Positions 1 through 64,000 of a stretch of DNA of 64,000 bases are shown here, piece after piece (positions within the stretch are counted from its first letter, which is position 1; every line of letters starts with the position of its first letter). Position numbers and translations under genes: made by a program. The stretch covers positions 1,674,001 to 1,738,000 of the forward strand of contig NZ_LT992502.1 of assembly GCF_900324475.1 (NCBI RefSeq), read 5' to 3'. This DNA comes from Enterobacter bugandensis (lineage in GTDB: Bacteria; Pseudomonadota; Gammaproteobacteria; Enterobacterales; Enterobacteriaceae). The notes beneath the pieces were generated by a model. That model was given only the letters and a program-made list of their open reading frames with translations. It had not been told where the DNA came from and did no database searches.

Positions 1-1464
1 CCGGGGCTGCACCGCGGCCACTGGGGCTTCAAAGGCTGGGCGCAGCACGACGAAGCGCTCTGGAAAGAGGTTAAAGACGACGCGCAGACCCGCGCGCGTA
101 AGGGCCTGGCGGAGTATACCTCTCACTTTTACGGTTCGGATAGCGACCCGCGCGTAATAGAACGCGCGCGCAGCAACGCCCGTCGCGCCGGTATCGGCGA
201 GCTGGTCACCTTCGAGGTGAAAGACGTAGCGAACCTGACCAACCCGCTGCCGAAGGGCCCGTACGGGACCGTAATCAGCAACCCGCCATACGGCGAGCGT
301 CTGGACAGCGAGCCTGCGCTGATTGCCCTGCACAGCCTGCTGGGCCGCAATATGAAGGACTACTTCGGCGGCTGGAACCTGTCTCTGTTCAGCGCCTCGC
401 CGGAGCTGCTGAGCTGCCTGCAGCTGCGAGCCGATCGCCAGTTTAAAGCGAAAAACGGCCCGCTGGACTGCGTGCAGAAAAACTATCATCTGGCAGAGAA
501 AGCGGCGGACAGCAAGCCAACCGGCGTGGCAGATGATTACGCCAACCGCCTGCGCAAAAACCTGAAGAAATTTGAAAAATGGGCGAAGCAGGAAGGGATC
601 GAGTGCTATCGCCTGTACGATGCCGACCTGCCGGAGTACAACGTAGCGGTTGACCGCTATGCGGACTGGGTGGTGATTCAGGAATATGCTCCGCCGAAAA
701 CCATCGATGCGCAAAAAGCGCGCCAGCGCATGCTGGACGTCATTGCGGCCACCATTGCCGTGCTGGGGATTGCGCCGAACAAGCTGGTGCTGAAAACCCG
801 CGAGCGTCAGAAGGGTAAAAACCAGTACCAGAAGATGGGCGAAAAGGGCGATTTTATCGAAGTGGGCGAATACAACGCTCGCCTGTGGGTGAACCTGACC
901 GACTATCTTGATACCGGCCTGTTCCTCGACCACCGCATTGCCCGCCGCATGCTCGGCCAGATGAGCAAGGGCAAAGATTTCCTCAACCTGTTTTCCTACA
1001 CCGGCAGCGCCAGCGTGCATGCCGGTCTCGGCGGCGCGCGCAGCACTACCACGGTGGATATGTCCCGCACCTATCTGGAGTGGGCCGAGCGTAACCTGCG
1101 TCTGAACGGCTTAACCGGACGTCAGCATCGCCTGATGCAGGCCGACGTGCTGGGCTGGCTGCGCGATACCGACGAGCAGTTCGACCTGATCTTTATCGAT
1201 CCGCCGACCTTCTCTAACTCCAAGCGCATGGAGGATAGCTTTGACGTTCAACGCGATCACCTGCGCCTGATGACCGACCTGAAGCGCCTGCTGCGCAAAG
1301 GCGGCACCATTATGTTCTCGAACAACAAACGCGGCTTCCGTATGGATCATGACGGCCTGGCAGCCCTGGGACTGAAAGCACAAGAAATCAGTCAAAAAAC
1401 GCTGTCTCAGGACTTCGCCCGTAACCGTCAAATTCATAACTGCTGGTTGATTACCGCGGTCTGA
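1..1464 (+). CDS. rlmL: RlmKL, bifunctional 23S rRNA m2G2445/m7G2069 methyltransferase (5' part missing)
   Basis: The reading frame is open from base 1, so the gene starts before the window; about 487 codons of the roughly 700 in E. coli RlmKL are present. The RlmL half shows its catalytic NPPYGER motif near base 284. The RlmK half follows, with the SAM-binding stretch [16 protein letters not shown] and the [10 protein letters not shown] motif. Family knowledge: the RlmL half makes m2G2445 and the RlmK half m7G2069 in the peptidyl transferase region of 23S rRNA. The gene ends 12 bases before uup, as in E. coli. Identification is by close match to the known protein. Confidence 0.96.
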
Positions 1465-1476
1465 AAGGAAAAATAA

Positions 1477-3384
1477 ATGTCATTAATTAGTATGCACGGC
1501 GCGTGGCTCTCTTTCAGCGACTCACCGCTTCTCGATAATGCGGAACTGCATATCGAAGATAACGAGCGCGTCTGTCTGGTGGGCCGTAACGGCGCGGGTA
1601 AATCCACGCTGATGAAAATCCTCAACCGCGAGCAGGGGCTGGATGACGGCCGCATCGTATACGAGCAGGATCTGATCGTCTCCCGCCTCCAGCAGGATCC
1701 GCCGCGTCATGTGATCGGCAGCGTGTACGATTTCGTGGCGGAAGGCATCTCCGAGCAGGCGGAGTACCTGAAGCGCTATCACGAGATTTCGCATCTGGTG
1801 ATGACCGACCCGAGCGACAAGAATCTCAACGAACTGGCGAAAGTGCAGGAGATGCTCGATCACCACGGTTTGTGGCAGCTGGAAAACCGCATTAACGAGG
1901 TGCTGGCGCAGCTCGGGCTGGAACCCGACATGGAGCTGTCGGCGCTCTCCGGCGGCTGGCTGCGTAAAGCGGCGCTGGGGCGCGCGCTGGTCAGCGGCCC
2001 TAAGGTACTGCTGCTGGACGAACCAACGAACCACCTGGACATCGAAGCGATTGACTGGCTGGAAGGGTTCCTGAAAACCTTCAGCGGCACCATCATCTTC
2101 ATCTCGCACGACCGTTCGTTTATTCGCAATATGGCGACGCGCATTGTCGATCTCGACCGCGGCAAGCTGGTCACCTATCCCGGCGATTACGACACCTATC
2201 TGCTGGAGAAAGAAGAAAACCTGCGCGTGGAAGAGCTGCAGAACGCCGAGTTCGACCGCAAGCTGGCGCAGGAGGAAGTCTGGATCCGCCAGGGCATCAA
2301 AGCCCGCCGTACCCGTAACGAAGGCCGCGTGCGTGCCCTGAAGGCGATGCGTCGCGAGCGCAGCGAGCGCCGCGAAGTCATGGGCAGCGCCAAAATGCAG
2401 GTGGAAGAGGCGTCCCGTTCCGGCAAGATTGTCTTCGAAATGGAAAACGTTAACTACCAGGTTGACGGCAAGGTGCTGGTGAAAGATTTCTCTGCGCAGG
2501 TTCAGCGCGGGGACAAAATTGCGCTCATCGGCCCGAACGGCTGCGGCAAAACCACGCTGCTGAAGCTGATGCTGGGCCAACTGCAGGCCGACAGCGGCCG
2601 CATTCACTGTGGCACCAAGCTGGAAGTGGCCTACTTCGATCAGCACCGCGCGGAGCTGGATCCGGACCGCACGGTGATGGACAACCTCGCCGAAGGTAAA
2701 CAGGAAGTGATGGTAAACGGCAAGCCGCGTCACGTTCTGGGCTACCTGCAGGACTTCCTGTTCCACCCGAAACGCGCCATGACACCGGTGCGCGCGCTGT
2801 CCGGCGGGGAGCGTAACCGTCTTCTGCTGGCCCGTCTGTTCCTGAAGCCAAGTAATCTGTTGATCCTCGATGAACCGACGAACGATTTGGATGTCGAAAC
2901 GCTGGAATTACTCGAAGAGCTGATCGATGGGTATCAGGGAACCGTGATGCTGGTTAGCCACGATCGTCAGTTCGTGGATAACACCGTGACCGAGTGCTGG
3001 ATCTTCGAAGGTGAAGGGCGAATTGGCCAGTACGTGGGCGGTTATCACGACGCAAAAGGGCAGCAGTCGCAGTCTCTGGCGCAGAAACAGTCGAAGTCCA
3101 GAACAAGTTCTGAACCTGCTGTAACAAAAGCAGAAACTGTCAAGAAAACCTCGGCTAAACTAAGCTATAACCTGCAGCGCGAACTGGAGGGGCTACCTCA
3201 GCGTCTTGAAGAGCTGGAGGCCGCGCTTGAGGAGCTGCAAGCGCAGGTTGCTGATGCCTCATTCTTTACCCAATCGCATGACTATACTCAGAAAGTACTG
3301 GCTGAAATGTCCGCGGCTGAAAAAGCCCTGGAAGAAGCATTTGAGCGCTGGGAGTACCTTGAGTCTCTGAAAAACGGCGCATAA
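1477..3384 (+). CDS. uup: Uup, ABC-F family ATPase
   Basis: The 635-residue protein has two ABC ATPase domains and no membrane segment. Domain 1 has GRNGAGKST, the signature LSGGWLRKA and LLLDEPTNHLD; domain 2 has GPNGCGKTT near residue 350, LSGGERNRL and LILDEPTNDLD. A charged linker joins them and the C-terminal 90 residues form a predicted coiled coil, which in Uup binds DNA. Family knowledge: Uup acts on ribosomes and suppresses precise excision of transposons. It follows rlmKL by 12 bases and precedes pqiA by 12, suggesting co-transcription. Length equals the E. coli protein. Confidence 0.96.
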   Translation: MSLISMHGAWLSFSDSPLLDNAELHIEDNERVCLVGRNGAGKSTLMKILNREQGLDDGRIVYEQDLIVSRLQQDPPRHVIGSVYDFVAEGISEQAEYLKRYHEISHLVMTDPSDKNLNELAKVQEMLDHHGLWQLENRINEVLAQLGLEPDMELSALSGGWLRKAALGRALVSGPKVLLLDEPTNHLDIEAIDWLEGFLKTFSGTIIFISHDRSFIRNMATRIVDLDRGKLVTYPGDYDTYLLEKEENLRVEELQNAEFDRKLAQEEVWIRQGIKARRTRNEGRVRALKAMRRERSERREVMGSAKMQVEEASRSGKIVFEMENVNYQVDGKVLVKDFSAQVQRGDKIALIGPNGCGKTTLLKLMLGQLQADSGRIHCGTKLEVAYFDQHRAELDPDRTVMDNLAEGKQEVMVNGKPRHVLGYLQDFLFHPKRAMTPVRALSGGERNRLLLARLFLKPSNLLILDEPTNDLDVETLELLEELIDGYQGTVMLVSHDRQFVDNTVTECWIFEGEGRIGQYVGGYHDAKGQQSQSLAQKQSKSRTSSEPAVTKAETVKKTSAKLSYNLQRELEGLPQRLEELEAALEELQAQVADASFFTQSHDYTQKVLAEMSAAEKALEEAFERWEYLESLKNGA

Positions 3385-3396
3385 CAGGGATTAAAT

Positions 3397-4650
3397 ATGT
3401 GTGACCAGCACCATGCCGACAGGCATATATTATGCTCGCAATGCGATATGCTCGTGGCGTTGCCAGAGCTTGGTCACGGACATAAAGCCCAGTGTCCACG
3501 CTGTGGCGCGACGTTGACAACCGAGTGGGACGCGCCGCGGCAGCGTCCCACCGCTTACGCGCTGGCAGCACTGTTCATGCTGCTGCTCTCCAATCTCTTC
3601 CCCTTCGTCTATATGAAGGTGGGCGGGATGACAAGCCAGGTGGATCTGCTTGAAATCCCGGGCGTGATGTTCTCGGAAGATTACGCCAGCCTCGGCACCT
3701 TTTTTCTGCTATTCGTCCAGATAGTCCCGGCGTTTTGCCTGGTCATCATCCTGCTGCTGGTTAACCGCGTCAGGATGCCGTCACCGCTGAAAATCCGGCT
3801 CGCGCGCATCCTTTTTCAGCTCAAAAGCTGGGGGATGGCCGAGATCTTTCTCGCAGGGATACTGGTCAGTTTCGTGAAGCTGATGGCGTACGGCGACGTG
3901 GGGATAGGCAGCAGCTTTATTCCCTGGTGTCTGTACTGTGTCCTGCAGCTGCGTGCTTTCCAGTGCGTGGACAGGCGCTGGGCCTGGGACGATATCGCCC
4001 CGGCTCCGACGCTCGCGCAGACGGTGAAGGTCGGCGTGCCGGGTATCCGCCAGGGGCTCCGTTCTTGTCCGTGCTGTACCGCCGTGCTGCCCGCCGATCT
4101 TGAGGTTTGTCCGCGCTGCGAAACGAAGGGCCATGTTCGCCGTAAAAATAGCCTGCAGTGGACGATGGCACTGCTGGTCACGTCCGTCATGCTGTATCTG
4201 CCCGCTAATATTCTGCCGATTATGATCACCGATTTGCTCGGCGATAAAATGCCCTCGACGATCCTCGCCGGGGTCATACTGCTGTGGAGCGAAGGATCCT
4301 ATCCTGTCGCCGGCGTGATTTTCATCGCCAGTATCATGGTGCCCACTTTAAAAATGATCGCCATTGCCTGGCTCTGTTGGGATGCAAAAGGCCACGGAAA
4401 ACGCGACAGTGAACGCATGCATCTGATTTACGAAGTGGTCGAATTTGTCGGTCGTTGGTCAATGATCGACGTGTTTGTGATTGCCGTTCTCTCTGCGCTG
4501 GTGCGGATGGGCGGTTTGATGAGTATTTATCCCGCGATGGGGGCTTTAATGTTTGCACTGGTGGTGATTATGACCATGTTTGCGGCCATGACCTTCGACC
4601 CTCGTTTATCGTGGGATCGTGAGCCTGAATCAAGCCATGAGGAAGAGTAA
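3397..4650 (+). CDS. pqiA: PqiA, intermembrane lipid transport membrane protein
   Basis: This 417-residue inner-membrane protein has two duplicated halves. Each half starts with a cysteine-rich zinc-ribbon-like segment (CSQCDMLVALPELGH...CPRCG near residue 14, and SCPCCTAVLPADLEVCPRC near residue 222) followed by four or so hydrophobic helices. Family knowledge: PqiA works with the MCE protein PqiB and lipoprotein PqiC in lipid transfer across the periplasm, and the operon responds to paraquat through SoxRS in E. coli. The gene sits 12 bases after uup and 4 bases before pqiB, so it is clearly part of an operon. Confidence 0.95.
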   Translation: MCDQHHADRHILCSQCDMLVALPELGHGHKAQCPRCGATLTTEWDAPRQRPTAYALAALFMLLLSNLFPFVYMKVGGMTSQVDLLEIPGVMFSEDYASLGTFFLLFVQIVPAFCLVIILLLVNRVRMPSPLKIRLARILFQLKSWGMAEIFLAGILVSFVKLMAYGDVGIGSSFIPWCLYCVLQLRAFQCVDRRWAWDDIAPAPTLAQTVKVGVPGIRQGLRSCPCCTAVLPADLEVCPRCETKGHVRRKNSLQWTMALLVTSVMLYLPANILPIMITDLLGDKMPSTILAGVILLWSEGSYPVAGVIFIASIMVPTLKMIAIAWLCWDAKGHGKRDSERMHLIYEVVEFVGRWSMIDVFVIAVLSALVRMGGLMSIYPAMGALMFALVVIMTMFAAMTFDPRLSWDREPESSHEEE

Positions 4651-4654
4651 GAGC

Positions 4655-6295
4655 ATGGAAAATAAGAGTGGAGAGGCGAAAGTGCAGAAGGTCAAAAACT
4701 GGTCGCCGGTGTGGATTTTCCCCATCGTGACCGCGCTGATCGGTGCATGGATCCTGTTTTATCACTACAGCCATCAGGGACCGGAAGTGACGCTGATTAC
4801 CACCAATGCCGAAGGAATTGAGGGCGGTAAAACGACCATCAAAAGCCGCAGCGTGGATGTGGGCGTGGTGGAAAGCGCAACCCTGACCGACGATTTAACC
4901 CATGTGGAGATTAAGGCGCGTCTTAATGCCGGCATGGAAAAACTCCTGCACGGCGATTCTGTTTTCTGGGTGGTTAAACCGCAGGTGGGACGTGAAGGGA
5001 TCAGCGGCTTAGGAACGCTGCTCTCAGGTGCCTACATCGAACTGCAGCCGGGTGCAAAAGGCAGCCAGCCGGCGCAGTACCAGCTTCTGGATTCACCGCC
5101 GCTAGCACCGCCTGATGCAAAAGGTATCCGCGTGATCCTCGACAGTAAAAAAGCGGGCCAGCTCACGGCGGGCGACCCGGTACTTTTCCGCGGCTATCGC
5201 GTGGGTTCGGTGGAGAAGAGCACCTTCGATCCTCAGAAAAGATCCATCAGCTATCAGCTGTTCATCAATGCGCCTAACGATCGTCTGGTTACCAGCAACG
5301 TCCGTTTCTGGAAAGACAGCGGCATCGCGGTGGATCTGACCTCGGCGGGCATGCGTGTAGAAATGGGCTCGCTGACAACACTGTTTGGCGGCGGCGTGAG
5401 TTTTGACGTACCCGAAGGTCTGGACCTGGGACAGCCGGTTGCGGAGAACACCGCTTTCCGCCTGTTCGACGATCAAAAAAGCATTCAGGATGCACTCTAT
5501 ACCGATCACATCGACTACCTGATGTTCTTTAAGGATTCTGTTCGCGGCCTGCAGCCTGGGGCGCCCGTTGAGTTCCGCGGTATTCGTCTGGGGACGGTGG
5601 GACAAGTGCCTTACTTTGTTCCAGGCCTTAAGCAGATGCTTGATGATGATTACCGTATTCCGGTGCTGATCCGCATTGAGCCTGAGCGCCTGATCAACCA
5701 GATTGGTGAGAATCAGGATATCGGCGAGCACATCACCGACCTGATGAATCGCGGTCTGCGCGGCTCGTTGAAAACCGGTAACCTGGTGACCGGCGCACTG
5801 TATGTCGATATGGACTTCTATCCAAAAGCGCCGCCGATTACCGGTATGCGTGAATTTGGTGGTTACAAGATCATCCCAACGGTAAGCAGCGGTCTGGCCC
5901 AGATCCAGCAGCGTCTCATGGAAACGCTGGATAAAATTAACAATCTGCCGCTGAACCCGATGATTGAGGCGGCGACAGGTTCGTTACATCAAAGCCAGGC
6001 GACAATGCAGCGCCTGCAGACCACGCTGGATAACATCAACAAGATTACTGCAAACCAGAGTATGCAGCAGCTGCCGCAGGATATGCAGAAAACGCTGCGC
6101 GAGCTGAACCGCAGTATGCAGGGCTTCCAGCCTGGCTCGGCGGCGTACAACAAGATGGTGGCAGATATGCAGCGTCTCGATCAGGTCTTGCGTGAACTGC
6201 AGCCGGTTCTGAAAACGCTCAACGAGAAGAGCAACGCGCTGGTGTTCGAAGCGAAAGATAAAAAGGATCCTGAGCCGAAGAGGGCGAAACAATGA
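4655..6295 (+). CDS. pqiB: PqiB, MCE-domain periplasmic lipid transport protein
   Basis: The start at 4655 (MENKSGEAKV) gives 546 residues, the E. coli length, and follows the pqiA stop by four bases; an in-frame ATG at 4619 lies inside pqiA and is less likely. One transmembrane helix near residues 19-38 anchors the protein, and three MCE repeats follow, the first beginning near GPEVTLITTNAEGI. The C-terminal region is rich in heptad-like glutamines and leucines, matching the known long hollow coiled-coil needle. It is translationally coupled to pqiC by a 4-base overlap. Confidence 0.95.
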   Translation: MENKSGEAKVQKVKNWSPVWIFPIVTALIGAWILFYHYSHQGPEVTLITTNAEGIEGGKTTIKSRSVDVGVVESATLTDDLTHVEIKARLNAGMEKLLHGDSVFWVVKPQVGREGISGLGTLLSGAYIELQPGAKGSQPAQYQLLDSPPLAPPDAKGIRVILDSKKAGQLTAGDPVLFRGYRVGSVEKSTFDPQKRSISYQLFINAPNDRLVTSNVRFWKDSGIAVDLTSAGMRVEMGSLTTLFGGGVSFDVPEGLDLGQPVAENTAFRLFDDQKSIQDALYTDHIDYLMFFKDSVRGLQPGAPVEFRGIRLGTVGQVPYFVPGLKQMLDDDYRIPVLIRIEPERLINQIGENQDIGEHITDLMNRGLRGSLKTGNLVTGALYVDMDFYPKAPPITGMREFGGYKIIPTVSSGLAQIQQRLMETLDKINNLPLNPMIEAATGSLHQSQATMQRLQTTLDNINKITANQSMQQLPQDMQKTLRELNRSMQGFQPGSAAYNKMVADMQRLDQVLRELQPVLKTLNEKSNALVFEAKDKKDPEPKRAKQ

Positions 6296-6858
6296 AAAAA
6301 TGGCTAGCGATTGCAGGAGCGATGGTACTCACGGCCTGTAGCTCCGGGAGCGAAACGAAAAGCTACTACCAACTGCCTCTGGTGACGCAGGCGGTTACGC
6401 AAAGTTCCGCCTCGCAGGGCAACCGTCTGCTGTGGGTTGAGCAGGTCGCCGTGCCGGATTACCTGGCCGGCAACGGGGTGGTCTATCAGACCAGCGATGT
6501 ACAGTACGTTATCGCCAACAACAACCTGTGGGCCAGCCCGCTGGACCAGCAGTTACGCAATACGCTGGTGGCGAATCTGGGCAGCCAGCTTCCGGGCTGG
6601 GTTGTTGCCTCCCAGCCTTTGGGAAGCGATCAGGACACGCTGAACGTCACGGTAACGGGCTTCCACGGCCGTTATGACGGTGCCGTTGTCATCAGCGGCG
6701 AGTGGCTGTTGAATCATCAGGGACAGCTGATTAAGCGTCCTTTCCATCTGGAGCTGAAGCAGCAGAAGGATGGCTATGATGAAATGGTGAAAGTGCTGGC
6801 TCAGGGTTGGGCGCAGGAGTCAGCCAGTATCGCCAGGGAAATTTCCCGACTGCCATAA
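6292..6858 (+). CDS. pqiC: PqiC, outer-membrane lipoprotein of the Pqi system
   Basis: The 188-residue protein begins with a lipoprotein signal peptide ending in the lipobox LTAC, so the mature protein starts at the cysteine near residue 16. The rest resembles the PqiC (YmbA, DUF330) family. Family knowledge: PqiC sits in the outer membrane and connects to the PqiB needle. It overlaps the pqiB stop by 4 bases (ATGA) and is the last gene of the operon, followed by a terminator. Confidence 0.94.
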   Translation: MKKWLAIAGAMVLTACSSGSETKSYYQLPLVTQAVTQSSASQGNRLLWVEQVAVPDYLAGNGVVYQTSDVQYVIANNNLWASPLDQQLRNTLVANLGSQLPGWVVASQPLGSDQDTLNVTVTGFHGRYDGAVVISGEWLLNHQGQLIKRPFHLELKQQKDGYDEMVKVLAQGWAQESASIAREISRLP

Positions 6859-6873
6859 GTAAAATTCATCGTC

Positions 6874-6915
6874 AAAAACCGCAATCGGCCTGGTGCTGAT
6901 TGCGGTTTTTTTTTC
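6874..6915 (+). terminator. rho-independent terminator after pqiC
   Basis: The 12-bp stem AAAACCGCAATC / GATTGCGGTTTT has an 11-base loop and runs into a T tract (TTTTTTTTT), 16 bases after the pqiC stop. Confidence 0.9.
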
Positions 6916-7114
6916 GTTTTTGCGTCAGGTTGTTACTTGTGCCGGGTCACATTTTTTGTACAAATGATCTTCTGGCTAGCTCACAAATATGACACCCGTA
7001 TGAATTTTGAACATTGACGCTGGGACTAATTCGGGGTATTCGTTATCTGTGCCTGCGCATCTGGCGCGGACACTGTTTTCTTTCCACCAGACAAAAGAAT
7101 GAGGGAAACGAGGC

Positions 7115-7282
7115 ATGAAGAGACAGAAACGAGATCGCCTGGAACGGGCTCATCAACGTGGTTATCAGGCCGGCATCGCTGGACGTTCGAAAGAAATGTG
7201 TCCTTATCAGACGATAAATCAAAGGTCACAATGGCTTGGAGGCTGGCGAGAAGCCATCGGCGACAGGGCACTTATAGCCTGA
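7115..7282 (+). CDS. rmf: Rmf, ribosome modulation factor
   Basis: This 55-residue ORF starts MKRQKRDRLE and contains GYQAGIAGRSKEMCPYQ, matching E. coli Rmf almost throughout apart from the last few residues. The start follows a purine-rich GAGGGAAACGAGG ribosome-binding region. Family knowledge: Rmf binds 70S ribosomes in stationary phase and pairs them into inactive 100S dimers; expression rises with ppGpp. The gene stands alone between the pqi terminator and a shared terminator facing fabA, as in E. coli. Confidence 0.97.
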   Translation: MKRQKRDRLERAHQRGYQAGIAGRSKEMCPYQTINQRSQWLGGWREAIGDRALIA

Positions 7283-7299
7283 TAACGTCTCTTTAAAAA

Positions 7300-7330
7300 A
7301 AGAAACCTCCGCACTGCGGAGGTTTCGCCT
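7300..7330. terminator. bidirectional terminator between rmf and fabA
   Basis: The stem GAAACCTCCGCA / TGCGGAGGTTTC is flanked by an A run on the left and T-rich sequence on the right, so it can end transcripts from both convergent genes. Confidence 0.85.
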
Positions 7331-7353
7331 TTCCGGGGTCGCTTAAAGCGATA

Positions 7354-7872
7354 TCAGAACGCGGAAGTGTCCTGGAACAGACCCACTTTCAGGTCGTTCG
7401 CGGTATAGATCAGACGACCGTCTACCAGCACTTCGCCATCCGCCAGGCCCATAATCAGGCGACGGTTAACGATGCGCTTGAAGTGAATACGATAGGTGAC
7501 TTTCTTCGCCGTAGGCAGAACCTGACCAGTGAATTTCACTTCGCCCACGCCCAGCGCGCGGCCTTTACCTTCACCACCCAGCCAGCCCAGATAGAAGCCA
7601 ACCAGCTGCCACATGGCATCCAGGCCCAGGCAGCCAGGCATTACCGGATCGCCAATGAAGTGGCAACCGAAGAACCACAGGTCCGGGTTGATATCGAGTT
7701 CTGCTTCTACGTAACCCTTATCGAAGTTGCCGCCGGTTTCGGTCATTTTCACGACACGGTCCATCATCAGCATGTTCGGGGCCGGTAACTGTGGGCCTTT
7801 CGCGCCAAACAGTTCTCCGCGACCAGAGGCAAGAAGATCTTCTTTTGTATAGGATTCGCGTTTATCTACCAT
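7354..7872 (-). CDS. fabA: FabA, 3-hydroxydecanoyl-ACP dehydratase/isomerase
   Basis: Starting at [10 protein letters not shown] gives 172 residues, the E. coli length; a longer in-frame ORF upstream runs through the promoter and into lonH and is discarded. The hot-dog fold active site is seen in [20 protein letters not shown], with His71 and Asp85 (70 and 84 without Met). Family knowledge: FabA dehydrates 3-hydroxydecanoyl-ACP and isomerises the product to the cis-3 isomer, the branch point to unsaturated fatty acids. FabR- and FadR-like sites lie directly upstream. Confidence 0.97.
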
Positions 7873-7910
7873 GTTCTCAGTAAGCCTTATTTTAGTGAAG
7901 GACGCAGGAT

Positions 7911-7928
7911 AGCTAACACGTGTACGCT
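7911..7928 (-). promoter_or_regulatory. FabR-like operator upstream of fabA
   Basis: On the fabA strand the sequence reads AGCGTACACGTGTTAGCT, a palindrome-like element matching the FabR site known at E. coli fabA. FabR represses fabA according to the unsaturated acyl pool. The match is from memory of the E. coli promoter. Confidence 0.7.
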
Positions 7929-7946
7929 GAACAAGTCCGATCAGTT
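7929..7946 (-). promoter_or_regulatory. FadR-like activator site upstream of fabA
   Basis: On the fabA strand the sequence reads AACTGATCGGACTTGTTC, matching the FadR activator site at E. coli fabA. It abuts the FabR-like site and overlaps the last codons of lonH. Confidence 0.7.
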
Positions 7947-9701
7947 CGAACTGAACCAGCCCAGCCAGCGTAACGGCCATGGATAACGATGGCGAGCATC
8001 CTGCTGCGTCGCCTGAGCAATGCGCTCCTGGATAGTCTGCATCAAAGTTGTCTGACCTTCGCCATCCCAAACCAGGTTTGTCAGTAAGGGTAGTGCATCC
8101 TCAATCCCTTCGATGGCCCAGATGGCGAATTGTTCCTGTTCAACCGCGTCCAGAATATCCTGGCACAGGCTGAGATGGCGTACGTTAGGCGCCGGAATAA
8201 TCACACCCTGTTTGCCGTTTAAACCGCGCTGCTGACAGACAGAGAAGAAGCCTTCAATTTTTTCGTTCAGACCGCCAACGGGCTGAGCACGACCAAATTG
8301 ATCGACCGAACCGGTAATAGCAATGTTCTGGTTGATCGGCACGTCCGCCAGGGCGCTGATTAAGGCGCACAGCTCCGCCATTGAGGCACTATCGCCATCC
8401 ACTTCGCTGTAGGACTGCTCAAACGTCAGCGAGGCGGAGAAGGGGATTTGCTGCTCAAGCTGCAGCTCAGACATCAAAAATGCCTGCATGATCATCATGC
8501 CTTTGGCGTGAATGTTGCCGCCCAGTTCGGCCTTGCGTTCAATATCGGTAAACTCGCCGTCGCCAATATGCACAACGCAGCTGATTCGCGAGGGTTCACC
8601 GAACGCGCGCGGATGGCCAGGAAACTCGATCACCGAGAGGGCGTTGATCTGCCCAACGCGTTCGCCTTCTGTCTCGACCAGAATTTGTTCCAGCAGAATT
8701 TCATCCTGCATGCGGTCAGCAAGATAGCCTTCGCGCCACTCTCGCTGCGCCAGCATCTGCGTGAGCTGTTCGCCAGTAAACGCACCGTTACCGCTGATCG
8801 TACCGACTTCACGCAGCTGCTTGCCGATCCAGAGCGGGCAGAGCGGCAAGGTTTCCTGGTCACCGGTATAGCGAACGGCTTCGCGGATTAAACCCGGCCA
8901 CGCGTCGGCGGCAGGCGCTGGCAATGCAAAACGTTCCGCCACGGCCATCACCCACTGACACCACTGCGCCATGTCGTCCGCATCGGCAATCTGAATGTTG
9001 TCTTCGTATTCGCTGTAAACTGCCTGTTCGGCCAGTTCCGGCTCCATCTCCTGGAAGTCCGCCAGCGATTCGCGGTCACCCATCAACACGACGGTCAGCG
9101 ACAGCGGCATTGACGGCACGGAGACAGGAAGAGGACGAGACTCGTCGTAACCGACCCAGTCAAAGCGCTGTTGGGTCACAACGGTTTTCAGACGCATCCA
9201 CAGCAGCGGCTGCGAGAGCAAAGTGCGCAGAGAGATGATGAGCACGCCGCCGTTTGCACGATGCACCAGCCCCGGCTGCAGGGAAAGCTCGCCGTTAAAC
9301 TGGCGCAGACAGCCAAACAGCTGTTCAGCCTCGACCCAATTAGCGGTAATTACCTCGCCGTTAGCAGCAAAACGACCGTCGGCCTGGTCCGCCGGTCCGA
9401 AGGTAATATTATGCCCCGCGATACGATACTGGCCGCCAAATACCGCAGTGGTGTCTGGCCGCAGCTGGCGCGTGGCATCCCCAAGCAGCGACAGATATTC
9501 CGCTTCTTCCGGGGCTTTCAGCAGCATGAAGGGCGATGTCGCCCACGGGCTTAACGTCTGCTCCAGCGCATAATGTAAGCGTGGTTGCGTATCGCTAAGG
9601 ATGAATTCGTGTTCTTTTGCGAGATCGGGCTGTGCAAACAGTTCCTGATAGCTCTCGGCATCCGGAACAAGGTCACGCCATGCTAGTTTCGTAATGGTCA
9701 A
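7941..9701 (-). CDS. lonH: LonH (YcbZ), Lon-like protease/ATPase-like protein
   Basis: The protein is 586 residues, the same as E. coli YcbZ. The C-terminal half is a Lon S16 peptidase domain with the Ser-Lys dyad: GDSASMAEL (Ser near residue 438) and GLNEKIEGF (Lys near residue 480). The N-terminal half is a degenerate ATPase-like region with no good Walker A motif. Family knowledge: it is related to archaeal-type LonB proteins, and its substrates are poorly defined. The gene ends at the fabA regulatory region and is read in the same direction. Confidence 0.92.
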
Positions 9702-9886
9702 AGTTGATGTTTTTTAGTCAGATGTAAAAGAGTGGAGTATACCGTAAGCGGGGGGCTCTACCCAAGCAGGATTGGTGTTTCAGCAGGCGGATTGGCTGCA
9801 GTCACTCACAGGATATGATTTCTTTTCAGCAGATTGCTAAAAAACTGATATTCTGAACAGAGTTACGTGGTAACACTGAGATCGCA

Positions 9887-10339
9887 ATGAAATATCAACA
9901 ACTGGAAAATCTCGAAAGCGGCTGGAAATGGAAGTACCTGGTCAAAAAGCACCGTGAAGGGGAGCTGATCACCTGCTACATCGAAGCCAGCGCTGCGCAA
10001 GAAGCCGTGGATATTTTGCTGACCCTCGAAAATGAACCGGTACAGGTCAATGGCTGGATTGAGAAGCACATTAATCCTGCGTTGTTAAACCGGATGAAGC
10101 AAACTATCCGCGCGCGACGTAAACGGCATTTTAATGCTGAGCATCAGCATACCCGGAAAAAATCCATCGACCTGGAGTTCGTGGTCTGGCAGCGTCTGGC
10201 CGGGCTGGCACAACGGCGTGGTAAGACCCTGTCGGAAACCATCGTGCAGCTGATTGAGGATGCCGAACATAAAGAGAAGTACGCCAACCAGATGTCGTCG
10301 CTGAAAAACGACCTTCAGGCGTTGTTGGGCAAAAAATAG
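9887..10339 (+). CDS. matP: MatP, Ter macrodomain organiser
   Basis: The protein is 150 residues, as in E. coli, starting [18 protein letters not shown]. The N-terminal helical bundle is followed by a ribbon-helix-helix segment ([22 protein letters not shown]) and a C-terminal coiled-coil tail. Family knowledge: MatP binds matS sites throughout the Ter region, bridges them, and links Ter to the divisome through ZapB. I found no clear matS site inside this window by eye. Confidence 0.95.
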
Positions 10340-10360
10340 ATTTTAGTTTTCTTCAGACAA

Positions 10361-10390
10361 TAAAAAACCCCGCATGGCGGGGTTTTTTTA
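10361..10390. terminator. bidirectional terminator between matP and ompA
   Basis: The hairpin ACCCCGC-ATG-GCGGGGT sits between an A run and a T run of six or seven bases each and serves both convergent genes. Confidence 0.92.
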
Positions 10391-10402
10391 TAAGACGATA
10401 AC

Positions 10403-11458
10403 TTATGCCGCTGGCTGAGTTACAACGTCTTTAACGCCTTTAACTTCGATCTCTACGCGACGATCTGGTGCCAGGCAGTCGATCAGTGCAGCGCGAGCTT
10501 TAACGTTGTCACAGGTGTTGCCAGTAACTGGGTTAGATTCGCCCATACCACGTGGGGAGATCTTGTTAGCTGGGATACCTTTAGAGATCAGGTAATCAAC
10601 AACAGACTGAGCACGTTTCTCAGACAGTTTCTGGTTGTAAGCGTCAGAACCGATGCGGTCGGTGAAGCCCAGAACCACTACAGAACCGTCTTTAGGATCC
10701 AGGTTGCTCAGCTGGGTGTACAGCTGATCCAGTGCCTGCTGACCTTCTGGTTTCAGGGTCGCTTTGTTGAAGTTGAACAGAACGTCAGACTTCAGAGTGA
10801 AGTGCTTGGTCTGTACTTCTGGAGCTGGAGCCGGCGCTGGAGCAACAACTGGTGCTGCATCTTCCTGCTGGCCGAAACGGTAGGAAACACCTACGCTCAG
10901 CATGCCGTTGTCTGGACGAACGCCAACGGTAGCACCGTCACCGATGTTGTTAACCCACTGGTATTCCAGACGGGTAGCGATGTCACGGGTCATAGCCCAC
11001 TCAACGCCACCAGCGAATACTGGGGAAACGCCAGTGTCATGGTCGTCGCCAGCGATGTTGTTGCTGGAGTCTGCACGCCATACCATGCCGCCCAGACGGG
11101 TGTACACGTCCAGATCGTCAGTTACTGGGTAACCCAGTTTAGCGGTCAGCTGAACGCCCTGAGCTTTGAAAGCGCCATTGATGGTGTCGCCTTTGTATGG
11201 CATACGACCTAACCAGTCGTAACCCATTTCAAAGCCAACATACGGGTTAACCTGATAGCCACCGAACGCACCTGCACCAAGCTGGCTCTCGTGAGTAGGG
11301 CCATCGTTGTTCAGGCTGCTGTTGTACCAGCCAGTGTCATGGAACTGAGACCAGCCCAGTTTACCACCTGCATACCAGGTATTATCTTTCGGAGCGGCCT
11401 GCGCTACGGTAGCGAAGCCAGCCAGTGCCACTGCAATCGCGATAGCTGTCTTTTTCAT
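10403..11458 (-). CDS. ompA: OmpA, outer-membrane porin A
   Basis: Starting at [21 protein letters not shown] gives 351 residues with a cleavable signal peptide ending AQA. The N-terminal half is the eight-stranded beta barrel. A proline-alanine hinge ([13 protein letters not shown]) leads to the periplasmic OmpA_C domain ([14 protein letters not shown]), which binds peptidoglycan. The in-frame ATG 87 bases upstream is in the leader and is not used in E. coli. Loop sequences such as [14 protein letters not shown] resemble Enterobacter OmpA (inference). Abundant structural outer-membrane protein and phage receptor. Confidence 0.98.
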
Positions 11459-11594
11459 TTTTTGCGCCTCGTTATCATCCAAAATTCGCCATGAAGGTCT
11501 CAAGAGAGAATCACGGTTAAATCCTTCACCGGGGGGCGTGGTCAAATATAAATCTACCGATATCTTCGGCTTAGGCCGAGCACCCCTGGCGATG
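11459..11594 (-). promoter_or_regulatory. long structured ompA 5' leader
   Basis: The leader of about 135 nt begins near GCCAGGGGTGCTCGG and contains the hairpin TCGGCCTAAGCCGA. In E. coli this leader stabilises the mRNA, and the sRNA MicA pairs near the start codon, a region equivalent to GATGATAACGAGGCGC here. The transcription start is inferred from the E. coli alignment. Confidence 0.6.
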
Positions 11595-11623
11595 TAAAGT
11601 CTACAACGTAGCTGAAAACTTAC

Positions 11624-11646
11624 AAGTGTGAAGTCTGTCAGGCATA
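11624..11646 (-). promoter_or_regulatory. CRP-like site upstream of ompA
   Basis: On the ompA strand the sequence is TATGCCTGACAGACTTCACA followed by CTT, close to the CRP site reported at E. coli ompA (TGA, six bases, TCACA core). It lies about 30-50 bases upstream of the inferred start of transcription. Confidence 0.45.
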
Positions 11647-11800
11647 TGAAAAAAAAAGTTCCGTATACCTATTATTTAACATTTTTAGAACGAATTTTGT
11701 GCAATAAAATTAAGGAGAACCGCACCAGACAAGCCTTGCCGCAATTTTGAGGCCGGGAACTAAAACCGCATCCTGCGGTCAAAAAAAATTCCAGGAAAAA

Positions 11801-11840
11801 TCTTAATTTCACTCAATGATACAAATTTGAGTGAATTTTT
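11801..11840 (-). terminator. hairpin at the end of sulA
   Basis: The inverted repeat TTTCACTCA / TGAGTGAAT overlaps the sulA stop codon and on the sulA strand is followed within a few bases by a T run. A second small GC hairpin (ACCGCA-TCC-TGCGGT, near 11765-11779) lies just beyond. Confidence 0.55.
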
Positions 11841-12322
11841 AGCCCAGAAAGTTGTCCTCTGCGATAAGAATCTGGACGAACCGGGCGCATGATAAACCCG
11901 ATCGCATTCCCTTCTTCAGCCGCTTCGGTCAGACGAAAATGTTCCTCTTCCGTCAATTCTTCCGGTAACCACCCGATCACCACGCTGTAATTTCCGGTGC
12001 GTAACGCGCGAATCATCGATTCGACGGTATCGCAGGGAGAAAGCTGGTTGATCTGCATAACCTTTGCCAGCGGCAGGCCTGCAGACTGCACCCATTGGCG
12101 GCTCAGTTTCTGCTGTGGCGACAGCCAGAGCTGCCAGCGTGATTGCTGACCAAGCTGCTGTAATAACGGAAGCAGCAGGAGTTGGGTCAACAGAGGCTGG
12201 TCTTCACGGTAAACCACTTCACTAATAAGCCCCGTCGAAGCACCCCCAACGGTGTTCTGCGCGACAGTGCCCGCGGTAGAGGAGAGATAAGTTGAGCGAT
12301 TTGCATAGCCTGAAGTGTACAT
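11813..12322 (-). CDS. sulA: SulA, SOS cell-division inhibitor
   Basis: Starting at [10 protein letters not shown] gives 169 residues, the E. coli length; the longer frame upstream crosses the LexA box and is rejected. Residues about 45-160 match E. coli SulA closely ([38 protein letters not shown]), while residues 10-40 vary. The C-terminal [11 protein letters not shown] is the Lon recognition tail. Family knowledge: SulA binds FtsZ and blocks septation after DNA damage and is degraded by Lon. The LexA box 20 bases upstream fits tight SOS control. Confidence 0.96.
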
Positions 12323-12342
12323 ATTCATTCCAGCCCTGTAGT

Positions 12343-12362
12343 TACTGTATGGATATACAGTA
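12343..12362 (-). promoter_or_regulatory. LexA box of sulA
   Basis: The sequence tactgtatggatatacagta is a near-perfect match to the LexA consensus (CTGT, N8, ACAG), 20 bases upstream of the sulA start. Confidence 0.93.
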
Positions 12363-12539
12363 ACCCCTGTATGCATAAAGATCAACCTCATTTTCGGAAA
12401 GCGACTCGCAAAATTCATTCAATGTTGATGCCCTTCGAAAAATCATCTTGCTCAACGACGCTAAGTTGCCTATTTTCCTGCTAACGGATCCGCTAGTAAG
12501 AAATTTCGTTGTTACTTTATGATTTTGAAGGGAAATATC

Positions 12540-13166
12540 ATGAAAAAGATATCTTATGAACGGATTTATAAATCCCAGGAATACCTGTCACCGCTGGGTG
12601 AAATTCATCATCGCGCGCTGTTCGGCGGCTATACCCTGGCAGTGGATGATGCGGTTTTTGCCATGGTGTCAGAAGGTGAGCTCTACCTCCGTGCCTGTGA
12701 AGAAAGTGCGAAATACTGTGTGAAAAATGCCGCGTCTTTTTTGACCCTGATGAAGCGGGGCCGTCCGGTGCTTCTCAACTATTACCGGGTGGATGAGGGG
12801 CTATGGCAGGACAGGGAGCGTCTGCTTCAGCTCTCCACTTTCGCACTTAATGCGGCAAGAAAAGAGCGTTACCAGCGGCATCAGCGCAATCGACTTAAGG
12901 ACCTGCCAAACCTGACCTTTCAGCTGGAAGTGTTGCTCTTTGAAGCGGGCATCACCAACGAAGAAACACTGCGGGCGCTTGGCGCAAGGGAGAGCTGGCT
13001 GAAGATGCGGGCGAAAAATAAAGCGCTGAGTATCAAAGTGCTATTCGCGCTGGAAGGAGCGATCGAGGGGCTGCATGAGGCGGCACTCCCGGCCGGCATT
13101 CGCCGGGAGTTGACGGAGTGGTTTAATGCGCTGCCTGAGCCACTGGAGAATCACTCCTCCAGGTAG
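12540..13166 (+). CDS. sxy: Sxy (TfoX), CRP co-activator for competence genes
   Basis: Starting at MKKISYERIYKSQEYL gives 208 residues (E. coli Sxy has 209), preceded by GAAGGGAAA. The N-terminal TfoX_N domain includes LFGGYTLAVDDAVFAMV; the C-terminal helix-hairpin-like TfoX_C domain includes LGARESWLKMRAKNK. Family knowledge: Sxy acts with CRP at CRP-S promoters of DNA-uptake genes. The middle region (residues 65-120) diverges strongly from E. coli, as is common for this gene. Its 3' end overlaps the convergent yccS by 44 bases. Confidence 0.92.
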   Translation: MKKISYERIYKSQEYLSPLGEIHHRALFGGYTLAVDDAVFAMVSEGELYLRACEESAKYCVKNAASFLTLMKRGRPVLLNYYRVDEGLWQDRERLLQLSTFALNAARKERYQRHQRNRLKDLPNLTFQLEVLLFEAGITNEETLRALGARESWLKMRAKNKALSIKVLFALEGAIEGLHEAALPAGIRRELTEWFNALPEPLENHSSR

Positions 13167-15285
13167 CGATTTGCTGTTGCAGCCGGCAAATTTCTGGCAG
13201 CAGGGCGATGAGCAGGCCAATCTGCTGCAACACCAGAGGCGCTTTGCTGTCGTTTCCAGGCTCAAGATGCGCAATACGTTGGGTAAGTTCATCCAGCGCC
13301 TGTCTCACGCGCGGTTCATCGGCTGGCCGGTGATGCAGTGCATCATCGACATAACAGACCGCGTCATCCAGCAGGTTGAGGATGCCCGGGTTGGTGAGTT
13401 TTTCGCGGTGGGCGCCCAGCGTGGAAATATAGCTGGTGAAGGTATGGTTCAGGCAGAGCAGCCGGAAAGCCGTCTCACGAATCTCGGCCGTGGCGCGAGG
13501 CTCCGTTGACATGTTAGAGACCACCGAGGCCAGTTCCGCATCGCTGTTGTGCGCATCGCGGCGCGCTATCCGGTAAGCCAGGCGGTTATCGCGGCCCTGA
13601 TGATACTGCTCAAGGATGGCGTCCAGGTATCGGCAGTTGGCGTTCATAGCCCTGTCTAACACGCGCGGTAGATTACGGAAACGCCAGTCCGGCCAGATAA
13701 AGCTGACGGCGGCCCAGGCGATAGCGCAGCCAATCAGGGTATCGAGTACGCGGGGCAGGGCGACCTCGAACCCTTCACCCAGCAGGTTAAAGCAGAGCAG
13801 AACCAGCAGCGTGATGAACATTGTGGCATGGGCGTACTGCACGTTGCGAAACGCGAAGAACAGCACGCCGGTGATCACTATCAGGATCAGCTGTCCTTCA
13901 ATGGACGGCACGAAATAGAGCACCGGAAGGCCAATGGCGACGCCGACCAGGGTGCCGATAATACGCAATGCCAGGCGGTGTCGGGTGGCGTTATAGTTCG
14001 GCTGACAGACAAACAGGCTGGTCAGCAGGATCCAGTAGCCGTGGTGCAAACCGGTTATCTGGATAAAAGCATACCCCACGCATAAGACCAGGGACATTCG
14101 CACCGCGTGACGAAACAGCGCCGACTCCGGCGTGAAGTTGCGGCTCAGCCTTAGCCACATATCGCTCACGCTGTGCACGCTGTCATCTGCAAGCTGGTTA
14201 TCCATCTCGCTGCCCGGCAGTGCCATTGCCTGCTCGGACTCAATCGTCGCCAACTGAGCATCAATCGCCCGCAGGTTGTTGAGCAGAAAACCCAGCGCTT
14301 TGATCTGTTCCGGTGACGTTCCGCTGGCCTGCACGCGGTCGAGCGCCGCATCAAGATGGCTAAACACGCGTTCGAAGCGGGAGTCGTGCTGATAGGGCGT
14401 GCGCAAAAGAATGGAGCGCGCGAGCTGCTGGCATGCCTGTGACTGCATGGACAGCAGGCGCTGAAAGCGGAACATGACGTCGCTGTAGCGGAACTTCTCG
14501 CGCAGGGCGGCATACTGAACGTGTGAGGAGCTGGCGCGCTCATGAATGTCCTGAGCGGCAAAATAGTAGTGCAAGGTTCTGCGCGTGCCGCGCTGGCCGC
14601 GATCGCCGCGCAGACGGGTAAGCAGCGAGGCTTTCGTCTGGTTAAGGGTGGCGACCAGCTGGCCGTTTGCCAGCGCCAGATCGTAAAGCGGCGCCTGGCT
14701 TTCTTCCTCAATATCCGGGTCGAACAGCCGGGATTTCAGTTCCAGATAATGGGCTAGCTGCTCATAGCTGCGGGCAAGGTTATCCTGCAGAGGACGAACC
14801 GGGAAGATTAGGTGGCCGGTTAACGTCAGCAGGTTATACCAGATGGCGCCCAACAGCAGCAGCACAGGCTGCTGATACCACTGGTCGTACAGGGAAACGC
14901 CCAGCATGGTGTAGATGGCGATCAGCAGGGCCCCAAAGGCGATAGTGGCATAGCGCTGCCCCAGACCGCCCAGCAAAATAAACCCGCTGGTGGAGAGGGT
15001 AAGGCCAAGGGCAAACAGCCACGGCCAGGGGAAAAGTAACTCAACGGACGCGGAGGCGATAAAAAAACAGACGAGCGTAATAACCAGATTCCGCAAACGC
15101 CCAGCCAGGCGATCGTCCAGATCCGCCAGCGCTCCGGCCACCACCCCCAGCGTGAGGGGGATGGTGAGCTTGACATCATTCAGCCACCACGGCAGGGCAG
15201 CCGTGCCGCAAAGCGCGATAAATATCCTGACGTTGTAGAGCCAGGCGCTGTTCCAGGTATAACGGCGAAGCAGTGGACTTAGCAT
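13123..15285 (-). CDS. yccS: YccS, FUSC-family inner-membrane protein
   Basis: The protein has 720 residues, close to E. coli YccS. It has two sets of hydrophobic helices (about residues 15-145 and 395-520), each followed by a cytoplasmic helical region, the layout of the FUSC/YccS-YhfK family related to aromatic-acid exporters such as AaeB. The second membrane block contains the family-like GLHHGYWILLTSLFVCQPNY. The substrate is unknown. It is followed 3' by an overlap with sxy and preceded 19 bases upstream by yccF, suggesting a yccF-yccS operon. Confidence 0.9.
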   Translation of the reverse strand: MLSPLLRRYTWNSAWLYNVRIFIALCGTAALPWWLNDVKLTIPLTLGVVAGALADLDDRLAGRLRNLVITLVCFFIASASVELLFPWPWLFALGLTLSTSGFILLGGLGQRYATIAFGALLIAIYTMLGVSLYDQWYQQPVLLLLGAIWYNLLTLTGHLIFPVRPLQDNLARSYEQLAHYLELKSRLFDPDIEEESQAPLYDLALANGQLVATLNQTKASLLTRLRGDRGQRGTRRTLHYYFAAQDIHERASSSHVQYAALREKFRYSDVMFRFQRLLSMQSQACQQLARSILLRTPYQHDSRFERVFSHLDAALDRVQASGTSPEQIKALGFLLNNLRAIDAQLATIESEQAMALPGSEMDNQLADDSVHSVSDMWLRLSRNFTPESALFRHAVRMSLVLCVGYAFIQITGLHHGYWILLTSLFVCQPNYNATRHRLALRIIGTLVGVAIGLPVLYFVPSIEGQLILIVITGVLFFAFRNVQYAHATMFITLLVLLCFNLLGEGFEVALPRVLDTLIGCAIAWAAVSFIWPDWRFRNLPRVLDRAMNANCRYLDAILEQYHQGRDNRLAYRIARRDAHNSDAELASVVSNMSTEPRATAEIRETAFRLLCLNHTFTSYISTLGAHREKLTNPGILNLLDDAVCYVDDALHHRPADEPRVRQALDELTQRIAHLEPGNDSKAPLVLQQIGLLIALLPEICRLQQQIATWRSDSPVAQAAH

Positions 15286-15304
15286 AAACGCGGCCAGCCC
15301 TTAT

Positions 15305-15751
15305 TTACTGAAAACGACGACGTGCGTTCGCTTCACGCGCCGCCTGGGCCACTTCGACCGGAACCACCCTGCGCCCGACGGGCCAAAGGGCGATGGCGGC
15401 GATCTTAAAGTTCGCGAGCCCGACCGGAATACCAATTATTGAGATGCACTGCGCAATACCGGCAAAAATATGCATGATGCACAGCCACCAGCCGAAGAAA
15501 ATCAGCCACAGAATGTTCAGCAAAGTTCCCCCCGTATTCATCAGGGCGCTTTTGCTTTCCGGGTTCAGCTCGTTAACGTGGATAGCTTCATTACCGTAGG
15601 GGATGAACGAGAGTTTCGTGATTTCCCAGCAGGAACGGGTCAGGGGAAGGGTGAAGATCAGGACGATGCTCACCAGCGTGGCAAAAAGCCAGGAAAGGGT
15701 GGTGGCAAAACCGCCCAGCACAAAATTCAACACATTCAGAACGGTACGCAT
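15305..15751 (-). CDS. yccF: YccF, small inner-membrane protein
   Basis: The 148-residue protein has two copies of the YccF (DUF307) domain: hydrophobic helices near residues 7-36 and 72-115, with the motif FGWWLCIMHIFAGIAQCISIIGIP. Length and sequence match E. coli YccF. Its function is not established. It lies 19 bases upstream of yccS and probably shares its transcript. Confidence 0.9.
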   Translation of the reverse strand: MRTVLNVLNFVLGGFATTLSWLFATLVSIVLIFTLPLTRSCWEITKLSFIPYGNEAIHVNELNPESKSALMNTGGTLLNILWLIFFGWWLCIMHIFAGIAQCISIIGIPVGLANFKIAAIALWPVGRRVVPVEVAQAAREANARRRFQ

Positions 15752-15874
15752 AAACCCTCACTTCCTTTCGATAAAATTAACGCCCAATGATTGTAACGTT
15801 TTTTTAGGCTGGAGCACCTTAAAACTGGCAGTTAAACTGTCAGGTAAATTATCTCTTCGTGGATTTGGCGGGAC

Positions 15875-17929
15875 ATGGAACTGAAAGCAACTTCTTTAGG
15901 CAAACGCCTGGCGCAACACCCCTATGACAGAGTTGTTCTGCTCAACGCCGGGGTTAAAGTCTCCGGAGAACGCCACGAATACCTTATTCCGTTTAATCAG
16001 CTTCTGGCTATTCACTGCAAGCGCGGGCTGGTGTGGGGCGAGCTCGAGTTCGTTCTGCCTGACGACAAAGTCGTGCGCCTTCACGGTACCGAGTGGGCGG
16101 AAACCCAGCGTTTCCACCATCACCTGAACGCGCTCTGGCAGCAGTGGAGCCACGACATGAGCGTGATTGCCGCTCAGGTGCTGCAGCAGGTGCTGGACGA
16201 TATCGCGCAAAGCAACGCGCAGCAAACGTGGCTGACGCGCCAGCAGACCGCCGGTCTGCAGCAAAAGATTCGACAGGCACTTTCGGCGCTGCCGCTCTCC
16301 GTGACGCGTCTTGATGAGTTCGACAATTGTCGCGATGCCTGGCGTCAGTGCCAGGCCTGGCTGAACGATATGGATAAAAGCCGGCTGGCGCATAACCAGG
16401 CCTGGACGGACGCCATGCTCACCCAATACGCCGACTTTTTCAGTACGGTGGAGTCTTCACCGCTCAACCCTGCTCAGGCGCGCGCGGTGGTGAACGGCGA
16501 GCAGTCGCTGCTGGTGTTGGCGGGGGCCGGAAGCGGTAAAACGTCGGTGCTGGTGGCGCGTGCGGGCTGGCTTCTCACCACCGGGGAGGCCGTTGCCGAT
16601 CAGATCCTGCTTCTGGCTTTTGGCCGTAAGGCGGCACAGGAGATGGACGAACGCATCCAGGAACGGCTGCACACCCGGGATATTACCGCCAGAACCTTCC
16701 ATGCCCTCGCGCTGCATATCATTCAGCAGGGCAGTAAAAAAGTGCCAGCCATCAGTAAACTGGAAAACGACGCGCAGGCGCGACAGGCGTTGTTTATTAA
16801 AACGTGGCGTCAGCAGTGCAGTGAGAAAAAGGCGCAGGCGAAAGGGTGGCGTCAATGGCTGGAAGAGGAACTCAACTGGGAGGTGCCGGAGGGCAGCTTC
16901 TGGCAGGATGAAAAACTGGCGCGTCGGCTCGGCTCGCGTCTTGACCGCTGGGTCAGCCTGATGCGGATGCACGGCGGCTCGCAGGCAGAGATGATTGAAA
17001 GCGCGCCGGAGGCGATCCGCGATCTGTTTTCAAAACGGGTCAAGCTGATGGCTCCGCTATTGAAAGCCTGGAAAACCGCGCTGAAAGAGGAAAATGCCGT
17101 TGATTTCTCCGGTCTTATCCATCAGGCGATCGTCATTCTGGAGAAGGGGCGCTTTGTCAGCCCGTGGAAGCATATTCTGGTGGATGAGTTCCAGGATATC
17201 TCACCCCAGCGTGCGGCACTGCTCTCGGCGCTGCGGGCGCAAAATAAACATACCTCGCTGTTCGCGGTGGGGGACGACTGGCAGGCCATCTACCGCTTCA
17301 GCGGGGCGCAGCTTTCACTGACGACCGCCTTCCACCACTATTTTGGCGAAGGCGACCGCAGCGATCTGGACACGACATACCGCTTCAATTCACGGATTGG
17401 TGAGATCGCCAACCGCTTTATCCAGCAGAACCCGCACCAGCTGGCCAAGCCGCTAAACAGCCTGCGGGCAGGGGATAAAAAAGCGGTCACCCTGCTGGCG
17501 GATGACCAGCTGGAGCCGCTGCTGGACAAGCTCAGCGGCTATGCGAAACCCGATGAACGTATCCTGGTGCTGGCGCGTTATCATCATCTTAAGCCTGCTG
17601 CGCTGGAAAAAGCCGCTACCCGCTGGCCGAAACTGCAGCTTGAATTTATGACCATTCACGCCAGCAAAGGGCAGCAGGCCGATTATGTGATTGTGGTGGG
17701 GCTGAAGGAGGGCAGCGACGGATTCCCGGCTCCGGCCCGCGAGTCGGTCATGGAAGAGGCCCTGCTGCCGGTGCCGGAAGACTTCCCGGATGCCGAAGAA
17801 CGGCGTTTGCTGTACGTGGCCATCACCCGCGCGCGTCACCGCGTGTGGCTGCTGTTCAATAAAGAGGAGCCATCCGTGTTTGTCGATATATTGAAGTGTA
17901 TTGATGTGCCGGTGGCGCGGAAGCCATAA
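15875..17929 (+). CDS. helD: HelD, DNA helicase IV
   Basis: The 684-residue protein equals E. coli HelD in length. It is a UvrD/Rep-type superfamily 1 helicase: Walker A LAGAGSGKTS near residue 215, Walker B VDEFQDISP near residue 435, GDDWQAIYRFSGA after it, and a C-terminal motif VI region (RRLLYVAITRARHRVWLL). The N-terminal 190 residues are the HelD-specific extension. Family knowledge: it is a 3'-5' helicase linked to RecF-pathway recombination. This is not the RNA-polymerase-binding HelD of Gram-positives. Confidence 0.95.
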   Translation: MELKATSLGKRLAQHPYDRVVLLNAGVKVSGERHEYLIPFNQLLAIHCKRGLVWGELEFVLPDDKVVRLHGTEWAETQRFHHHLNALWQQWSHDMSVIAAQVLQQVLDDIAQSNAQQTWLTRQQTAGLQQKIRQALSALPLSVTRLDEFDNCRDAWRQCQAWLNDMDKSRLAHNQAWTDAMLTQYADFFSTVESSPLNPAQARAVVNGEQSLLVLAGAGSGKTSVLVARAGWLLTTGEAVADQILLLAFGRKAAQEMDERIQERLHTRDITARTFHALALHIIQQGSKKVPAISKLENDAQARQALFIKTWRQQCSEKKAQAKGWRQWLEEELNWEVPEGSFWQDEKLARRLGSRLDRWVSLMRMHGGSQAEMIESAPEAIRDLFSKRVKLMAPLLKAWKTALKEENAVDFSGLIHQAIVILEKGRFVSPWKHILVDEFQDISPQRAALLSALRAQNKHTSLFAVGDDWQAIYRFSGAQLSLTTAFHHYFGEGDRSDLDTTYRFNSRIGEIANRFIQQNPHQLAKPLNSLRAGDKKAVTLLADDQLEPLLDKLSGYAKPDERILVLARYHHLKPAALEKAATRWPKLQLEFMTIHASKGQQADYVIVVGLKEGSDGFPAPARESVMEEALLPVPEDFPDAEERRLLYVAITRARHRVWLLFNKEEPSVFVDILKCIDVPVARKP

Positions 17930-17951
17930 CGACCAAGGCAACGAGGGGGAG

Positions 17952-17979
17952 GCCGGGTAAGACGTAGCCGCTACCCGGC
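17952..17979. repeat. REP-like palindromic element
   Basis: GCCGGGTA...TACCCGGC is an imperfect palindrome with the usual REP core GGCGTAGCC-like centre (GACGTAGCCGC). It lies in the 57-base gap between convergent helD and mgsA. Confidence 0.75.
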
Positions 17980-17986
17980 AAAAAAG

Positions 17987-18445
17987 CTACTTCAGTCTCT
18001 CGGAAAGATAGCGCTGATAGTCCGGAATAAGGATCTCAACCGGCGAGTTAAACTGCGGTGATTCAATGATAAAATCCGCCGTCGACAGGTTCGTCGCCAC
18101 CGGAATATTCCACACCGTTGCCAGACGCAGCAGCGCTTTGACATCCGGATCGTGCGGAACCGCATTCAGCGGATCCCAGAAGAAGATCAGCACATCAATT
18201 TTCCCTTCGGAAATCTGCGCCCCGACCTGCTGATCGCCGCCCATCGGGCCGCTCAGCATCGCATTCACCTCCAGACCCGTTTCGCGCTGGATCAGGTTAC
18301 CGGTAGTGCCGGTCGCCGAGAGGGCATGCTTTTCCAGCAGCGGCTGATGGCGGCGAACCCAGTTAAGCAGCATTTGTTTACAGTGATCGTGCGCCACCAG
18401 CGCAATGTGTTTGCGTTCAGGCAGCGTGCGTGTTGTCAGTTCCAT
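17987..18445 (-). CDS. mgsA: MgsA, methylglyoxal synthase
   Basis: Starting at [20 protein letters not shown] gives 152 residues, the E. coli length. The active-site regions HDHCKQ (His19), TGTTG and [12 protein letters not shown] (catalytic Asp) are intact. Reaction: dihydroxyacetone phosphate to methylglyoxal and phosphate, a glycolytic bypass used under phosphate limitation or sugar-phosphate stress. It is a cytoplasmic homohexamer in the family. Confidence 0.97.
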
Positions 18446-18525
18446 AATCATATCCATCAGGTTAACTGACTACACGATGACGGGAACCGTCTGACGCTGC
18501 AAGAGAAAGGCGTAAAAAATGTGGC

Positions 18526-19188
18526 TTAAGATGAAGGTTGTTGCTTTGCCCACTGTAAAAACCGGGCCCGCGTGTCGGGATCGGCCTGCTGGAACCAGAA
18601 TTTAAGGCGCTGTTCCGTCAGGCTCTGGGACTGCGGCGGAATGACGTCCAGTTCCGAGACGCCGGATAGCAGCGTACTGTCGTCCGCCATCATGGTGGCA
18701 AACTGCGGAAGGGAGGCGCGTTTGCCGGCTTTGTTATAGACCTGCGTTGCGGCCTCGTAGTCCGGGCTTTTTGTGGCGCTGGTCAACGCCAGAATATCCA
18801 GCTTGACCGAGATCGGCATTGCATTCCCGTCCAGCAGCTCAACGCGCGGCGAGGCGTCGAAGGCCGCTGATTCCTTCTCCGTTTCAAGGCGAGGCAGGGT
18901 AATGTTCACCTGGCTGATTTGCCGGGTATTAAAGCTGACAATCAGCGGCGGAGAGATGTACATCCGCTGCTCATGGTTAGTCAGGCCGATCGCTTTTTCG
19001 ACCCGGAACACCAGCTGATGCGGCCCGTTATCTAACTCAATGCTGTCAGCCCCGCGCAATAACGAGCTGGAGACCTTTTTCCCGTCCAGAACCAGGAGAT
19101 CAATGTCGCCAGAGAGCCGAAGCGTGGTGGCAAAAACGCAAACCGGCATCGCTAACGCAATCAGAGCAGTGGCAAAACCGGTTTTCAT
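18526..19188 (-). CDS. yccT: YccT (CsgI), periplasmic curli-assembly inhibitor
   Basis: The 220-residue protein has a clear signal peptide ([20 protein letters not shown]) and belongs to the DUF2057 family; length and sequence match E. coli YccT. Family knowledge: YccT has been renamed CsgI in E. coli because it inhibits CsgA polymerisation in the periplasm. It is transcribed away from mgsA on the same strand and faces yccU. Confidence 0.9.
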
Positions 19189-19361
19189 AGAAGGCTCCCG
19201 TCAGAGATACTGTCGCCGCATTAATGTATCTAAATCTTTCGATAATCACGTTTACTAACATATAGACATATTTTGCCGTTTTGCCCTCATACATCTGTAT
19301 GGGATGGATGGTTGAGATGTGCGCTTTGGCGTACACTTTTAAAAAAGCCAGGAGAAAAACC

Positions 19362-19775
19362 ATGAAAGAGAACGATATTGCCGAGATTCTGACATCCACG
19401 CGTACCATTGCGCTGGTGGGCGCGAGCGATAAACCCGACCGTCCCAGCTATCGGGTGATGAAATACCTTCTCGATCAGGGCTATCACGTCATCCCGGTGT
19501 CGCCAAAAGTGGCGGGGAAAACCTTACTGGGCCAGCAGGGTTATGCCACGCTCGCTGACGTGCCGGAAAAAATTGATATGGTCGATGTCTTCCGTAATTC
19601 CGAGGCGGCGTGGGAAGTGGCGCAGGATGCGATTGCCGTCGGGGCGAAAACATTGTGGATGCAGCTGGGTGTGATTAACGAGCAGGCTGCCGTGCTGGCG
19701 CGGGATGCGGGATTGAAGGTGGTTATGGATCGCTGTCCGGCGATCGATATCCCCCGTCTGGGGCTGGCGAAGTAA
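19362..19775 (+). CDS. yccU: YccU, CoA-binding-fold protein
   Basis: Starting at MKENDIAEIL gives 137 residues, as in E. coli; upstream in-frame codons have no ribosome-binding site, while AGGAGAAAAACC precedes this ATG. The protein is a single Rossmann-type CoA-binding domain (IALVGASDKPDRPSYRVMKY and the CPAIDIPRLG end). Its physiological role is not known. A terminator follows 4 bases after the stop. Confidence 0.93.
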   Translation: MKENDIAEILTSTRTIALVGASDKPDRPSYRVMKYLLDQGYHVIPVSPKVAGKTLLGQQGYATLADVPEKIDMVDVFRNSEAAWEVAQDAIAVGAKTLWMQLGVINEQAAVLARDAGLKVVMDRCPAIDIPRLGLAK

Positions 19776-19779
19776 TAAA

Positions 19780-19807
19780 AAAAAGCCCGTTCATCGGGCT
19801 TTTTTTA
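19780..19807. terminator. bidirectional terminator between yccU and hspQ
   Basis: The hairpin AGCCCG-TTC-ATCGGGCT has an A run before it and a T run of seven after it, and lies between two convergent genes. Confidence 0.9.
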
Positions 19808-19812
19808 CACGC

Positions 19813-20160
<348 letters not shown>

Positions 20161-20190
20161 TTAAGTGCGGGCAATATTTCTCTTTTCAAG

Positions 20191-21381
20191 TTACATGACG
20201 CGACAGGCAAACCCTTTCAGATACAGTCCTTCCGGGTAGGTAGCAATCACGGGGTGATCGGCTGCCTGACGGAACTGCTCTATAAATTGTACATCACGAC
20301 CAGCATCTATTGCGGCATCGGCGATGATTTTTTGGAATAAATCGGTGGTCATCAGCCCGGAGCAGGAGAAGGTGAGCAGCACCCCGCCCGGGTTCAGCAG
20401 CTGGATCGCCAGCATGTTGATATCCTTATACCCACGGCAGGCGCCCATCAGCTGGCTTTTGTTTTCCACAAACTTTGGCGGATCCATCACGATGACGTCG
20501 AACTTCTCGCCCTGATCGCGATATTTACGCAGCAGCTTGAAGACGTCGTCGCGTATAAATTCGGCTTTGCTCAAGTCCAGTTTGTTCAGCTCGACGTTCT
20601 GTTTTGCCACGTCCAGCGCTTCCTGCGAGGTATCCACGCTGACCACCTGGGCACAACCGCCCATCAGCACCGAAACGGCAAAACCGCCGGTGTAGGAGAA
20701 GCAGTTCAGCACGCGTTTGTCGGCAACGTACTGACGCGTAGCCAGGCGGCTGTCGCGCTGGTCAAGGTAGTAACCCGTTTTGTGCCCGCCCTGAATATCC
20801 ACCAGCAGCTTCATACCGTGCTCTTCAATCGGCAGCAGGGCAGGCGGCAGCTCACCCGTGACCGGGCCCTGCGTCAGCTCCATGCCCTCTTTTTTGCGTA
20901 CCGCCACGTCGCTGCGGTCGTAAATAGCGCATTCCGGGAACAGGGTTTGCAGCGCGCTAATCAGCGCGGCACGCTGGTATTCCGCCCCGGCGCTCAGCAG
21001 CTGCAGCACCAGGAAATTGCCGAAGCGATCGATGGTTACGCCCGGCAGGCCGTCGGACTCACCGGCAATCAGGCGATAGCTGTCCAGCCCGTCGCGCTTT
21101 GCCAGCCACTCGCGCCACTGCTGCGCCTGCTGCAGGCGGCGGACAAAGAAGTCGATGTCGATGGTTTCGTCTTTATCGAAGGTCCAGACGCGCGCGCGGA
21201 TCTGGGAGGCTGGCGAGTAAGCGCCTCGCGCTAACCATTTCCCCTGATGGTCAACAATATCAATGGTTTCACCGAGGCTGGCTTTGCCTTCCATACGGGC
21301 AACCGCGCCGGAAAAGACCCAGGGATGACGGCGCAGTAATGATTTCTCGCGCCCTTTGGCTAACACTAAACGTACACTCAT
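20191..21381 (-). CDS. rlmI: RlmI, 23S rRNA m5C1962 methyltransferase
   Basis: Starting at [20 protein letters not shown] gives 396 residues, the E. coli length. It has an N-terminal PUA domain (residues 1-80), an EEHD-like linker and a SAM-dependent methyltransferase domain with [14 protein letters not shown] and the catalytic-loop motif VIVMDPPKF. Reaction: 5-methylation of C1962 in 23S rRNA. It is transcribed away from the AraC-like micro-ORF and acyP. Confidence 0.96.
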
Positions 21382-21494
21382 AATTTGCTGTTCTGTCGAT
21401 TTCAGGGAAATGGCGCGTAGAGTAGCACATTCAGCCAGGCGCAATCATCTGCGGATGTCGTTGAGCGTTTCGGCAGATCGTGGAGGAGGTGAGA

Positions 21495-21635
21495 ATGGCC
21501 GTGGCGCTGTCACAGTTACAGTCGACTCGCTTACCGATCGGTGAAATCGCAGTACAATGTGGGTATCTTTCCAGCTCTCGTTTCACCGCCCGTTTCCGGC
21601 AGCACTATGGCTGTTTACCGAAAACGCTACGTTAA
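21495..21635 (+). CDS. micro-ORF: isolated AraC-type helix-turn-helix (46 residues)
   Basis: Too short for routine calls, this ORF encodes 46 residues. Residues 14-46 match the second DNA-binding helix-turn-helix of AraC/XylS regulators: [18 protein letters not shown] followed by [16 protein letters not shown]. There is no ligand domain and no first helix-turn-helix; the frame closes at a TGA 33 bases before the ATG. The start follows a very strong Shine-Dalgarno sequence (GGAGGAGGTGAGA). The stop is 11 bases before acyP, and acyP's AAGGAGA lies in the gap. It could be a decayed AraC gene or a translated leader peptide coupled to acyP; the good ribosome-binding site favours translation. Confidence 0.6.
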
Positions 21636-21646
21636 GGAGAAGAAAA

Positions 21647-21928
21647 ATGTCAAAAGTCTGCACCATTGCCTGGGTCCACGGCCTTGTTCAGGGCGTCGGG
21701 TTCCGCTACAGCACCCAGCGCGAAGCGATGACGCTTGGGCTAACGGGATACGCGCGAAATATGGACGACGGCAGCGTTGAGGTGGTCGCCTGCGGCGACG
21801 CGGAGCAGGTTGAAAAACTGATGGCGTGGCTGAAAGCAGGCGGGCCGCGCAGCGCCCGGGTTGATAAGGTCTTAACGGAACCGCATCAACCCGGCAGGGA
21901 ATATGTGAACTTCGGTATTCGGTATTAA
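21647..21928 (+). CDS. yccX: AcyP (YccX), acylphosphatase
   Basis: Starting at [20 protein letters not shown] gives 93 residues (E. coli has 92), after an AAGGAGAAGAAAA ribosome-binding region. The family signature [11 protein letters not shown] with catalytic Arg20 and the NMDDGSVEV stretch with Asn38 are intact. Reaction: hydrolysis of acyl phosphates to a carboxylate and phosphate. Its 3' end overlaps the convergent tusE by 4 bases. Confidence 0.95.
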
Positions 21929-22254
21929 ATACACTTCACCGGTTTAGGAAGGCCGGCAATTTTGGTGGCCTGTTTTGCCGGGCCCTTCGGGAACAGGCGA
22001 TACAGATAGCGGCTGTTGCCTTTTTCTTCGCCAAATTTGTTGGCCATCGCCTTGACCAGCATGCGGATGGCCGGAGAGGTGTTGAACTCGAGATAAAACT
22101 CGCGCACAAAACGGACCACCTCCCAGTGTTCGGGGGAGAGGGCGATACCTTCGTTTTCGGCGATTTTCTCCGCCAGCGGCTCGCTCCATAGCGTGGTGTC
22201 TTTCAGATAGCCTTCGCTATCGGTCTCAATTTCCTGGCCTGCAAAAATGAACAT
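21925..22254 (-). CDS. tusE: TusE, sulfur carrier for tRNA 2-thiouridine
   Basis: The 109-residue protein matches E. coli TusE (YccK) along its length, a DsrC-family fold with the essential cysteine second from the C-terminus (KPVKCI). Family knowledge: it takes persulfide sulfur from the TusBCD complex and passes it to MnmA for s2U34 of tRNAs for Lys, Glu and Gln. It overlaps convergent acyP by 4 bases. Confidence 0.96.
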
Positions 22255-22323
22255 AGTGCTCTGTCGATAAAGTAAAAACCGCCCCTAGTCTAGCAAATAA
22301 GGGGCGGCGTGAGAAACCTCGAC

Positions 22324-22467
22324 CTACAGAAGAAGCTGGAGCAGAATGTTGGCATTAAGCTTTTTCAGCGCGTTGCATTTATACGTCGATACCTGTTTTT
22401 CGCTCATCTGCGTCATATGCGCGACATGCTGTACCGATTGTCCGTTCACCAGCCTGTGCAAAACCAT
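22324..22467 (-). pseudogene. fragment of a LuxR-type regulator (helix-turn-helix only)
   Basis: Read on the minus strand, 47 codons give MVLHRLVNGQSVQHVAHMTQ and then MSEKQVSTYKCNALKKLNAN, a good match to the GerE/LuxR helix-turn-helix (recognition helix SEKQVSTYK). A stop lies two codons upstream of the ATG and no ribosome-binding site precedes it, so the N-terminal domain is missing. Most likely this is the remaining 3' end of a deleted LuxR-family gene. It lies head to head, 24 bases away, with a truncated FidL-like gene. Confidence 0.6.
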
Positions 22468-22491
22468 TCGCTATAAAAGCGGAGCAGAAAA

Positions 22492-22731
22492 ATGAAAATG
22501 AGACTTCTGTTCGCCGCGGGCGGTGCGCTTGTCGGCGGCGCGCTGGCGCTTTTCATCTATTCGGGCGGCCTGTATAAACGCGATGCGCTGGCCTGCAGTA
22601 CGGAATTTAACTTTACGCGCAACGAGGGAAAAGCGAATGAGAACCGGGTCAATACCGTGGCCCAGTTCTATTTTCATCGGGACAGGACCGGCTCTTTCCC
22701 ACCTATATTTGCCGCGGTGACTAGGGCATAA
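22492..22731 (+). pseudogene. truncated FidL-like small membrane protein
   Basis: The 79-residue ORF has an N-terminal hydrophobic helix (LLFAAGGALVGGALALFIYS) followed by CSTEFNFTRNEGK and VAQFYFHRDRTG, which resemble the start of FidL-like membrane proteins. Those are usually about twice this length and sit beside transcription regulators. After TG the frame runs into unrelated-looking sequence and stops beside the yccA terminator. I infer a 3'-truncated gene from the same lost regulator module as the LuxR fragment. The family call is from memory and moderate. Confidence 0.45.
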
Positions 22732-22766
22732 AAAAAAGGAGAATGCCTGAGGCATTCTCCTTTTTG
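22731..22766. terminator. terminator between the FidL-like fragment and yccA
   Basis: The perfect 10-bp stem GGAGAATGCC-TGA-GGCATTCTCC has an A run on the left and TTTTT on the right, so it works in both directions. Confidence 0.92.
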
Positions 22767-22781
22767 TTTCAGCAGGTCTGC

Positions 22782-23441
22782 TTAATCGCGGCTGGCGAAG
22801 CCCAGGATGCTCAGCAGGCTGACGAAGATGTTGTACAGCGACACATAGAGGCTCACGGTCGCGCGGATGTAGTTGGTCTCACCGCCGTGAATGATGTTGC
22901 TGGTTTCATACAGGATCGCGCCGGATGACAGCAGGATAAACACCGCGCTAATCGCCAGGTGCAGGGCAGGCAGCTGCAGGAAGATGTTTGCCACCATACC
23001 AATCAGCACCACTACGATACCCGCCATCAGCATACCGCCGAGGAAGGACATATCCTTGCGCGTGGTCAGCACGTAGGCCGAGCAGCAGAAGAACACCAGC
23101 GCGGTACCGCCCAGCGCCATGCCAATCACGTCACCCATACCGGCAGACAGGTACGCGTTCAGGATCGGCCCCAGGATATACCCCAGGAAGCCGGTGAAGG
23201 CGAACGCGGAAAGAATACCGACCGGTTTATCAGCGGTTTTGTAGGTCAGGAACATCAGACCGTACATCCCCACCAGCGTCAGGATCAGGCCCGGAGACGG
23301 TAGCATCAGCACGGTACTGGCGGTAGCGGTGATCGCTGAAAACGCCAGCGTCAGGCTGAGCATGAAATAGGTATTGCGCAGCACCTTGTGGGTGCTGAGT
23401 AGCGATGTGCGGTCGCGTGAGGAAGTAATTATACGATCCAT
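22782..23441 (-). CDS. yccA: YccA, BAX-inhibitor-1 family, FtsH modulator
   Basis: The 219-residue protein is the same length as E. coli YccA and has seven hydrophobic helices of the Bax inhibitor-1/UPF0005 family. It begins with a short cytoplasmic tail ([20 protein letters not shown]), which in E. coli is where FtsH starts degradation. Family knowledge: YccA is an FtsH substrate that inhibits FtsH action on jammed SecY. Confidence 0.95.
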
Positions 23442-23710
23442 GAGTCACTCTCTTATGACAGATGTAATTAACGGAAAGAATAGGAAACGGCGCGCCAGTC
23501 TCAAAGTGGTTTTACCCATCTTTACTCAGCACGTTAGCGCTGAAGGTGGTCATTTCTTCTGCAAAAGCATGTGTAACCAGTATGAACGGCGGTTTAAAAG
23601 TATTTACCAGATCAACCTCTTATAGGTTACTGAAAAATATTGCGTTATTGCCTTTCGGGCGCTAAGAGTTATCTCCGGATCGTCATAAAACAGACAATAA
23701 GGCGAAGGAA

Positions 23711-25339
23711 ATGAAACCACAAACACGCACGCGCTTTACGCTCTCTTTACTCACCGCCGGGATCCTGTGCGCCAGCACGGTGACCTGGGCGGCTAACGTG
23801 CCAGCAGGAACAGCGCTGGCCGAAAAACAGGAACTGGTCAGAAACAATGGCAGCGAACCGGCCTCGCTCGACCCGCATAAAGTCGAAAGCGATGTCGAAT
23901 TCAATATTATCAGCGATTTATTCGAAGGGCTGGTGAGCGTCTCCCCGTCAGGAGAAATCCAACCCCGGTTGGCTGAAAAATGGGAGAACAAGGACAACAC
24001 CGTCTGGACGTTCCACTTACGTCCGGGCATCACCTGGAGCGACGGGACGGCCATTACCGCAGAGGATGTGGTCTGGAGCTGGCAGCGCCTGGTTGATCCA
24101 AAAACCGTTTCACCGTACGCCAGCTATCCCGGCAACATGCATATCGTCAACGCGGCCGATATCGCTCAGGGGAAAAAATCCCCCGACACGCTGGGCGTAA
24201 AAGCAATTAACGATACCACGCTGGAAGTGACGCTCACCCAGCCCAACGCGGCGTTCCTGGCGATGCTGGCGCACCCGTCGCTGGTGCCGGTGGATAAAGT
24301 GCTGATTGGCCGCTTCGGTGAAAAGTGGACCAAACCGGAGCATTTCGTCAGCAGCGGAGCGTATAAGCTGTCCCAGTGGGTGGTCAACGAACGCATTGTG
24401 GCGGAGCGTAACCCGCGCTACTGGGATAACGCGCATACCGTTATTAACAAAGTCACCTATCTGCCGATCACCTCCGAGGCCTCGGATGTGAACCGCTATA
24501 AAGCGGGCGAAATTGATATTGTTTATACGGTACCCATTAACCAGTTTGCTCAGCTGAAGAAAACGCTGGGCAGCCAGCTGGACGTCTCCCCGCAGCTGGC
24601 GACCTATTACTACGAATTCAACACCACCCGTCCGCCGTTCAACGATGCCCGCGTGCGCAAGGCGCTGAACATGGCGCTGGATAAAGACATCATCGCTGAG
24701 AAGGTGATGGGGCAGGGGCAGCGCCCGGCGTGGCTGATTAGCCAGCCGGACATCGGCGGGGTCAAGCTGCAGAATCCGGATTACGCCAGCTGGCCGCTGG
24801 ACAAGCGTATTGCTGAGGCGAAAAAACTGCTCAACGAGGCCGGGTATAACGAAAGCCATCCTCTGAGCTTCAACCTGCTCTATAACACCTCTGAATCGCA
24901 CCAGCGCATCGCGATTGCGGCCAGCTCTATGTGGAAGAAAAACCTCGGCGTAGACGCGAAGCTGCAAAATCAGGAGTGGAAAACTATGCTGGATACCATG
25001 CACACCCACAACTTTGACGCGGTGCGCTACGCCTGGATTGCCGACTACGACGACGCGGCGACCTTCCTGAACAACTTCCGTACCGGCGACAGTGAAAACA
25101 CCAGCCAGTACAGCAACCCGGACTACGATCAAGCCTTGATCAACGCCGCAAAGGCCAAAACGCCGGCAGAGCGGGGTAAGTTCTACCAGCAGGCGGAAGA
25201 CCTGTTGGGCCGTGATGTGCCTGCCATTCCGGTTTATCACTACGTCCGTACGCACCTGGTGAAACCGTGGGTGGGTGGCTTTACGCCGGATAAGCTGGGG
25301 TACTATTTCACAAAAGATATGTACATCAAAAAGCACTAA
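23711..25339 (+). CDS. OppA-type periplasmic oligopeptide-binding protein
   Basis: The 542-residue protein has a signal peptide (cleavage near VTWA-ANVPAG) and the solute-binding family 5 fold. Typical motifs are EPASLDPHKVESDVEFNI, a DLFEGLVSV-like loop, ITAEDVVWSWQRL and PFNDARVRKALNMALDKD. It resembles OppA/MppA: it binds peptides in the periplasm for an Opp-type ABC transporter. No permease or ATPase genes are adjacent, so it must use components encoded elsewhere (inference). It lies just upstream of serT, where K-12 has no such gene. Confidence 0.88.
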   Translation: MKPQTRTRFTLSLLTAGILCASTVTWAANVPAGTALAEKQELVRNNGSEPASLDPHKVESDVEFNIISDLFEGLVSVSPSGEIQPRLAEKWENKDNTVWTFHLRPGITWSDGTAITAEDVVWSWQRLVDPKTVSPYASYPGNMHIVNAADIAQGKKSPDTLGVKAINDTTLEVTLTQPNAAFLAMLAHPSLVPVDKVLIGRFGEKWTKPEHFVSSGAYKLSQWVVNERIVAERNPRYWDNAHTVINKVTYLPITSEASDVNRYKAGEIDIVYTVPINQFAQLKKTLGSQLDVSPQLATYYYEFNTTRPPFNDARVRKALNMALDKDIIAEKVMGQGQRPAWLISQPDIGGVKLQNPDYASWPLDKRIAEAKKLLNEAGYNESHPLSFNLLYNTSESHQRIAIAASSMWKKNLGVDAKLQNQEWKTMLDTMHTHNFDAVRYAWIADYDDAATFLNNFRTGDSENTSQYSNPDYDQALINAAKAKTPAERGKFYQQAEDLLGRDVPAIPVYHYVRTHLVKPWVGGFTPDKLGYYFTKDMYIKKH

Positions 25340-25442
25340 GCGAGAGGGCTGGATTTTATGCTGATAAAATCGCCGATGTGTTGTCAGTTCAACCGATTAA
25401 GCACATTTTGGCTAATTTTAAAGCGAACGATTGCAGCCACTC

Positions 25443-25471
25443 TTTACAGCATGCGGTGAGGTGTTTATAGT
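25443..25471 (+). promoter_or_regulatory. sigma-70 promoter of tRNA-Ser copy 1
   Basis: TTTACA and TATAGT are separated by exactly 17 bases, 13 bases before the tRNA 5' end. The same promoter is present at the second tRNA-Ser. Confidence 0.75.
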
Positions 25472-25483
25472 TCGCCTCACTCA

Positions 25484-25571
25484 GGAAGTGTGGCCGAGCG
25501 GTTGAAGGCACCGGTCTTGAAAACCGGCGACCCGAAAGGGTTCCAGAGTTCGAATCTCTGCGCTTCCGCCA
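25484..25571 (+). tRNA. serT: tRNA-Ser(UGA), serT copy 1
   Basis: The 88-nt gene includes an encoded CCA. Acceptor GGAAGTG pairs with CGCTTCC (one U-G wobble), the anticodon loop is CTTGAAA with anticodon TGA, there is a long class II variable arm (CGACCCGAAAGGGTT), and the T arm is CAGAG-TTCGAAT-CTCTG. As far as I recall it is identical to E. coli serT, and it sits downstream of yccA as in E. coli. Confidence 0.97.
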
Positions 25572-25576
25572 GATAT

Positions 25577-25610
25577 AAACCCCAGCTTACTCGTTAAGCT
25601 GGGGTTTTTC
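25577..25610 (+). terminator. terminator after tRNA-Ser copy 1
   Basis: The stem AACCCCAGCTTA / TAAGCTGGGGTT is followed by TTTC TTTTT. Confidence 0.88.
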
Positions 25611-25638
25611 TTTTTGCGCGTATCTGTAAACCTGACGT

Positions 25639-26475
25639 CTATGAGCGGATAAAGGCCAGAATGTCCGCGTTAATGGTATCCGCGTGGGTGGTATGCATCC
25701 CGTGCGGGAAGCCCGGATAGATTTTCAGCACGCTATTCGCCAGCAGCTGGTCCTGCAGAAGGGCGGCATTCTTATAAGGCACGACCTGATCGTCATCCCC
25801 CTGCATCACCAGAACGGGAACCGTAATGGTTTTCAAATCCTCTGTCTGATCGGTTTCTGAAAACGCCTTAATTCCCTCATAGTGGGCTTTGGCGCTGCCG
25901 ATCATGCCCTGACGCCACCAGTTCTGAATGGTGCCCTGTGAAACCTCGGCCCCCGCCCGGTTAAACCCATAAAAAGGACCGCTGGCGACGTCGAGATAAA
26001 ACTGGGCGCGATTCGCGGCCAGCGCTTTACGGAAGCCGTCGAAAACCTCTACAGGTGTCCCGCCAGGGTTGTTTTCTGTTTTCACCATCAACGGTGGAAC
26101 GGCGCTCACGAGCACCGCTTTGGCAACGCGCCCCTGCGGCTGGCCGTACTTCGCAACATAGCGGGCCACCTGGCCACCGCCGGTAGAGTGGCCGACGTGC
26201 ACCGCATTGTGCAGATCCAGGCTTTCAACCACGGCCGACGCGTCAGCCGCATAATGATCCATATCGTGCCCTTCGCTGACCTGGTCCGAACGCCCGTGAC
26301 CACGGCGGTCGATTGCGATAACGCGATAGCCTTCCGCAAGGAAGAAGAGCATCTGGTTATCCCAGTCATCGGCACTCAATGGCCAGCCGTGATGGAAAAC
26401 AATGGGCTGAGCCTCTTTCGGACCCCAGTCTTTGTAGTAAATATTGACGCCGTCTTTCGTTGTTACGAATGCCAT
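25639..26475 (-). CDS. alpha/beta hydrolase of the non-haem chloroperoxidase/arylesterase group
   Basis: The 278-residue alpha/beta-hydrolase carries the triad Ser97 (VGHSTGGG), Asp near 228 (QGDDDQVVP) and His258 (GFPHGMH). The oxyanion motif [12 protein letters not shown] is typical of non-haem chloroperoxidases such as CPO-F and of related esterases with perhydrolase activity. No signal peptide is seen, so it is cytoplasmic. It lies on the same strand as the dlt-like operon but 225 bases beyond it and behind a hairpin, so a link to that operon is uncertain. The natural substrate cannot be told from sequence. Confidence 0.85.
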
Positions 26476-26660
26476 ACCGCAGACTCCTCTGTTAAAGACG
26501 CAACGATCGCTGGCTGAGCGCAGAGCGAACCATTATTGTCTTCATGATGTTGGCTTGTTTAGTTTCCCGTACCGACAGTACCCCTAAAGTGTAGGAGAAA
26601 TAGTAAAACCGGTGGGTTTCATTCGTGTGAATGGTATCCAGAAGGGGAAAGCGAATGATG

Positions 26661-26684
26661 GGCTCTGGAGGGAGTCCCAGAGCC
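26661..26684 (-). terminator. hairpin after the dlt-like operon
   Basis: GGCTCTGG and CCAGAGCC form an 8-bp stem just downstream of the acyl-carrier gene. There is no proper T run, so it may be only a weak terminator or an mRNA end stabiliser. Confidence 0.4.
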
Positions 26685-26700
26685 ATCAGAGGAGGGGGCG

Positions 26701-26922
26701 TTAACGGTTCTCTTCAATATAACGGGCGAGATCGGCCGGGGTTTTCAGCACCGTCGCCACGTCGGTAGGCGGGATCATACAGCCGTAAACGTCCTGCACC
26801 TCCAGCACCATGTCGACTGCCAGAATGGAGTCGAGAATGTCGGATTCAATCAGCTCATCGTGAAAGCCAACCTTGCGGGATAACACTTTTTCAAACAGGG
26901 CGAGAATATCGTGTTCCATCAT
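26701..26922 (-). CDS. dltC: DltC-like acyl carrier protein
   Basis: The 73-residue carrier protein has the phosphopantetheine attachment serine Ser32 in ESDILDSILAVDMV, the DS motif expected at the start of helix 2. It is slightly shorter than Gram-positive DltC (about 78). Family knowledge: DltC carries D-alanine from DltA to the membrane acyltransferase DltB. It is 14 bases downstream of the DltA-like ligase and is the last gene of the operon. It is assigned as DltC by context; a different loaded amino acid or acyl group is possible. Confidence 0.8.
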   Translation of the reverse strand: MMEHDILALFEKVLSRKVGFHDELIESDILDSILAVDMVLEVQDVYGCMIPPTDVATVLKTPADLARYIEENR

Positions 26923-26936
26923 TTTTCCTGGAATAA

Positions 26937-28370
26937 TTAATGTGTGCGGGCGTAAGCGTCCAGCAGCTTGCGGTCAATTTTGCCGTTAGGATTTAGCGGC
27001 AAAGCGTCTTTTACGATAATTTGTGAAGGCACCATGTAGTGGGGCACCACGTTTGCCAGCGAGGTTTTGATTGCCTCCGGTGCCAGCTCCGTCACGCAGA
27101 ACGCGGCGATGCGCAGCACGCTGCCGCAGGGTTTCATCAGCGGCATCACCACCGCTTCGCTGATGCCGGACATGGCCAGCAGGCGGTTTTCAATCTCGCC
27201 GATCTCGATGCGGTAGCCATTCAGCTTGACCTGGCTGTCGTTGCGGCCCTGGCAGTAGATGAGCCCGTCTTCATAACCCAGATCGCCGGTCCGGTAGCCG
27301 CGGAACGCATCATTTTCCCGACGCAGCAGTTTTGCCGCGTTCTCCTGCGGCAGGCCTAAATAGCCGCGCATGACGTTTTTGCCCCAGATAATCAGCTCGC
27401 CCTCGGCGGAAATTTCCATTCTGCTGTCCGGCATCATCACGCCCACCGGCAGCACCGCGCTGTCGCTGTTGAGGATCTCATCCGTGATCTCAACCACGGT
27501 TGTCGCAATGGTCGCTTCCGTTGGGCCATAGGAGTTGATGATTTTGGCCTGCGGGAAACGGCGGCGGAGCTGTTTCACCAGCGCTTTATTGAGCACTTCA
27601 CCAATGAAGATAAAGACGTTGAGTGCAGGCAAATACTCGCTGTTAAAGTGCGGAGAAAGCAGTTGCTGGTAGGCAAAAGAGGGGGTGGAAACCCAGGCGG
27701 AGACCGCGTTGCTTTGCAGTCGCTCGAGCCAGTTCTCTTTCTGGATATCCTCTTTGGCATTCAGCACGATGTGGCCTCCCATCGCCAGGTTCGCCAGCAG
27801 AGGGATCAGGGAGAGGTCAAAGCTGAACACCGCGTGGTTCATCAGCACCGGTTTTTCCGGCAGCGAAAAGTCCTGGCTGACCCACTTCATGAAGTGCCAT
27901 ACGCTTTCACGTCCAATCTGCACGCCTTTCGGTTTTCCAGTGCTGCCTGAGGTAAACATGATATAGGCCAGATCCTGCTCCTCCAGCACCTTGCCCGCCT
28001 CGCCGGTGGCGATGAACTGCCGCGTCGCCACGTCGTAGTAGTAAGGGGCGCCGGTCAGGTTGCAGATCTCGCGAAGCCGCTCCTGCGGGTAGATGCAGTC
28101 CACCGGGATGTACGGAATGTTGTGCAGCAGGCAGCTATAGATTGCCACGGCAAACTCGGCCTGCTGATGGCCGTACAGCACGATCGGCGTACCGTCTGCG
28201 GGCTGGCATCGTCGATAACGCTCTGCCCAGTTCGTCACGGCAGAGGAAAGCTGGAGCCAGCTTAAGGTTTCGTCGCTGCCGCTGATGGCCAGCTGCTGCG
28301 GGGAGGCGGGATCGCGCAGTGCCGCACGCAAGAAATCCTGCAGTTCCTGAAGATCGGAGTGATTTTTCAT
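26937..28370 (-). CDS. dltA: DltA-like adenylation enzyme (D-alanine:carrier-protein ligase type)
   Basis: The start at 28370 overlaps the stop of the upstream gene as ATGA and gives 477 residues; the frame continues upstream but only as a shadow of dltB. It is an ANL-superfamily adenylation domain: core A3 YIMFTSGSTGKPKG, A5-like INSYGPTEAT, A7 GYRTGDLG, and the C-terminal catalytic lysine in PLNPNGKIDRKLL. Reaction by family: ATP-dependent activation of D-alanine and loading onto the DltC pantetheine. The amino-acid specificity needs a binding-pocket comparison that I cannot run. Confidence 0.82.
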   Translation of the reverse strand: MKNHSDLQELQDFLRAALRDPASPQQLAISGSDETLSWLQLSSAVTNWAERYRRCQPADGTPIVLYGHQQAEFAVAIYSCLLHNIPYIPVDCIYPQERLREICNLTGAPYYYDVATRQFIATGEAGKVLEEQDLAYIMFTSGSTGKPKGVQIGRESVWHFMKWVSQDFSLPEKPVLMNHAVFSFDLSLIPLLANLAMGGHIVLNAKEDIQKENWLERLQSNAVSAWVSTPSFAYQQLLSPHFNSEYLPALNVFIFIGEVLNKALVKQLRRRFPQAKIINSYGPTEATIATTVVEITDEILNSDSAVLPVGVMMPDSRMEISAEGELIIWGKNVMRGYLGLPQENAAKLLRRENDAFRGYRTGDLGYEDGLIYCQGRNDSQVKLNGYRIEIGEIENRLLAMSGISEAVVMPLMKPCGSVLRIAAFCVTELAPEAIKTSLANVVPHYMVPSQIIVKDALPLNPNGKIDRKLLDAYARTH

Positions 28371-29488
28371 AGAGGTGACATTCCACTGAAGATGTAAAGG
28401 GATCCTGCGGCGCTTCCCAGCGTCAGAATTCGTCCCAAAAACGCAACGGCCGGATACTGCAATCCGCGGTGTAACGTTGGGCTGCGTTTGGCTGACCACA
28501 GCAGCATGTTGTGCGCGACGGAAATCGCGCCAAACAGCGCGCCGCTGATGACGTAATGGCGTTCCAGGCCATTCCACGCCCCCATGCAGAACAGGGTGCA
28601 AAAAATACCGATATTTTGCGCCAGCGTTTTGTTCTGGCGGAAAAAGTTAGACTTCATCAGATTCATATAGACGGGCATAAAGACCACGTCGCGCAGCCAT
28701 TCGGACAGGCTGATGTGGAAGCGGCGCCAGAAATCCTGCGGGTTCTTCGCAAGAAGCGGCATGTTGAAGTTTGCCGGAATATTCAGCCCAAACAGCCGAC
28801 CCGCGCCGATGGCCATATTGCTGTAGCCCGCAAAATCGAAGTACAGATAGGCGCTGTAGGCAATCGACATCACCACGCCCACGGTCAGGGTAAACGGCTT
28901 ATGGCTCCAGGGCTGCACGACGAGCGAATCGATCAGCATGGCAAACAGGAACTTCTGAATGATGCCGGTAATAATTTGCTCCAGCGCCGTTAAAAACTGC
29001 TCGCGGTTCAGGACAAATGCCGGCTTATTCACATCGCTCATCCATGTCCGCCAGCGATACATCGGGCCGGCCAGAATAATAAAGGGCATAAAGAGATAGC
29101 AGAAATAGTGCAGGAAATTCTGGCCCTCTTTTTTACTGCGATACAGCAGTACATCCACAGCGCGGAAGGTCATAAAAGAGAGACCGATTGTGCCGAGGTG
29201 ATAATTAAAATGTAATTTCACCAGAACCAGAGGCAGCAGCGTTAAAACGACCGCCTGCCAGGTTTTTAATCTGCCTTTTTCTTTTAACGTGGCGACAAGA
29301 TAAAACCAGCAAAAGACGGCTACGGGAACACCGTAATTGCCCTGAAAAATATAACTCCAGCCTAATGCTGTCACCACGGATAAGGAAACTAGCCAGGTCA
29401 GACGGTGGCGTAAAACACGATTAACCATCGCAAACGCCAGCGCGGATGAAAATAAACAGACAAAAAATATTCCTGAGCTGTACATCAT
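28367..29488 (-). CDS. dltB: DltB-like MBOAT membrane acyltransferase
   Basis: The 373-residue polytopic protein has about ten hydrophobic helices. MBOAT features are YLYFDFAGYSNMAIGAGRLFG, NPQDFWRRFHISLSEWLRD and the invariant histidine His311 in WNGLERHYVISG. Family knowledge: DltB passes D-alanyl groups from DltC on the cytoplasmic side across the membrane. It sits 6 bases after the small dltX-like gene and overlaps dltA by 4 bases. It could in principle be an alginate-type O-acetyltransferase (AlgI), but adjacency to dltA and dltC argues for a Dlt role. Confidence 0.82.
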   Translation of the reverse strand: MMYSSGIFFVCLFSSALAFAMVNRVLRHRLTWLVSLSVVTALGWSYIFQGNYGVPVAVFCWFYLVATLKEKGRLKTWQAVVLTLLPLVLVKLHFNYHLGTIGLSFMTFRAVDVLLYRSKKEGQNFLHYFCYLFMPFIILAGPMYRWRTWMSDVNKPAFVLNREQFLTALEQIITGIIQKFLFAMLIDSLVVQPWSHKPFTLTVGVVMSIAYSAYLYFDFAGYSNMAIGAGRLFGLNIPANFNMPLLAKNPQDFWRRFHISLSEWLRDVVFMPVYMNLMKSNFFRQNKTLAQNIGIFCTLFCMGAWNGLERHYVISGALFGAISVAHNMLLWSAKRSPTLHRGLQYPAVAFLGRILTLGSAAGSLYIFSGMSPL

Positions 29489-29494
29489 TTCGCC

Positions 29495-29614
29495 TCAGAA
29501 TTTTTGATATTCAAAATGCAGCTGCATACTCATGCTGTCATCGACAGCGGTCCATGCAACGACGGTGATCGCCAGCAGTAAATAAAGGCAAAAAAGACGG
29601 ATCGCGATTTTCAT
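29495..29614 (-). CDS. dltX: DltX-like small membrane protein (39 residues)
   Basis: This ORF, too short for most gene finders, encodes 39 residues: a short basic start (MKIAIR), one hydrophobic helix (LFCLYLLLAITVVAWTAV) and a short tail ending HFEYQKF. The tail ends in F-x-Y-x-x-F, the C-terminal motif described for DltX in Gram-positive dlt operons, where the tyrosine has been implicated as the acyl acceptor beside DltB. It overlaps the dltD-like stop by one base (TAATG) and ends 6 bases before dltB, so it is translationally embedded. I regard it as real on motif plus position; protein-level support is not available here. Confidence 0.75.
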   Translation of the reverse strand: MKIAIRLFCLYLLLAITVVAWTAVDDSMSMQLHFEYQKF

Positions 29615-30756
29615 TATTTAAAACTCTGTGCAATAAAGCGAAGCATTGGCACCCAGGCCAGTTCGGTAGGGTGCAGACGATCCCAGTTCCAGCCGTTCTG
29701 ATACGGCATGGCGTACATATCCAAATACGGGATCTGGTTCTCTTTCAGAATGGTTTGAATCTGCTTATCGAACGGGCGGAAGGTGTCGGTATTGTAAAGC
29801 GCCCAGGGGTTAACCGGGTCGACGATAGCAATCACCTGCACGTGATGCGCTTTCAAAAGCTGAACGGTTTTCCTGAACGCGGCGAACTGCCCCGGCACCA
29901 CCGGCGTGTCATCCCACTGCTGCGGCTTACCGTCCTCGTCGTAAATCGTTTTGTCCATCCACAGCGTGGCCGCGCTCTGATGGCGCTTTTTATTCAACTC
30001 GCGGGCATTCGCCAGCGCTTTATCCCAGTCAGGGGAAAGACGGGCGGTTGGCTGCTGAGGCCAGGGCTGCGCCGTCTGTGGCCTGATGTTGAGCAGCGAC
30101 AGCCAGTCGTTTTTAATCAGGGTGCAGAAGTTTGCAAACTGAAAACTCAGCTCGTCCCATACCAGCGCCGGATGCCAGCCATACACACGCATTTGCCCGA
30201 AGGTTAAATGGCTTATCTCTTTCGCATCAATATGCTTCAGGTAATTAACCAGGAACGGGCGCGCCTGCGGATCCTTCATCAGGGGATTAAAAATCGAGCC
30301 CGGAAAATTATCCGCATAGATAGCGGGCGGCAGGCCTTTTGAATAAAAGCCGTCAGGCGCCAGAAGCAGCACCACTTTGCTGTTTGCGTTAAGGCTATCT
30401 TTAAAACGCGAGAGAAGTAAAAATTGCGTTTCGTCATCGACAAACGCATCGCCATAGGCCACGACGGGCTGGTGCAATTGCTTATTAAAATAATTAAATA
30501 CGGCGTAATGTTCCTCTTCTGAGGTGGCGACCTCAGACGCACCAAGGAAGAAAATAGCATTCCCTTCTAAAGCATGGGAAATTGTGGCTATTTTTTCCGC
30601 CTGTTCTTTTGTCGTCCCTGCCATAGACTTGATCAGCGGCTGGAATTTAAGCGGCGGATCAAAGCTTGTCACCAGCGGGTGAAAACTCAGGACTAAAATG
30701 GCCAAAACGGCCATCAGGATATGTAAGCAAAACGTATTTTTGATTTTCATCATCAA
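29614..30756 (-). CDS. dltD: DltD-like SGNH hydrolase/acyltransferase
   Basis: The 380-residue protein has a single N-terminal membrane anchor (residues about 10-30) and an extracytoplasmic domain. Catalytic residues typical of DltD are visible: Ser74 in FFLGASEVA, and Asp359 and His362 in WDRLHPTEL. Family knowledge: DltD transfers D-alanine from the DltB/DltX complex to the cell-surface polymer outside the membrane. It is first in the operon (D-X-B-A-C), unlike the usual X-A-B-C-D order. In this Gram-negative host the acceptor is unknown; lipopolysaccharide, as reported for Bordetella, is one option. Confidence 0.8.
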   Translation of the reverse strand: MMMKIKNTFCLHILMAVLAILVLSFHPLVTSFDPPLKFQPLIKSMAGTTKEQAEKIATISHALEGNAIFFLGASEVATSEEEHYAVFNYFNKQLHQPVVAYGDAFVDDETQFLLLSRFKDSLNANSKVVLLLAPDGFYSKGLPPAIYADNFPGSIFNPLMKDPQARPFLVNYLKHIDAKEISHLTFGQMRVYGWHPALVWDELSFQFANFCTLIKNDWLSLLNIRPQTAQPWPQQPTARLSPDWDKALANARELNKKRHQSAATLWMDKTIYDEDGKPQQWDDTPVVPGQFAAFRKTVQLLKAHHVQVIAIVDPVNPWALYNTDTFRPFDKQIQTILKENQIPYLDMYAMPYQNGWNWDRLHPTELAWVPMLRFIAQSFK

Positions 30757-30988
30757 CCAGTAAGGCGCTATGACAGTAATGCGTTAAAACCCGCATTACC
30801 CGGATTTATTACCATTACAAAACACATGGCCGTCTATTTTTTTTGGCATTCTATACCACGGTGATTTAAAAGGATGAGCGTTGCTGTGTAACGGTATGTA
30901 CAAGGGGGGAAGGGGGGAGGGCAGGAAAGCGTCCGGGTGACTTTTTGCGCAGTCAAACGCCTGCAGGCAAAAATAGAAAAATTCCTGC

Positions 30989-31017
30989 TTTACAAGGCGC
31001 TAATAGATGTTTATAGT
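30989..31017 (+). promoter_or_regulatory. sigma-70 promoter of tRNA-Ser copy 2
   Basis: TTTACA, 17 bases, TATAGT, 12 bases before the tRNA. The -35/-10 hexamers and spacing equal those of copy 1, and the sequence from TGTTTATAGT to CGCCTCACT is nearly identical. Confidence 0.75.
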
Positions 31018-31029
31018 GCGCCTCACTTT

Positions 31030-31117
31030 GGAAGCGTGGCCGAGCGGTTGAAGGCACCGGTCTTGAAAACCGGCGACCCGAAAGGGTTCTAGAGTTCGAA
31101 TCTCTACGCTTCCGCCA
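31030..31117 (+). tRNA. tRNA-Ser(UGA), second copy
   Basis: This 88-nt gene differs from copy 1 at three positions: acceptor base 6 is C instead of T (wobble to Watson-Crick), and the closing pair of the T stem is T-A instead of C-G, a compensated change. The anticodon is TGA and CCA is encoded. The structure is fully kept, so the gene is probably functional. Confidence 0.96.
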
Positions 31118-31123
31118 AATTCG

Positions 31124-31157
31124 AAAACCCTGCGATAGCAATATCGCAGGGTTTTTT
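31124..31157 (+). terminator. terminator after tRNA-Ser copy 2
   Basis: AAAACCCTGCGATA-GCAA-TATCGCAGGGTTTT is followed by TT; it can also serve the convergent hpxE. Confidence 0.9.
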
Positions 31158-31161
31158 CGTT

Positions 31162-32112
31162 TTACAGCGCAATTACCAGCTCCCCGGAGTGACTCCGCGA
31201 ACAGCAGAGCGCCACCTGCTGGTCAGCCGCGCTTTTTTCTGCCTCCGACTGCACGCTATCCCTGTGGTCCACCACGCCGTCAATCACCGGCGTCAGGCAG
31301 GCGCCGCAGATCCCCATTTCGCAGGACAGCGGCACGTCCACGCCGTTTTCCTGTAATACCTGAGCGATGGTCTTATCCGCAGGCACCGGCCAGCGCTCGC
31401 CGGTAGAAGCAAGTTTGACCGTAAAGATCTCACCTGCGACGCCGCTTGTGACAGGGGGAGCGGGCTGAAACGCCTCGCTGTGGATATGGGCGTCATTCCA
31501 TCCCTTCGCCGCCGCCACATCGCGCGCTTTCTCCATAAACCCCGCAGGTCCGCACACCCACGCGTGCAGCCCCGCTTCAGGTGCAGGGAAATGCTCCGCC
31601 AGCGTGGTTCGTGGGGTGGTGGTATGAATAATGCAGTCACCGCACTGCGAGAGTTCGCGCGCAAACGCCGCGCTTTCCCGGTTTCTGACGTAATAGTGCA
31701 GCGTAAACGGCGTTCCGGTCGCTTTCAGCTGCAATGCCATCGCATACAGCGGCGTAATGCCAATCCCTGCTGCCAGCAGCAATACCCGCTCAGCCTGATG
31801 CAGCGAAAACAGATTGCGCGGGGCCGAGATTGAAAGCCTCTGGCCCGGACGCAGCGTTTCATGAACGTAGCGCGACCCGCCGCGCGAGGCGGCTTCTCGC
31901 CCCACGCAGATAAGATAGCTCTCGTCGCCACATGCCCCGGTCAGAGAGTACTGGCGGACCACGCCGCAGGGCAGGTGGACATCAATGTGCGCGCCGGGTT
32001 GCCACGCCGGTAGCGCGTCGCCGTTTTCGGCCACCAGCCTGACGGCGAGGCTTTTATCCCCCTCGCGCCACAGCCCGTCAACGATCACGTTCAGCATATT
32101 GGCCTCCGTCAT
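31162..32112 (-). CDS. hpxE: HpxE, reductase partner of the Rieske oxygenase HpxD
   Basis: The 316-residue protein has three domains in order: FMN/FAD-binding barrel (RQYSLTG near residue 54), NAD-binding (LLAAGIGITPLYAM) and a C-terminal plant-type 2Fe-2S ferredoxin domain with Cys264, Cys269, Cys272 and Cys303. This is the phthalate-dioxygenase-reductase layout. It starts with a 4-base overlap with hpxD. In Klebsiella, HpxDE was proposed to hydroxylate hypoxanthine to xanthine; that role is taken from the Klebsiella hpx work. VanB-like proteins are the closest alternative, but the context is purine catabolism. Confidence 0.82.
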   Translation of the reverse strand: MTEANMLNVIVDGLWREGDKSLAVRLVAENGDALPAWQPGAHIDVHLPCGVVRQYSLTGACGDESYLICVGREAASRGGSRYVHETLRPGQRLSISAPRNLFSLHQAERVLLLAAGIGITPLYAMALQLKATGTPFTLHYYVRNRESAAFARELSQCGDCIIHTTTPRTTLAEHFPAPEAGLHAWVCGPAGFMEKARDVAAAKGWNDAHIHSEAFQPAPPVTSGVAGEIFTVKLASTGERWPVPADKTIAQVLQENGVDVPLSCEMGICGACLTPVIDGVVDHRDSVQSEAEKSAADQQVALCCSRSHSGELVIAL

Positions 32113-33143
32113 ACCAGGAAAAATTCGCCAAAGCCCATCTTCTTCAGTCCCCGACGGTAGGCAATCGAACTCTTATCTGCCGGAATATGGGCTTCCAGAG
32201 TGAGATCCAGCGGCAGACTTTCCGGGCGCTGGGTTTCGACCATCAGGCGATCCTCTTCAAAAATGCGCAGGTTAAAGGCATGCACGTCCTCCACCGGAAT
32301 ATGCAGATCAAAGTTGCGCGCGATGGGCGCGAACATGCGGGTCACCCGTGACGAGACGGGCGAGGCGGCGTTCATAATCACCAGCCGTGATTCACCCGGA
32401 AAATGAATCGTCAGGGTGGCGGTAAAAGGCAGATGCATTTCAAAATGGCGCAGCCACTGGAACCCTTCTGGCGCCTGCACGGGTGAACTGGCGGGATAGT
32501 TGCTCACGGAACTCCAGTAATCGGCCACGAAACCGAAGGCCGTCTCCTGCGGCTGATAGCTAGGGACAAGCTGATTATTGGGATCGGCAAAGGTATCGGT
32601 ATGGATCCACGCAAAGTGGGCAACATCCAGAAACCCTTCCACCTGGCGCCCGGCGAAGCCGTTCACCTCAAACGCCGGGCAGTTGATCTGCTGAAATCCG
32701 TCGTCGCTCCAGTGCGGCATGGTGGGCAGCGGCACGGGATTGTCCGGGTCAAACGCCAGGCAGGTCCAGATCAGGCCGAAGCGCTCTTCCACCGCGTAGT
32801 TAATCAGGTTCAGCTTCGCCGGAACGGGCTGGTCGGGGCTGGACGGAATGCGGTTGCAGCGGCCGTCTTCACCAAAGCGTAAGCCGTGGTAGGGGCAGAT
32901 AATCCCGTGATCGTCGTGAAAGCCGAGCGTCAGCGGCACGCCGCGGTGCGGACACACGTCCCGGGCAACCACGACCCGGTCGTTAATTCGGTAAATCACC
33001 AGCTGTTCATCCAGCAGGGTGGCCTTGACGGGGGCCGGGCCGACGTCGCAGGCGCGCGCAACCGGATGCCAGCATTTCGCCAGGCGCAGCCAGTCCTCTG
33101 GCTCAAACGTGCAGTGGGCGGGTGGTGTCGGTTCTCTTTTCAT
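32109..33143 (-). CDS. hpxD: HpxD, Rieske non-haem iron oxygenase component
   Basis: The 344-residue protein has an N-terminal Rieske centre with Cys64, His66, Cys83 and His86 (CPHRG and CPYHG) and a C-terminal catalytic domain containing VEGFLDVAHFAWIHTDTF, which supplies the histidines for the mononuclear iron. It works with HpxE. In the Klebsiella purine pathway it is proposed to oxidise hypoxanthine, replacing a molybdenum xanthine dehydrogenase at that step. It is 15 bases downstream of hpxO in the order hpxO-hpxD-hpxE, a likely operon. Confidence 0.83.
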   Translation of the reverse strand: MKREPTPPAHCTFEPEDWLRLAKCWHPVARACDVGPAPVKATLLDEQLVIYRINDRVVVARDVCPHRGVPLTLGFHDDHGIICPYHGLRFGEDGRCNRIPSSPDQPVPAKLNLINYAVEERFGLIWTCLAFDPDNPVPLPTMPHWSDDGFQQINCPAFEVNGFAGRQVEGFLDVAHFAWIHTDTFADPNNQLVPSYQPQETAFGFVADYWSSVSNYPASSPVQAPEGFQWLRHFEMHLPFTATLTIHFPGESRLVIMNAASPVSSRVTRMFAPIARNFDLHIPVEDVHAFNLRIFEEDRLMVETQRPESLPLDLTLEAHIPADKSSIAYRRGLKKMGFGEFFLV

Positions 33144-33158
33144 CGTTGTCCCTCTTGT

Positions 33159-34313
33159 TCAGCCTAACGGGCCGCCCTGAATGGTCTCGCACAGACCGTT
33201 GATAATGCGTTCCCCGGTCTCCTCTTTGAGTTCCTGATACCAGGCCTGCGTCAACGCCATATCTTTCCCGTGGGTGACGTCGCAGCGTTTACGCGCTTTC
33301 AGCACCAGGTCACGCACCCGGTCGCAGCGCAGGGCTTCGTACTGCCGCAGCGCCAGCGTAATGTTGTGGTTTTCACGCAGGCATTCGCCCAGCACCACGG
33401 CGTCCTCCATGGCCGCGCAGCCGCCCTGGCCGATATCCGGCGTGGTGCTGTGCCCGGCATCGCCGAGCAGCGCGACGTTGCCGCGAACCAGGCTGTCGAA
33501 CGGCTCGATGTCATGGATTTCAATGCGGTTGGTGGTATCGGGATCCAGCGCGGCGATAAGCTTCTGCACCGGCGGCGCCCAGCCGCGGAAGTAGCCCGTG
33601 AGATCGGCGCGCAGGGTGGTGCGATCCTCCGCCAGGCCCGCGGGCAGCGGCACGTCAAAAAAGAAATAGAAGCGTCCGTTGGAGACGGGCATCAGCGACA
33701 CGCGTTTACCCTCGCCAACGAAAGTGGTCCACTGGTGCGCCGGGGCAATCTCTTCATCAATCTTCACCAGCCCGTTCCAGTTCACGTAGCCGGCGTAGCG
33801 GCGCTCCGGGGTATAGCCCAGCACGTACGGACGAACCGCCGAGTGGCTGCCGTCGGCGGCAATCACAAAATCGCCTGTTGCCGTGGTGCCATCGGTAAAG
33901 GTCACGCTTACGCCCGCGTCGTCTTCGTGGACGTGTTCCACGCGCTTGCCGAACTGCACCTTGTCGCGCCCCCAGAAGTCCAGCATTTCGCGCTGGAGTT
34001 CAGCGCGCGAGACGGGGCAGGGGCGCCCGCCGGTACGCTCAACCAGCGGGGCGAGGCTGAAGCGGGTCAGGGTGTCGCCGCGCCGGTAATCCTTGTAGGC
34101 CATAAAACGCATCGGACCGCCGTAGGTTTCGATAATGTCGCCCATGCCGAGGTGCTGCATACACTTCACGCCGTTAGGCCAGATGGAGATGGCCGCCCCG
34201 ACGGGCCGGATCTCTTTTACGGCTTCGAACACGGTACAGTCGATGCCCGCTTTCTTTAGCGCGACGGCAGCGCTCAGGCCGCCAATACCCGCGCCAATGA
34301 CGATTGCTTTCAT
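33159..34313 (-). CDS. hpxO: HpxO, FAD-dependent urate hydroxylase
   Basis: The 384 residues equal the length I recall for Klebsiella HpxO. Flavin-monooxygenase motifs are GAGIGG at residues 7-12, the central ADGSHS and GDAGHSTTPDIGQGG. Arg204 and Tyr216, the active-site residues studied in Klebsiella HpxO, are present. Reaction: urate plus NADH plus O2 to 5-hydroxyisourate. It is first gene of hpxO-D-E and is divergent from hpxQ-hpxT, with a sigma-54-type promoter in between. In Klebsiella a LysR gene, hpxR, is nearby; none is seen here. Confidence 0.92.
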   Translation of the reverse strand: MKAIVIGAGIGGLSAAVALKKAGIDCTVFEAVKEIRPVGAAISIWPNGVKCMQHLGMGDIIETYGGPMRFMAYKDYRRGDTLTRFSLAPLVERTGGRPCPVSRAELQREMLDFWGRDKVQFGKRVEHVHEDDAGVSVTFTDGTTATGDFVIAADGSHSAVRPYVLGYTPERRYAGYVNWNGLVKIDEEIAPAHQWTTFVGEGKRVSLMPVSNGRFYFFFDVPLPAGLAEDRTTLRADLTGYFRGWAPPVQKLIAALDPDTTNRIEIHDIEPFDSLVRGNVALLGDAGHSTTPDIGQGGCAAMEDAVVLGECLRENHNITLALRQYEALRCDRVRDLVLKARKRCDVTHGKDMALTQAWYQELKEETGERIINGLCETIQGGPLG

Positions 34314-34346
34314 GCTTCTCTCCTTTTGCAGGGTGTAAAAACATTC

Positions 34347-34362
34347 AGCAATTTGCGTACCA
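34347..34362 (-). promoter_or_regulatory. sigma-54 promoter of hpxO
   Basis: On the minus strand TGGTACGCAAATTGCT matches the -24/-12 consensus TGGCACG-N4-TTGCW with one mismatch, with GG and GC ten bases apart. It lies about 34 bases before the hpxO start. Confidence 0.7.
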
Positions 34363-34402
34363 GGCTGCAGAGTGGCGAAAACGGCGTTGTGGGAGGTGAG
34401 TT

Positions 34403-34419
34403 TGCACTGCTAAGGTGCG
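34403..34419. promoter_or_regulatory. NtrC-like enhancer between hpxO and hpxQ
   Basis: TGCACTGCTAAGGTGCG has the NtrC half-sites TGCAC and GGTGC at the correct six-base spacing. It lies about 75 bases from the predicted hpxO start of transcription and about 120 from that of hpxQ, so it could serve both. Confidence 0.6.
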
Positions 34420-34504
34420 CAAACACGGTGAATATGCCTTTTTATGAATCAATAATTTCCTGTCCAGCCATACAGAATCGACTGTTTCACATCGGCGACA
34501 AGAG

Positions 34505-34520
34505 TGGCGTGGTTTGTGCA
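34505..34520 (+). promoter_or_regulatory. candidate sigma-54 promoter of hpxQ
   Basis: TGGCGTGGTTTGTGCA keeps the GG and GC dinucleotides ten bases apart but is weaker than the other sites. The predicted start is about 20 bases before the hpxQ ATG. Confidence 0.5.
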
Positions 34521-34552
34521 ACAACCCGGAGGAGGACAATAAAGGAGACACT

Positions 34553-35053
34553 ATGATCGCACTGCACGACTTCAATCATCTTCCTGAGAAAGAGGCTCTC
34601 GCGCTGCTCACCCCCTGCGTGGCGCTCCCCGGCTGGGCTGAGGCGCTGGTTTATGGACGGCCTTACCCGAGCCGGAGTGAATTGACGATCGCGGCGCAGG
34701 CGCTGATGCAGCGCTGGGATGAGGCGTCGTTAGCGCAAGCCCTGAGCGCGCACCCGCGCATCGGGGAAAAGCCCGCGGGTGAAGAGGTGGAGGCGGCGCT
34801 GTCGCGTCAGGAGCAGGGCGCGGTGAATGACCGTGACGCGGCGCTTGCGCAGGCGCTGCGCGAGGGTAACGCCCGCTACGAGGCCCGCTTTGGGCGCGTA
34901 TTTCTGATCCGCGCGAAGGGCCGCAGCGGCGAGGAGATATTACAAGCCCTGCGCGCGCGGCTGGAAAACAGCGACGCGCAGGAAATCCATGCTGCGCTGG
35001 AACAGCTGCGGGAAATTACGCTGCTGCGGCTGGAAGGAGTGATTAGCGAATGA
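34553..35053 (+). CDS. hpxQ: HpxQ, OHCU decarboxylase
   Basis: Starting at MIALHDFNHLPEKEAL (RBS AAAGGAGACA) gives 166 residues; the longer in-frame start overlaps the promoter. The family catalytic motif SAHPRIGEK with His67 is present. Reaction: decarboxylation of 2-oxo-4-hydroxy-4-carboxy-5-ureidoimidazoline to S-allantoin. It overlaps hpxT by 4 bases. In Klebsiella the operon is hpxPQT with a permease gene first; here hpxP is absent and hpxQ is first. Confidence 0.9.
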   Translation: MIALHDFNHLPEKEALALLTPCVALPGWAEALVYGRPYPSRSELTIAAQALMQRWDEASLAQALSAHPRIGEKPAGEEVEAALSRQEQGAVNDRDAALAQALREGNARYEARFGRVFLIRAKGRSGEEILQALRARLENSDAQEIHAALEQLREITLLRLEGVISE

Positions 35054-35373
35054 GCACGCTCAGCACCCATATTCTCGATATTTCAACGGGCAAACCCGCC
35101 GCGGGCGTGACGGTTCACCTAGAACGGGAGGGCGAAATCATGGCGACGGGCGTTACCAACGTTAATGGTCGCATCACCGAATTTGTCCCTTTCCTGCCCG
35201 CAGGCCACTATCGGCTGGTGGCGGAGATCGGCGGGTGGTTTCGCGCAACCGGCCGGGAGACGATTTACCCCTGCGCGCAAATTGATTTTGTGACGGGAGA
35301 AGCGGCAGACGAGCACTTCCATCTGCCGTTTGTGATTGCACCTGGCGGGTGGTCAACCTACCGGGGCAGTTGA
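35050..35373 (+). CDS. hpxT: HpxT, 5-hydroxyisourate hydrolase
   Basis: The 107-residue transthyretin-like protein has the N-terminal signature STHILDISTGKPAAGV and ends with the diagnostic YRGS tetrapeptide. Reaction: 5-hydroxyisourate to OHCU, between HpxO and HpxQ. It starts inside the hpxQ stop (ATGA). Its last 21 bases overlap the convergent guaD. Confidence 0.94.
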   Translation: MSTLSTHILDISTGKPAAGVTVHLEREGEIMATGVTNVNGRITEFVPFLPAGHYRLVAEIGGWFRATGRETIYPCAQIDFVTGEAADEHFHLPFVIAPGGWSTYRGS

Positions 35374-36669
35374 CCATACCCGCTCGCCGTTGACCCAGGT
35401 CTCGCTGATGTTGCGCTCGTCGCCCAGGGTCATCAGCACAAATAGCTGCTCGTAGATATCCTGACAGCGGCGATTGCGCAGGCGCTGCAGCGGCGTGACG
35501 TTGGGGTCGATAACCACGAAATCCGCCTCTTTGCCTGCCGCGAAGTTGCCAATCTTATCGTCCAGCCTGAGGGCGTGCGCGCCGCCCAGCGTGGCGTGAT
35601 AAAACGCCTCGCTGGCACGCAGGCGGTAGCTCTGAAGCTGGCCGACCTTGTAGGCTTCTCCCAGGGTGCGCAGCATGCTGAAGGTCGTCCCCGCGCCGAC
35701 GTCGGTGCCGATGCCCATCCGCACCTTGTGCTGCCAGCAGGCGGGCAGGCGAAACAGCCCGCTGCCGAGAAACAGGTTCGAGGTGGGGCAAAATGCCACC
35801 GCCGAACCGGTGTCGTGCAGGCACTGCCACTCGCTGTGGTGCAGATGAATCGCGTGGGCAAACACGCTGCGCTCGCCGGTCAGGCCGTAGTGGTGATACA
35901 CGTCCAGATAGCGCTCGTGCTCCGGCCAGAGATCGTTCACCCAGGCCACTTCGTTTGGGTTTTCGCTGAGATGGGTCTGCAGCCAGGTATCCGGAAACTC
36001 CTCTCTGAGCAGGCTGACCGCCGCAAGCAGCTCGGGGGATGAGGTCGGCGCAAAGCGCGGCGTAATGGCGTACCCCAGCCGCCCCCGATGGTGCCAGCGC
36101 TGGATCAGCGCCCGCGTCTGCCGGTAGCTCTGCTTCGCGTCTTCGCTCAGGTAGTCCGGCGCGTGCCGGTCCATCATCACCTTTCCGGCTATAAGGCGCA
36201 TGTTGAGGCGCAGGGCTTCGGTAAACAGCGCTTCGACCGATTGCGGATGCAGCGTGCAAAACACCAGCGCGGTGGTGGTGCCGTTGCTCACCAGTTGGTT
36301 AATGAAAAATTCGGCGATCTCTTTCGCGTAGGCTTCATCGGCAAACTGGCTCTCCACCGGGAAGGTGTAGGTGGTCAGCCACTCCAGCAGCTGTTCGCCA
36401 AAGGCGCCGATCATCTCCGTTTGTGGATAATGAACGTGGGTGTCGACAAAACCGGGCAGCAGCAGCCTGCCTCGCAGGTCCGTGTAGCCTTTGTGAGGGT
36501 CGAGATACTGCTCGCCCTCCTGCCACGCCATGTGCGCCAGAATTTTTCCGTTCTGGATAAACAGCAGCCCGTCCTCAAGGTAGCGGGCGTGTTGGGCAAT
36601 CGCGTCTGCGCTGTCGCAGACCCGGCCAATATCAAAAAATGCACCGCGTATCGCAGTCTGGTATTCCAT
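35353..36669 (-). CDS. guaD: GuaD, guanine deaminase
   Basis: The 438-residue amidohydrolase has metal-binding His78 and His80 in PGFVDTHVHYPQTEM, HLSENPNEV in the middle and GTDVGAGTTFSMLRTLGEA with the catalytic Asp. Reaction: guanine to xanthine and ammonia. In Klebsiella guaD lies beside hpxC and is controlled by NtrC; here the same order holds and a sigma-54-type promoter precedes it. Confidence 0.93.
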   Translation of the reverse strand: MEYQTAIRGAFFDIGRVCDSADAIAQHARYLEDGLLFIQNGKILAHMAWQEGEQYLDPHKGYTDLRGRLLLPGFVDTHVHYPQTEMIGAFGEQLLEWLTTYTFPVESQFADEAYAKEIAEFFINQLVSNGTTTALVFCTLHPQSVEALFTEALRLNMRLIAGKVMMDRHAPDYLSEDAKQSYRQTRALIQRWHHRGRLGYAITPRFAPTSSPELLAAVSLLREEFPDTWLQTHLSENPNEVAWVNDLWPEHERYLDVYHHYGLTGERSVFAHAIHLHHSEWQCLHDTGSAVAFCPTSNLFLGSGLFRLPACWQHKVRMGIGTDVGAGTTFSMLRTLGEAYKVGQLQSYRLRASEAFYHATLGGAHALRLDDKIGNFAAGKEADFVVIDPNVTPLQRLRNRRCQDIYEQLFVLMTLGDERNISETWVNGERVWSTAPVG

Positions 36670-36713
36670 CGTGGGTCCTGCCTTAGTGTTTGCGTAGCGG
36701 GGTGAAAAAGCTC

Positions 36714-36729
36714 AGCAAGAACGATGCCA
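36714..36729 (-). promoter_or_regulatory. sigma-54 promoter of guaD
   Basis: On the minus strand TGGCATCGTTCTTGCT matches TGGCACG-N4-TTGCW with two differences and correct GG-N10-GC spacing, about 45 bases before the guaD ATG. No clear NtrC dyad was seen upstream inside hpxC. A small hairpin (GGCCGCAG / CTGCGGCC, 36738-36758) lies between it and hpxC. Confidence 0.65.
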
Positions 36730-36770
36730 GAATGAACGGGCCGCAGATAAACTGCGGCCGGAGGGAGGGG

Positions 36771-38267
36771 TTACTCTTTTTGCGTCGCCACGCGGGAGCT
36801 GAACGAGGCCGCGCCTGCCGTCTCGCGCTCTTCCCGCGCCAGCCAGCGGTAGGTCACGCCGCCGAGGAAGACGCCGATAAACCAGCTGAAGTTTGCCACT
36901 TCATGCAGGGCCGGGATAAAGCCAATCACCAGACCTACAGCAACGGATGGGATCAGCGCGCCAATGGCCTTCGGGTTAAAGCCGTTGCGGTACCAGTATT
37001 TGCCCTTTGGCGTGTCGTCGAACAGATCGTCTACCGACACCTTGCCGCGCTTAATCAGGTAGAAATCGGCAATCAGAATGCCGAACAGCGGGCCGATAAA
37101 CGCCCCGAGCACGTCCAGGGTGTAATGGATGAGCTCCGGCGAGTTGAACAGGTTCCACGGGGTGAGCAGGATCGAGCCGACGGCGGCAATCATGCCCCCG
37201 GTGCGGAAGCTGATCTTCTGCGGCGAGCAGTTAGAGAAATCAAACGCCGGTGAGACAAAGTTCGCGACGATGTTGATCCCGATGGTGGCGGTGATCATCG
37301 TCAGCAGGCCAATTGCCACGGCCAGATCGTTACCTACGCGGCTGACGGTTTCGATCGGGTCGGTGATCATGCGGCCAAACAGCGACTGGGTGCCGGAGAC
37401 AATCACCACGGTGACGATGGAGAATAGCAGGAAGTTAAACGGTAGCCCCCAGCGGTTGCCGCGGCGGATCTCACCCATGCTTTTGCCGTAGCGGGAGAAG
37501 TCGCCAAAGTTGAGCAGCGGGCCGGAGAAGTAGGAGACCACCAGCGCGGTCGCGGTGATCATCTGCCAGGTCTGCTCGCCCGCGCTCAGGGATTTGCTGG
37601 CGAGGGTGAAAGAGATCCCGTCAAAACCGGTCTTGTATACAATCCAACCCGCAAGGGCCAGCATCACCACATAGACCGCCGGACCGGCGATATCAATAAA
37701 GCGCTTAATGGCGTTCATGCCGTGCCAGAAGACCATCGCCTGGAGAACCCACATGATGGCAAAGCAGATCCAGCCCAGCGGCGACAGGCCCAGGAAGGCA
37801 CCGGTGGTAAGACTTGCCAGAGAAGGCCAGAACTTCAGCACCACCAGCATCAGCGCGTTGGCGGCAAGCCAGGTCTGAATGCCGTACCACGCAAAGGCGA
37901 TAAGCCCGCGGATCACCGCCGGAATATTGGCCCCGAAGACGCCAAACGCCTGACGGCTGATCACCGCATAGGGCACGCCCGCCATCTGGCTCGGTTTGGC
38001 TACCAGGTTGGCGCACAGCTGCACAATGCAGATCCCCACCAGCAGGCAGAGCAGCACCTGCCAGCTTGCCAGCCCGAGCGTAAAGAAGCTCGCGGCAACA
38101 ACGTAACCCCCCATGCTGTGAACGTCGGACATCCAGAAAGAAAAGATGTTGTACCAGCTCCAGTTCTGGTCACGCGTCGGTGCCAGATCCTCATTGCAAA
38201 GACGTGGGCTGTAAACCGCACCGGAATCAGCGGCCGTACCCTGCTGTGCGTTTTGACTGTTTGGCAT
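36771..38267 (-). CDS. hpxC: HpxC, NCS1-family allantoin/purine permease
   Basis: The 498-residue protein has about 12 membrane helices and is a nucleobase:cation symporter-1 protein. It contains NWSWYNIFSFWMSDVHSMGG near the start, a signature of the allantoin and hydantoin permease branch, and FGVFGANIPAVIRGLIAFAWYGIQ. By position between guaD and hpxSAB it equals Klebsiella hpxC. The substrate is presumed to be allantoin. It is divergent from hpxS, sharing a 144-base regulatory region. Confidence 0.87.
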   Translation of the reverse strand: MPNSQNAQQGTAADSGAVYSPRLCNEDLAPTRDQNWSWYNIFSFWMSDVHSMGGYVVAASFFTLGLASWQVLLCLLVGICIVQLCANLVAKPSQMAGVPYAVISRQAFGVFGANIPAVIRGLIAFAWYGIQTWLAANALMLVVLKFWPSLASLTTGAFLGLSPLGWICFAIMWVLQAMVFWHGMNAIKRFIDIAGPAVYVVMLALAGWIVYKTGFDGISFTLASKSLSAGEQTWQMITATALVVSYFSGPLLNFGDFSRYGKSMGEIRRGNRWGLPFNFLLFSIVTVVIVSGTQSLFGRMITDPIETVSRVGNDLAVAIGLLTMITATIGINIVANFVSPAFDFSNCSPQKISFRTGGMIAAVGSILLTPWNLFNSPELIHYTLDVLGAFIGPLFGILIADFYLIKRGKVSVDDLFDDTPKGKYWYRNGFNPKAIGALIPSVAVGLVIGFIPALHEVANFSWFIGVFLGGVTYRWLAREERETAGAASFSSRVATQKE

Positions 38268-38318
38268 GAAACCTGCTCCTGTGAATGAAAACCCGTTGAG
38301 TGGGAGTGCAAACGGTGT

Positions 38319-38334
38319 TGCAGGATCCAGGCCA
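38319..38334 (-). promoter_or_regulatory. weak sigma-54-like promoter before hpxC
   Basis: On the minus strand TGGCCTGGATCCTGCA keeps GG-N10-GC but differs from consensus at three other positions. This is a low-confidence candidate. Confidence 0.3.
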
Positions 38335-38346
38335 AAATAATAAATC

Positions 38347-38379
38347 TTGTATGCAATATTTTATTTTTATGTATACGAT
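38347..38379 (+). promoter_or_regulatory. HpxS operators flanking a NAC-type site at the hpxS promoter
   Basis: Two related elements, TTGTATGCAA (38347-38356) and TGTATACGAT (38370-38379), flank ATATTTTATTTTTAT at 38356-38370, a perfect match to the NAC consensus ATA-N9-TAT. The order fits the Klebsiella hpxSAB promoter, where NAC binds between two HpxS sites. Confidence 0.6.
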
Positions 38380-38411
38380 TCGATAACGGAAAGTAAAATT
38401 CGGAGTGGTGA

Positions 38412-39128
38412 ATGAACAACATAAACGCCCTGCAGACCGCGCCAGACCTGCATGACAAAGACGAAACCATCTTCCAGGCGCTGATGACCGCGATTGTCGA
38501 ACATCAGCTGCTGCCGGGGAGCAAATTGCCGGAAGAGGCGCTGGCCGAGGTGTTTGGCGTGAGCCGCACGGGCATCCGCAAGGTGCTTCAACGACTCGCC
38601 GCTGTGCAAATGGTCACCCTGACGCCCAAACGTGGTGCACACGTCGCCAGTCCGGCGGTGGAAGAGGCGCGGCACATCTTCCGCACCCGCGCGCTGCTGG
38701 AGGTCGCTAACCTGCCGGACGTGCTGGCGCACTGTCAGCCGCCGCACCTTGCCGCGCTGGAGGCCATTATTCGTCAGGAGCAGCAGGCGCACGAGGCGTA
38801 CGACGGCCCGGCGGCAATCCGACATTCCGCCAGTTTCCACATACAACTGCAGGCCATCTCCGGTAACCAGGTGCTGACGGAGATGGTGACAAGCCTGAGC
38901 CAGCGCTCCTCGCTGGTGATTGCTACCTGGGGTGCGCCGTGGCGTCAGGGCTGCCGCTGCAACGATCACGAACAGCTTGTGGATCTGTTGCGTCAGAAGG
39001 CGCTGCAGCCGCTAAGCGATGCCCTCATGCACCATTTTGAACACATCGTTGCCAGCCTTTGCTTCGAGCGGGCGGGCGAGTGCCTGCCTGATTTTGCCCG
39101 GCTGTTTGCCGGCCACAAGGAGTCGTAA
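38412..39128 (+). CDS. hpxS: HpxS, GntR/FadR-family regulator of allantoin genes
   Basis: The 238-residue protein has an N-terminal winged helix (LPEEALAEVFGVSRTGIRKVLQRLA) and a C-terminal FCD-type effector domain with histidines suited to metal binding (HSASFHIQLQAISGN, NDHEQLVDLL). In Klebsiella HpxS represses hpxSAB without allantoin and activates with it. It ends in a one-base overlap (TAATG) with hpxA, so hpxS-hpxA-hpxB form an operon. Confidence 0.88.
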   Translation: MNNINALQTAPDLHDKDETIFQALMTAIVEHQLLPGSKLPEEALAEVFGVSRTGIRKVLQRLAAVQMVTLTPKRGAHVASPAVEEARHIFRTRALLEVANLPDVLAHCQPPHLAALEAIIRQEQQAHEAYDGPAAIRHSASFHIQLQAISGNQVLTEMVTSLSQRSSLVIATWGAPWRQGCRCNDHEQLVDLLRQKALQPLSDALMHHFEHIVASLCFERAGECLPDFARLFAGHKES

Positions 39129-39868
39129 TGTCTGTCTGTATACAAGTGATCAACCCCAACACCAGCCTCGCGATGACGGAAACCATCGGCGCGGCGGCCC
39201 GCGCGGTGGCGGCACCGGGAACGGAGATCCTCGCGGTTTGCCCGGGCGCGGGCGTGCCGTCTATCGAGGGCCACTTTGATGAGGCCATCGCCGCCGTTGG
39301 TGTCCTGGAACAGATCAAAAAAGGCAGGGAGCAGGGCGTGGACGGTCACGTGATTGCCTGCTTTGGCGATCCGGGACTGCTGGCGGCGCGCGAGCTGGCG
39401 CAGGGGCCGGTTATCGGTATCGCCGAAGCTGCCATGCATATGGCGACGCTGGTCGCGACGCGCTTTTCGGTGGTCACCACGCTGCCGCGCACGCTGATTA
39501 TTGCCCGCCATCTTCTGCACCAGTATGGCTTTCAGGACAAGTGCGCGGCGCTGCACGCTATCGATCTCCCGGTGCTGGCGCTGGAAGACGGCAGCGGTCT
39601 GGCGCAGGAGAAGGTGCGCGCGCGCTGTATACAGGCGCTGAAGGAGGATGGCTGCGGCGCCATCGTGCTGGGCTGCGGCGGCATGGCGACGCTGGCGCAG
39701 GAGCTGACCCGCGAGCTGCGCGTGCCGGTGATCGACGGCGTCAGCGCGGCGGTGAAGATGGTGGAATCGCTGGTGGCGCTGGGGCTCACGACCAGCAAGC
39801 ATGGGGATCTGGCCTTCCCGGAGAGCAAACCGTTAAGCGGGCATTTTCAGGCATTGAATCCATTTTAA
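39128..39868 (+). CDS. hpxA: HpxA, allantoin racemase
   Basis: The 246-residue protein belongs to the Asp/Glu/hydantoin racemase family. Its two catalytic cysteines are Cys78 (VIACFGDPG) and Cys183 (LGCGGMATLA). Function by family and context: interconversion of R- and S-allantoin so that both can be hydrolysed. It is translationally coupled to hpxS and 14 bases before hpxB. Confidence 0.9.
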   Translation: MSVCIQVINPNTSLAMTETIGAAARAVAAPGTEILAVCPGAGVPSIEGHFDEAIAAVGVLEQIKKGREQGVDGHVIACFGDPGLLAARELAQGPVIGIAEAAMHMATLVATRFSVVTTLPRTLIIARHLLHQYGFQDKCAALHAIDLPVLALEDGSGLAQEKVRARCIQALKEDGCGAIVLGCGGMATLAQELTRELRVPVIDGVSAAVKMVESLVALGLTTSKHGDLAFPESKPLSGHFQALNPF

Positions 39869-39882
39869 CTTTTGGGGGTGGT

Positions 39883-40815
39883 ATGGGGCTTTTCGAACAG
39901 GATTATCCGCGGGATCTGCGCGGCTACGCGGGCAACCCGCCGCACGCGCGGTGGCCGAATGAGGCGCGCATCGCGGTGCAGTTTGTGCTCAATTATGAAG
40001 AAGGGGCGGAAAACCACGTTCTGCACGGCGATGCCGGGTCCGAGCAGTTCCTGTCGGACATCATCGGCGCGGCCAGCTATCCGGACAAACACATGTCGAT
40101 GGACTCCCTTTACGAATACGGCAGCCGCGCCGGGTTCTGGCGGATCCACAGTGAATTTCAAAAACGCGGCCTGCCGCTGACGGTCTTTGGCGTGGCGATG
40201 GCGCTGGCGCGTCACCCGGAGATTGTTGAGGCGATTAAAGCCGCGGATTACGACGTGGTCAGCCACGGCTGGCGCTGGATCCACTATCAGAACATGGACA
40301 TCAGCCAGGAGCGCGACCACCTGCATAAGGCGGTGCAGGTTCTTACCGACCTGTTCGGCAAGCCGCCAACCGGCTGGTACACCGGGCGCGACAGCCCCAA
40401 CACCCGCCAGCTGGTGGTGGAGCACGGCGGCTTTGACTACGACAGCGACTACTACGGCGATGACCTGCCCTTCTGGACGGAAGTGACCTGCGGCGACGGC
40501 ACCCAAAAGCCGCACCTGATCGTGCCCTATACGCTGGATGCGAACGACATGCGCTTCGCGACCGCGCAGGGGTTTAACACCGCCGAGCAGTTTTATACGT
40601 ACCTGAAGGACAGCTTTGACGTGCTGTACGAGGAGGGGGAGAGCGCGCCAAAGATGATGTCCATCGGCATGCACTGCCGCCTGCTGGGAAGGCCGGGGCG
40701 TTTTCGCGCGCTGCAACGGTTTCTGGATTACGTGCAGCAGCACGATCGGGTGTGGGTCTGTACCCGCCAGCAGATTGCTGACCACTGGCGGGAAGTGCAT
40801 CCGTTTCAGAAGTAA
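39883..40815 (+). CDS. hpxB: HpxB, PuuE-type allantoinase
   Basis: Starting at MGLFEQDYPRDLRGYAGNPP (after GGGGGTGGT) gives 310 residues; the frame remains open far upstream but only as a shadow of hpxA. It belongs to the polysaccharide-deacetylase-like allantoinase family (PuuE), not the metal amidohydrolase family: YEYGSRAGFWRIH, DVVSHGWRWIHYQ and GWYTGRDSPNTR are typical. Reaction: allantoin to allantoate. Klebsiella HpxB was shown to be an allantoinase. Confidence 0.91.
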   Translation: MGLFEQDYPRDLRGYAGNPPHARWPNEARIAVQFVLNYEEGAENHVLHGDAGSEQFLSDIIGAASYPDKHMSMDSLYEYGSRAGFWRIHSEFQKRGLPLTVFGVAMALARHPEIVEAIKAADYDVVSHGWRWIHYQNMDISQERDHLHKAVQVLTDLFGKPPTGWYTGRDSPNTRQLVVEHGGFDYDSDYYGDDLPFWTEVTCGDGTQKPHLIVPYTLDANDMRFATAQGFNTAEQFYTYLKDSFDVLYEEGESAPKMMSIGMHCRLLGRPGRFRALQRFLDYVQQHDRVWVCTRQQIADHWREVHPFQK

Positions 40816-40829
40816 TTGTGCGATGTTTT

Positions 40830-40857
40830 GCCGGGTGGGGGCTGCGCCTTACCCGGT
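40830..40857. repeat. REP-like palindromic element
   Basis: GCCGGGTGGGGGCTGCGCCTTACCCGGT is an imperfect REP palindrome 14 bases after hpxB, directly before the hpxZ-tail duplicate. Confidence 0.7.
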
Positions 40858-40915
40858 CTATACCATCAAACTCACCTGCGCCGCAACAATGCGCCACACG
40901 TAGGCAAACCGCACC
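40858..40915 (-). pseudogene. orphan copy of the hpxZ 3' end
   Basis: Bases 40862-40910 are identical to 42591-42639, the end of hpxZ, except for one base, and in frame they encode VRFAYVWRIVAAQVSLMV and a TAG stop. The rest of hpxZ is missing. The two copies are direct repeats that bracket the toxin/immunity insert. The flanking six bases still resemble hpxZ weakly. Confidence 0.85.
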
Positions 40916-41007
40916 TACGGAAACCTAAAAGATCGGCCTGACGTTGGATGCTCCGCTAGCCATTTTTAGGTGTACCCATTATGTGGGTATTAGGTTTTTT
41001 TGCCTGA

Positions 41008-41127
41008 ATGATAGACTTTTCGTCACTTCAGCCGGAAAATCCCTCCACTTTAAAGGGAAAAGGGACGGAACCGGATGTTCACGCTCTACATGAGATGGGA
41101 AGCCCAGCGAATACTGGCGCCGGATAA
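41008..41127 (+). pseudogene. short out-of-frame N-terminal piece of the toxin gene
   Basis: This 39-codon frame reads MIDFSSLQPENPSTLKGKGT and EPDVHALHEMGSPANTGAG, then stops. It looks like natural protein sequence, unlike the overlapping first 17 codons of the main ORF. A one-base shift near 41120 would join it to DNIQFILTPREALEMASIFY of the next frame. I infer an old frameshift in a larger effector gene. Confidence 0.4.
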
Positions 41128-42226
41128 TATTCAGTTCATCCTCACGCCACGTGAAGCGCTGGAGATGGCGAGCATATTCTACGAACTGGATTACCTGGAT
41201 TACGACTATCAATGTAATCTCCTTCACCGTAATAGCGTCCCGAAACGGCGGCAAGGTGTTCACCATCGCCACGCGGCGCAGCCCTACAGACGCAAGCAGC
41301 GTTCCGAATATGACGGACTTTATGATGAAGTGAGATGGAATCTTGAGCACGGCTGGATGGTCGGCGTGGACACGGGGGAAAAGTGGAATAAGTTCCGCAA
41401 TCCATTCTCCTTTGATGGCGAAGGTAATCTGGTTTACGACTGCTTCATGGATACCTACAGCGAGAGCTTCCCGCAGGTTGTGCGTCAAATCTACGAGTAC
41501 GCCCTTAACGAACACCAGGGCAGGAAGCCGCCTCCGACCGTTAAGGAGCACTATTTCGATGCCCCGATACAGCACGCTCAGGCCACAAAAACCATAAACA
41601 GCAAAGCCGCGGGAAGGCTTCTTGCGGCGGGTGGCATCTACAACGGCAACATAGAGGGGTTTCATAAGACCGCACAGCAACTAGGCGCCGATGCTCCAGC
41701 AGGTTACGATCAGGTTATGGGCAACAAAGGGTTAATCATTGCTGGCGCTTCTGTTGCTGCGGGTCTTGGTCTTGTTCGATTAGGGGCTGCTGGTGAGATA
41801 AACGATCTCCACGTTCTGGGAAAAGTTGAGGGTGAATATTCGATGATAAAGCCCGGACCATTACCTAAAGAGCTAGCAGAAACCTTTTCCAGTGGTACAT
41901 ACAAAGAGATCTCTCTATCAACAGATACACGTTTTTATAGAGGTGGTGTTGAGGGGCGACCATTAGGTCAATTTTTCGGATATGAACAACCTCTGGGTGT
42001 ACTTCAAACCAGGGTAGATAAGGCGCTACTACCCAAATGGCCCAATGGAAGTGAATCTCCTCTTGATAGCTATCATGAGATTCAAATACCCGCAGGAACA
42101 AAAGTATATGTTGGAAAGGTAGGTTATCAAACAGACCTTTATTCCGGTGGAACTGAGCAAGTTATAGTACCTACCCCCTGGAAAATACCTGGCATTAAGA
42201 TACTTGGACGTGGCGGTTTAAAATGA
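41075..42226 (+). CDS. orphan polymorphic-toxin-like protein, probably a degraded effector
   Basis: The 383-codon ORF lacks any secretion signal or delivery domain. Residues 90-190 (NPFSFDGEGNLVYDCFMDTY...) I do not recognise confidently; they may be the tail of a type VI effector-type protein. Residues 205-255 contain a hydrophobic glycine-rich stretch (GLIIAGASVAAGLGLVRLGA) common before toxin tips. Residues 285-383 form a compact C-terminal domain with FYRGG, GQFFGYEQPLGV, YHEIQIPAGTKVYVGKVGYQ and GGTEQVIV, reminiscent of ADP-ribosyl/TNT-like NAD-processing toxins. Around residues 50-75 the frame looks shifted (RRQGVHHRHAAQPYRRKQRS). The 3' half is AT-richer than its neighbours. The next gene overlaps by 4 bases and is probably the immunity gene. 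Confidence 0.55.
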   Translation: MFTLYMRWEAQRILAPDNIQFILTPREALEMASIFYELDYLDYDYQCNLLHRNSVPKRRQGVHHRHAAQPYRRKQRSEYDGLYDEVRWNLEHGWMVGVDTGEKWNKFRNPFSFDGEGNLVYDCFMDTYSESFPQVVRQIYEYALNEHQGRKPPPTVKEHYFDAPIQHAQATKTINSKAAGRLLAAGGIYNGNIEGFHKTAQQLGADAPAGYDQVMGNKGLIIAGASVAAGLGLVRLGAAGEINDLHVLGKVEGEYSMIKPGPLPKELAETFSSGTYKEISLSTDTRFYRGGVEGRPLGQFFGYEQPLGVLQTRVDKALLPKWPNGSESPLDSYHEIQIPAGTKVYVGKVGYQTDLYSGGTEQVIVPTPWKIPGIKILGRGGLK

Positions 42227-42513
42227 AAAATGAAATAAAGAAAACGGTAATTGATATCATCACCATACTGTCCTCAAATGATGAGGACTCATGGGCAAAA
42301 ACATTTGAAAAACTGGGCTTCGAGCTCGATGTTGATTATGAGTCATCCATTTACTCATTGAAAAAACTCTACGGTGGAATGGGATCATTTAACGATATTG
42401 TTCTTCATAAAAATGGAATACCTCTCATTCGAGAAAATGACGAGTTAGAAAATTTGAGACACAAACTCTACAAGCAACTCGATCATGCCATCGGCTTGTT
42501 AAAAGCAGGTTAA
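42223..42513 (+). CDS. probable immunity protein for the upstream toxin domain
   Basis: The small 96-residue, mostly helical acidic protein contains the motif LYGGMGSFNDIVLHKNG, which I recall from a family of small immunity-like proteins (DUF6966 by memory). It starts in the toxin stop (ATGA), the usual arrangement for toxin-immunity pairs. It is clearly AT-rich compared with the hpx genes around it, indicating separate origin. No signal peptide is seen, so it acts in the cytoplasm. Confidence 0.6.
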   Translation: MKNEIKKTVIDIITILSSNDEDSWAKTFEKLGFELDVDYESSIYSLKKLYGGMGSFNDIVLHKNGIPLIRENDELENLRHKLYKQLDHAIGLLKAG

Positions 42514-42586
42514 TTAGCATAACTGCTTACAACGCGCATCGCTAAAACAGCGCTCAGGGCGATTTCCCGCCCTGAGCAGCAAATCA

Positions 42587-42973
42587 TTACACCATCAAAC
42601 TCACCTGCGCCGCAACAATGCGCCACCCGTAGGCAAACCTTACCCACGTCTGCTGCTGGCGGCCAATCCGCTCCGTACCTTCACGGGTAAACTCGGTGCT
42701 GCACACGGCATAATCCTCCCCGAAGGTGGTAATCACGGTGTGGCGCAGCGTCCGCTGAAGCCCGGCAGACGGGCGCGCCGCCCTAAAGGCGCGGATTTCA
42801 TCGATCCCGTACAGGTTTTCACCCGCCCCCAGCCGCACCGTGTTTTTGTCGTGCCAGAACAGCTCGTCCAGCACGGCAATGTTGTTACTCACCAGCGCGT
42901 CTTCATAGCGATAAAACGCGGCGGTCACCTCGGCAACCACCCACGGCAGGTTAATGTCATCGTGATTGATCAT
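42587..42973 (-). CDS. hpxZ: HpxZ, DUF3225 (NTF2-like) protein of oxalurate catabolism
   Basis: The 128-residue protein has an NTF2-like fold signature (AAFYRYEDALVSNNIAVLDELFW and TRIG-type W-rich end WVRFAYGWRIVAAQVS). In Klebsiella hpxWXYZ is the lower part of the allantoate route; HpxZ has no proven catalytic role that I know of. It overlaps hpxY by 4 bases. Its last 49 bases are duplicated at 40862-40910. Confidence 0.88.
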   Translation of the reverse strand: MINHDDINLPWVVAEVTAAFYRYEDALVSNNIAVLDELFWHDKNTVRLGAGENLYGIDEIRAFRAARPSAGLQRTLRHTVITTFGEDYAVCSTEFTREGTERIGRQQQTWVRFAYGWRIVAAQVSLMV

Positions 42974-44367
42974 GCTGCAACCTCCGCCGGGCGGGCATCG
43001 GTGATGCCGCTCTCTTCCAGCACGCGCGCGACGCGCAGGCAGGCCTGCTCGTTTAACGGCGCGGCAATCAGCTGCAGGCCAATCGGCGCGCCATGTGCGG
43101 TGCGCAGCGGAACGGTGGTCACGGGCAGGCCCAAAAATGAAATCGGCTGGGTCAGCATCCCCATGCTGGCGCGGATGGGGAGCGGCTGACCGTTAATCTC
43201 CATGGTTTGCTCGCCGATCCGCGTGGCGCTGCGCGGCGTCGCGGGTGCGATCAGCACGTCGGCCTGGGCAAACAGCGCGTGAAACGCCTGCCGCGCCTGC
43301 GCGCGGAACCGCTGGGCCTGAATATACCAGGCGGAGGGGATCATCGCGCCTGCCAGCAGTCGCTCCCGTGAGTGCGGCTCAAAGCGCTCGGGCTCGCGGC
43401 GAAGCGCGGGCAGGTACTGATTTCCCCCTTCGGAGGCGCTGATGATAAACGCCGCGGAGCGCGCCAGCTCGGCGTCCGGAAACTGCAGCTCATCCTGCAC
43501 GTCGAGCGCCTTCGCCACCCGCGCCACGGCGTCTCTGGCCTGTGCGTCGCACCAGGTGGTGAAGTAGCCGCCGAGCACCGCGCAGCGCAGGCCGTCAAGC
43601 CCGCGGTCTAGCAGGGGGCGCGTTTGCTCGCGCGAGCTCTCTGCCTGAAAACGGTCGCTGCTGTCCCGGCCCTGCAGCGCGTCGTACACGGACGCCAGGT
43701 CGCACACCCGGCGGGCGAAGGGGCCGATATGATCCAGGCTCGCGACAAACGGATGGCTGCCGGATCGTGACAGGCGGCCAAAGGTGGGCTTGAGGCCATA
43801 GATGCCGCACAGCGAGGCCGGAACGCGAATCGACCCGTTGGTGTCGGTGCCGAGCGAAAAGTGCACCAGCCCGGCGGCTACGGCGGCGGCTGAACCGCCA
43901 GAGGACCCGCCCGCAATGCGCGTCAGGTCGTGCGGGTTACGCGTCGCGCCGTAGTGGCTGTTCTCGGTGGTAAAGCCGTAGGCGTAGGCGTCCATATTCA
44001 CCATCCCGGACAGCAGCCCGCCCGCGCTGCGCAGCTGGCGCACGGCGAAGCTGTCAACGGCCGCAGCGGGACGCTGGCTGAACAGCCCGGCGCCCGCGAG
44101 GGTGGTGTGTCCGGCAACGTCGAACAGGTTTTTCACCGCGTAGGGCACGCCTGCCAGCGGCGGCAGGGGGCGCTTTTCGCGGCGCAGGGTGTCGATGTTC
44201 TCGGCCTCGGCGAGCATGCGTGCTTCCGTCACGGTGGTCCAGGCATTGATCTGCGGATTAACGCGCCCAATCGCCTCCAGCGTCTGGCGGGCAATCTCAT
44301 GGGCGCTCAGCTCGCCCGCGCTCAGCGCCTGTTGAATGTCGCTGATACTCATCTCGTGTAGCGTCAT
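42970..44367 (-). CDS. hpxY: HpxY, amidase-signature hydrolase (AtzF-like)
   Basis: The 465-residue protein is an amidase-signature enzyme with the Ser-cisSer-Lys triad visible: Lys79 (YAVKNLFDV), Ser155 ([11 protein letters not shown]) and Ser179 ([12 protein letters not shown]). It resembles allophanate hydrolase/AtzF and glutamyl-tRNA amidotransferase A. Together with HpxX, a GatC-like small protein, it is thought to hydrolyse an oxalurate-derived amide. It starts 4 bases inside hpxX's end. Confidence 0.87.
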
Positions 44368-44552
44368 GCTTTATACACTCCTGCGATCTCCAGACGGTCG
44401 TCGAGCGGCAGCGCCATCAGCGGGGCGGCCATGCTGGCAATGCGGCTGAACTGCAACTGCAGCTCGGCGCGGCGGGCATCGTCCAGCGTCACGCCGAGCA
44501 CGGACTCCATTTGCGCAAGATACGCCTGCCAGTCGGGTTGTTGTGTCGTCAT
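44364..44552 (-). CDS. hpxX: HpxX, DUF4089 small partner of HpxY
   Basis: Starting at MTTQQPDWQAYLAQMESVLG gives 62 residues, with GAGGAGAAAAC upstream; the longer frame is a shadow of hpxW. The helical LTLDDARRAEL-type protein of the DUF4089 family is comparable to GatC, which supports the GatA-type amidase. It is 10 bases downstream of hpxW and overlaps hpxY. Confidence 0.85.
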   Translation of the reverse strand: MTTQQPDWQAYLAQMESVLGVTLDDARRAELQLQFSRIASMAAPLMALPLDDRLEIAGVYKA

Positions 44553-44562
44553 TGTTTTCTCC

Positions 44563-46146
44563 TCAGTATCCGGCGGCCGCGCCGTTGCTGCGCGGGTCAA
44601 ACGCCCCTTCATACAGCCCGTTGGGGTGCCGGACAATCGCGCCCGCGTGGCCCATCGCTTCGCTAAAGTCCGGGAAGCGTTCGACCTCATGCCCCCGCGC
44701 CCGCAGTTCAGCGACCGTCTCAGCGCTAAAGCGTCCTTCCAGTTTTAAGGTGTCTGAGGTTTGTCCCCAGGTGCGCCCCAGCAGCCAGCGCGGGCGGGAA
44801 ATGCTTTCCTGCAAGGGCACGCCCTGAACCACGTAGCGGGTAAAGAGCGCGGCCTGGGTTTGCGGCTGTCCGTCACCGCCCATCGATCCGTAGACCATTA
44901 CGCGCCCGTCCTTAAGACGCGCCGCCGCCGGGTTCAGGGTATGGAAAGGCTGTTTGCCCGGCGCGAGGGCCAGAAGATGAGCGGGGTCGAGGCTGAACGA
45001 CGCCCCCCGGTTCTGCCAGACGATGCCGGTATCGGGCAACACCACGCCGCTGCCGAACTCGTGATAAATACTCTGGATAAACGACACGGCAAGCCCGCTG
45101 TTATCCATCACCCCCATCCACACCGTATCGCCGGGACCTTTTCCGGTTCCCCACGGCGCGGCGTGGCCGTCGTCAACCCTGTCGGCAAGCGCCTGCAGGG
45201 CGGCGGGATCCAGCAGTTTCTGAATCTCGGTTTTCAGCTCACGCGGGTCGGTAATGTGGGCATCGCGCAGGCCAAAGGCCAGCTTGGTGGCTTCAACGAT
45301 GCGGTGAATGGTGTCCGCGTCGTCGGCCTCCGCCATATTCAGGCGGTCGGTGATGCCGAGTATCGCCAGCGAGACCAGCCCCTGCGTCGGCGGGGCGTGG
45401 TTAAAGATCTCCCCCTGCTGATGCTGCAACTTCAGCGGCGCGGTGCGCCGGGCAACGTGCGCGTTAAGATCGGCCAGCGTCACGGGCATTCCCAGCGTCT
45501 CCAAGCCGTGCGCCAGCACGTTCGCCAGCGGGCCGCGATAAAAGCTGTCCAGACCGTCCTCCGCCAGGCGCGTCAGGGTTGAGGCCATGGCGGGCTGGTA
45601 AAAACGGCTCCCGACCTGGGGCGGCTTACCGTTCACCAGCCACGTTTCCGCGAAGCCGGGGATGGCCTTAAGCTCGTCGAATTTACTGGCCGTGGCATGG
45701 GCCTGTGAGGCCGTGACCGGGGTGCCGTTCTGCGCATAGTCAATAGCGTCGGCCAGCAGGCGGGCCAGCGGCAGCGACTTGCCGGTCATCTCGCGGGAGA
45801 CCTTCAGCGCCTCGTCCCAGCCGCTCACCGTGCCGGCGACGGTCAGCGCCGCCTGCGGTCCGCGATGGGGAATGTGCGTGAGCCCGTCGTAGGCGGCAAG
45901 CGTCGCGCGCGATCCCGCCGCGCCGCTGGCATCAATGGCGATGGGGTCGCCTTCTGGCGGCACGATAAGCCAGAAGCCATCGCCGCCCAGCCCGTTCATG
46001 TGGGGGTAAACCACGGCGATGGTGGCCGCCGCCGCGACCATCGCTTCAATCGCGCTGCCGCCTTCGCGCAGCACCGCCAGCGCGCTCTGGCTGGCAAGAT
46101 GGTGGGGCGCAACGGCCATGCCGTGCGTGGAGACGTTGCTTTGCAT
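44563..46146 (-). CDS. hpxW: HpxW, oxamate amidohydrolase of the gamma-glutamyltransferase family
   Basis: Starting at MQSNVSTHGMAVAPHHLASQ (RBS CGAGGAC) gives 527 residues. The Ntn-hydrolase family hallmark is the self-cleavage/catalytic threonine Thr341 in GPGDTVWMGVMDNSG, with VYGSMGGDGQPQTQA later. Klebsiella HpxW was characterised as an oxamate amidohydrolase, releasing ammonia and oxalate. It is the first gene of hpxW-X-Y-Z and divergent from hpxU. Confidence 0.9.
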   Translation of the reverse strand: MQSNVSTHGMAVAPHHLASQSALAVLREGGSAIEAMVAAAATIAVVYPHMNGLGGDGFWLIVPPEGDPIAIDASGAAGSRATLAAYDGLTHIPHRGPQAALTVAGTVSGWDEALKVSREMTGKSLPLARLLADAIDYAQNGTPVTASQAHATASKFDELKAIPGFAETWLVNGKPPQVGSRFYQPAMASTLTRLAEDGLDSFYRGPLANVLAHGLETLGMPVTLADLNAHVARRTAPLKLQHQQGEIFNHAPPTQGLVSLAILGITDRLNMAEADDADTIHRIVEATKLAFGLRDAHITDPRELKTEIQKLLDPAALQALADRVDDGHAAPWGTGKGPGDTVWMGVMDNSGLAVSFIQSIYHEFGSGVVLPDTGIVWQNRGASFSLDPAHLLALAPGKQPFHTLNPAAARLKDGRVMVYGSMGGDGQPQTQAALFTRYVVQGVPLQESISRPRWLLGRTWGQTSDTLKLEGRFSAETVAELRARGHEVERFPDFSEAMGHAGAIVRHPNGLYEGAFDPRSNGAAAGY

Positions 46147-46181
46147 GAGAAGTCCTCGTAACACTGAAAGTCACAAGGCGC

Positions 46182-46197
46182 TGCAAAAGCTGTTCCA
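46182..46197 (-). promoter_or_regulatory. sigma-54 promoter of hpxW
   Basis: On the minus strand TGGAACAGCTTTTGCA matches TGGCACG-N4-TTGCA with two mismatches and correct spacing, about 36 bases before hpxW. Confidence 0.55.
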
Positions 46198-46201
46198 GTT
46201 C

Positions 46202-46218
46202 TGAAAGAAAAGTTTCAG
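46202..46218. promoter_or_regulatory. candidate HpxU operator 1
   Basis: TGAAAGAAAAGTTTCAG contains CTGAAA-N6-TTTCAG, a perfect inverted repeat counting the preceding C. It lies just upstream of the hpxW -24 element. Confidence 0.5.
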
Positions 46219-46265
46219 TAAACTGGCACGTATAATGAATACGTATAAAGAAAGGTATAATGTGA

Positions 46266-46282
46266 TGAAACAAAAGTTACAG
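46266..46282. promoter_or_regulatory. candidate HpxU operator 2
   Basis: TGAAACAAAAGTTACAG differs from operator 1 at two of 17 positions and lies 7 bases before the hpxU start, consistent with autoregulation. Confidence 0.5.
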
Positions 46283-46289
46283 AGGCGCT

Positions 46290-47129
46290 ATGGAACAACT
46301 GGATGAACGTCTGAAAGCACAATACCCGTCGCTGTCGCCGCAGGAGCAGCGGGTGGCAGACTTTATATTCGACCATTTTGACGACCTGATCAGCTACAAC
46401 AGCGCCGAGCTGGCGCAGCTGAGCGGGGTGTCGAAAGCCACGGTCAGCCGCCTGTTTAAGCGTCTGGGCTATGAGAAATATAAGGATATGCGCGACGAGC
46501 TGCGCACCCTGCGCCAGAGCGGGATGCCGCTCACCGATAACCGCGACGCGGTGCAGGGCAACACGCTGCTGGCGCGCCACTACAAGCAGGAGATGGCGAA
46601 CCTGACCCAGTGGGTCAATGCCCTTGACGCGCAGCAGTTTGCCGACGCCATGGCCTGCATGGTCAAGGCGCGGCGCATCGTCATTATCGGCATGCGTAAC
46701 GCTTATCCGGCGGCGCTCCACCTGCGCCAGCAGCTACTGCAGGCGCGCGGTCAGGTGCTGGTCCTGCCGCAGCCGGGCCAGAGCCTGAGCGAGGAGCTGG
46801 TGGACTTAACGCCGGACGATCTGGTGGTGATGATGGCTTTCCGCCGCCGCCCGCGCATCATCCGTCCGCTGATGCAGCAGCTTCAGAGTCGCGGTATTCC
46901 GGTGCTGCTGATGTGCGAGCCGCAGGCCCACAGCTTATTTCCGCTGGCGAGCTGGCATCTCTGCGCCCCGCTGGACAGCGTCTCCGCCTATGACAGCTAC
47001 TCCTCGGTCAACAGCCTGATCAACCTGCTGGCGAACGCCTTCCTGCATGACATTCTCGATAAAGGCCGTCCGCGCATTCACGAGATTGCCTCCCTCTACC
47101 AGCAGCTGGACGAACTCGAACAACGATAA
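46290..47129 (+). CDS. hpxU: HpxU, RpiR/MurR-family regulator
   Basis: The 279-residue protein has an N-terminal RpiR helix-turn-helix (LAQLSGVSKATVSRLFKRLGY) and a C-terminal SIS sugar-isomerase-like effector domain (ARRIVIIGMRNAYPAALHLR). Klebsiella HpxU was reported as an RpiR-type repressor of the allantoate genes. It lies between the divergent hpxWXYZ and the downstream hpxFGHIJK operons. Confidence 0.88.
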   Translation: MEQLDERLKAQYPSLSPQEQRVADFIFDHFDDLISYNSAELAQLSGVSKATVSRLFKRLGYEKYKDMRDELRTLRQSGMPLTDNRDAVQGNTLLARHYKQEMANLTQWVNALDAQQFADAMACMVKARRIVIIGMRNAYPAALHLRQQLLQARGQVLVLPQPGQSLSEELVDLTPDDLVVMMAFRRRPRIIRPLMQQLQSRGIPVLLMCEPQAHSLFPLASWHLCAPLDSVSAYDSYSSVNSLINLLANAFLHDILDKGRPRIHEIASLYQQLDELEQR

Positions 47130-47150
47130 TGGGGCATCAGACTGGTGCTT

Positions 47151-47167
47151 TGCATTGAAATGGTGCA
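47151..47167. promoter_or_regulatory. NtrC-like enhancer upstream of hpxF
   Basis: TGCATTGAAATGGTGCA differs at two positions from the canonical TGCACTAAAATGGTGCA. Its centre is about 120 bases upstream of the predicted sigma-54 start. Confidence 0.72.
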
Positions 47168-47173
47168 ATTGAA

Positions 47174-47214
47174 CGGGGCGAAAATAGAGAGTATTTTCGC
47201 CCCGTCCGCGTTTT
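47174..47214 (+). terminator. terminator after hpxU
   Basis: The 13-bp perfect stem CGGGGCGAAAATA / TATTTTCGCCCCG has a five-base loop, followed by TCCGCGTTTT. Confidence 0.7.
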
Positions 47215-47252
47215 ATCAGGCTTTAAGAGAAAATTCCCCGCTTCGCCTTATC

Positions 47253-47268
47253 TGGCACATTAGTTGCA
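47253..47268 (+). promoter_or_regulatory. sigma-54 promoter of hpxF
   Basis: TGGCACATTAGTTGCA matches the -24/-12 consensus at nearly every defined base with GG-N10-GC spacing. The expected start, about 47280, is 41 bases before the hpxF ATG. Confidence 0.85.
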
Positions 47269-47287
47269 AAATCACATTCAAAGAATA

Positions 47288-47297
47288 TTTTGTTTCA
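47288..47297. promoter_or_regulatory. candidate HpxU operator half at hpxF
   Basis: TTTTGTTTCA is the exact reverse complement of the first ten bases of operator 2 (TGAAACAAAA). It lies just after the predicted start of transcription, where a repressor would block. Confidence 0.4.
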
Positions 47298-47320
47298 TGT
47301 TAACGTTACGGGGAAGCACC

Positions 47321-48103
47321 ATGAAAAAACTGTTAATTGCACTGGCCGGGGCCGCCTGTCTCTTCACTCAGATGCCCGCAAAGGCTGACCAGCTTCAGGA
47401 TATCGAGAAGCGCGGCACCATTCGTATTGCCGTTCCGCAGGATTTCCCGCCGTTTGGCTCGGTAGGGACCGATCTGCAGCCGCAGGGCTACGACATCGAT
47501 ATGGCGCGCTATCTGGCGAAACAGATGAAGCTCAAGCTGCAGCTGGTGCCGGTGACCAGCGCCAACCGCGTGCCGTACCTGCAAACCGATAAGGTGGACC
47601 TGGTCATTTCCAGCCTCGGTAAAAACCCGGAGCGCGAGAAGGTGATCGACTTCAGCCGCGCCTACGCGCCGTTCTTCCTCGGCGTGTTTGGCCCGAAAGG
47701 GGCCGAGCTGAAGGACGCCGCCGCGCTGAGCGGAAAAACCATCGGCGTGACGCGCGGGGCGGTGGAGGACATGGTGCTGACCGGCCTGGCACCGAAAGAC
47801 GCCAACGTGAAACGCTACGAAGACAACAACACCACGCTTTCGGCCTATCTCTCCGGCCAGGTGCAGTACGTGGCGACCGGCAACCTCGTGGTGGCGGCCA
47901 TTTCGCGCCAGAACGCGGATAAAGCCCCGGTGCCGAGCTTTATGCTGAAAGACTCACCGTGCTTTATCGGCCTGAAGAAGAACGAACCGGCCCTGAAGGC
48001 AAAAGTGGATGCGCTGATTGAGCAGGGCATCAAGGACGGCACGCTGAACGGCCTGTCCGAGCAATGGCTGAAGGCCCCGCTGCCGGCAAACCTTGGCGCC
48101 TGA
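47321..48103 (+). CDS. hpxF: HpxF, periplasmic solute-binding protein of an ABC importer
   Basis: Starting at MKKLLIALAGAACLFTQMPA gives 260 residues with a signal peptide ending AKA-DQ; RBS GGGGAAGC precedes it. It is a family 3 amino-acid-type binding protein: GTIRIAVPQDFPPFGSVG, GYDIDMARYLAKQMKL and VDLVISSLGKNPER. It is first in a six-gene run with two permeases, an ATPase, HpxJ and HpxK. The substrate is presumably allantoate or a related ureide (inference). Confidence 0.82.
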   Translation: MKKLLIALAGAACLFTQMPAKADQLQDIEKRGTIRIAVPQDFPPFGSVGTDLQPQGYDIDMARYLAKQMKLKLQLVPVTSANRVPYLQTDKVDLVISSLGKNPEREKVIDFSRAYAPFFLGVFGPKGAELKDAAALSGKTIGVTRGAVEDMVLTGLAPKDANVKRYEDNNTTLSAYLSGQVQYVATGNLVVAAISRQNADKAPVPSFMLKDSPCFIGLKKNEPALKAKVDALIEQGIKDGTLNGLSEQWLKAPLPANLGA

Positions 48104-48107
48104 GCCG

Positions 48108-48773
48108 ATGACGGAGCAACTTGATTTTTCAGCCCTCTGGCCGCACTGGCCGGAGCTGCTGGCGGGGCTGTGGGTCACCATTCAGCTGACGGTAATGGCA
48201 ACCGTCGGCGGGCTGGCAATCGGGATTTTCGGCGCGGCGATCCGCAGCGGACGCACCACCTGGTACAGCCGGATCTGGGGCGGCTACGTGGAGATCATCC
48301 GCAACACGCCGTTTGTGGTGCAGCTGTTTTTCATCGTCTTCGGCCTGCCGAATCTTGGCCTGAAGATGACGGCGGGGGAGGCGGCGCTGCTGGCAATGGT
48401 GGTGAACCTGGGCGCGTACAGCACCGAAATTATCCGCGCGGGCATTCAGGTCACGCCGAAAGGACAGTGGGAGGCCGGGCGCGTGCTGGGGCTGACCCGT
48501 CTGCAGACGTTTATTCGCGTGGTGCTGCCGCCCGCGCTGCAGCGCATTTATCCGGCGCTGGTGAGCCAGTGCATCATCGTGATGCTCGGCTCGTCGGTGG
48601 TGTCGCAGGTCTCGTATGAAGAGCTGACCTTCGCCGCCAACCTGATCCAGTCCAGAACGTTTTTGAGCTTTGAGGTCTATCTGGTGACAACCGGGATTTA
48701 CTTAGCGCTGTCGATTACCCTGCGCCAGCTGATGATGGCGGCAGGACGCAAATGGCTGGGGGTGCAGGCATGA
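48108..48773 (+). CDS. hpxG: HpxG, ABC importer permease
   Basis: The ATG at 48108 gives 221 residues; a TTG at 48093 is an alternative that would overlap hpxF. It is a polar-amino-acid-type permease with about five helices and the EAA-loop motif GQWEAGRVLGLTRLQTF. It overlaps hpxH by 4 bases. Confidence 0.82.
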   Translation: MTEQLDFSALWPHWPELLAGLWVTIQLTVMATVGGLAIGIFGAAIRSGRTTWYSRIWGGYVEIIRNTPFVVQLFFIVFGLPNLGLKMTAGEAALLAMVVNLGAYSTEIIRAGIQVTPKGQWEAGRVLGLTRLQTFIRVVLPPALQRIYPALVSQCIIVMLGSSVVSQVSYEELTFAANLIQSRTFLSFEVYLVTTGIYLALSITLRQLMMAAGRKWLGVQA

Positions 48774-49429
48774 TGACCACCTTTACCGACTGGGACATTA
48801 TTCGCAACCTGCTGCTGGCCGGACGCTGGACGGTACTGCTGTCGCTGGTGGCGTTTGTCGGCGGGGCAGTGGTAACGCTGCCGCTCCTGCTGCTGCGCCT
48901 GACGGGCGGGTGCACGGTGAAGCGCATTATCCGCGGCTATATCGAGCTGTTTCAGGGCACCCCGCTGCTGATGCAGCTGTTCCTGGCCTTCTTTGGCGTG
49001 GCGCTGTTCGGCATCGACGTTTCGCCGTGGACCGCCGCCTCGCTGGCGTTAACCTTCTACACCAGCGCATTTCTGCTCGATATCTGGTGCGGCAGCATTC
49101 GCGCCCTGCCGAAGGGGCAGTGGGAAGCCTCGCGCTGCCTGGGCCTGACCTTCGGCCAGACCCTGTTTCGCGTGGTCGCTCCGCAGGCGCTGCGCATCGG
49201 CATCGCCCCGACGGTGGGCTTTGCGGTGCAGGTGATCAAAGGTACCGCGCTGGCGTCGATTATCGGCTTCATCGAGCTGACCAAGGCCGGCACCATGCTG
49301 ACCAACGTGACCTATCAGCCGTTTAAGGTCTTTGCGCTGGTGGCGCTGGGCTACTTTATTCTGTGTTATCCGCTGTCGCGCTACAGCCGCTATCTGGAGA
49401 CCAAATTCAATGCCTCTCATCACCATTAA
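48770..49429 (+). CDS. hpxH: HpxH, ABC importer permease
   Basis: Starting in the hpxG stop (ATGA) gives 219 residues; an ATG 18 bases earlier is also possible. It is a second polar-amino-acid-type permease with the EAA-loop GQWEASRCLGLTFGQTL, homologous to HpxG, so the two probably form a heterodimeric channel. Its 3' end overlaps hpxI by 20 bases. Confidence 0.82.
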   Translation: MMTTFTDWDIIRNLLLAGRWTVLLSLVAFVGGAVVTLPLLLLRLTGGCTVKRIIRGYIELFQGTPLLMQLFLAFFGVALFGIDVSPWTAASLALTFYTSAFLLDIWCGSIRALPKGQWEASRCLGLTFGQTLFRVVAPQALRIGIAPTVGFAVQVIKGTALASIIGFIELTKAGTMLTNVTYQPFKVFALVALGYFILCYPLSRYSRYLETKFNASHHH

Positions 49430-50147
49430 TCAGGTGCAGAAGTACTACGGCGATAACCACGTGCTCAAGGGCGTCGATCTGGATATCGATATGGGCCAGG
49501 TGATCTCCATTATCGGGCGCAGCGGATCGGGCAAAAGCACGCTGCTGCGCTGCATCAACGGCCTGGAAGGGTATCAGGACGGGAGCATCAAGCTGGGCGG
49601 CATGACCATTACCGACCGGGATTCTCAGGCGCGCGAAATCAGCCGCTCGGTCGGGATGGTGTTCCAGAGCTTCAACCTGTTCCCGCACATGACGGCGCTG
49701 GAGAACGTGATGCTCGCCCCGCGTCGGGTGCTGAAGAAAAGCGCCGCCGAATGCCGCGAACTAGCCCAGCGCATGCTGGAGAAAGTGGGGCTTGGCGATC
49801 GTCTGGATTACTACCCGTCGAGCCTCTCCGGCGGCCAGCAGCAGCGCGTGGCGATTGCCCGCGCGCTGGCGATGTCGCCGAAAGTTTTACTCTGCGACGA
49901 GATCACCTCCGCGCTCGACCCGGAGCTGGTGGGCGAAGTGCTCAAGGTGCTGGAGCAGCTGGCGGCCGAGGGGATGACCCTGATTCTCGTGACCCATGAA
50001 ATGAATTTTGCCCGCGAAGTGGGCGACCGCGTGGTGTTTATGCACCAGGGGAAAGTCTGGGAGCAGGGCGACAGCAAAACGCTGTTCGCCAACCCGCAGA
50101 CCACGGAACTGAAGCAGTTCATCTCCTCCGTGCGCGGCCTCAACTGA
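49410..50147 (+). CDS. hpxI: HpxI, ABC importer ATPase
   Basis: Starting at MPLITINQVQKYYGDNHVLK (GGAGA upstream) gives 245 residues; the longer frame runs inside hpxH. It is a complete ABC ATPase with GRSGSGKST, Q-loop VFQSFNLFPHM, signature LSGGQQQRVAIARAL and Walker B VLLCDEITSALDPE. It closely resembles GlnQ-type amino-acid importer ATPases. Confidence 0.85.
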   Translation: MPLITINQVQKYYGDNHVLKGVDLDIDMGQVISIIGRSGSGKSTLLRCINGLEGYQDGSIKLGGMTITDRDSQAREISRSVGMVFQSFNLFPHMTALENVMLAPRRVLKKSAAECRELAQRMLEKVGLGDRLDYYPSSLSGGQQQRVAIARALAMSPKVLLCDEITSALDPELVGEVLKVLEQLAAEGMTLILVTHEMNFAREVGDRVVFMHQGKVWEQGDSKTLFANPQTTELKQFISSVRGLN

Positions 50148-50160
50148 TAAGGACTTAACA

Positions 50161-51402
50161 ATGGATATCGCACACTTTCCGCAAATCAACCCGCCCCAGC
50201 GCCTGCTGATGGGGCCGGGGCCGATCAACGCCGACCCGCGCGTGCTGCGCGCCATGTCGAGCCAGCTGATTGGCCAGTACGATCCGGCCATGACCCACTA
50301 CATGAACGAGGTGATGGCGCTCTATCGCGGCGTGTTTCGCACCGAGAACCGCTGGACGATGCTGGTGGACGGCACCTCCCGCGCGGGGATTGAAGCCATT
50401 CTGGTCTCCGCCATCCGCCCCGGAGATAAAGTGCTGGTGCCGGTCTTTGGCCGCTTTGGACACCTGCTGTGCGAAATTGCCCGCCGCTGCCGCGCGGAGG
50501 TGCACACCATCGAGGTGCCGTGGGGCGAGGTGTTTACCCCGGACCAGGTGGAGGATGCGATTAAGCGTATTCGTCCGCGCCTGCTGCTGACCGTGCAGGG
50601 TGACACCTCCACCACCATGCTGCAGCCGCTCGCCGAGCTCGGCGCCATCTGCCGCCGCTACGACGTGCTGTTTTACACCGATGCCACCGCGTCGCTCGGC
50701 GGCAACGCGCTGGAGACCGACGCATGGGGGCTGGACGCCGTCTCGGCCGGGATGCAGAAGTGCCTCGGCGGCCCGTCGGGCACGTCGCCGATCACCCTGA
50801 GCGCGCGCATGGAGGAGGCGATCCGCCGCCGCAAATGCGTTGAGGAGGGCATTCGCACCGACGCCCACCGCGACGGCGATGAGGAGATGATCTACTCCAA
50901 CTACTTCGATCTCGGCATGGTGATGGACTACTGGGGGCCGGAGCGCCTGAACCACCACACCGAAGCGACCACCGCGCTGTTTGGCGCCCGCGAGTGCGCG
51001 CGTCTGATCCTGCAGGAAGGGCTGGATAACGGCATCGCCCGCCACAGGCTGCACGGCGATGCGCTGCTGAAGGGCATTCAGGCGATGGGGCTGGAGACCT
51101 TTGGCGATCTGAAGCACAAGATGAACAACGTGCTGGGCGTGGTCATCCCGCAGGGCGTTAACGGCGACCAGGTGCGTAAGCTGATGCTGGAGGATTTCGG
51201 GATTGAAATCGGCACCTCGTTTGGCCCGCTGCACGGCAAGGTGTGGCGCATCGGCACCATGGGCTACAACGCGCGCAAGGACTGCGTGATGACCACCCTG
51301 AGCGCGCTGGAGTCGGTGCTGAACTACCTGAAATTCACCACCACGCAGGGTGCGGCGATGCAGGCCGCGTGGGACCACTATCGCCGCGAGACGCCGCAAT
51401 GA
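50161..51402 (+). CDS. hpxJ: HpxJ, class V aminotransferase (ureidoglycine-glyoxylate type)
   Basis: The 413-residue protein is a fold-type I class V aminotransferase with Asp174 (FYTDATASLGG) and the PLP-binding Lys200 in SAGMQKCLGGPSGTSP. Homologues (PucG in Bacillus, HpxJ in Klebsiella) transaminate S-ureidoglycine, formed by allantoate amidohydrolase, towards oxalurate with glyoxylate as acceptor. It is coupled to hpxK by ATGA overlap, which fits a two-step handover. Confidence 0.86.
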   Translation: MDIAHFPQINPPQRLLMGPGPINADPRVLRAMSSQLIGQYDPAMTHYMNEVMALYRGVFRTENRWTMLVDGTSRAGIEAILVSAIRPGDKVLVPVFGRFGHLLCEIARRCRAEVHTIEVPWGEVFTPDQVEDAIKRIRPRLLLTVQGDTSTTMLQPLAELGAICRRYDVLFYTDATASLGGNALETDAWGLDAVSAGMQKCLGGPSGTSPITLSARMEEAIRRRKCVEEGIRTDAHRDGDEEMIYSNYFDLGMVMDYWGPERLNHHTEATTALFGARECARLILQEGLDNGIARHRLHGDALLKGIQAMGLETFGDLKHKMNNVLGVVIPQGVNGDQVRKLMLEDFGIEIGTSFGPLHGKVWRIGTMGYNARKDCVMTTLSALESVLNYLKFTTTQGAAMQAAWDHYRRETPQ

Positions 51403-52661
51403 GCCCGGCGGCAGAACGGGTGATGGCCCGCGCCGACGCGCTGGCCACCATCAGCGAAACCCCGGATGCGCTGACCCGGGTCTATCTCTCCACGCAGCAT
51501 CAGCAGGCCAATCAGCTGGTGGGGCAGTGGATGAGCCAGGCGGGCATGACCGTCTGGCAGGACAGCGTGGGCAACATCTGCGGACGCTATGAGGGGGCGC
51601 AGGAAGGGGCGCAGGCGGTGCTGCTCGGATCGCATCTGGATACCGTGCGCAACGCGGGACGCTACGACGGTATGCTTGGGGTGCTCACGGCCATTGAAGT
51701 GGTGGACAGCCTGCATCAGCAGGGTATGCATCTGGCGCAGGCCATCGAGATTGTCGGCTTTTGCGATGAAGAGGGCACCCGCTTCGGCATTACGCTGTTA
51801 GGCAGCCGGGGGCTGACGGGCAGCTGGCCGCAGGGCTGGCTGGAAAAAACTGACGCCAGCGGCATCAGCGTGGCGCAGGCGATGACCCAGACGGGGCTCG
51901 ATCCTGCCCGCGTGTCGCATGCCGCAAGGCGTCAGGAAGATTTCAGCGCCTATCTCGAGCTGCATATTGAGCAGGGGCCGTGCCTTGAGCAGGAGGCACT
52001 CGCGCTTGGCGTGGTGGAAGCCATTAACGGCGCCCGTCGCCTGAACTGTCGCTTCACCGGCGAGGCCGGACATGCGGGAACCGTGCCGATGCACCACCGC
52101 AGGGACGCGCTGGCCGCCGCCGCCGAGTGGATGGTTATCATTGAAAACGCTACCCGACAGCAGGGCGGCAACCTGGTGGCGACGGTAGGGGAATTGCGCT
52201 GTCTGCCGGGAGCGGTCAACGTGATCCCCGGTGAGGTTCAGCTCTCGCTCGATATTCGCGGCCCGCAGGATGCACCGCTGGACAGGTTGCTCAACGACCT
52301 GCTGGAACATGCCCGGGCAATCGCATCGCGCCGCGGGCTGGCATTTAGCGCCGAGGAGTTTTACCGCATTGCCGCCACGCCGTGCGATCTGCACCTGCAG
52401 AACGTGCTGGGGGAGGCCGTAAAATCGGTACAGGGACGCTCGCTGTCGCTGCCCAGCGGCGCGGGCCACGATGCGATTGCCATCGCGGAACGCTGGCCGG
52501 TGGGCATGCTGTTCGTGCGCTGCAGGGGCGGAGTCAGCCACCACCCGGCGGAATCGGTGATGGCTGAGGATGTTGCGCTGGCGATTGAGGCGTTTTCGCG
52601 TGCGGTGATTCAGCTGGCGGATCGCGTTACTCCAGCCCCAGCGTATACTGCGCGATCTTAA
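51399..52661 (+). CDS. hpxK: HpxK, allantoate amidohydrolase
   Basis: Starting in the hpxJ stop gives 420 residues; the longer frame upstream is a shadow. It is an M20-family dinuclear metal hydrolase: GSHLDTVRNAGRYDG, CDEEGTRFG, LELHIEQGP, GEAGHAGTVPM and the late VSHHPAESV supply the metal ligands. Klebsiella HpxK was shown to be an allantoate amidohydrolase. Its last 35 bases overlap the convergent mgtE-like gene. Confidence 0.88.
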   Translation: MSPAAERVMARADALATISETPDALTRVYLSTQHQQANQLVGQWMSQAGMTVWQDSVGNICGRYEGAQEGAQAVLLGSHLDTVRNAGRYDGMLGVLTAIEVVDSLHQQGMHLAQAIEIVGFCDEEGTRFGITLLGSRGLTGSWPQGWLEKTDASGISVAQAMTQTGLDPARVSHAARRQEDFSAYLELHIEQGPCLEQEALALGVVEAINGARRLNCRFTGEAGHAGTVPMHHRRDALAAAAEWMVIIENATRQQGGNLVATVGELRCLPGAVNVIPGEVQLSLDIRGPQDAPLDRLLNDLLEHARAIASRRGLAFSAEEFYRIAATPCDLHLQNVLGEAVKSVQGRSLSLPSGAGHDAIAIAERWPVGMLFVRCRGGVSHHPAESVMAEDVALAIEAFSRAVIQLADRVTPAPAYTARS

Positions 52662-53628
52662 AGTAGATAATCAGCCCGGTACCGTCGATAAGCGTCGCGA
52701 TAAACGGCGCGGAGACGACCGCCGGGTCAATGCCGCAGCGCTTGAGCACCATCGGGATCACTGACGACACAATCGCGCTCCAGAGCGTAATGCATACCAG
52801 CGTCAGGCTGACGATAAGCGTGATTTCCAGCCCGATACCCATCATCCAGGCGCGGATGCACCCGGCAATACCGAGCGTCACGGCAATCATCAGCGAGGTG
52901 GTCATCTCTTTGCGCAGCACGCGGCCTACGTCGCGCAAATGCACTTCACCCAGCGCCATGGCGCGCACCAGCGTGGAGGTGATCTGCGTTCCGCTGTTGC
53001 CACCCGTGCCGATCAGCAGCGGAATAAAGAACGCCAGCGCGATGGCAGACTCCAGCGCCTCTTCGAAGTGCTGGATCACCGAGCTGGTGTAGGCTTCCGC
53101 GACAAACAGCAGCAGCAGCCAGACGGAGCGTTTCTTCCACAGGCTGAAGGCGCTGGTTTCCAGATAGGGCTTCTCCAGCGGCAGCGTCGCCCCCTGAAGC
53201 TGGGCGTCTTCGGTGACGTCATCTTCCAGCAGATGGGCGATTTCGCGCTCGGTCAGGCAGCCGACGAGCTTGCCGTGGGTCACCACCGGCACGACGTCCG
53301 CGTCGCCGTGGGCCAGAAGTCCGGCGACATCGGCTCGTTCATCTTCCGGTTTGACCTGCAAAAACTGTGAAATCATCAGGCTTTTAATTGGCTGCACGGT
53401 ATCCGTGACCTGCAATAATTTGCGTACCGCAATCATGCCCGCGAGGCGTCCATGGTCTTCAATAAAAATATGCGACGGAATATCATCGTCTTTTAATTTT
53501 TCGAAGAATTGCTCGCGCGCCAGCGCCACGCATAATGAAACGTCGAGGACAATAAAATCGGTATTCATATATTGCGCGACCGCGCTGTCATTGAATGCCA
53601 GGTTGTGGTTGTGAATAGCGTAAGACAT
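52627..53628 (-). CDS. short MgtE-type magnesium channel (CBS pair plus membrane domain)
   Basis: Starting at MSYAIHNHNLAFNDSAVAQY (AGGGAATTC upstream) gives 333 residues; the longer frame would run into the leader. Residues about 15-150 form a CBS pair (HIFIEDHGRLAGMIAV, VPVVTHGKLVGCLTER) and residues 190-333 the five-helix MgtE channel with GTGGNSGTQITS and the ion-site motif DPAVVSAPFIATLIDGTG. The usual N-terminal superhelical domain of about 130 residues is absent, as in some Gram-negative versions. Probably takes up Mg2+ (or Co2+) under control of the leader RNA upstream. Confidence 0.85.
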   Translation of the reverse strand: MSYAIHNHNLAFNDSAVAQYMNTDFIVLDVSLCVALAREQFFEKLKDDDIPSHIFIEDHGRLAGMIAVRKLLQVTDTVQPIKSLMISQFLQVKPEDERADVAGLLAHGDADVVPVVTHGKLVGCLTEREIAHLLEDDVTEDAQLQGATLPLEKPYLETSAFSLWKKRSVWLLLLFVAEAYTSSVIQHFEEALESAIALAFFIPLLIGTGGNSGTQITSTLVRAMALGEVHLRDVGRVLRKEMTTSLMIAVTLGIAGCIRAWMMGIGLEITLIVSLTLVCITLWSAIVSSVIPMVLKRCGIDPAVVSAPFIATLIDGTGLIIYFKIAQYTLGLE

Positions 53629-53684
53629 AGTGAATTCCCTTTGAATAATAAAATCTCTCAGGGGCGAGCAAGACAGGGCATGTC

Positions 53685-53866
53685 GGAAAGGAGATCCCCA
53701 CGTCCTGGGTTCAGCACTGTACACCGTATCCCGCTAGGGAAGTTATACTGACAAAGCCTTGATTCGACAGTGCCTGTTTTACCCTGTGCCGGTTCTCTCG
53801 AACCCACCAGAGCGATAACGTGTATTTGTACAGGAGCCTCGCCATAACGAGATCGTTGTAAAGCGT
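53685..53866 (-). ncRNA. M-box (ykoK) magnesium riboswitch in the mgtE leader
   Basis: On the minus strand the leader contains CGTTATGGCGAGGCTCCTGT near its 5' end, matching the M-box core GUUAGGUGAGGCUCCU, and GTGTACAGTGCT near its 3' end, matching the conserved AUACAGUGCU. A GGTTC-GAGA-GAACC hairpin with a GNRA loop exists only in the minus-strand sense. GGTGGGTTC can pair with GAACCCA of the 3' part. Family knowledge: M-box RNAs bind Mg2+ and switch off downstream magnesium transporter genes. Exact ends and the expression platform are uncertain. Confidence 0.72.
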
Positions 53867-54012
53867 GAGGAATAATACGCTTGTTTAAATTTATCGCTCA
53901 GGAAATTAAATAATGTTTAAGGAAGGTTTAGGTAAATCTTATTAATAGAATGTTGAGGGTTTATTTAAGGTTATTCCTTTTAAATGGAGGATTAATTAAC
54001 GGGGGAAGGAAA

Positions 54013-54516
54013 ATGGCGTGGTTTGATAATCTGCTGAATCATTTTGCGCTTTATCCGGCACATCTGTTCGCGCTGTTATTCGTAATGGCGCTGAGCAAGT
54101 CCACGGTGCTGATCTCCTCCGTGCTGCCACCCGCCTCGGTGATGCTGCTGGCGGGCATCGGCGTCAGCCAGGGGAGCATGCACCCGGCGCTGGCGTGGCT
54201 CGCCGTGGTGCTGGGGGCAACGGCGGGTTCGGTGCTGAACTACCATATCGGCCAGTTGATGGGGCACACCCGGCTTGTCGCGCGCTTTACGGCGAAGCAT
54301 GCCGCTACGTTTTTACGGGTTCAGCATCAGCTGCAAAAAAACGGTGTCATCGTACTGTTTACGTCGCGCTTTCTGGCGGTGTTGCGTTATGTCGTGCCGC
54401 TGGCGGCGGGGATGCTCAGGCTGAACGCCGTCAAAGTTTACGTCGTCAGCCTGCTTTCCGCCTGTGCATGGGCGGCGCTGTATCTCGGTGCGGTCACCGG
54501 CATCAGCGCCTTTTGA
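54013..54516 (+). CDS. DedA/SNARE-associated family membrane protein
   Basis: Starting at MAWFDNLLNHFALYPAHLFA (GGGGGAAGGAAA upstream) gives 167 residues, short for DedA proteins of about 200. Family features are VLPPASVMLLAGIG and the FTSRFLAVLRYVVPLAAGML stretch, the DedA F/Y-x-x-R-x-x-P-x-x-R-like signature. Known members have roles in lipid carrier flipping and membrane homeostasis. It ends one base before the convergent SDR gene. Confidence 0.75.
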   Translation: MAWFDNLLNHFALYPAHLFALLFVMALSKSTVLISSVLPPASVMLLAGIGVSQGSMHPALAWLAVVLGATAGSVLNYHIGQLMGHTRLVARFTAKHAATFLRVQHQLQKNGVIVLFTSRFLAVLRYVVPLAAGMLRLNAVKVYVVSLLSACAWAALYLGAVTGISAF

Positions 54517-54517
54517 A

Positions 54518-55267
54518 TTACAGACTCCCCATTCCGCCGTCCACCAGCAGCTCCGTTCCTACCGTGTAGCTCGACTCGTCGGACGCCAGATAGAGCGCGG
54601 CTTTTGCCAGCTCCGTCGTCGAGCCCATTCTGCCGAGCGGCACCAGCTTGATGATCTCCGCCATCATCGCGTTAAGCGTCTCTTCGCTTAAGCCCGTCTT
54701 CGTAAATGCCGGCGTTTCCACCGGACCGGGGCTCAACCCGTTGACGCGGATCCCGCGCGGCAGCAGCTCCGCCGACAGCGTGCGCGCCAGCGACAGGAGG
54801 GCGGCCTTGCTCGCGGCATACACGCTGCTGGTGGGCAGGCCGATGCGTGCGCTCACGGAGCCGCAGAGGATCACCGACGACGGGTTATTCAGCAGCGGCA
54901 GCAGCGCCTGAATTAAAAAGAACGGGCCCTTCAGGTTGATGCCCATCAGGCGGTCCCACGCATCCTCCTGCCAGGCTTCCAGCGGCGCGTGCGTCACGTC
55001 GCCAGCGTTGAGAAACACTGCGTCCAGGCGTGGCCAGCGAGCGGCGAGAGTTTCCGCCAGCGCTTTTTGCGACGCGATATCGCCTGCGTCGGTTGGAATC
55101 ACCCAGGCCTTATCGCCCAGAATGCGCTCTGCTTCGGCGAGGGTGTCCGGGTTGCGTCCGGTCACGGCGACGCGCGCCCCTTCGGCGATAAACGCCTGCG
55201 CGGTGGCAAGACCAATGCCGCTGGTACCGCCGGTAATCAGCGTATATTTATCGGTTAAACGACCCAT
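54518..55267 (-). CDS. short-chain dehydrogenase/reductase
   Basis: Starting at MGRLTDKYTLITGGTSGIGL (GGAGAAGAAC upstream) gives 249 residues. Classical SDR features are present: TGGTSGIG at residues 10-17, the structural LNAGD segment, catalytic Ser in ILCGSVSARIG and Tyr-x3-Lys in SVYAASKAAL. Substrate unknown. It is divergent from an HxlR-type regulator, with an operator-like inverted repeat between them, so it is probably that regulator's target. Confidence 0.88.
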   Translation of the reverse strand: MGRLTDKYTLITGGTSGIGLATAQAFIAEGARVAVTGRNPDTLAEAERILGDKAWVIPTDAGDIASQKALAETLAARWPRLDAVFLNAGDVTHAPLEAWQEDAWDRLMGINLKGPFFLIQALLPLLNNPSSVILCGSVSARIGLPTSSVYAASKAALLSLARTLSAELLPRGIRVNGLSPGPVETPAFTKTGLSEETLNAMMAEIIKLVPLGRMGSTTELAKAALYLASDESSYTVGTELLVDGGMGSL

Positions 55268-55309
55268 GTTCTTCTCCTGAAATGTCACTGGAGAAAGCAC
55301 TATAGAAAC

Positions 55310-55350
55310 GTTAGTATCGAAAGGAAACCAGGTACCAAATGGATACTAAC
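55310..55350. promoter_or_regulatory. inverted repeat between the SDR gene and its HxlR regulator
   Basis: GTTAGTATC at 55310-55318 and GATACTAAC at 55342-55350 form a perfect 9-base inverted repeat with 23 bases between. Placement in the divergent promoter region suggests the HxlR-protein operator. Confidence 0.65.
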
Positions 55351-55367
55351 GAGGCAAGAGGTGTGCT

Positions 55368-55727
55368 ATGGCAGAAATGCTGGAGGTGTGCTGCGAAAAA
55401 AAATCTGAGGCGTATACCTGCCCGATGACGCAGTTTGTCAACCTGATATCCGGTAAATGGGCGATCCCCATTCTCTATCGCCTGATTGTGTTCAACACGC
55501 CTGTACGCTTTGGCGATCTGCTGCGTGCCGCTGCCCCCATCACGCAGAAAGAGCTGACGAAGCAGCTCCGCCTGTTTGAGCAGCGCGGGCTGGTGACGCG
55601 GACGGTCTACCCGGAGATCCCCCCGCGCGTGGAGTATCAAATTACCGAGCTGGGGTTAACCCTCCAGGATGCGCTCTCGCCGCTGGCCGCCTGGATGAGC
55701 GAGTACGGCGACCAGCTTGAGCGTTAG
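55368..55727 (+). CDS. HxlR-family transcriptional regulator
   Basis: The 119-residue winged-helix protein has the HxlR pattern: a Cys-containing N-terminus (CPMTQFVNLISGKWAIPILY), FGDLLRAAAPITQKELTKQLRLFEQRGLV and a wing VYPEIPPRVEYQITELG. Such proteins often sense reactive electrophiles or oxidants through the N-terminal cysteine. It is divergent from the SDR gene at 54518. Confidence 0.87.
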   Translation: MAEMLEVCCEKKSEAYTCPMTQFVNLISGKWAIPILYRLIVFNTPVRFGDLLRAAAPITQKELTKQLRLFEQRGLVTRTVYPEIPPRVEYQITELGLTLQDALSPLAAWMSEYGDQLER

Positions 55728-55728
55728 G

Positions 55729-56526
55729 CTACTGTTTCACGTAGCGCGGTGCCGGAACCCCGGTGCGCGCGCTGTTAAACAGCTCAAGGCGTGCCGCTTC
55801 GTAGCGATCCCACAGGGCGGCGTCATGCATCGGCGGAATAGTGATCTGTTCGCCCTGATCCAGACCCGCCAGTGACGCATCGACCATATCGTCGGTGGTC
55901 ATCACCGACCCTTCCGGCAGATCGTTCACCGTAACCCCTGAATGGCTCCAGATCTCCGTCGCCGTCGCGGCGGGCAGCACGGCCTGAATGTGCACGCTGC
56001 TATCGGCAAATTCTTCCTGCAGTCCGCGGGTAAAGCTCAGTACCCAGGCTTTGGTGGCGCTGTACAGCGCGCTGCCCGCACGGACATGGAGCGATAACAC
56101 CGAGGCGATATTGATCAGCGTCCCGCGATTGTTCTGCGCCAGGCGGGGCAGGATGGCGTAGGTCAGACGCATCAGCGCCGTGGTGTTGAGGGTGTTGATG
56201 GCCTGATGCTGCGCCACATCGCCCGCGAGGAACGGGGCCATCTGCGCGGTGCCCGCGTTGTTTACCAGCGTATCGATGGCGGTATTGTGACGCAGTTCAT
56301 TTTCCACGGCGCGGATCCCGGCTTCATCGCTGAGATCGGCCACCAGTATAGCGACGGCCACGCCATAGCGCGCGCGCAGGTCGGCGGCGAGGGTTTTCAG
56401 GCGATCCTCGCGGCGGGCGACCAGGACCAGGTTAGCGCCGCGCGCGGCCAGGCGATCGGCATAGACGGCCCCGATCCCGGAAGAGGCGCCGGTAATTAAG
56501 GCGGTGGTGATTTGCGTAGTCATCAT
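55729..56526 (-). CDS. short-chain dehydrogenase/reductase
   Basis: The 265-residue classical SDR has TGASSGIGAVYADRLAARG near the start, NNAGTA, Ser in NIASVLSLH and Tyr-x3-Lys in ALYSATKAWVLSFTRGL. It begins with two Met codons, either of which may be the start. Two copies of an operator-like 17-base element lie upstream, shared with the HxlR-type gene at 56649. Substrate unknown. Confidence 0.87.
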   Translation of the reverse strand: MMTTQITTALITGASSGIGAVYADRLAARGANLVLVARREDRLKTLAADLRARYGVAVAILVADLSDEAGIRAVENELRHNTAIDTLVNNAGTAQMAPFLAGDVAQHQAINTLNTTALMRLTYAILPRLAQNNRGTLINIASVLSLHVRAGSALYSATKAWVLSFTRGLQEEFADSSVHIQAVLPAATATEIWSHSGVTVNDLPEGSVMTTDDMVDASLAGLDQGEQITIPPMHDAALWDRYEAARLELFNSARTGVPAPRYVKQ

Positions 56527-56555
56527 GTGTTATCTCAAAGCAAAGTGGGTTATTT

Positions 56556-56572
56556 GGTTTCAATATGAAACT
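56556..56572. promoter_or_regulatory. HxlR-type operator 1 before the SDR gene
   Basis: GGTTTCAATATGAAACT is a near-perfect palindrome, related to the sites at 56593 and 57115. Confidence 0.6.
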
Positions 56573-56592
56573 GAATTAACTCTCTGCTATTT

Positions 56593-56609
56593 GGTTTTAT
56601 AATGCAACT
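56593..56609. promoter_or_regulatory. HxlR-type operator 2 before the SDR gene
   Basis: GGTTTTATAATGCAACT matches the same 17-base pattern, 37 bases from operator 1. Confidence 0.5.
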
Positions 56610-56648
56610 ATTTTGCCGGGCATTTTGTGCTTTTGCCGTTGGGAACGA

Positions 56649-57092
56649 TCAGGAGGGGAGTTTAGCCACGATCTCTTCAGGCGTCAGTTCGCGCCCATCG
56701 TCGGCGATAAGCGCCAGTTTACGCAGGGGTTTGCGCTGTTCGCTATCGACGAGAACGGTGCCGCATTCGTTTTCCGCGAACAAAAATTCATTGCCCCACT
56801 GGGAGAGAGCAACCAGCACCGTCTGGAGCGCGCGTCCCTTGTCGGTCAGAACGTATTCCTGCCAGGCGCTGCCGTCGGAGGCGGGCTGAAGCCGGAGGAT
56901 GCCTTCATCGACCAGCAGCTTCAGCCGCGAGGTGAGCATGTTTTTTGCGATACCGAGGCTTTTCTGAAACTCGCCGAAGCGTTTAATCCCGCGCAGCGCG
57001 TCGCGAACGATCAGCAGCGACCACCAGTCGCCAATGATATCCAGCGAACGGGCGACGGGGCAGGTGCTCTCTTCAAGGCGGGTGCGTTTCAC
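56649..57092 (-). CDS. HxlR-family transcriptional regulator
   Basis: The 147-residue protein has CPVARSLDIIGDWWSLLIVR, the classical HxlR opening, then FGEFQKSLGIAKNMLTSRLKLLVDEGIL. It has about 30 more C-terminal residues than the other HxlR protein in this window. It is on the same strand as, and upstream of, the SDR gene at 55729. The same operator motif precedes both genes, so autoregulation plus SDR control is likely. Confidence 0.87.
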   Translation of the reverse strand: MKRTRLEESTCPVARSLDIIGDWWSLLIVRDALRGIKRFGEFQKSLGIAKNMLTSRLKLLVDEGILRLQPASDGSAWQEYVLTDKGRALQTVLVALSQWGNEFLFAENECGTVLVDSEQRKPLRKLALIADDGRELTPEEIVAKLPS

Positions 57093-57114
57093 GGTCAGGT
57101 CTCCGGTGGGGTAT

Positions 57115-57131
57115 GGTTTTATTATAAAACT
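57115..57131. promoter_or_regulatory. HxlR-type operator 3 before the regulator gene
   Basis: GGTTTTATTATAAAACT is a palindrome matching the two sites before the SDR gene, 23 bases upstream of the regulator start. Confidence 0.6.
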
Positions 57132-57244
57132 AATTAGCGCCCACCGTAAGCACGTTAATCATCAGTTTGAGAAATGCTTCCCGAAAAAACTGTCACGAAT
57201 CTGTCACACTCCCTGGAACATTAAAAAAACGTGAGGAACGAGGG

Positions 57245-58486
57245 ATGAGAAAAGCACTACTCGCAGTGGCCGTGGCAGGTACCCTTTCAATGACCTTTGG
57301 GGCACAGGCGCAGGAGACGCCGAAAGGCTATCAGCTAGAGCAGGTGTTAATCATGAGCCGTCACAACCTGCGCGCGCCGCTCGCTAACAACGGCAGCGTG
57401 CTGGAGCAGTCCACGCCGAAGCAGTGGCCGGAGTGGGACGTGCCGGGCGGTCAGCTCACCACCAAAGGCGGCGTGCTGGAAGTCTATATGGGCCATTACA
57501 TGCGCGAGTGGCTGGCAGAGCAGGGGATGGTGAAGACGGGAGAGTGTCCGCCAGCGGATAGCGTTTATGCTTACGCCAACAGCCTGCAGCGTACTGTCGC
57601 CACCGCGCAGTTCTTTATCACCGGCGCGTTCCCGGGCTGCGACGTACCCGTGCATCATCAGGAAAAAATGGGCACCATGGATCCGACCTTTAATCCGGTG
57701 ATTACCGATAACTCGCCGGAATTCCGCGAAAAAGCACTCAAGGCGATGGAGTCCGAGCGGCAGAAAATGCAGCTTGGTGAAAGCTATAAGCTGCTGGAGC
57801 AGATGACGAACTACGCTGACTCTCCGTCCTGCAAAGAGAAAAAGGTCTGCTCGCTGGCAGACGCGAAAGATACCTTTAGCGCCGACTATGAAAAAGAGCC
57901 TGGCGTATCCGGGCCGCTGAAGGTGGGTAACTCGCTGGTGGATGCGTTCACGCTGCAGTATTACGAAGGGTTTCCGGCCGACCAGGTGGCCTGGGGTGAA
58001 ATCAAGACCGACCAGCAGTGGCGCGTGCTGTCGAAGCTGAAGAACGGCTATCAGGACTCGCTGTTTACCTCCACCGAGGTGGCGCAAAACGTGGCGAAGC
58101 CGCTGGTGAAATATATTGATAAAACGCTGGTCACCGAACAGGCGAAAGCACCTAAGATTACTCTGCTGGTAGGGCACGATTCGAACATCGCTTCACTGCT
58201 CACCGCGCTGGATTTCAAGCCGTATCAGCTGCATGACCAGCAGGAACGGACCCCGATCGGCGGCAAGATTGTCTTCCAGCGTTGGCACGACAAAAACAGC
58301 AATCAGGAGCTGATGAAAATTGAGTATGTCTACCAGAGCGCGGAGCAGCTGCGCAACGCCAGCGTGCTGTCATTGCAGTCACCCGCGCAGCGCGTGACGC
58401 TGGAGCTGAAGGGCTGTCCGGTGGACGCGAACGGCTTCTGTCCGGTTGATAAATTCAATGCGGTCATGAATAACGCGGCGAAGTAA
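57245..58486 (+). CDS. agp: Agp, periplasmic glucose-1-phosphatase
   Basis: Starting at [20 protein letters not shown] gives 413 residues, the E. coli length, with a signal peptide ending AQA. It is a histidine acid phosphatase with SRHNLRAP (nucleophile His40) near the start and the proton donor pair in [10 protein letters not shown] near residue 310. Reaction: hydrolysis of glucose 1-phosphate in the periplasm; the enzyme also has limited phytase activity. Confidence 0.96.
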
Positions 58487-58493
58487 AAGAGAA

Positions 58494-58515
58494 CCCCCCG
58501 CTGCGGCGGGGGGAA
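58494..58515. terminator. hairpin between agp and yccJ
   Basis: CCCCCCGC-TGCG-GCGGGGGG is a very stable stem between convergent genes; it lacks a long T run on either side. Confidence 0.65.
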
Positions 58516-58519
58516 ACGC

Positions 58520-58747
58520 TTAGACGTTTTTACGTTCGATGGTTTGCTCGCCCCAGAAGAGCGAGTCTTTGTCCGTTTTTTCGAAGGCGCGAATCAGCAC
58601 TTCATCGTTGCCTTCTTCCCAAATCTGCTCGGCCAGCTTTTCGTCGTAGTTCGCGACTTCAAAGATGGCTTCGGCAATCTCCGGAGAGGTGTTGCGTAAA
58701 CTTGCCCATTCGCCCACGTGGTGAGCTTTGGATTCCTGTGTTGGCAT
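58520..58747 (-). CDS. yccJ: YccJ, small stress-associated protein
   Basis: The 75-residue protein is the same length as E. coli YccJ, starting [20 protein letters not shown] and ending [11 protein letters not shown]. The function is not known. It follows wrbA by 18 bases and in E. coli both are under stationary-phase control. Confidence 0.95.
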
Positions 58748-58765
58748 ACTTTTCCTCCTGTTGGG

Positions 58766-59752
<987 letters not shown>

Positions 59753-59923
59753 ATGGCAAACCATCGTGGTGGTTCAGGTAATTTCGCTGAAGACCGTGAA
59801 AGAGCATCAGAAGCAGGTCGTAAAGGTGGCCAGTCTAGCGGGGGTAACTTCAAGAACGACCCTCAGCGCGCATCAGAGGCTGGTAAAAAAGGGGGTAAAA
59901 ATAGCCACGGCAGCAATAAGTAG
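59753..59923 (+). CDS. ymdF: YmdF, KGG-repeat stress protein
   Basis: The 56-residue ORF, too short for the usual cut-off, starts MANHRGGSGNFAEDRERASE. It has two copies of the KGG (general stress, con-10-like) motif, AGRKGGQSSGGNFKNDPQRASE and AGKKGG (second copy ends NSHGSNK). RBS is TGGAGGTTAG. Homologues YmdF, YciG and YjdJ-type proteins are RpoS-dependent. A terminator follows 19 bases later. Confidence 0.93.
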   Translation: MANHRGGSGNFAEDRERASEAGRKGGQSSGGNFKNDPQRASEAGKKGGKNSHGSNK

Positions 59924-59942
59924 TACGCCGGGTTGACTCCCT

Positions 59943-59968
59943 GCCGCCGGGTTTCCCGGCGGTTTTTT
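59943..59968 (+). terminator. terminator after ymdF
   Basis: CCGCCGGG-TTT-CCCGGCGG is followed by TTTTTTT. Confidence 0.93.
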
Positions 59969-60039
59969 TATGTCTGCAACATTGAACTGTAACCAAAGGC
60001 AACGCACACTACAGAATTGATCTCACTTGTTGGTGTCGC

Positions 60040-60957
60040 ATGTCCGTCTCACGCTTTAAATTCTCCATAAAACCGCAGGAAGCCATCCTTATTCTCATCA
60101 CCATGTTCTGGGGCGGGACCTTTCTTGCCGTCCAGTACGCGGTGACCCTCAGCGATCCGTTCTTTTTTGTCGGCCTGCGCTTTGCGACGGCGGCGATAGC
60201 CGTGGGGCTGATCTCCCTTAAAACGCTGCGGGGTCTGTCGCTGAAGGAACTCAAGGCCGGCGTGGCGATTGGAGTTGCGATAGCGATGGGCTACAGCCTG
60301 CAGACGTGGGGATTGCAGACCATCTCCAGCAGCAAATCCGCTTTTATTACCGCCATGTACGTGCCGCTGGTGCCGCTGCTGCAATGGTTATGCCTCGGGC
60401 GGCTACCGGGGCTGATGTCCTGCATTGGCATCGTGCTGGCGTTTATCGGCCTGATTTTATTAGCCGGGCCGGAAAATAACCTGCTGGCGCTGGGGCCGGG
60501 CGAGATCATTACCCTCGTCGGGGCCATTGCCATCGCGGCGGAAATTATTCTGATCAGCGCCTGGGCTGGGAAAGTGGACGTCAAGCGCGTGACGGTGGTG
60601 CAGCTCGCAACGGCGTCGCTGGTGGCCTTCGCGACGATGGTGCCAGCCGGGGAATCCGTGCCGCCGATGTCCACGGGGCTGGTGGTGGTCGCGCTGGGGC
60701 TTGGCATCTTCAGCGCCATTATCCAGGTGACCATGAACTGGGCGCAGCGCAGCGTATCGCCAACGCGAGCGACGGTGATCTACACCGGTGAACCGGTCTG
60801 GGCGGGGATTTTCGGACGACTGGCCGGCGAGCGTTTACCGCTGCTGGCGCTGGTGGGCGCGGCGTTTATTGTCGCCGGGGTGCTGGTGAGCGAACTAAAG
60901 CTCAGAAAGCGGGGGCGTGAAGCGAGTCATTTGACTGCTGAAAAAGGTTTAGATTGA
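60040..60957 (+). CDS. EamA/DMT-family inner-membrane transporter
   Basis: The 305-residue protein has ten hydrophobic helices arranged as two EamA repeats; repeat 1 opens with LILITMFWGGTFLAVQYAV and repeat 2 includes YTGEPVWAGIFGRLAGE. It is a drug/metabolite exporter of unknown substrate. It is transcribed alone between ymdF and the toxin-antitoxin pair. Confidence 0.87.
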   Translation: MSVSRFKFSIKPQEAILILITMFWGGTFLAVQYAVTLSDPFFFVGLRFATAAIAVGLISLKTLRGLSLKELKAGVAIGVAIAMGYSLQTWGLQTISSSKSAFITAMYVPLVPLLQWLCLGRLPGLMSCIGIVLAFIGLILLAGPENNLLALGPGEIITLVGAIAIAAEIILISAWAGKVDVKRVTVVQLATASLVAFATMVPAGESVPPMSTGLVVVALGLGIFSAIIQVTMNWAQRSVSPTRATVIYTGEPVWAGIFGRLAGERLPLLALVGAAFIVAGVLVSELKLRKRGREASHLTAEKGLD

Positions 60958-60983
60958 AAAAAAGCGCAACGTTACTTAGGATA

Positions 60984-61004
60984 TGTACGGATTAAAACCG
61001 TACA
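60984..61004. promoter_or_regulatory. operator-like palindrome before the AtaR-type antitoxin
   Basis: TGTACGG-N7-CCGTACA is a perfect 7-base inverted repeat 15 bases before the antitoxin start. It fits autoregulation by the ribbon-helix-helix antitoxin. Confidence 0.65.
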
Positions 61005-61018
61005 CGGTGATGTAAACC

Positions 61019-61288
61019 ATGCCAGCACTTAAAAAACAGCGTATCGATCTTCGCTTAACGGACGAAGACAAAACAATGATTGAAGAAGCGGCGGCGATGA
61101 CGAATCAAACGATCACCCAGTTTATGGTGAACAGTGCGTCAGAGCGTGCTGCAGAGGTCATCGAGCAGCACCGTCGTCTCGTGTTAAACGAAGCCTCCTG
61201 GAATGCGGTGATGGATGCTATCGACAATCCGCCAGAGCCAAATGAACGCCTCAAGCGAGCGGCAAAACGTCTTCGAAACATGGAGTGA
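61019..61288 (+). CDS. ataR: AtaR-type DUF1778 antitoxin
   Basis: The 89-residue protein begins MPALKKQRIDLRLTDEDKTM, a ribbon-helix-helix DNA-binding domain, followed by a helical toxin-binding tail (LNEASWNAVMDAIDNPPEPN). It matches E. coli AtaR closely as I recall it. Family knowledge: DUF1778 antitoxins bind and neutralise the GNAT toxin encoded next and repress the operon. The toxin start lies 6 bases after its stop. Confidence 0.88.
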   Translation: MPALKKQRIDLRLTDEDKTMIEEAAAMTNQTITQFMVNSASERAAEVIEQHRRLVLNEASWNAVMDAIDNPPEPNERLKRAAKRLRNME

Positions 61289-61294
61289 AGCGTC

Positions 61295-61816
61295 TTGGCA
61301 AATCTCACGATTGAAATGTTTTCAGAGGGAACCGACTATGATTTCGGGGATTTTGATTGTGGTGAACCCTCGCTAAATGCCTTCCTGAGAGAACACCTGG
61401 TACGCCAGCACAATGGACGTATTCTACGAGCCTACCTGCTTAAAGAGCGCGACCATCCGCGCGTGCTGGGCTATTACACGCTATCGGGAAGTTGCTTTGA
61501 GAGAGCGATGCTTCCTTCTAAGACCCAGCAGCGTCGGATCCCTTATCTCAACGTACCCAGCGTGACGCTGGGACGTCTGGCTATTCATAAAGAACTACAG
61601 GGAAACGAGTGGGGAACAACGCTTGTTGCACACGCTATGCGGGTGGTTTACCTGGCGTCGCAGGCTGTGGGAGTACATGGAATATTTGTTGATGCCCTTA
61701 GCGAGCAGGCTAAACGATTTTATCTGAAGCTGGGGTTCATCCCGCTGGCAGGCGAAAACAGCCATTCTTTGTTCTTCCCGACAAAAGCTATCGAACGACT
61801 GTTTGAGCAGGCGTGA
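61295..61816 (+). CDS. ataT: AtaT/TacT-type GNAT acetyltransferase toxin
   Basis: The 173-residue protein starts at TTG (MANLTIEMFS), judged from alignment to AtaT; an ATG seven codons later is the alternative. It has the AtaT layout: FDCGEPSLNAFL, HLVRQHNGRILRAYLL, NVPSVTLGRLAIHKEL and catalytic Tyr143 in RFYLKLGFIPL. Family knowledge: these toxins acetylate aminoacyl-tRNA (initiator Met-tRNA for AtaT) and stop translation. The acetyl-CoA loop reads LQGNEWGT where relatives have Q-G-x-G-W-G: the central glycine is glutamate, which might weaken activity. Confidence 0.87.
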   Translation: MANLTIEMFSEGTDYDFGDFDCGEPSLNAFLREHLVRQHNGRILRAYLLKERDHPRVLGYYTLSGSCFERAMLPSKTQQRRIPYLNVPSVTLGRLAIHKELQGNEWGTTLVAHAMRVVYLASQAVGVHGIFVDALSEQAKRFYLKLGFIPLAGENSHSLFFPTKAIERLFEQA

Positions 61817-61837
61817 TCGCTCTTAAGGAGCATGCAG

Positions 61838-61864
61838 GTCGGGTAAGGCGTAGCCGTCACCCGA
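61838..61864. repeat. REP-like palindromic element
   Basis: GTCGGGTAAGGCGTAGCCGTCACCCGAC contains the REP core GGCGTAGCC between ataT and rutG, convergent genes. Confidence 0.75.
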
Positions 61865-61874
61865 CATATCGATT

Positions 61875-63197
61875 TCACGAATCCTGATGCGCCGCGGCGG
61901 CCTGCGGCGCGGCAGCCATCCGGCGGCTCAGCAGGGCGTTAAGCAGGATCGCGCCGAAGGTCGCCGTACCAATCCCGCCAATCGTAAACCCGCCCAGCGT
62001 CAGGGCAAAATCGCCCGCGCCCAGCACCAGCGTGACGGCCACCATGATCAGGTTGCTGTTCTGGCTAAGGTCAACCCGATGCTGCACCCAAATGCGCGCT
62101 CCGGCCACGGCGATCAGCCCGAACACCACAATCGACGCGCCGCCGATGACCGGTGACGGAATGGTGTGAATCAGCGCGCCGAACTTCGGTGAGAAACCAA
62201 GAAGGATCGCCATTACCGCCGCCGCCACGAAGACCAGCGTTGAGTAGACCTTGGTCACCGCCATCACGCCGATGTTTTCCGCGTAGGTGGTCACGCCGCT
62301 GCCGCCCACGGAGCCTGAGAGCATGGTCGCCAGCCCGTCGCCGACGAACGCGCGGCCCATGAACGGATCCATGCTGCGCCCGGTCATTCCCGCGACCGCC
62401 TTCAGGTGCCCTAAGTTTTCCGCCACCAGGATCACCGCCACCGGGGCGATAAGCATCATCGCCTGCGTGTTAAAGGTGGGCGAGGTCACCTGCGGCAGAC
62501 CGAACCAGGCGGCCTGATGAAGCAGGGTAAAATCGACCGGCTTGCCCATGCCGAACACGTTCGCCAGCAGGGCGTAGATCAGACAGGCGACAATCAGCCC
62601 GACCAGGATCAGCAGACGCTGGATCATCCCGCGCGTAAAGACTGCCACCAGGCCGATGCACAGCACCGTGATCACCGCCATCCAGCTTTCAAACGGCGAA
62701 GCGGAGACGCTTTTCACCGCAATCGGCGCGAGGTTCAGGCCTATCGCCATCACCACCGCGCCGGTGACGACGGGGGGCATCATCCGTTCGATCCAGCGCG
62801 TGCCGATCTTCATCACAACGAGACCAATCAGGGTATAGACCAGCCCGCAGGCGATGATGCCGCCGAGGGCCACGCTCAGGTTGGGGTTGATCCCCTGGCC
62901 GTTAAAACCGGTAGTGGCGATCACCACGCCGACAAAAGCGGCACTGGAGCCCAGATAGCTGGGCACGCGCCCGCCGGTAACAAAAAAGAACAGCAGGGTG
63001 CCGATTCCCGACATCAGAATAGACAGGTTGGGATCGAGCCCCATCAGCATCGGCATCAATACCGTCGCGCCAAACATCGCGACTGCATGCTGGACGCCCA
63101 TCACCATGGTTTGCCCGAGCGGGAGGCGTTCATCCGGCGCGACCACGCCTGCTTCAGTGGAGGTCGATTTCAACTGCCAGTGGGGAAATCCGAACAT
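61875..63197 (-). CDS. rutG: RutG, uracil permease
   Basis: The 440-residue protein has about 12-14 membrane helices of the NCS2 (uracil/xanthine permease) family, with VAENLGHLKAVAGMTGR and GDGLATMLSGSVGGSGVTTY. It is the last gene of the rut operon as in E. coli, and imports uracil for the RutA-F pathway. Confidence 0.95.
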   Translation of the reverse strand: MFGFPHWQLKSTSTEAGVVAPDERLPLGQTMVMGVQHAVAMFGATVLMPMLMGLDPNLSILMSGIGTLLFFFVTGGRVPSYLGSSAAFVGVVIATTGFNGQGINPNLSVALGGIIACGLVYTLIGLVVMKIGTRWIERMMPPVVTGAVVMAIGLNLAPIAVKSVSASPFESWMAVITVLCIGLVAVFTRGMIQRLLILVGLIVACLIYALLANVFGMGKPVDFTLLHQAAWFGLPQVTSPTFNTQAMMLIAPVAVILVAENLGHLKAVAGMTGRSMDPFMGRAFVGDGLATMLSGSVGGSGVTTYAENIGVMAVTKVYSTLVFVAAAVMAILLGFSPKFGALIHTIPSPVIGGASIVVFGLIAVAGARIWVQHRVDLSQNSNLIMVAVTLVLGAGDFALTLGGFTIGGIGTATFGAILLNALLSRRMAAAPQAAAAHQDS

Positions 63198-63218
63198 GGT
63201 CTGTCTCCTTAAAGCGCC

Positions 63219-63713
63219 TTAGCAGGCGGGTCGCATAAGCGCGTGGTAGCTGCGGTCAAACCACACCAGACCTTGCGGTGCGGGGTGGCGAATAATCGAT
63301 ACGATGTCGCAAAACAGAATGTCGTGGGTACCGACGCTGACCACCTGGCTGATGCGGCAGTCAAACGAGGCCAGCGCATCCTCCAGACGCGGGCAGCCCG
63401 TGTCGCCCGTCTGCCAGCGGGCGGCGGTAAAGCGTTCCGCCATCGGCGTTTTGCCGCCAAACAGATTGGATAAAGGCTCCTGTCCGGCACTCAGGGTATT
63501 CACGCACAAGGTGCGGTTTTCGCTGAACGTGGGCCAGACCGACGCGCCGCGGTTCAGGCACACCAGCAGGGTGGGAGGGGAATCCGTGACGCTGCATACC
63601 GCGCTGGCGGTGAAGCCCGCCATCCCCGCCGGGCCGTCGGTGGTGATGATGTTGACCGCCGCGCCGACGCAGGCCATGGCGTCGCGAAAGGTTTGTTTAT
63701 CGGGTGTCATCAC
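63219..63713 (-). CDS. rutF: RutF, flavin reductase
   Basis: The 164-residue protein is the E. coli length and has the flavin-reductase-like fold: [26 protein letters not shown] and [15 protein letters not shown]. It supplies reduced FMN to the RutA monooxygenase. It is 21 bases before rutG and 9 bases after rutE. Confidence 0.95.
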
Positions 63714-63722
63714 GATCGCTCC

Positions 63723-64000
63723 TTACGCCAGTCCGCAGGCATCGTCGAAGGTCAGGCGCGGCAGGCGCCCGTAAAGTTTGCGCGTATCGCCATAGCCAAT
63801 GTTGATCAGCAGGTTGCTTTTAAGCGTTGTGCCGGTGAAAAAGGCCTCGTCGACCTTTTGTCGGTCAAAGCCCGACATCGGCCCGGTGTCCAGGCCGAGT
63901 GCGCGGCAGGCGAAAATCAGATACGCGGCCTGCATTGAGCTGTTGCGAAAGGCCGTCTCTTCCGCCAGCGCGGGGCTTGCGGTAAACCAGCTTCTGGCAT
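63723..64000 (-). CDS. rutE: RutE, 3-hydroxypropionate-pathway nitroreductase-like reductase (N-terminus cut off)
   Basis: Only the C-terminal 91 residues lie in the window; the frame is open to the edge ([17 protein letters not shown]... onward). It matches E. coli RutE, including [18 protein letters not shown] and [20 protein letters not shown]. RutE probably reduces malonic semialdehyde to 3-hydroxypropionate in pyrimidine-nitrogen use. RutD, C, B and A are expected beyond the window. Confidence 0.95.

Follow-up and report, generated by a model that had tools for sequence, protein, structure and literature searches.

The locus lies in a 64,000-nucleotide stretch of the Enterobacter bugandensis contig NZ_LT992502.1 (hereafter the window). 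It is composed of five open reading frames on the minus strand, between positions 26701 and 30756, and the gene order D, X, B, A, C given by the initial annotation was confirmed by the frames, their strand and their succession. The overlaps of 1-4 bases that it proposed hold for D/X (1 base) and B/A (4 bases), but X and B are separated by a gap of 6 bases and A and C by a gap of 14. Pfam assigns families to D, B, A and C, and none matched X. A scan of the locus for promoters and terminators gave signals at chance level only. The features are:

29614..30756, minus strand: D, DltD-like SGNH protein, 380 codons from a TTG with an ATG immediately after it (Pfam DltD, 5.8e-24)
29495..29614, minus strand: X, 39-residue one-helix peptide with a putative acyl-shuttle motif at its end (conserved in relatives, purifying selection)
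29498..29515, minus strand: X residues 34-39, FEYQKF, with the predicted acceptor Tyr36 at 29507-29509
28367..29488, minus strand: B, DltB-like MBOAT of 373 residues, without a shuttle motif of its own (Pfam MBOAT, 2.3e-10)
28715..28717, minus strand: B His258, re-entrant loop 2 (Streptococcus His289), retained (alignments)
28571..28573, minus strand: B Asn306, at the TM6' catalytic His site (Streptococcus His336; alignments)
26937..28370, minus strand: A, DltA-like adenylating enzyme of 477 residues (Pfam AMP-binding, 5.5e-49)
27603..27605, minus strand: A Ile256, at the position of the D-alanine-selecting DltA Cys (alignments)
26701..26922, minus strand: C, DltC-like carrier protein with Ser32 for the phosphopantetheine arm (Pfam PP-binding, 8.7e-9)
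25484..25571, plus strand: tRNA-Ser(TGA), flanking the island on one side (ARAGORN)
31030..31117, plus strand: tRNA-Ser(TGA), on the opposite side, matching the first copy at 85 of 88 bases (ARAGORN)

A decaying operon was rejected, as no frame of the window copy is interrupted; decayed copies of the cassette do occur, in Enterobacter sp. EA-1 and Symbiopectobacterium. Regarding distribution, of 392 genomes sampled from the family 38 carry a dlt-type B (E below 1e-80), as do seven of 394 in an order-wide sample, all seven from that same family; a class-wide search with a distant homologue returned one of 369 genomes, the nearest one itself. No near DNA match to the cassette was found in E. coli. 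The cassette is placed between two tRNA-Ser(TGA) genes in the window, in locus L065 and in six of the 26 named loci scanned (five Enterobacter and one Lelliottia), and the other 20, including one labelled Enterobacter (L113), have no tRNA within the examined stretch. Plasmid-borne copies also exist. The surroundings of the cassette offer no constant neighbour that could point to the acceptor: apart from A, B and D, none of the clusters of ORFs (at least 90 aa) occurs under more than three genus labels.

The dlt cassettes of Pectobacterium and Dickeya have the same D-X-B-A-C order as the window and DltB proteins 79-83% identical to its own, and by adjacency, order and DltB clade the window cassette belongs to this proteobacterial type. 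The D-first order, which had been considered unusual, is the ordinary one in the enteric clade. Pandin et al. reportedly named the operon dltDXBAC in 2016; this name was not found in the open-licence literature. The dlt genes of Photorhabdus differ in order (C-D-X-B-A), in their DltB (46-47% identical) and in a DltA that keeps the Cys, unlike the window. The Alcaligenaceae relatives differ from it in the same order, C-D-X-B-A, and likewise in a retained DltA Cys; in Candidimonas and Paralcaligenes X ends in YEYQQF in five of five loci. The position between two tRNA-Ser genes sets the window copy apart from its counterparts in Dickeya, Pectobacterium and Photorhabdus, whose dlt genes are already published (PMC3544676 and PMC5541007, in their available text). 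An antimicrobial-peptide phenotype is in print for Dickeya only. According to the accessible part of PMC3544676, a Dickeya dltB mutant is polymyxin-sensitive and an unknown substrate is said to be alanylated; the available portion of PMC10931765 indicates that dltB matters for D. solani on the plant, and that of PMC9410548 reports that dra, a related locus of Bordetella, adds D-alanine to an outer membrane component.

The Gram-positive dltXABCD operon shares with the window the five parts, a small membrane peptide with an FxYxxF end and the DltB fold. It differs in having His at the TM6' site of DltB (8/8), an X ending in FIYNEF (4/4) and the D-alanine-selecting Cys in DltA (5/5); in the window the His is replaced by Asn306 and the Cys by Ile256. 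All the NCBIfam curated cut-offs for Dlt proteins are missed as well, with 374.7 bits against 559.85 for A (TIGR01734), 200.1 against 375 for B, 22.1 against 68 for C and 50.5 against 150 for D. In the Gram-positive mechanism, as set out in the available text of PMC12148441, the aminoacyl group is carried as an acyl-Tyr in the X motif. The same source describes PatA/AlgI-type MBOATs with SGNH partners, which use an acyl-Tyr shuttle in a C-terminal hexapeptide and an acyl-CoA donor, without a carrier protein, and it states that MBOAT pathways other than Dlt have no DltX-like microprotein. These MBOATs differ from the window in having the motif within the MBOAT itself (43 of the 44 read), a Tyr preceded by I, L or V, and His on TM6'.

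The 39-residue gene at 29495-29614 ending in FEYQKF was found as first described. Lack of conservation of the small frame or its motif among relatives had been named beforehand as the result that would speak against it, and was looked for; instead, an open frame ending in [FY]EYQ[KQ]F lies upstream of dltB in 58 of 59 named loci (40 FEYQKF, ten FEYQQF and eight YEYQQF), the sole miss, L130, being a contig cut inside dltB. These loci come from Enterobacter, Lelliottia, Phytobacter, Kosakonia, Cedecea, Pectobacterium, Dickeya, Buttiauxella, Photorhabdus, Candidimonas, Paralcaligenes and others. They are the 59 used out of 62 drawn with the patterns KNPQDFW and FCMG[AI]WN (L133-L135 are other MBOATs); as the second pattern presupposes Asn at the TM6' site, they are counted for X and not for Asn, and in the decayed ones (L106, L131, L132) only the motif end is open. 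Among the first loci fetched from the family sample, a frame ending in FEYQKF or FEYQQF precedes dltB in 30 of 30, its upstream part being disrupted in L027. F34, E35, Y36, Q37 and F39 are invariant across 48 enteric X sequences, which represent 36 distinct proteins; two codons are used at each of these residues, and position 38 is K or Q. Substitutions pooled over seven relatives (pS 0.244 vs pN 0.046) indicate purifying selection; the X of L106, L122-L129, L131 and L132 was excluded from the conservation and selection analyses. A chance ORF was rejected because X is conserved with synonymous change, and on these comparisons X is a genuine gene.

The description of this gene as a DltX peptide stands as regards motif and anatomy, with one helix (residues 2-23 in the model, and also recognisable in the sequence) and a C-terminal [FY]xYxxF. 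However, the Pfam DltX family (PF12459) leaves X of the window, Photorhabdus and Candidimonas unmatched at E 10 (the controls, S. aureus and Listeria, match at 2.1e-14 and 1.2e-15), and hhalign of X against the DltX profile, with a probability of 8.6, gives no support. X is DltX-like in its anatomy, a likeness that does not extend to demonstrated common descent. X and B were modelled as one fused chain, in which both the motif (residues 25-42) and the surroundings of His258 (residues 285-294 and 300-302) have pLDDT below 50, so that the position of Tyr36 in the tunnel and the geometry of His258 and Asn306 are unreadable.

The catalytic residues attributed to D (Ser74, Asp359 and His362) and to C (Ser32) are indeed kept, being invariant in nine-sequence alignments, and the D triad aligns with that of the solved DltD 6o93 (1.6e-8). 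The D proteins of the window and of Enterobacter chuandaensis share 97% identity. For A, the nearest solved chains include DltA (2.6e-81).

B has a Pfam MBOAT score above the gathering threshold and the MBOAT fold, more precisely that of DltB. Its His311, which had been listed as a retained catalytic residue, was rejected as such: it lies opposite Streptococcus DltB Tyr341 and varies among homologues, with Asn in Buttiauxella and Photorhabdus and H in 70 of the 116 aligned homologues of at least 330 residues, while Streptococcus His336 aligns opposite Asn306. The TM6' His is described as invariant in MBOATs in the available text of PMC12979248, and the window DltB departs from this description. 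A profile made of Asn-type sequences retrieved 340 homologues at E up to 1e-20; of the best 120 of these, 113 have Asn at this site, one has Asp and six are unreadable, so that Asn accounts for 113 of 114 readable cases. The DltB proteins of Dickeya, Pectobacterium, Photorhabdus and the Bordetella dra and Alcaligenaceae relatives also have Asn. The site is His in 8/8 Gram-positive DltB and in 44/44 other MBOATs read, the latter being relatives retrieved with B or the DltB model as query (a sample of 57 loci, of which five had no readable ORF, 44 had His and eight, from seven genomes, had Asn). The loop-2 position, His258 in the window, is H in 116/116 homologues, 8/8 Gram-positive DltB and 43/43 other MBOATs. 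Read from these alignments, the published pair, with His on TM6' and Asn, Asp or His on re-entrant loop 2, is inverted in the window DltB. Positions near the TM6' site changed along with it, Streptococcus Tyr345 and one further His being replaced by Ser315 and Phe319; B is strongly conserved and the changes are coordinated. In the DltB tree, in which long branches meet (a program warning) and the midpoint root serves for drawing only, the window and the Dickeya/Pectobacterium-type proteins form one clade, and a single origin suffices for the Asn. In 43 of the 44 His-type MBOATs the protein itself ends in the shuttle motif, whose Tyr is preceded by I (29), L (13) or V (1); this ending is absent from the eight Asn-type proteins, in whose clade Glu directly precedes the acceptor Tyr of X in 58 of 58. 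The co-occurrence of Asn in B and Glu in X, which counts as one event given the single origin, invites the reading that the acceptor peptide X may help catalysis. No report of Asn at the DltB TM6' site was found in the open-licence literature, a search mostly without subscription papers and thus weak evidence of novelty; the active centre is a variant for which we found no description, in a cassette of a kind already known.

We consider it probable that the locus is a Dlt-type envelope aminoacylation cassette, transferred between genomes as a unit, with a remodelled transfer centre. This is supported by the gene order and DltB identity shared with Pectobacterium and Dickeya, the motif in nearly all named loci, selection on X, the DltB fold, the D triad and the C serine, and the complete envelope-acylation machine proposed earlier is upheld as a complete cassette of Dlt type with an acyl-shuttle motif in its small gene. 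Against it stand the loss of the TM6' His, which is called essential in MBOATs, the absence of a Pfam DltX match to X, the hhalign result, the NCBIfam scores and, from the accessible text of PMC5541007, a Dickeya dltD mutant as resistant as the wild type, which argues against D as the sole last step. With its parts, their order, joint conservation, motif and active-site residues in place, the cassette would, by analogy with Gram-positive Dlt at every chemical step, place an amino acid on something beyond the inner membrane and so lower the negative surface charge. A would adenylate a small amino acid and load it onto Ser32 of C, whose carrier arm would enter B from the cytoplasmic side; B would then aminoacylate Tyr36 of X at the periplasmic face, and X would pass the group to Ser74 of D for transfer to the acceptor. 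As a guess, His258 could be the base and Asn306 could position the thioester, with assistance from Glu263 or from Glu35 of X.

The unusual centre of B can be read in other ways. The protein might be a non-catalytic conduit that presents the loaded carrier arm to X, the chemistry being done by another group; the loss of the TM6' His together with Tyr345 and the further His fits this, but the invariant His258 and the strong conservation of B with coordinated changes do not, and we regard it as very unlikely. The Dickeya dltB phenotype also speaks for an active B, although a conduit predicts it as well (PMC3544676, available text). Another unlikely reading is that the exchange to Asn306 is neutral, with the loop-2 His as the main worker all along and the mechanism unchanged. 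His258 is indeed kept in every aligned row and one origin of the change suffices, but neighbouring positions changed alongside, and the TM6' His, called invariant in the papers as far as their accessible text goes, is kept in all 52 His-type MBOATs read (8 + 44).

The cargo of the cassette is a separate matter. The methyl cavity of DltA is lined by the Cys and a nearby Met, and the choice between D- and L-alanine falls to the Cys (PMC8972799 and PMC4176424, in the portions available). The Cys site is Ile in 51/51 enteric rows, the window included, and the Met site is Ile in 48 of 49 readable enteric rows; the Cys is retained in the Gram-positive (5/5), Photorhabdus (4/4) and Alcaligenaceae (5/5) rows. 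The change of Cys to Ile makes D-alanine an assumption for the enteric clade, and its role as cargo of the enteric cassette is uncertain. It is conceivable, as a tentative possibility, that the enteric D-X-B-A-C clade exports another cargo through the same shuttle, for example glycine, with the pocket of A rebuilt. However, enteric DltA retains the lysine and the Asp by which the amino group is held, D-alanine may still fit beside the bulkier residue, and the Met is changed in Photorhabdus and Alcaligenaceae too.

Beyond the Dlt-type cassette that we prefer, a bolder proposal is that proteobacterial Dlt forms a separate MBOAT catalytic class, with a working loop-2 His, Asn on TM6' and an acidic residue contributed by the acceptor peptide beside the Tyr, and that the enteric clade has switched the exported amino acid; we hold this combination to be doubtful. 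An invariant TM6' His is part of the mechanism described for MBOATs, DltB, hedgehog acyltransferase and Porcupine among them. A natural clade without this His, in which a loss-of-function phenotype is published for Dickeya (in the text available), would reveal the real role of the residue, and would also show whether the acceptor peptide participates in catalysis. For some enterobacteria, the cassette may be another route to a lower surface charge.

In the window, the cassette of dlt-type genes D, X, B, A and C lies together with an alpha/beta hydrolase gene in an island (25484-31117) bounded by two copies of tRNA-Ser(TGA), which are identical at 85 of 88 positions. Outside the island, past the left tRNA copy, are a 542-residue ORF and a homologue of yccA with 84% identity to that of E. 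coli.

Symbiopectobacterium genomes and Enterobacter sp. EA-1 have cassette copies in which the frames of several genes are broken (L060/L131, L061/L132; L062/L106). Two records have titles that name Chryseobacterium (L109) and Serratia marcescens (L093), yet the enteric operon is present in both, and the genes adjoining it match Enterobacteriaceae and Symbiopectobacterium loci. In L109, as in L112 and L113, the C-terminus of D reads F[VI]YE[QNH]F plus one residue, similar to the shuttle motif ([FY]xYxxF) that ends X. This likeness is probably due to chance, because D of the window ends in FIAQSFK.

Regarding DltB, a single homologue (P0083) has Asp, within WDG, at the TM6' site, which is Asn306 in B of the window and lies opposite His336 of Streptococcus DltB; the tree places it among the sequences with Asn there. 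Two Gram-positive plasmids (L172 and L176) carry dltB, with no other dlt gene annotated in the stretch shown, and in L176 a bactofencin gene adjoins dltB.

The enteric cassette is also carried, whole or in part, by plasmids, on which X is annotated as a hypothetical protein:

L166, 9001-13053: cassette, Enterobacter cloacae plasmid pGX1Z-1L, typed as conjugative
L167, 9001-13053: cassette, Klebsiella electrica DSM 102253 plasmid
L168, 6001-8242: C, A and a portion of B, where the record begins, K. pneumoniae plasmid pS90-2.2
L168, 3979-4266: pmrD, annotated as polymyxin B resistance protein, same K. pneumoniae plasmid

On pGX1Z-1L the cassette is flanked by IS1 and IS903B, one on each side, and on the K. 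pneumoniae plasmid the gene annotated as pmrD is approximately 2 kb away from the cassette.
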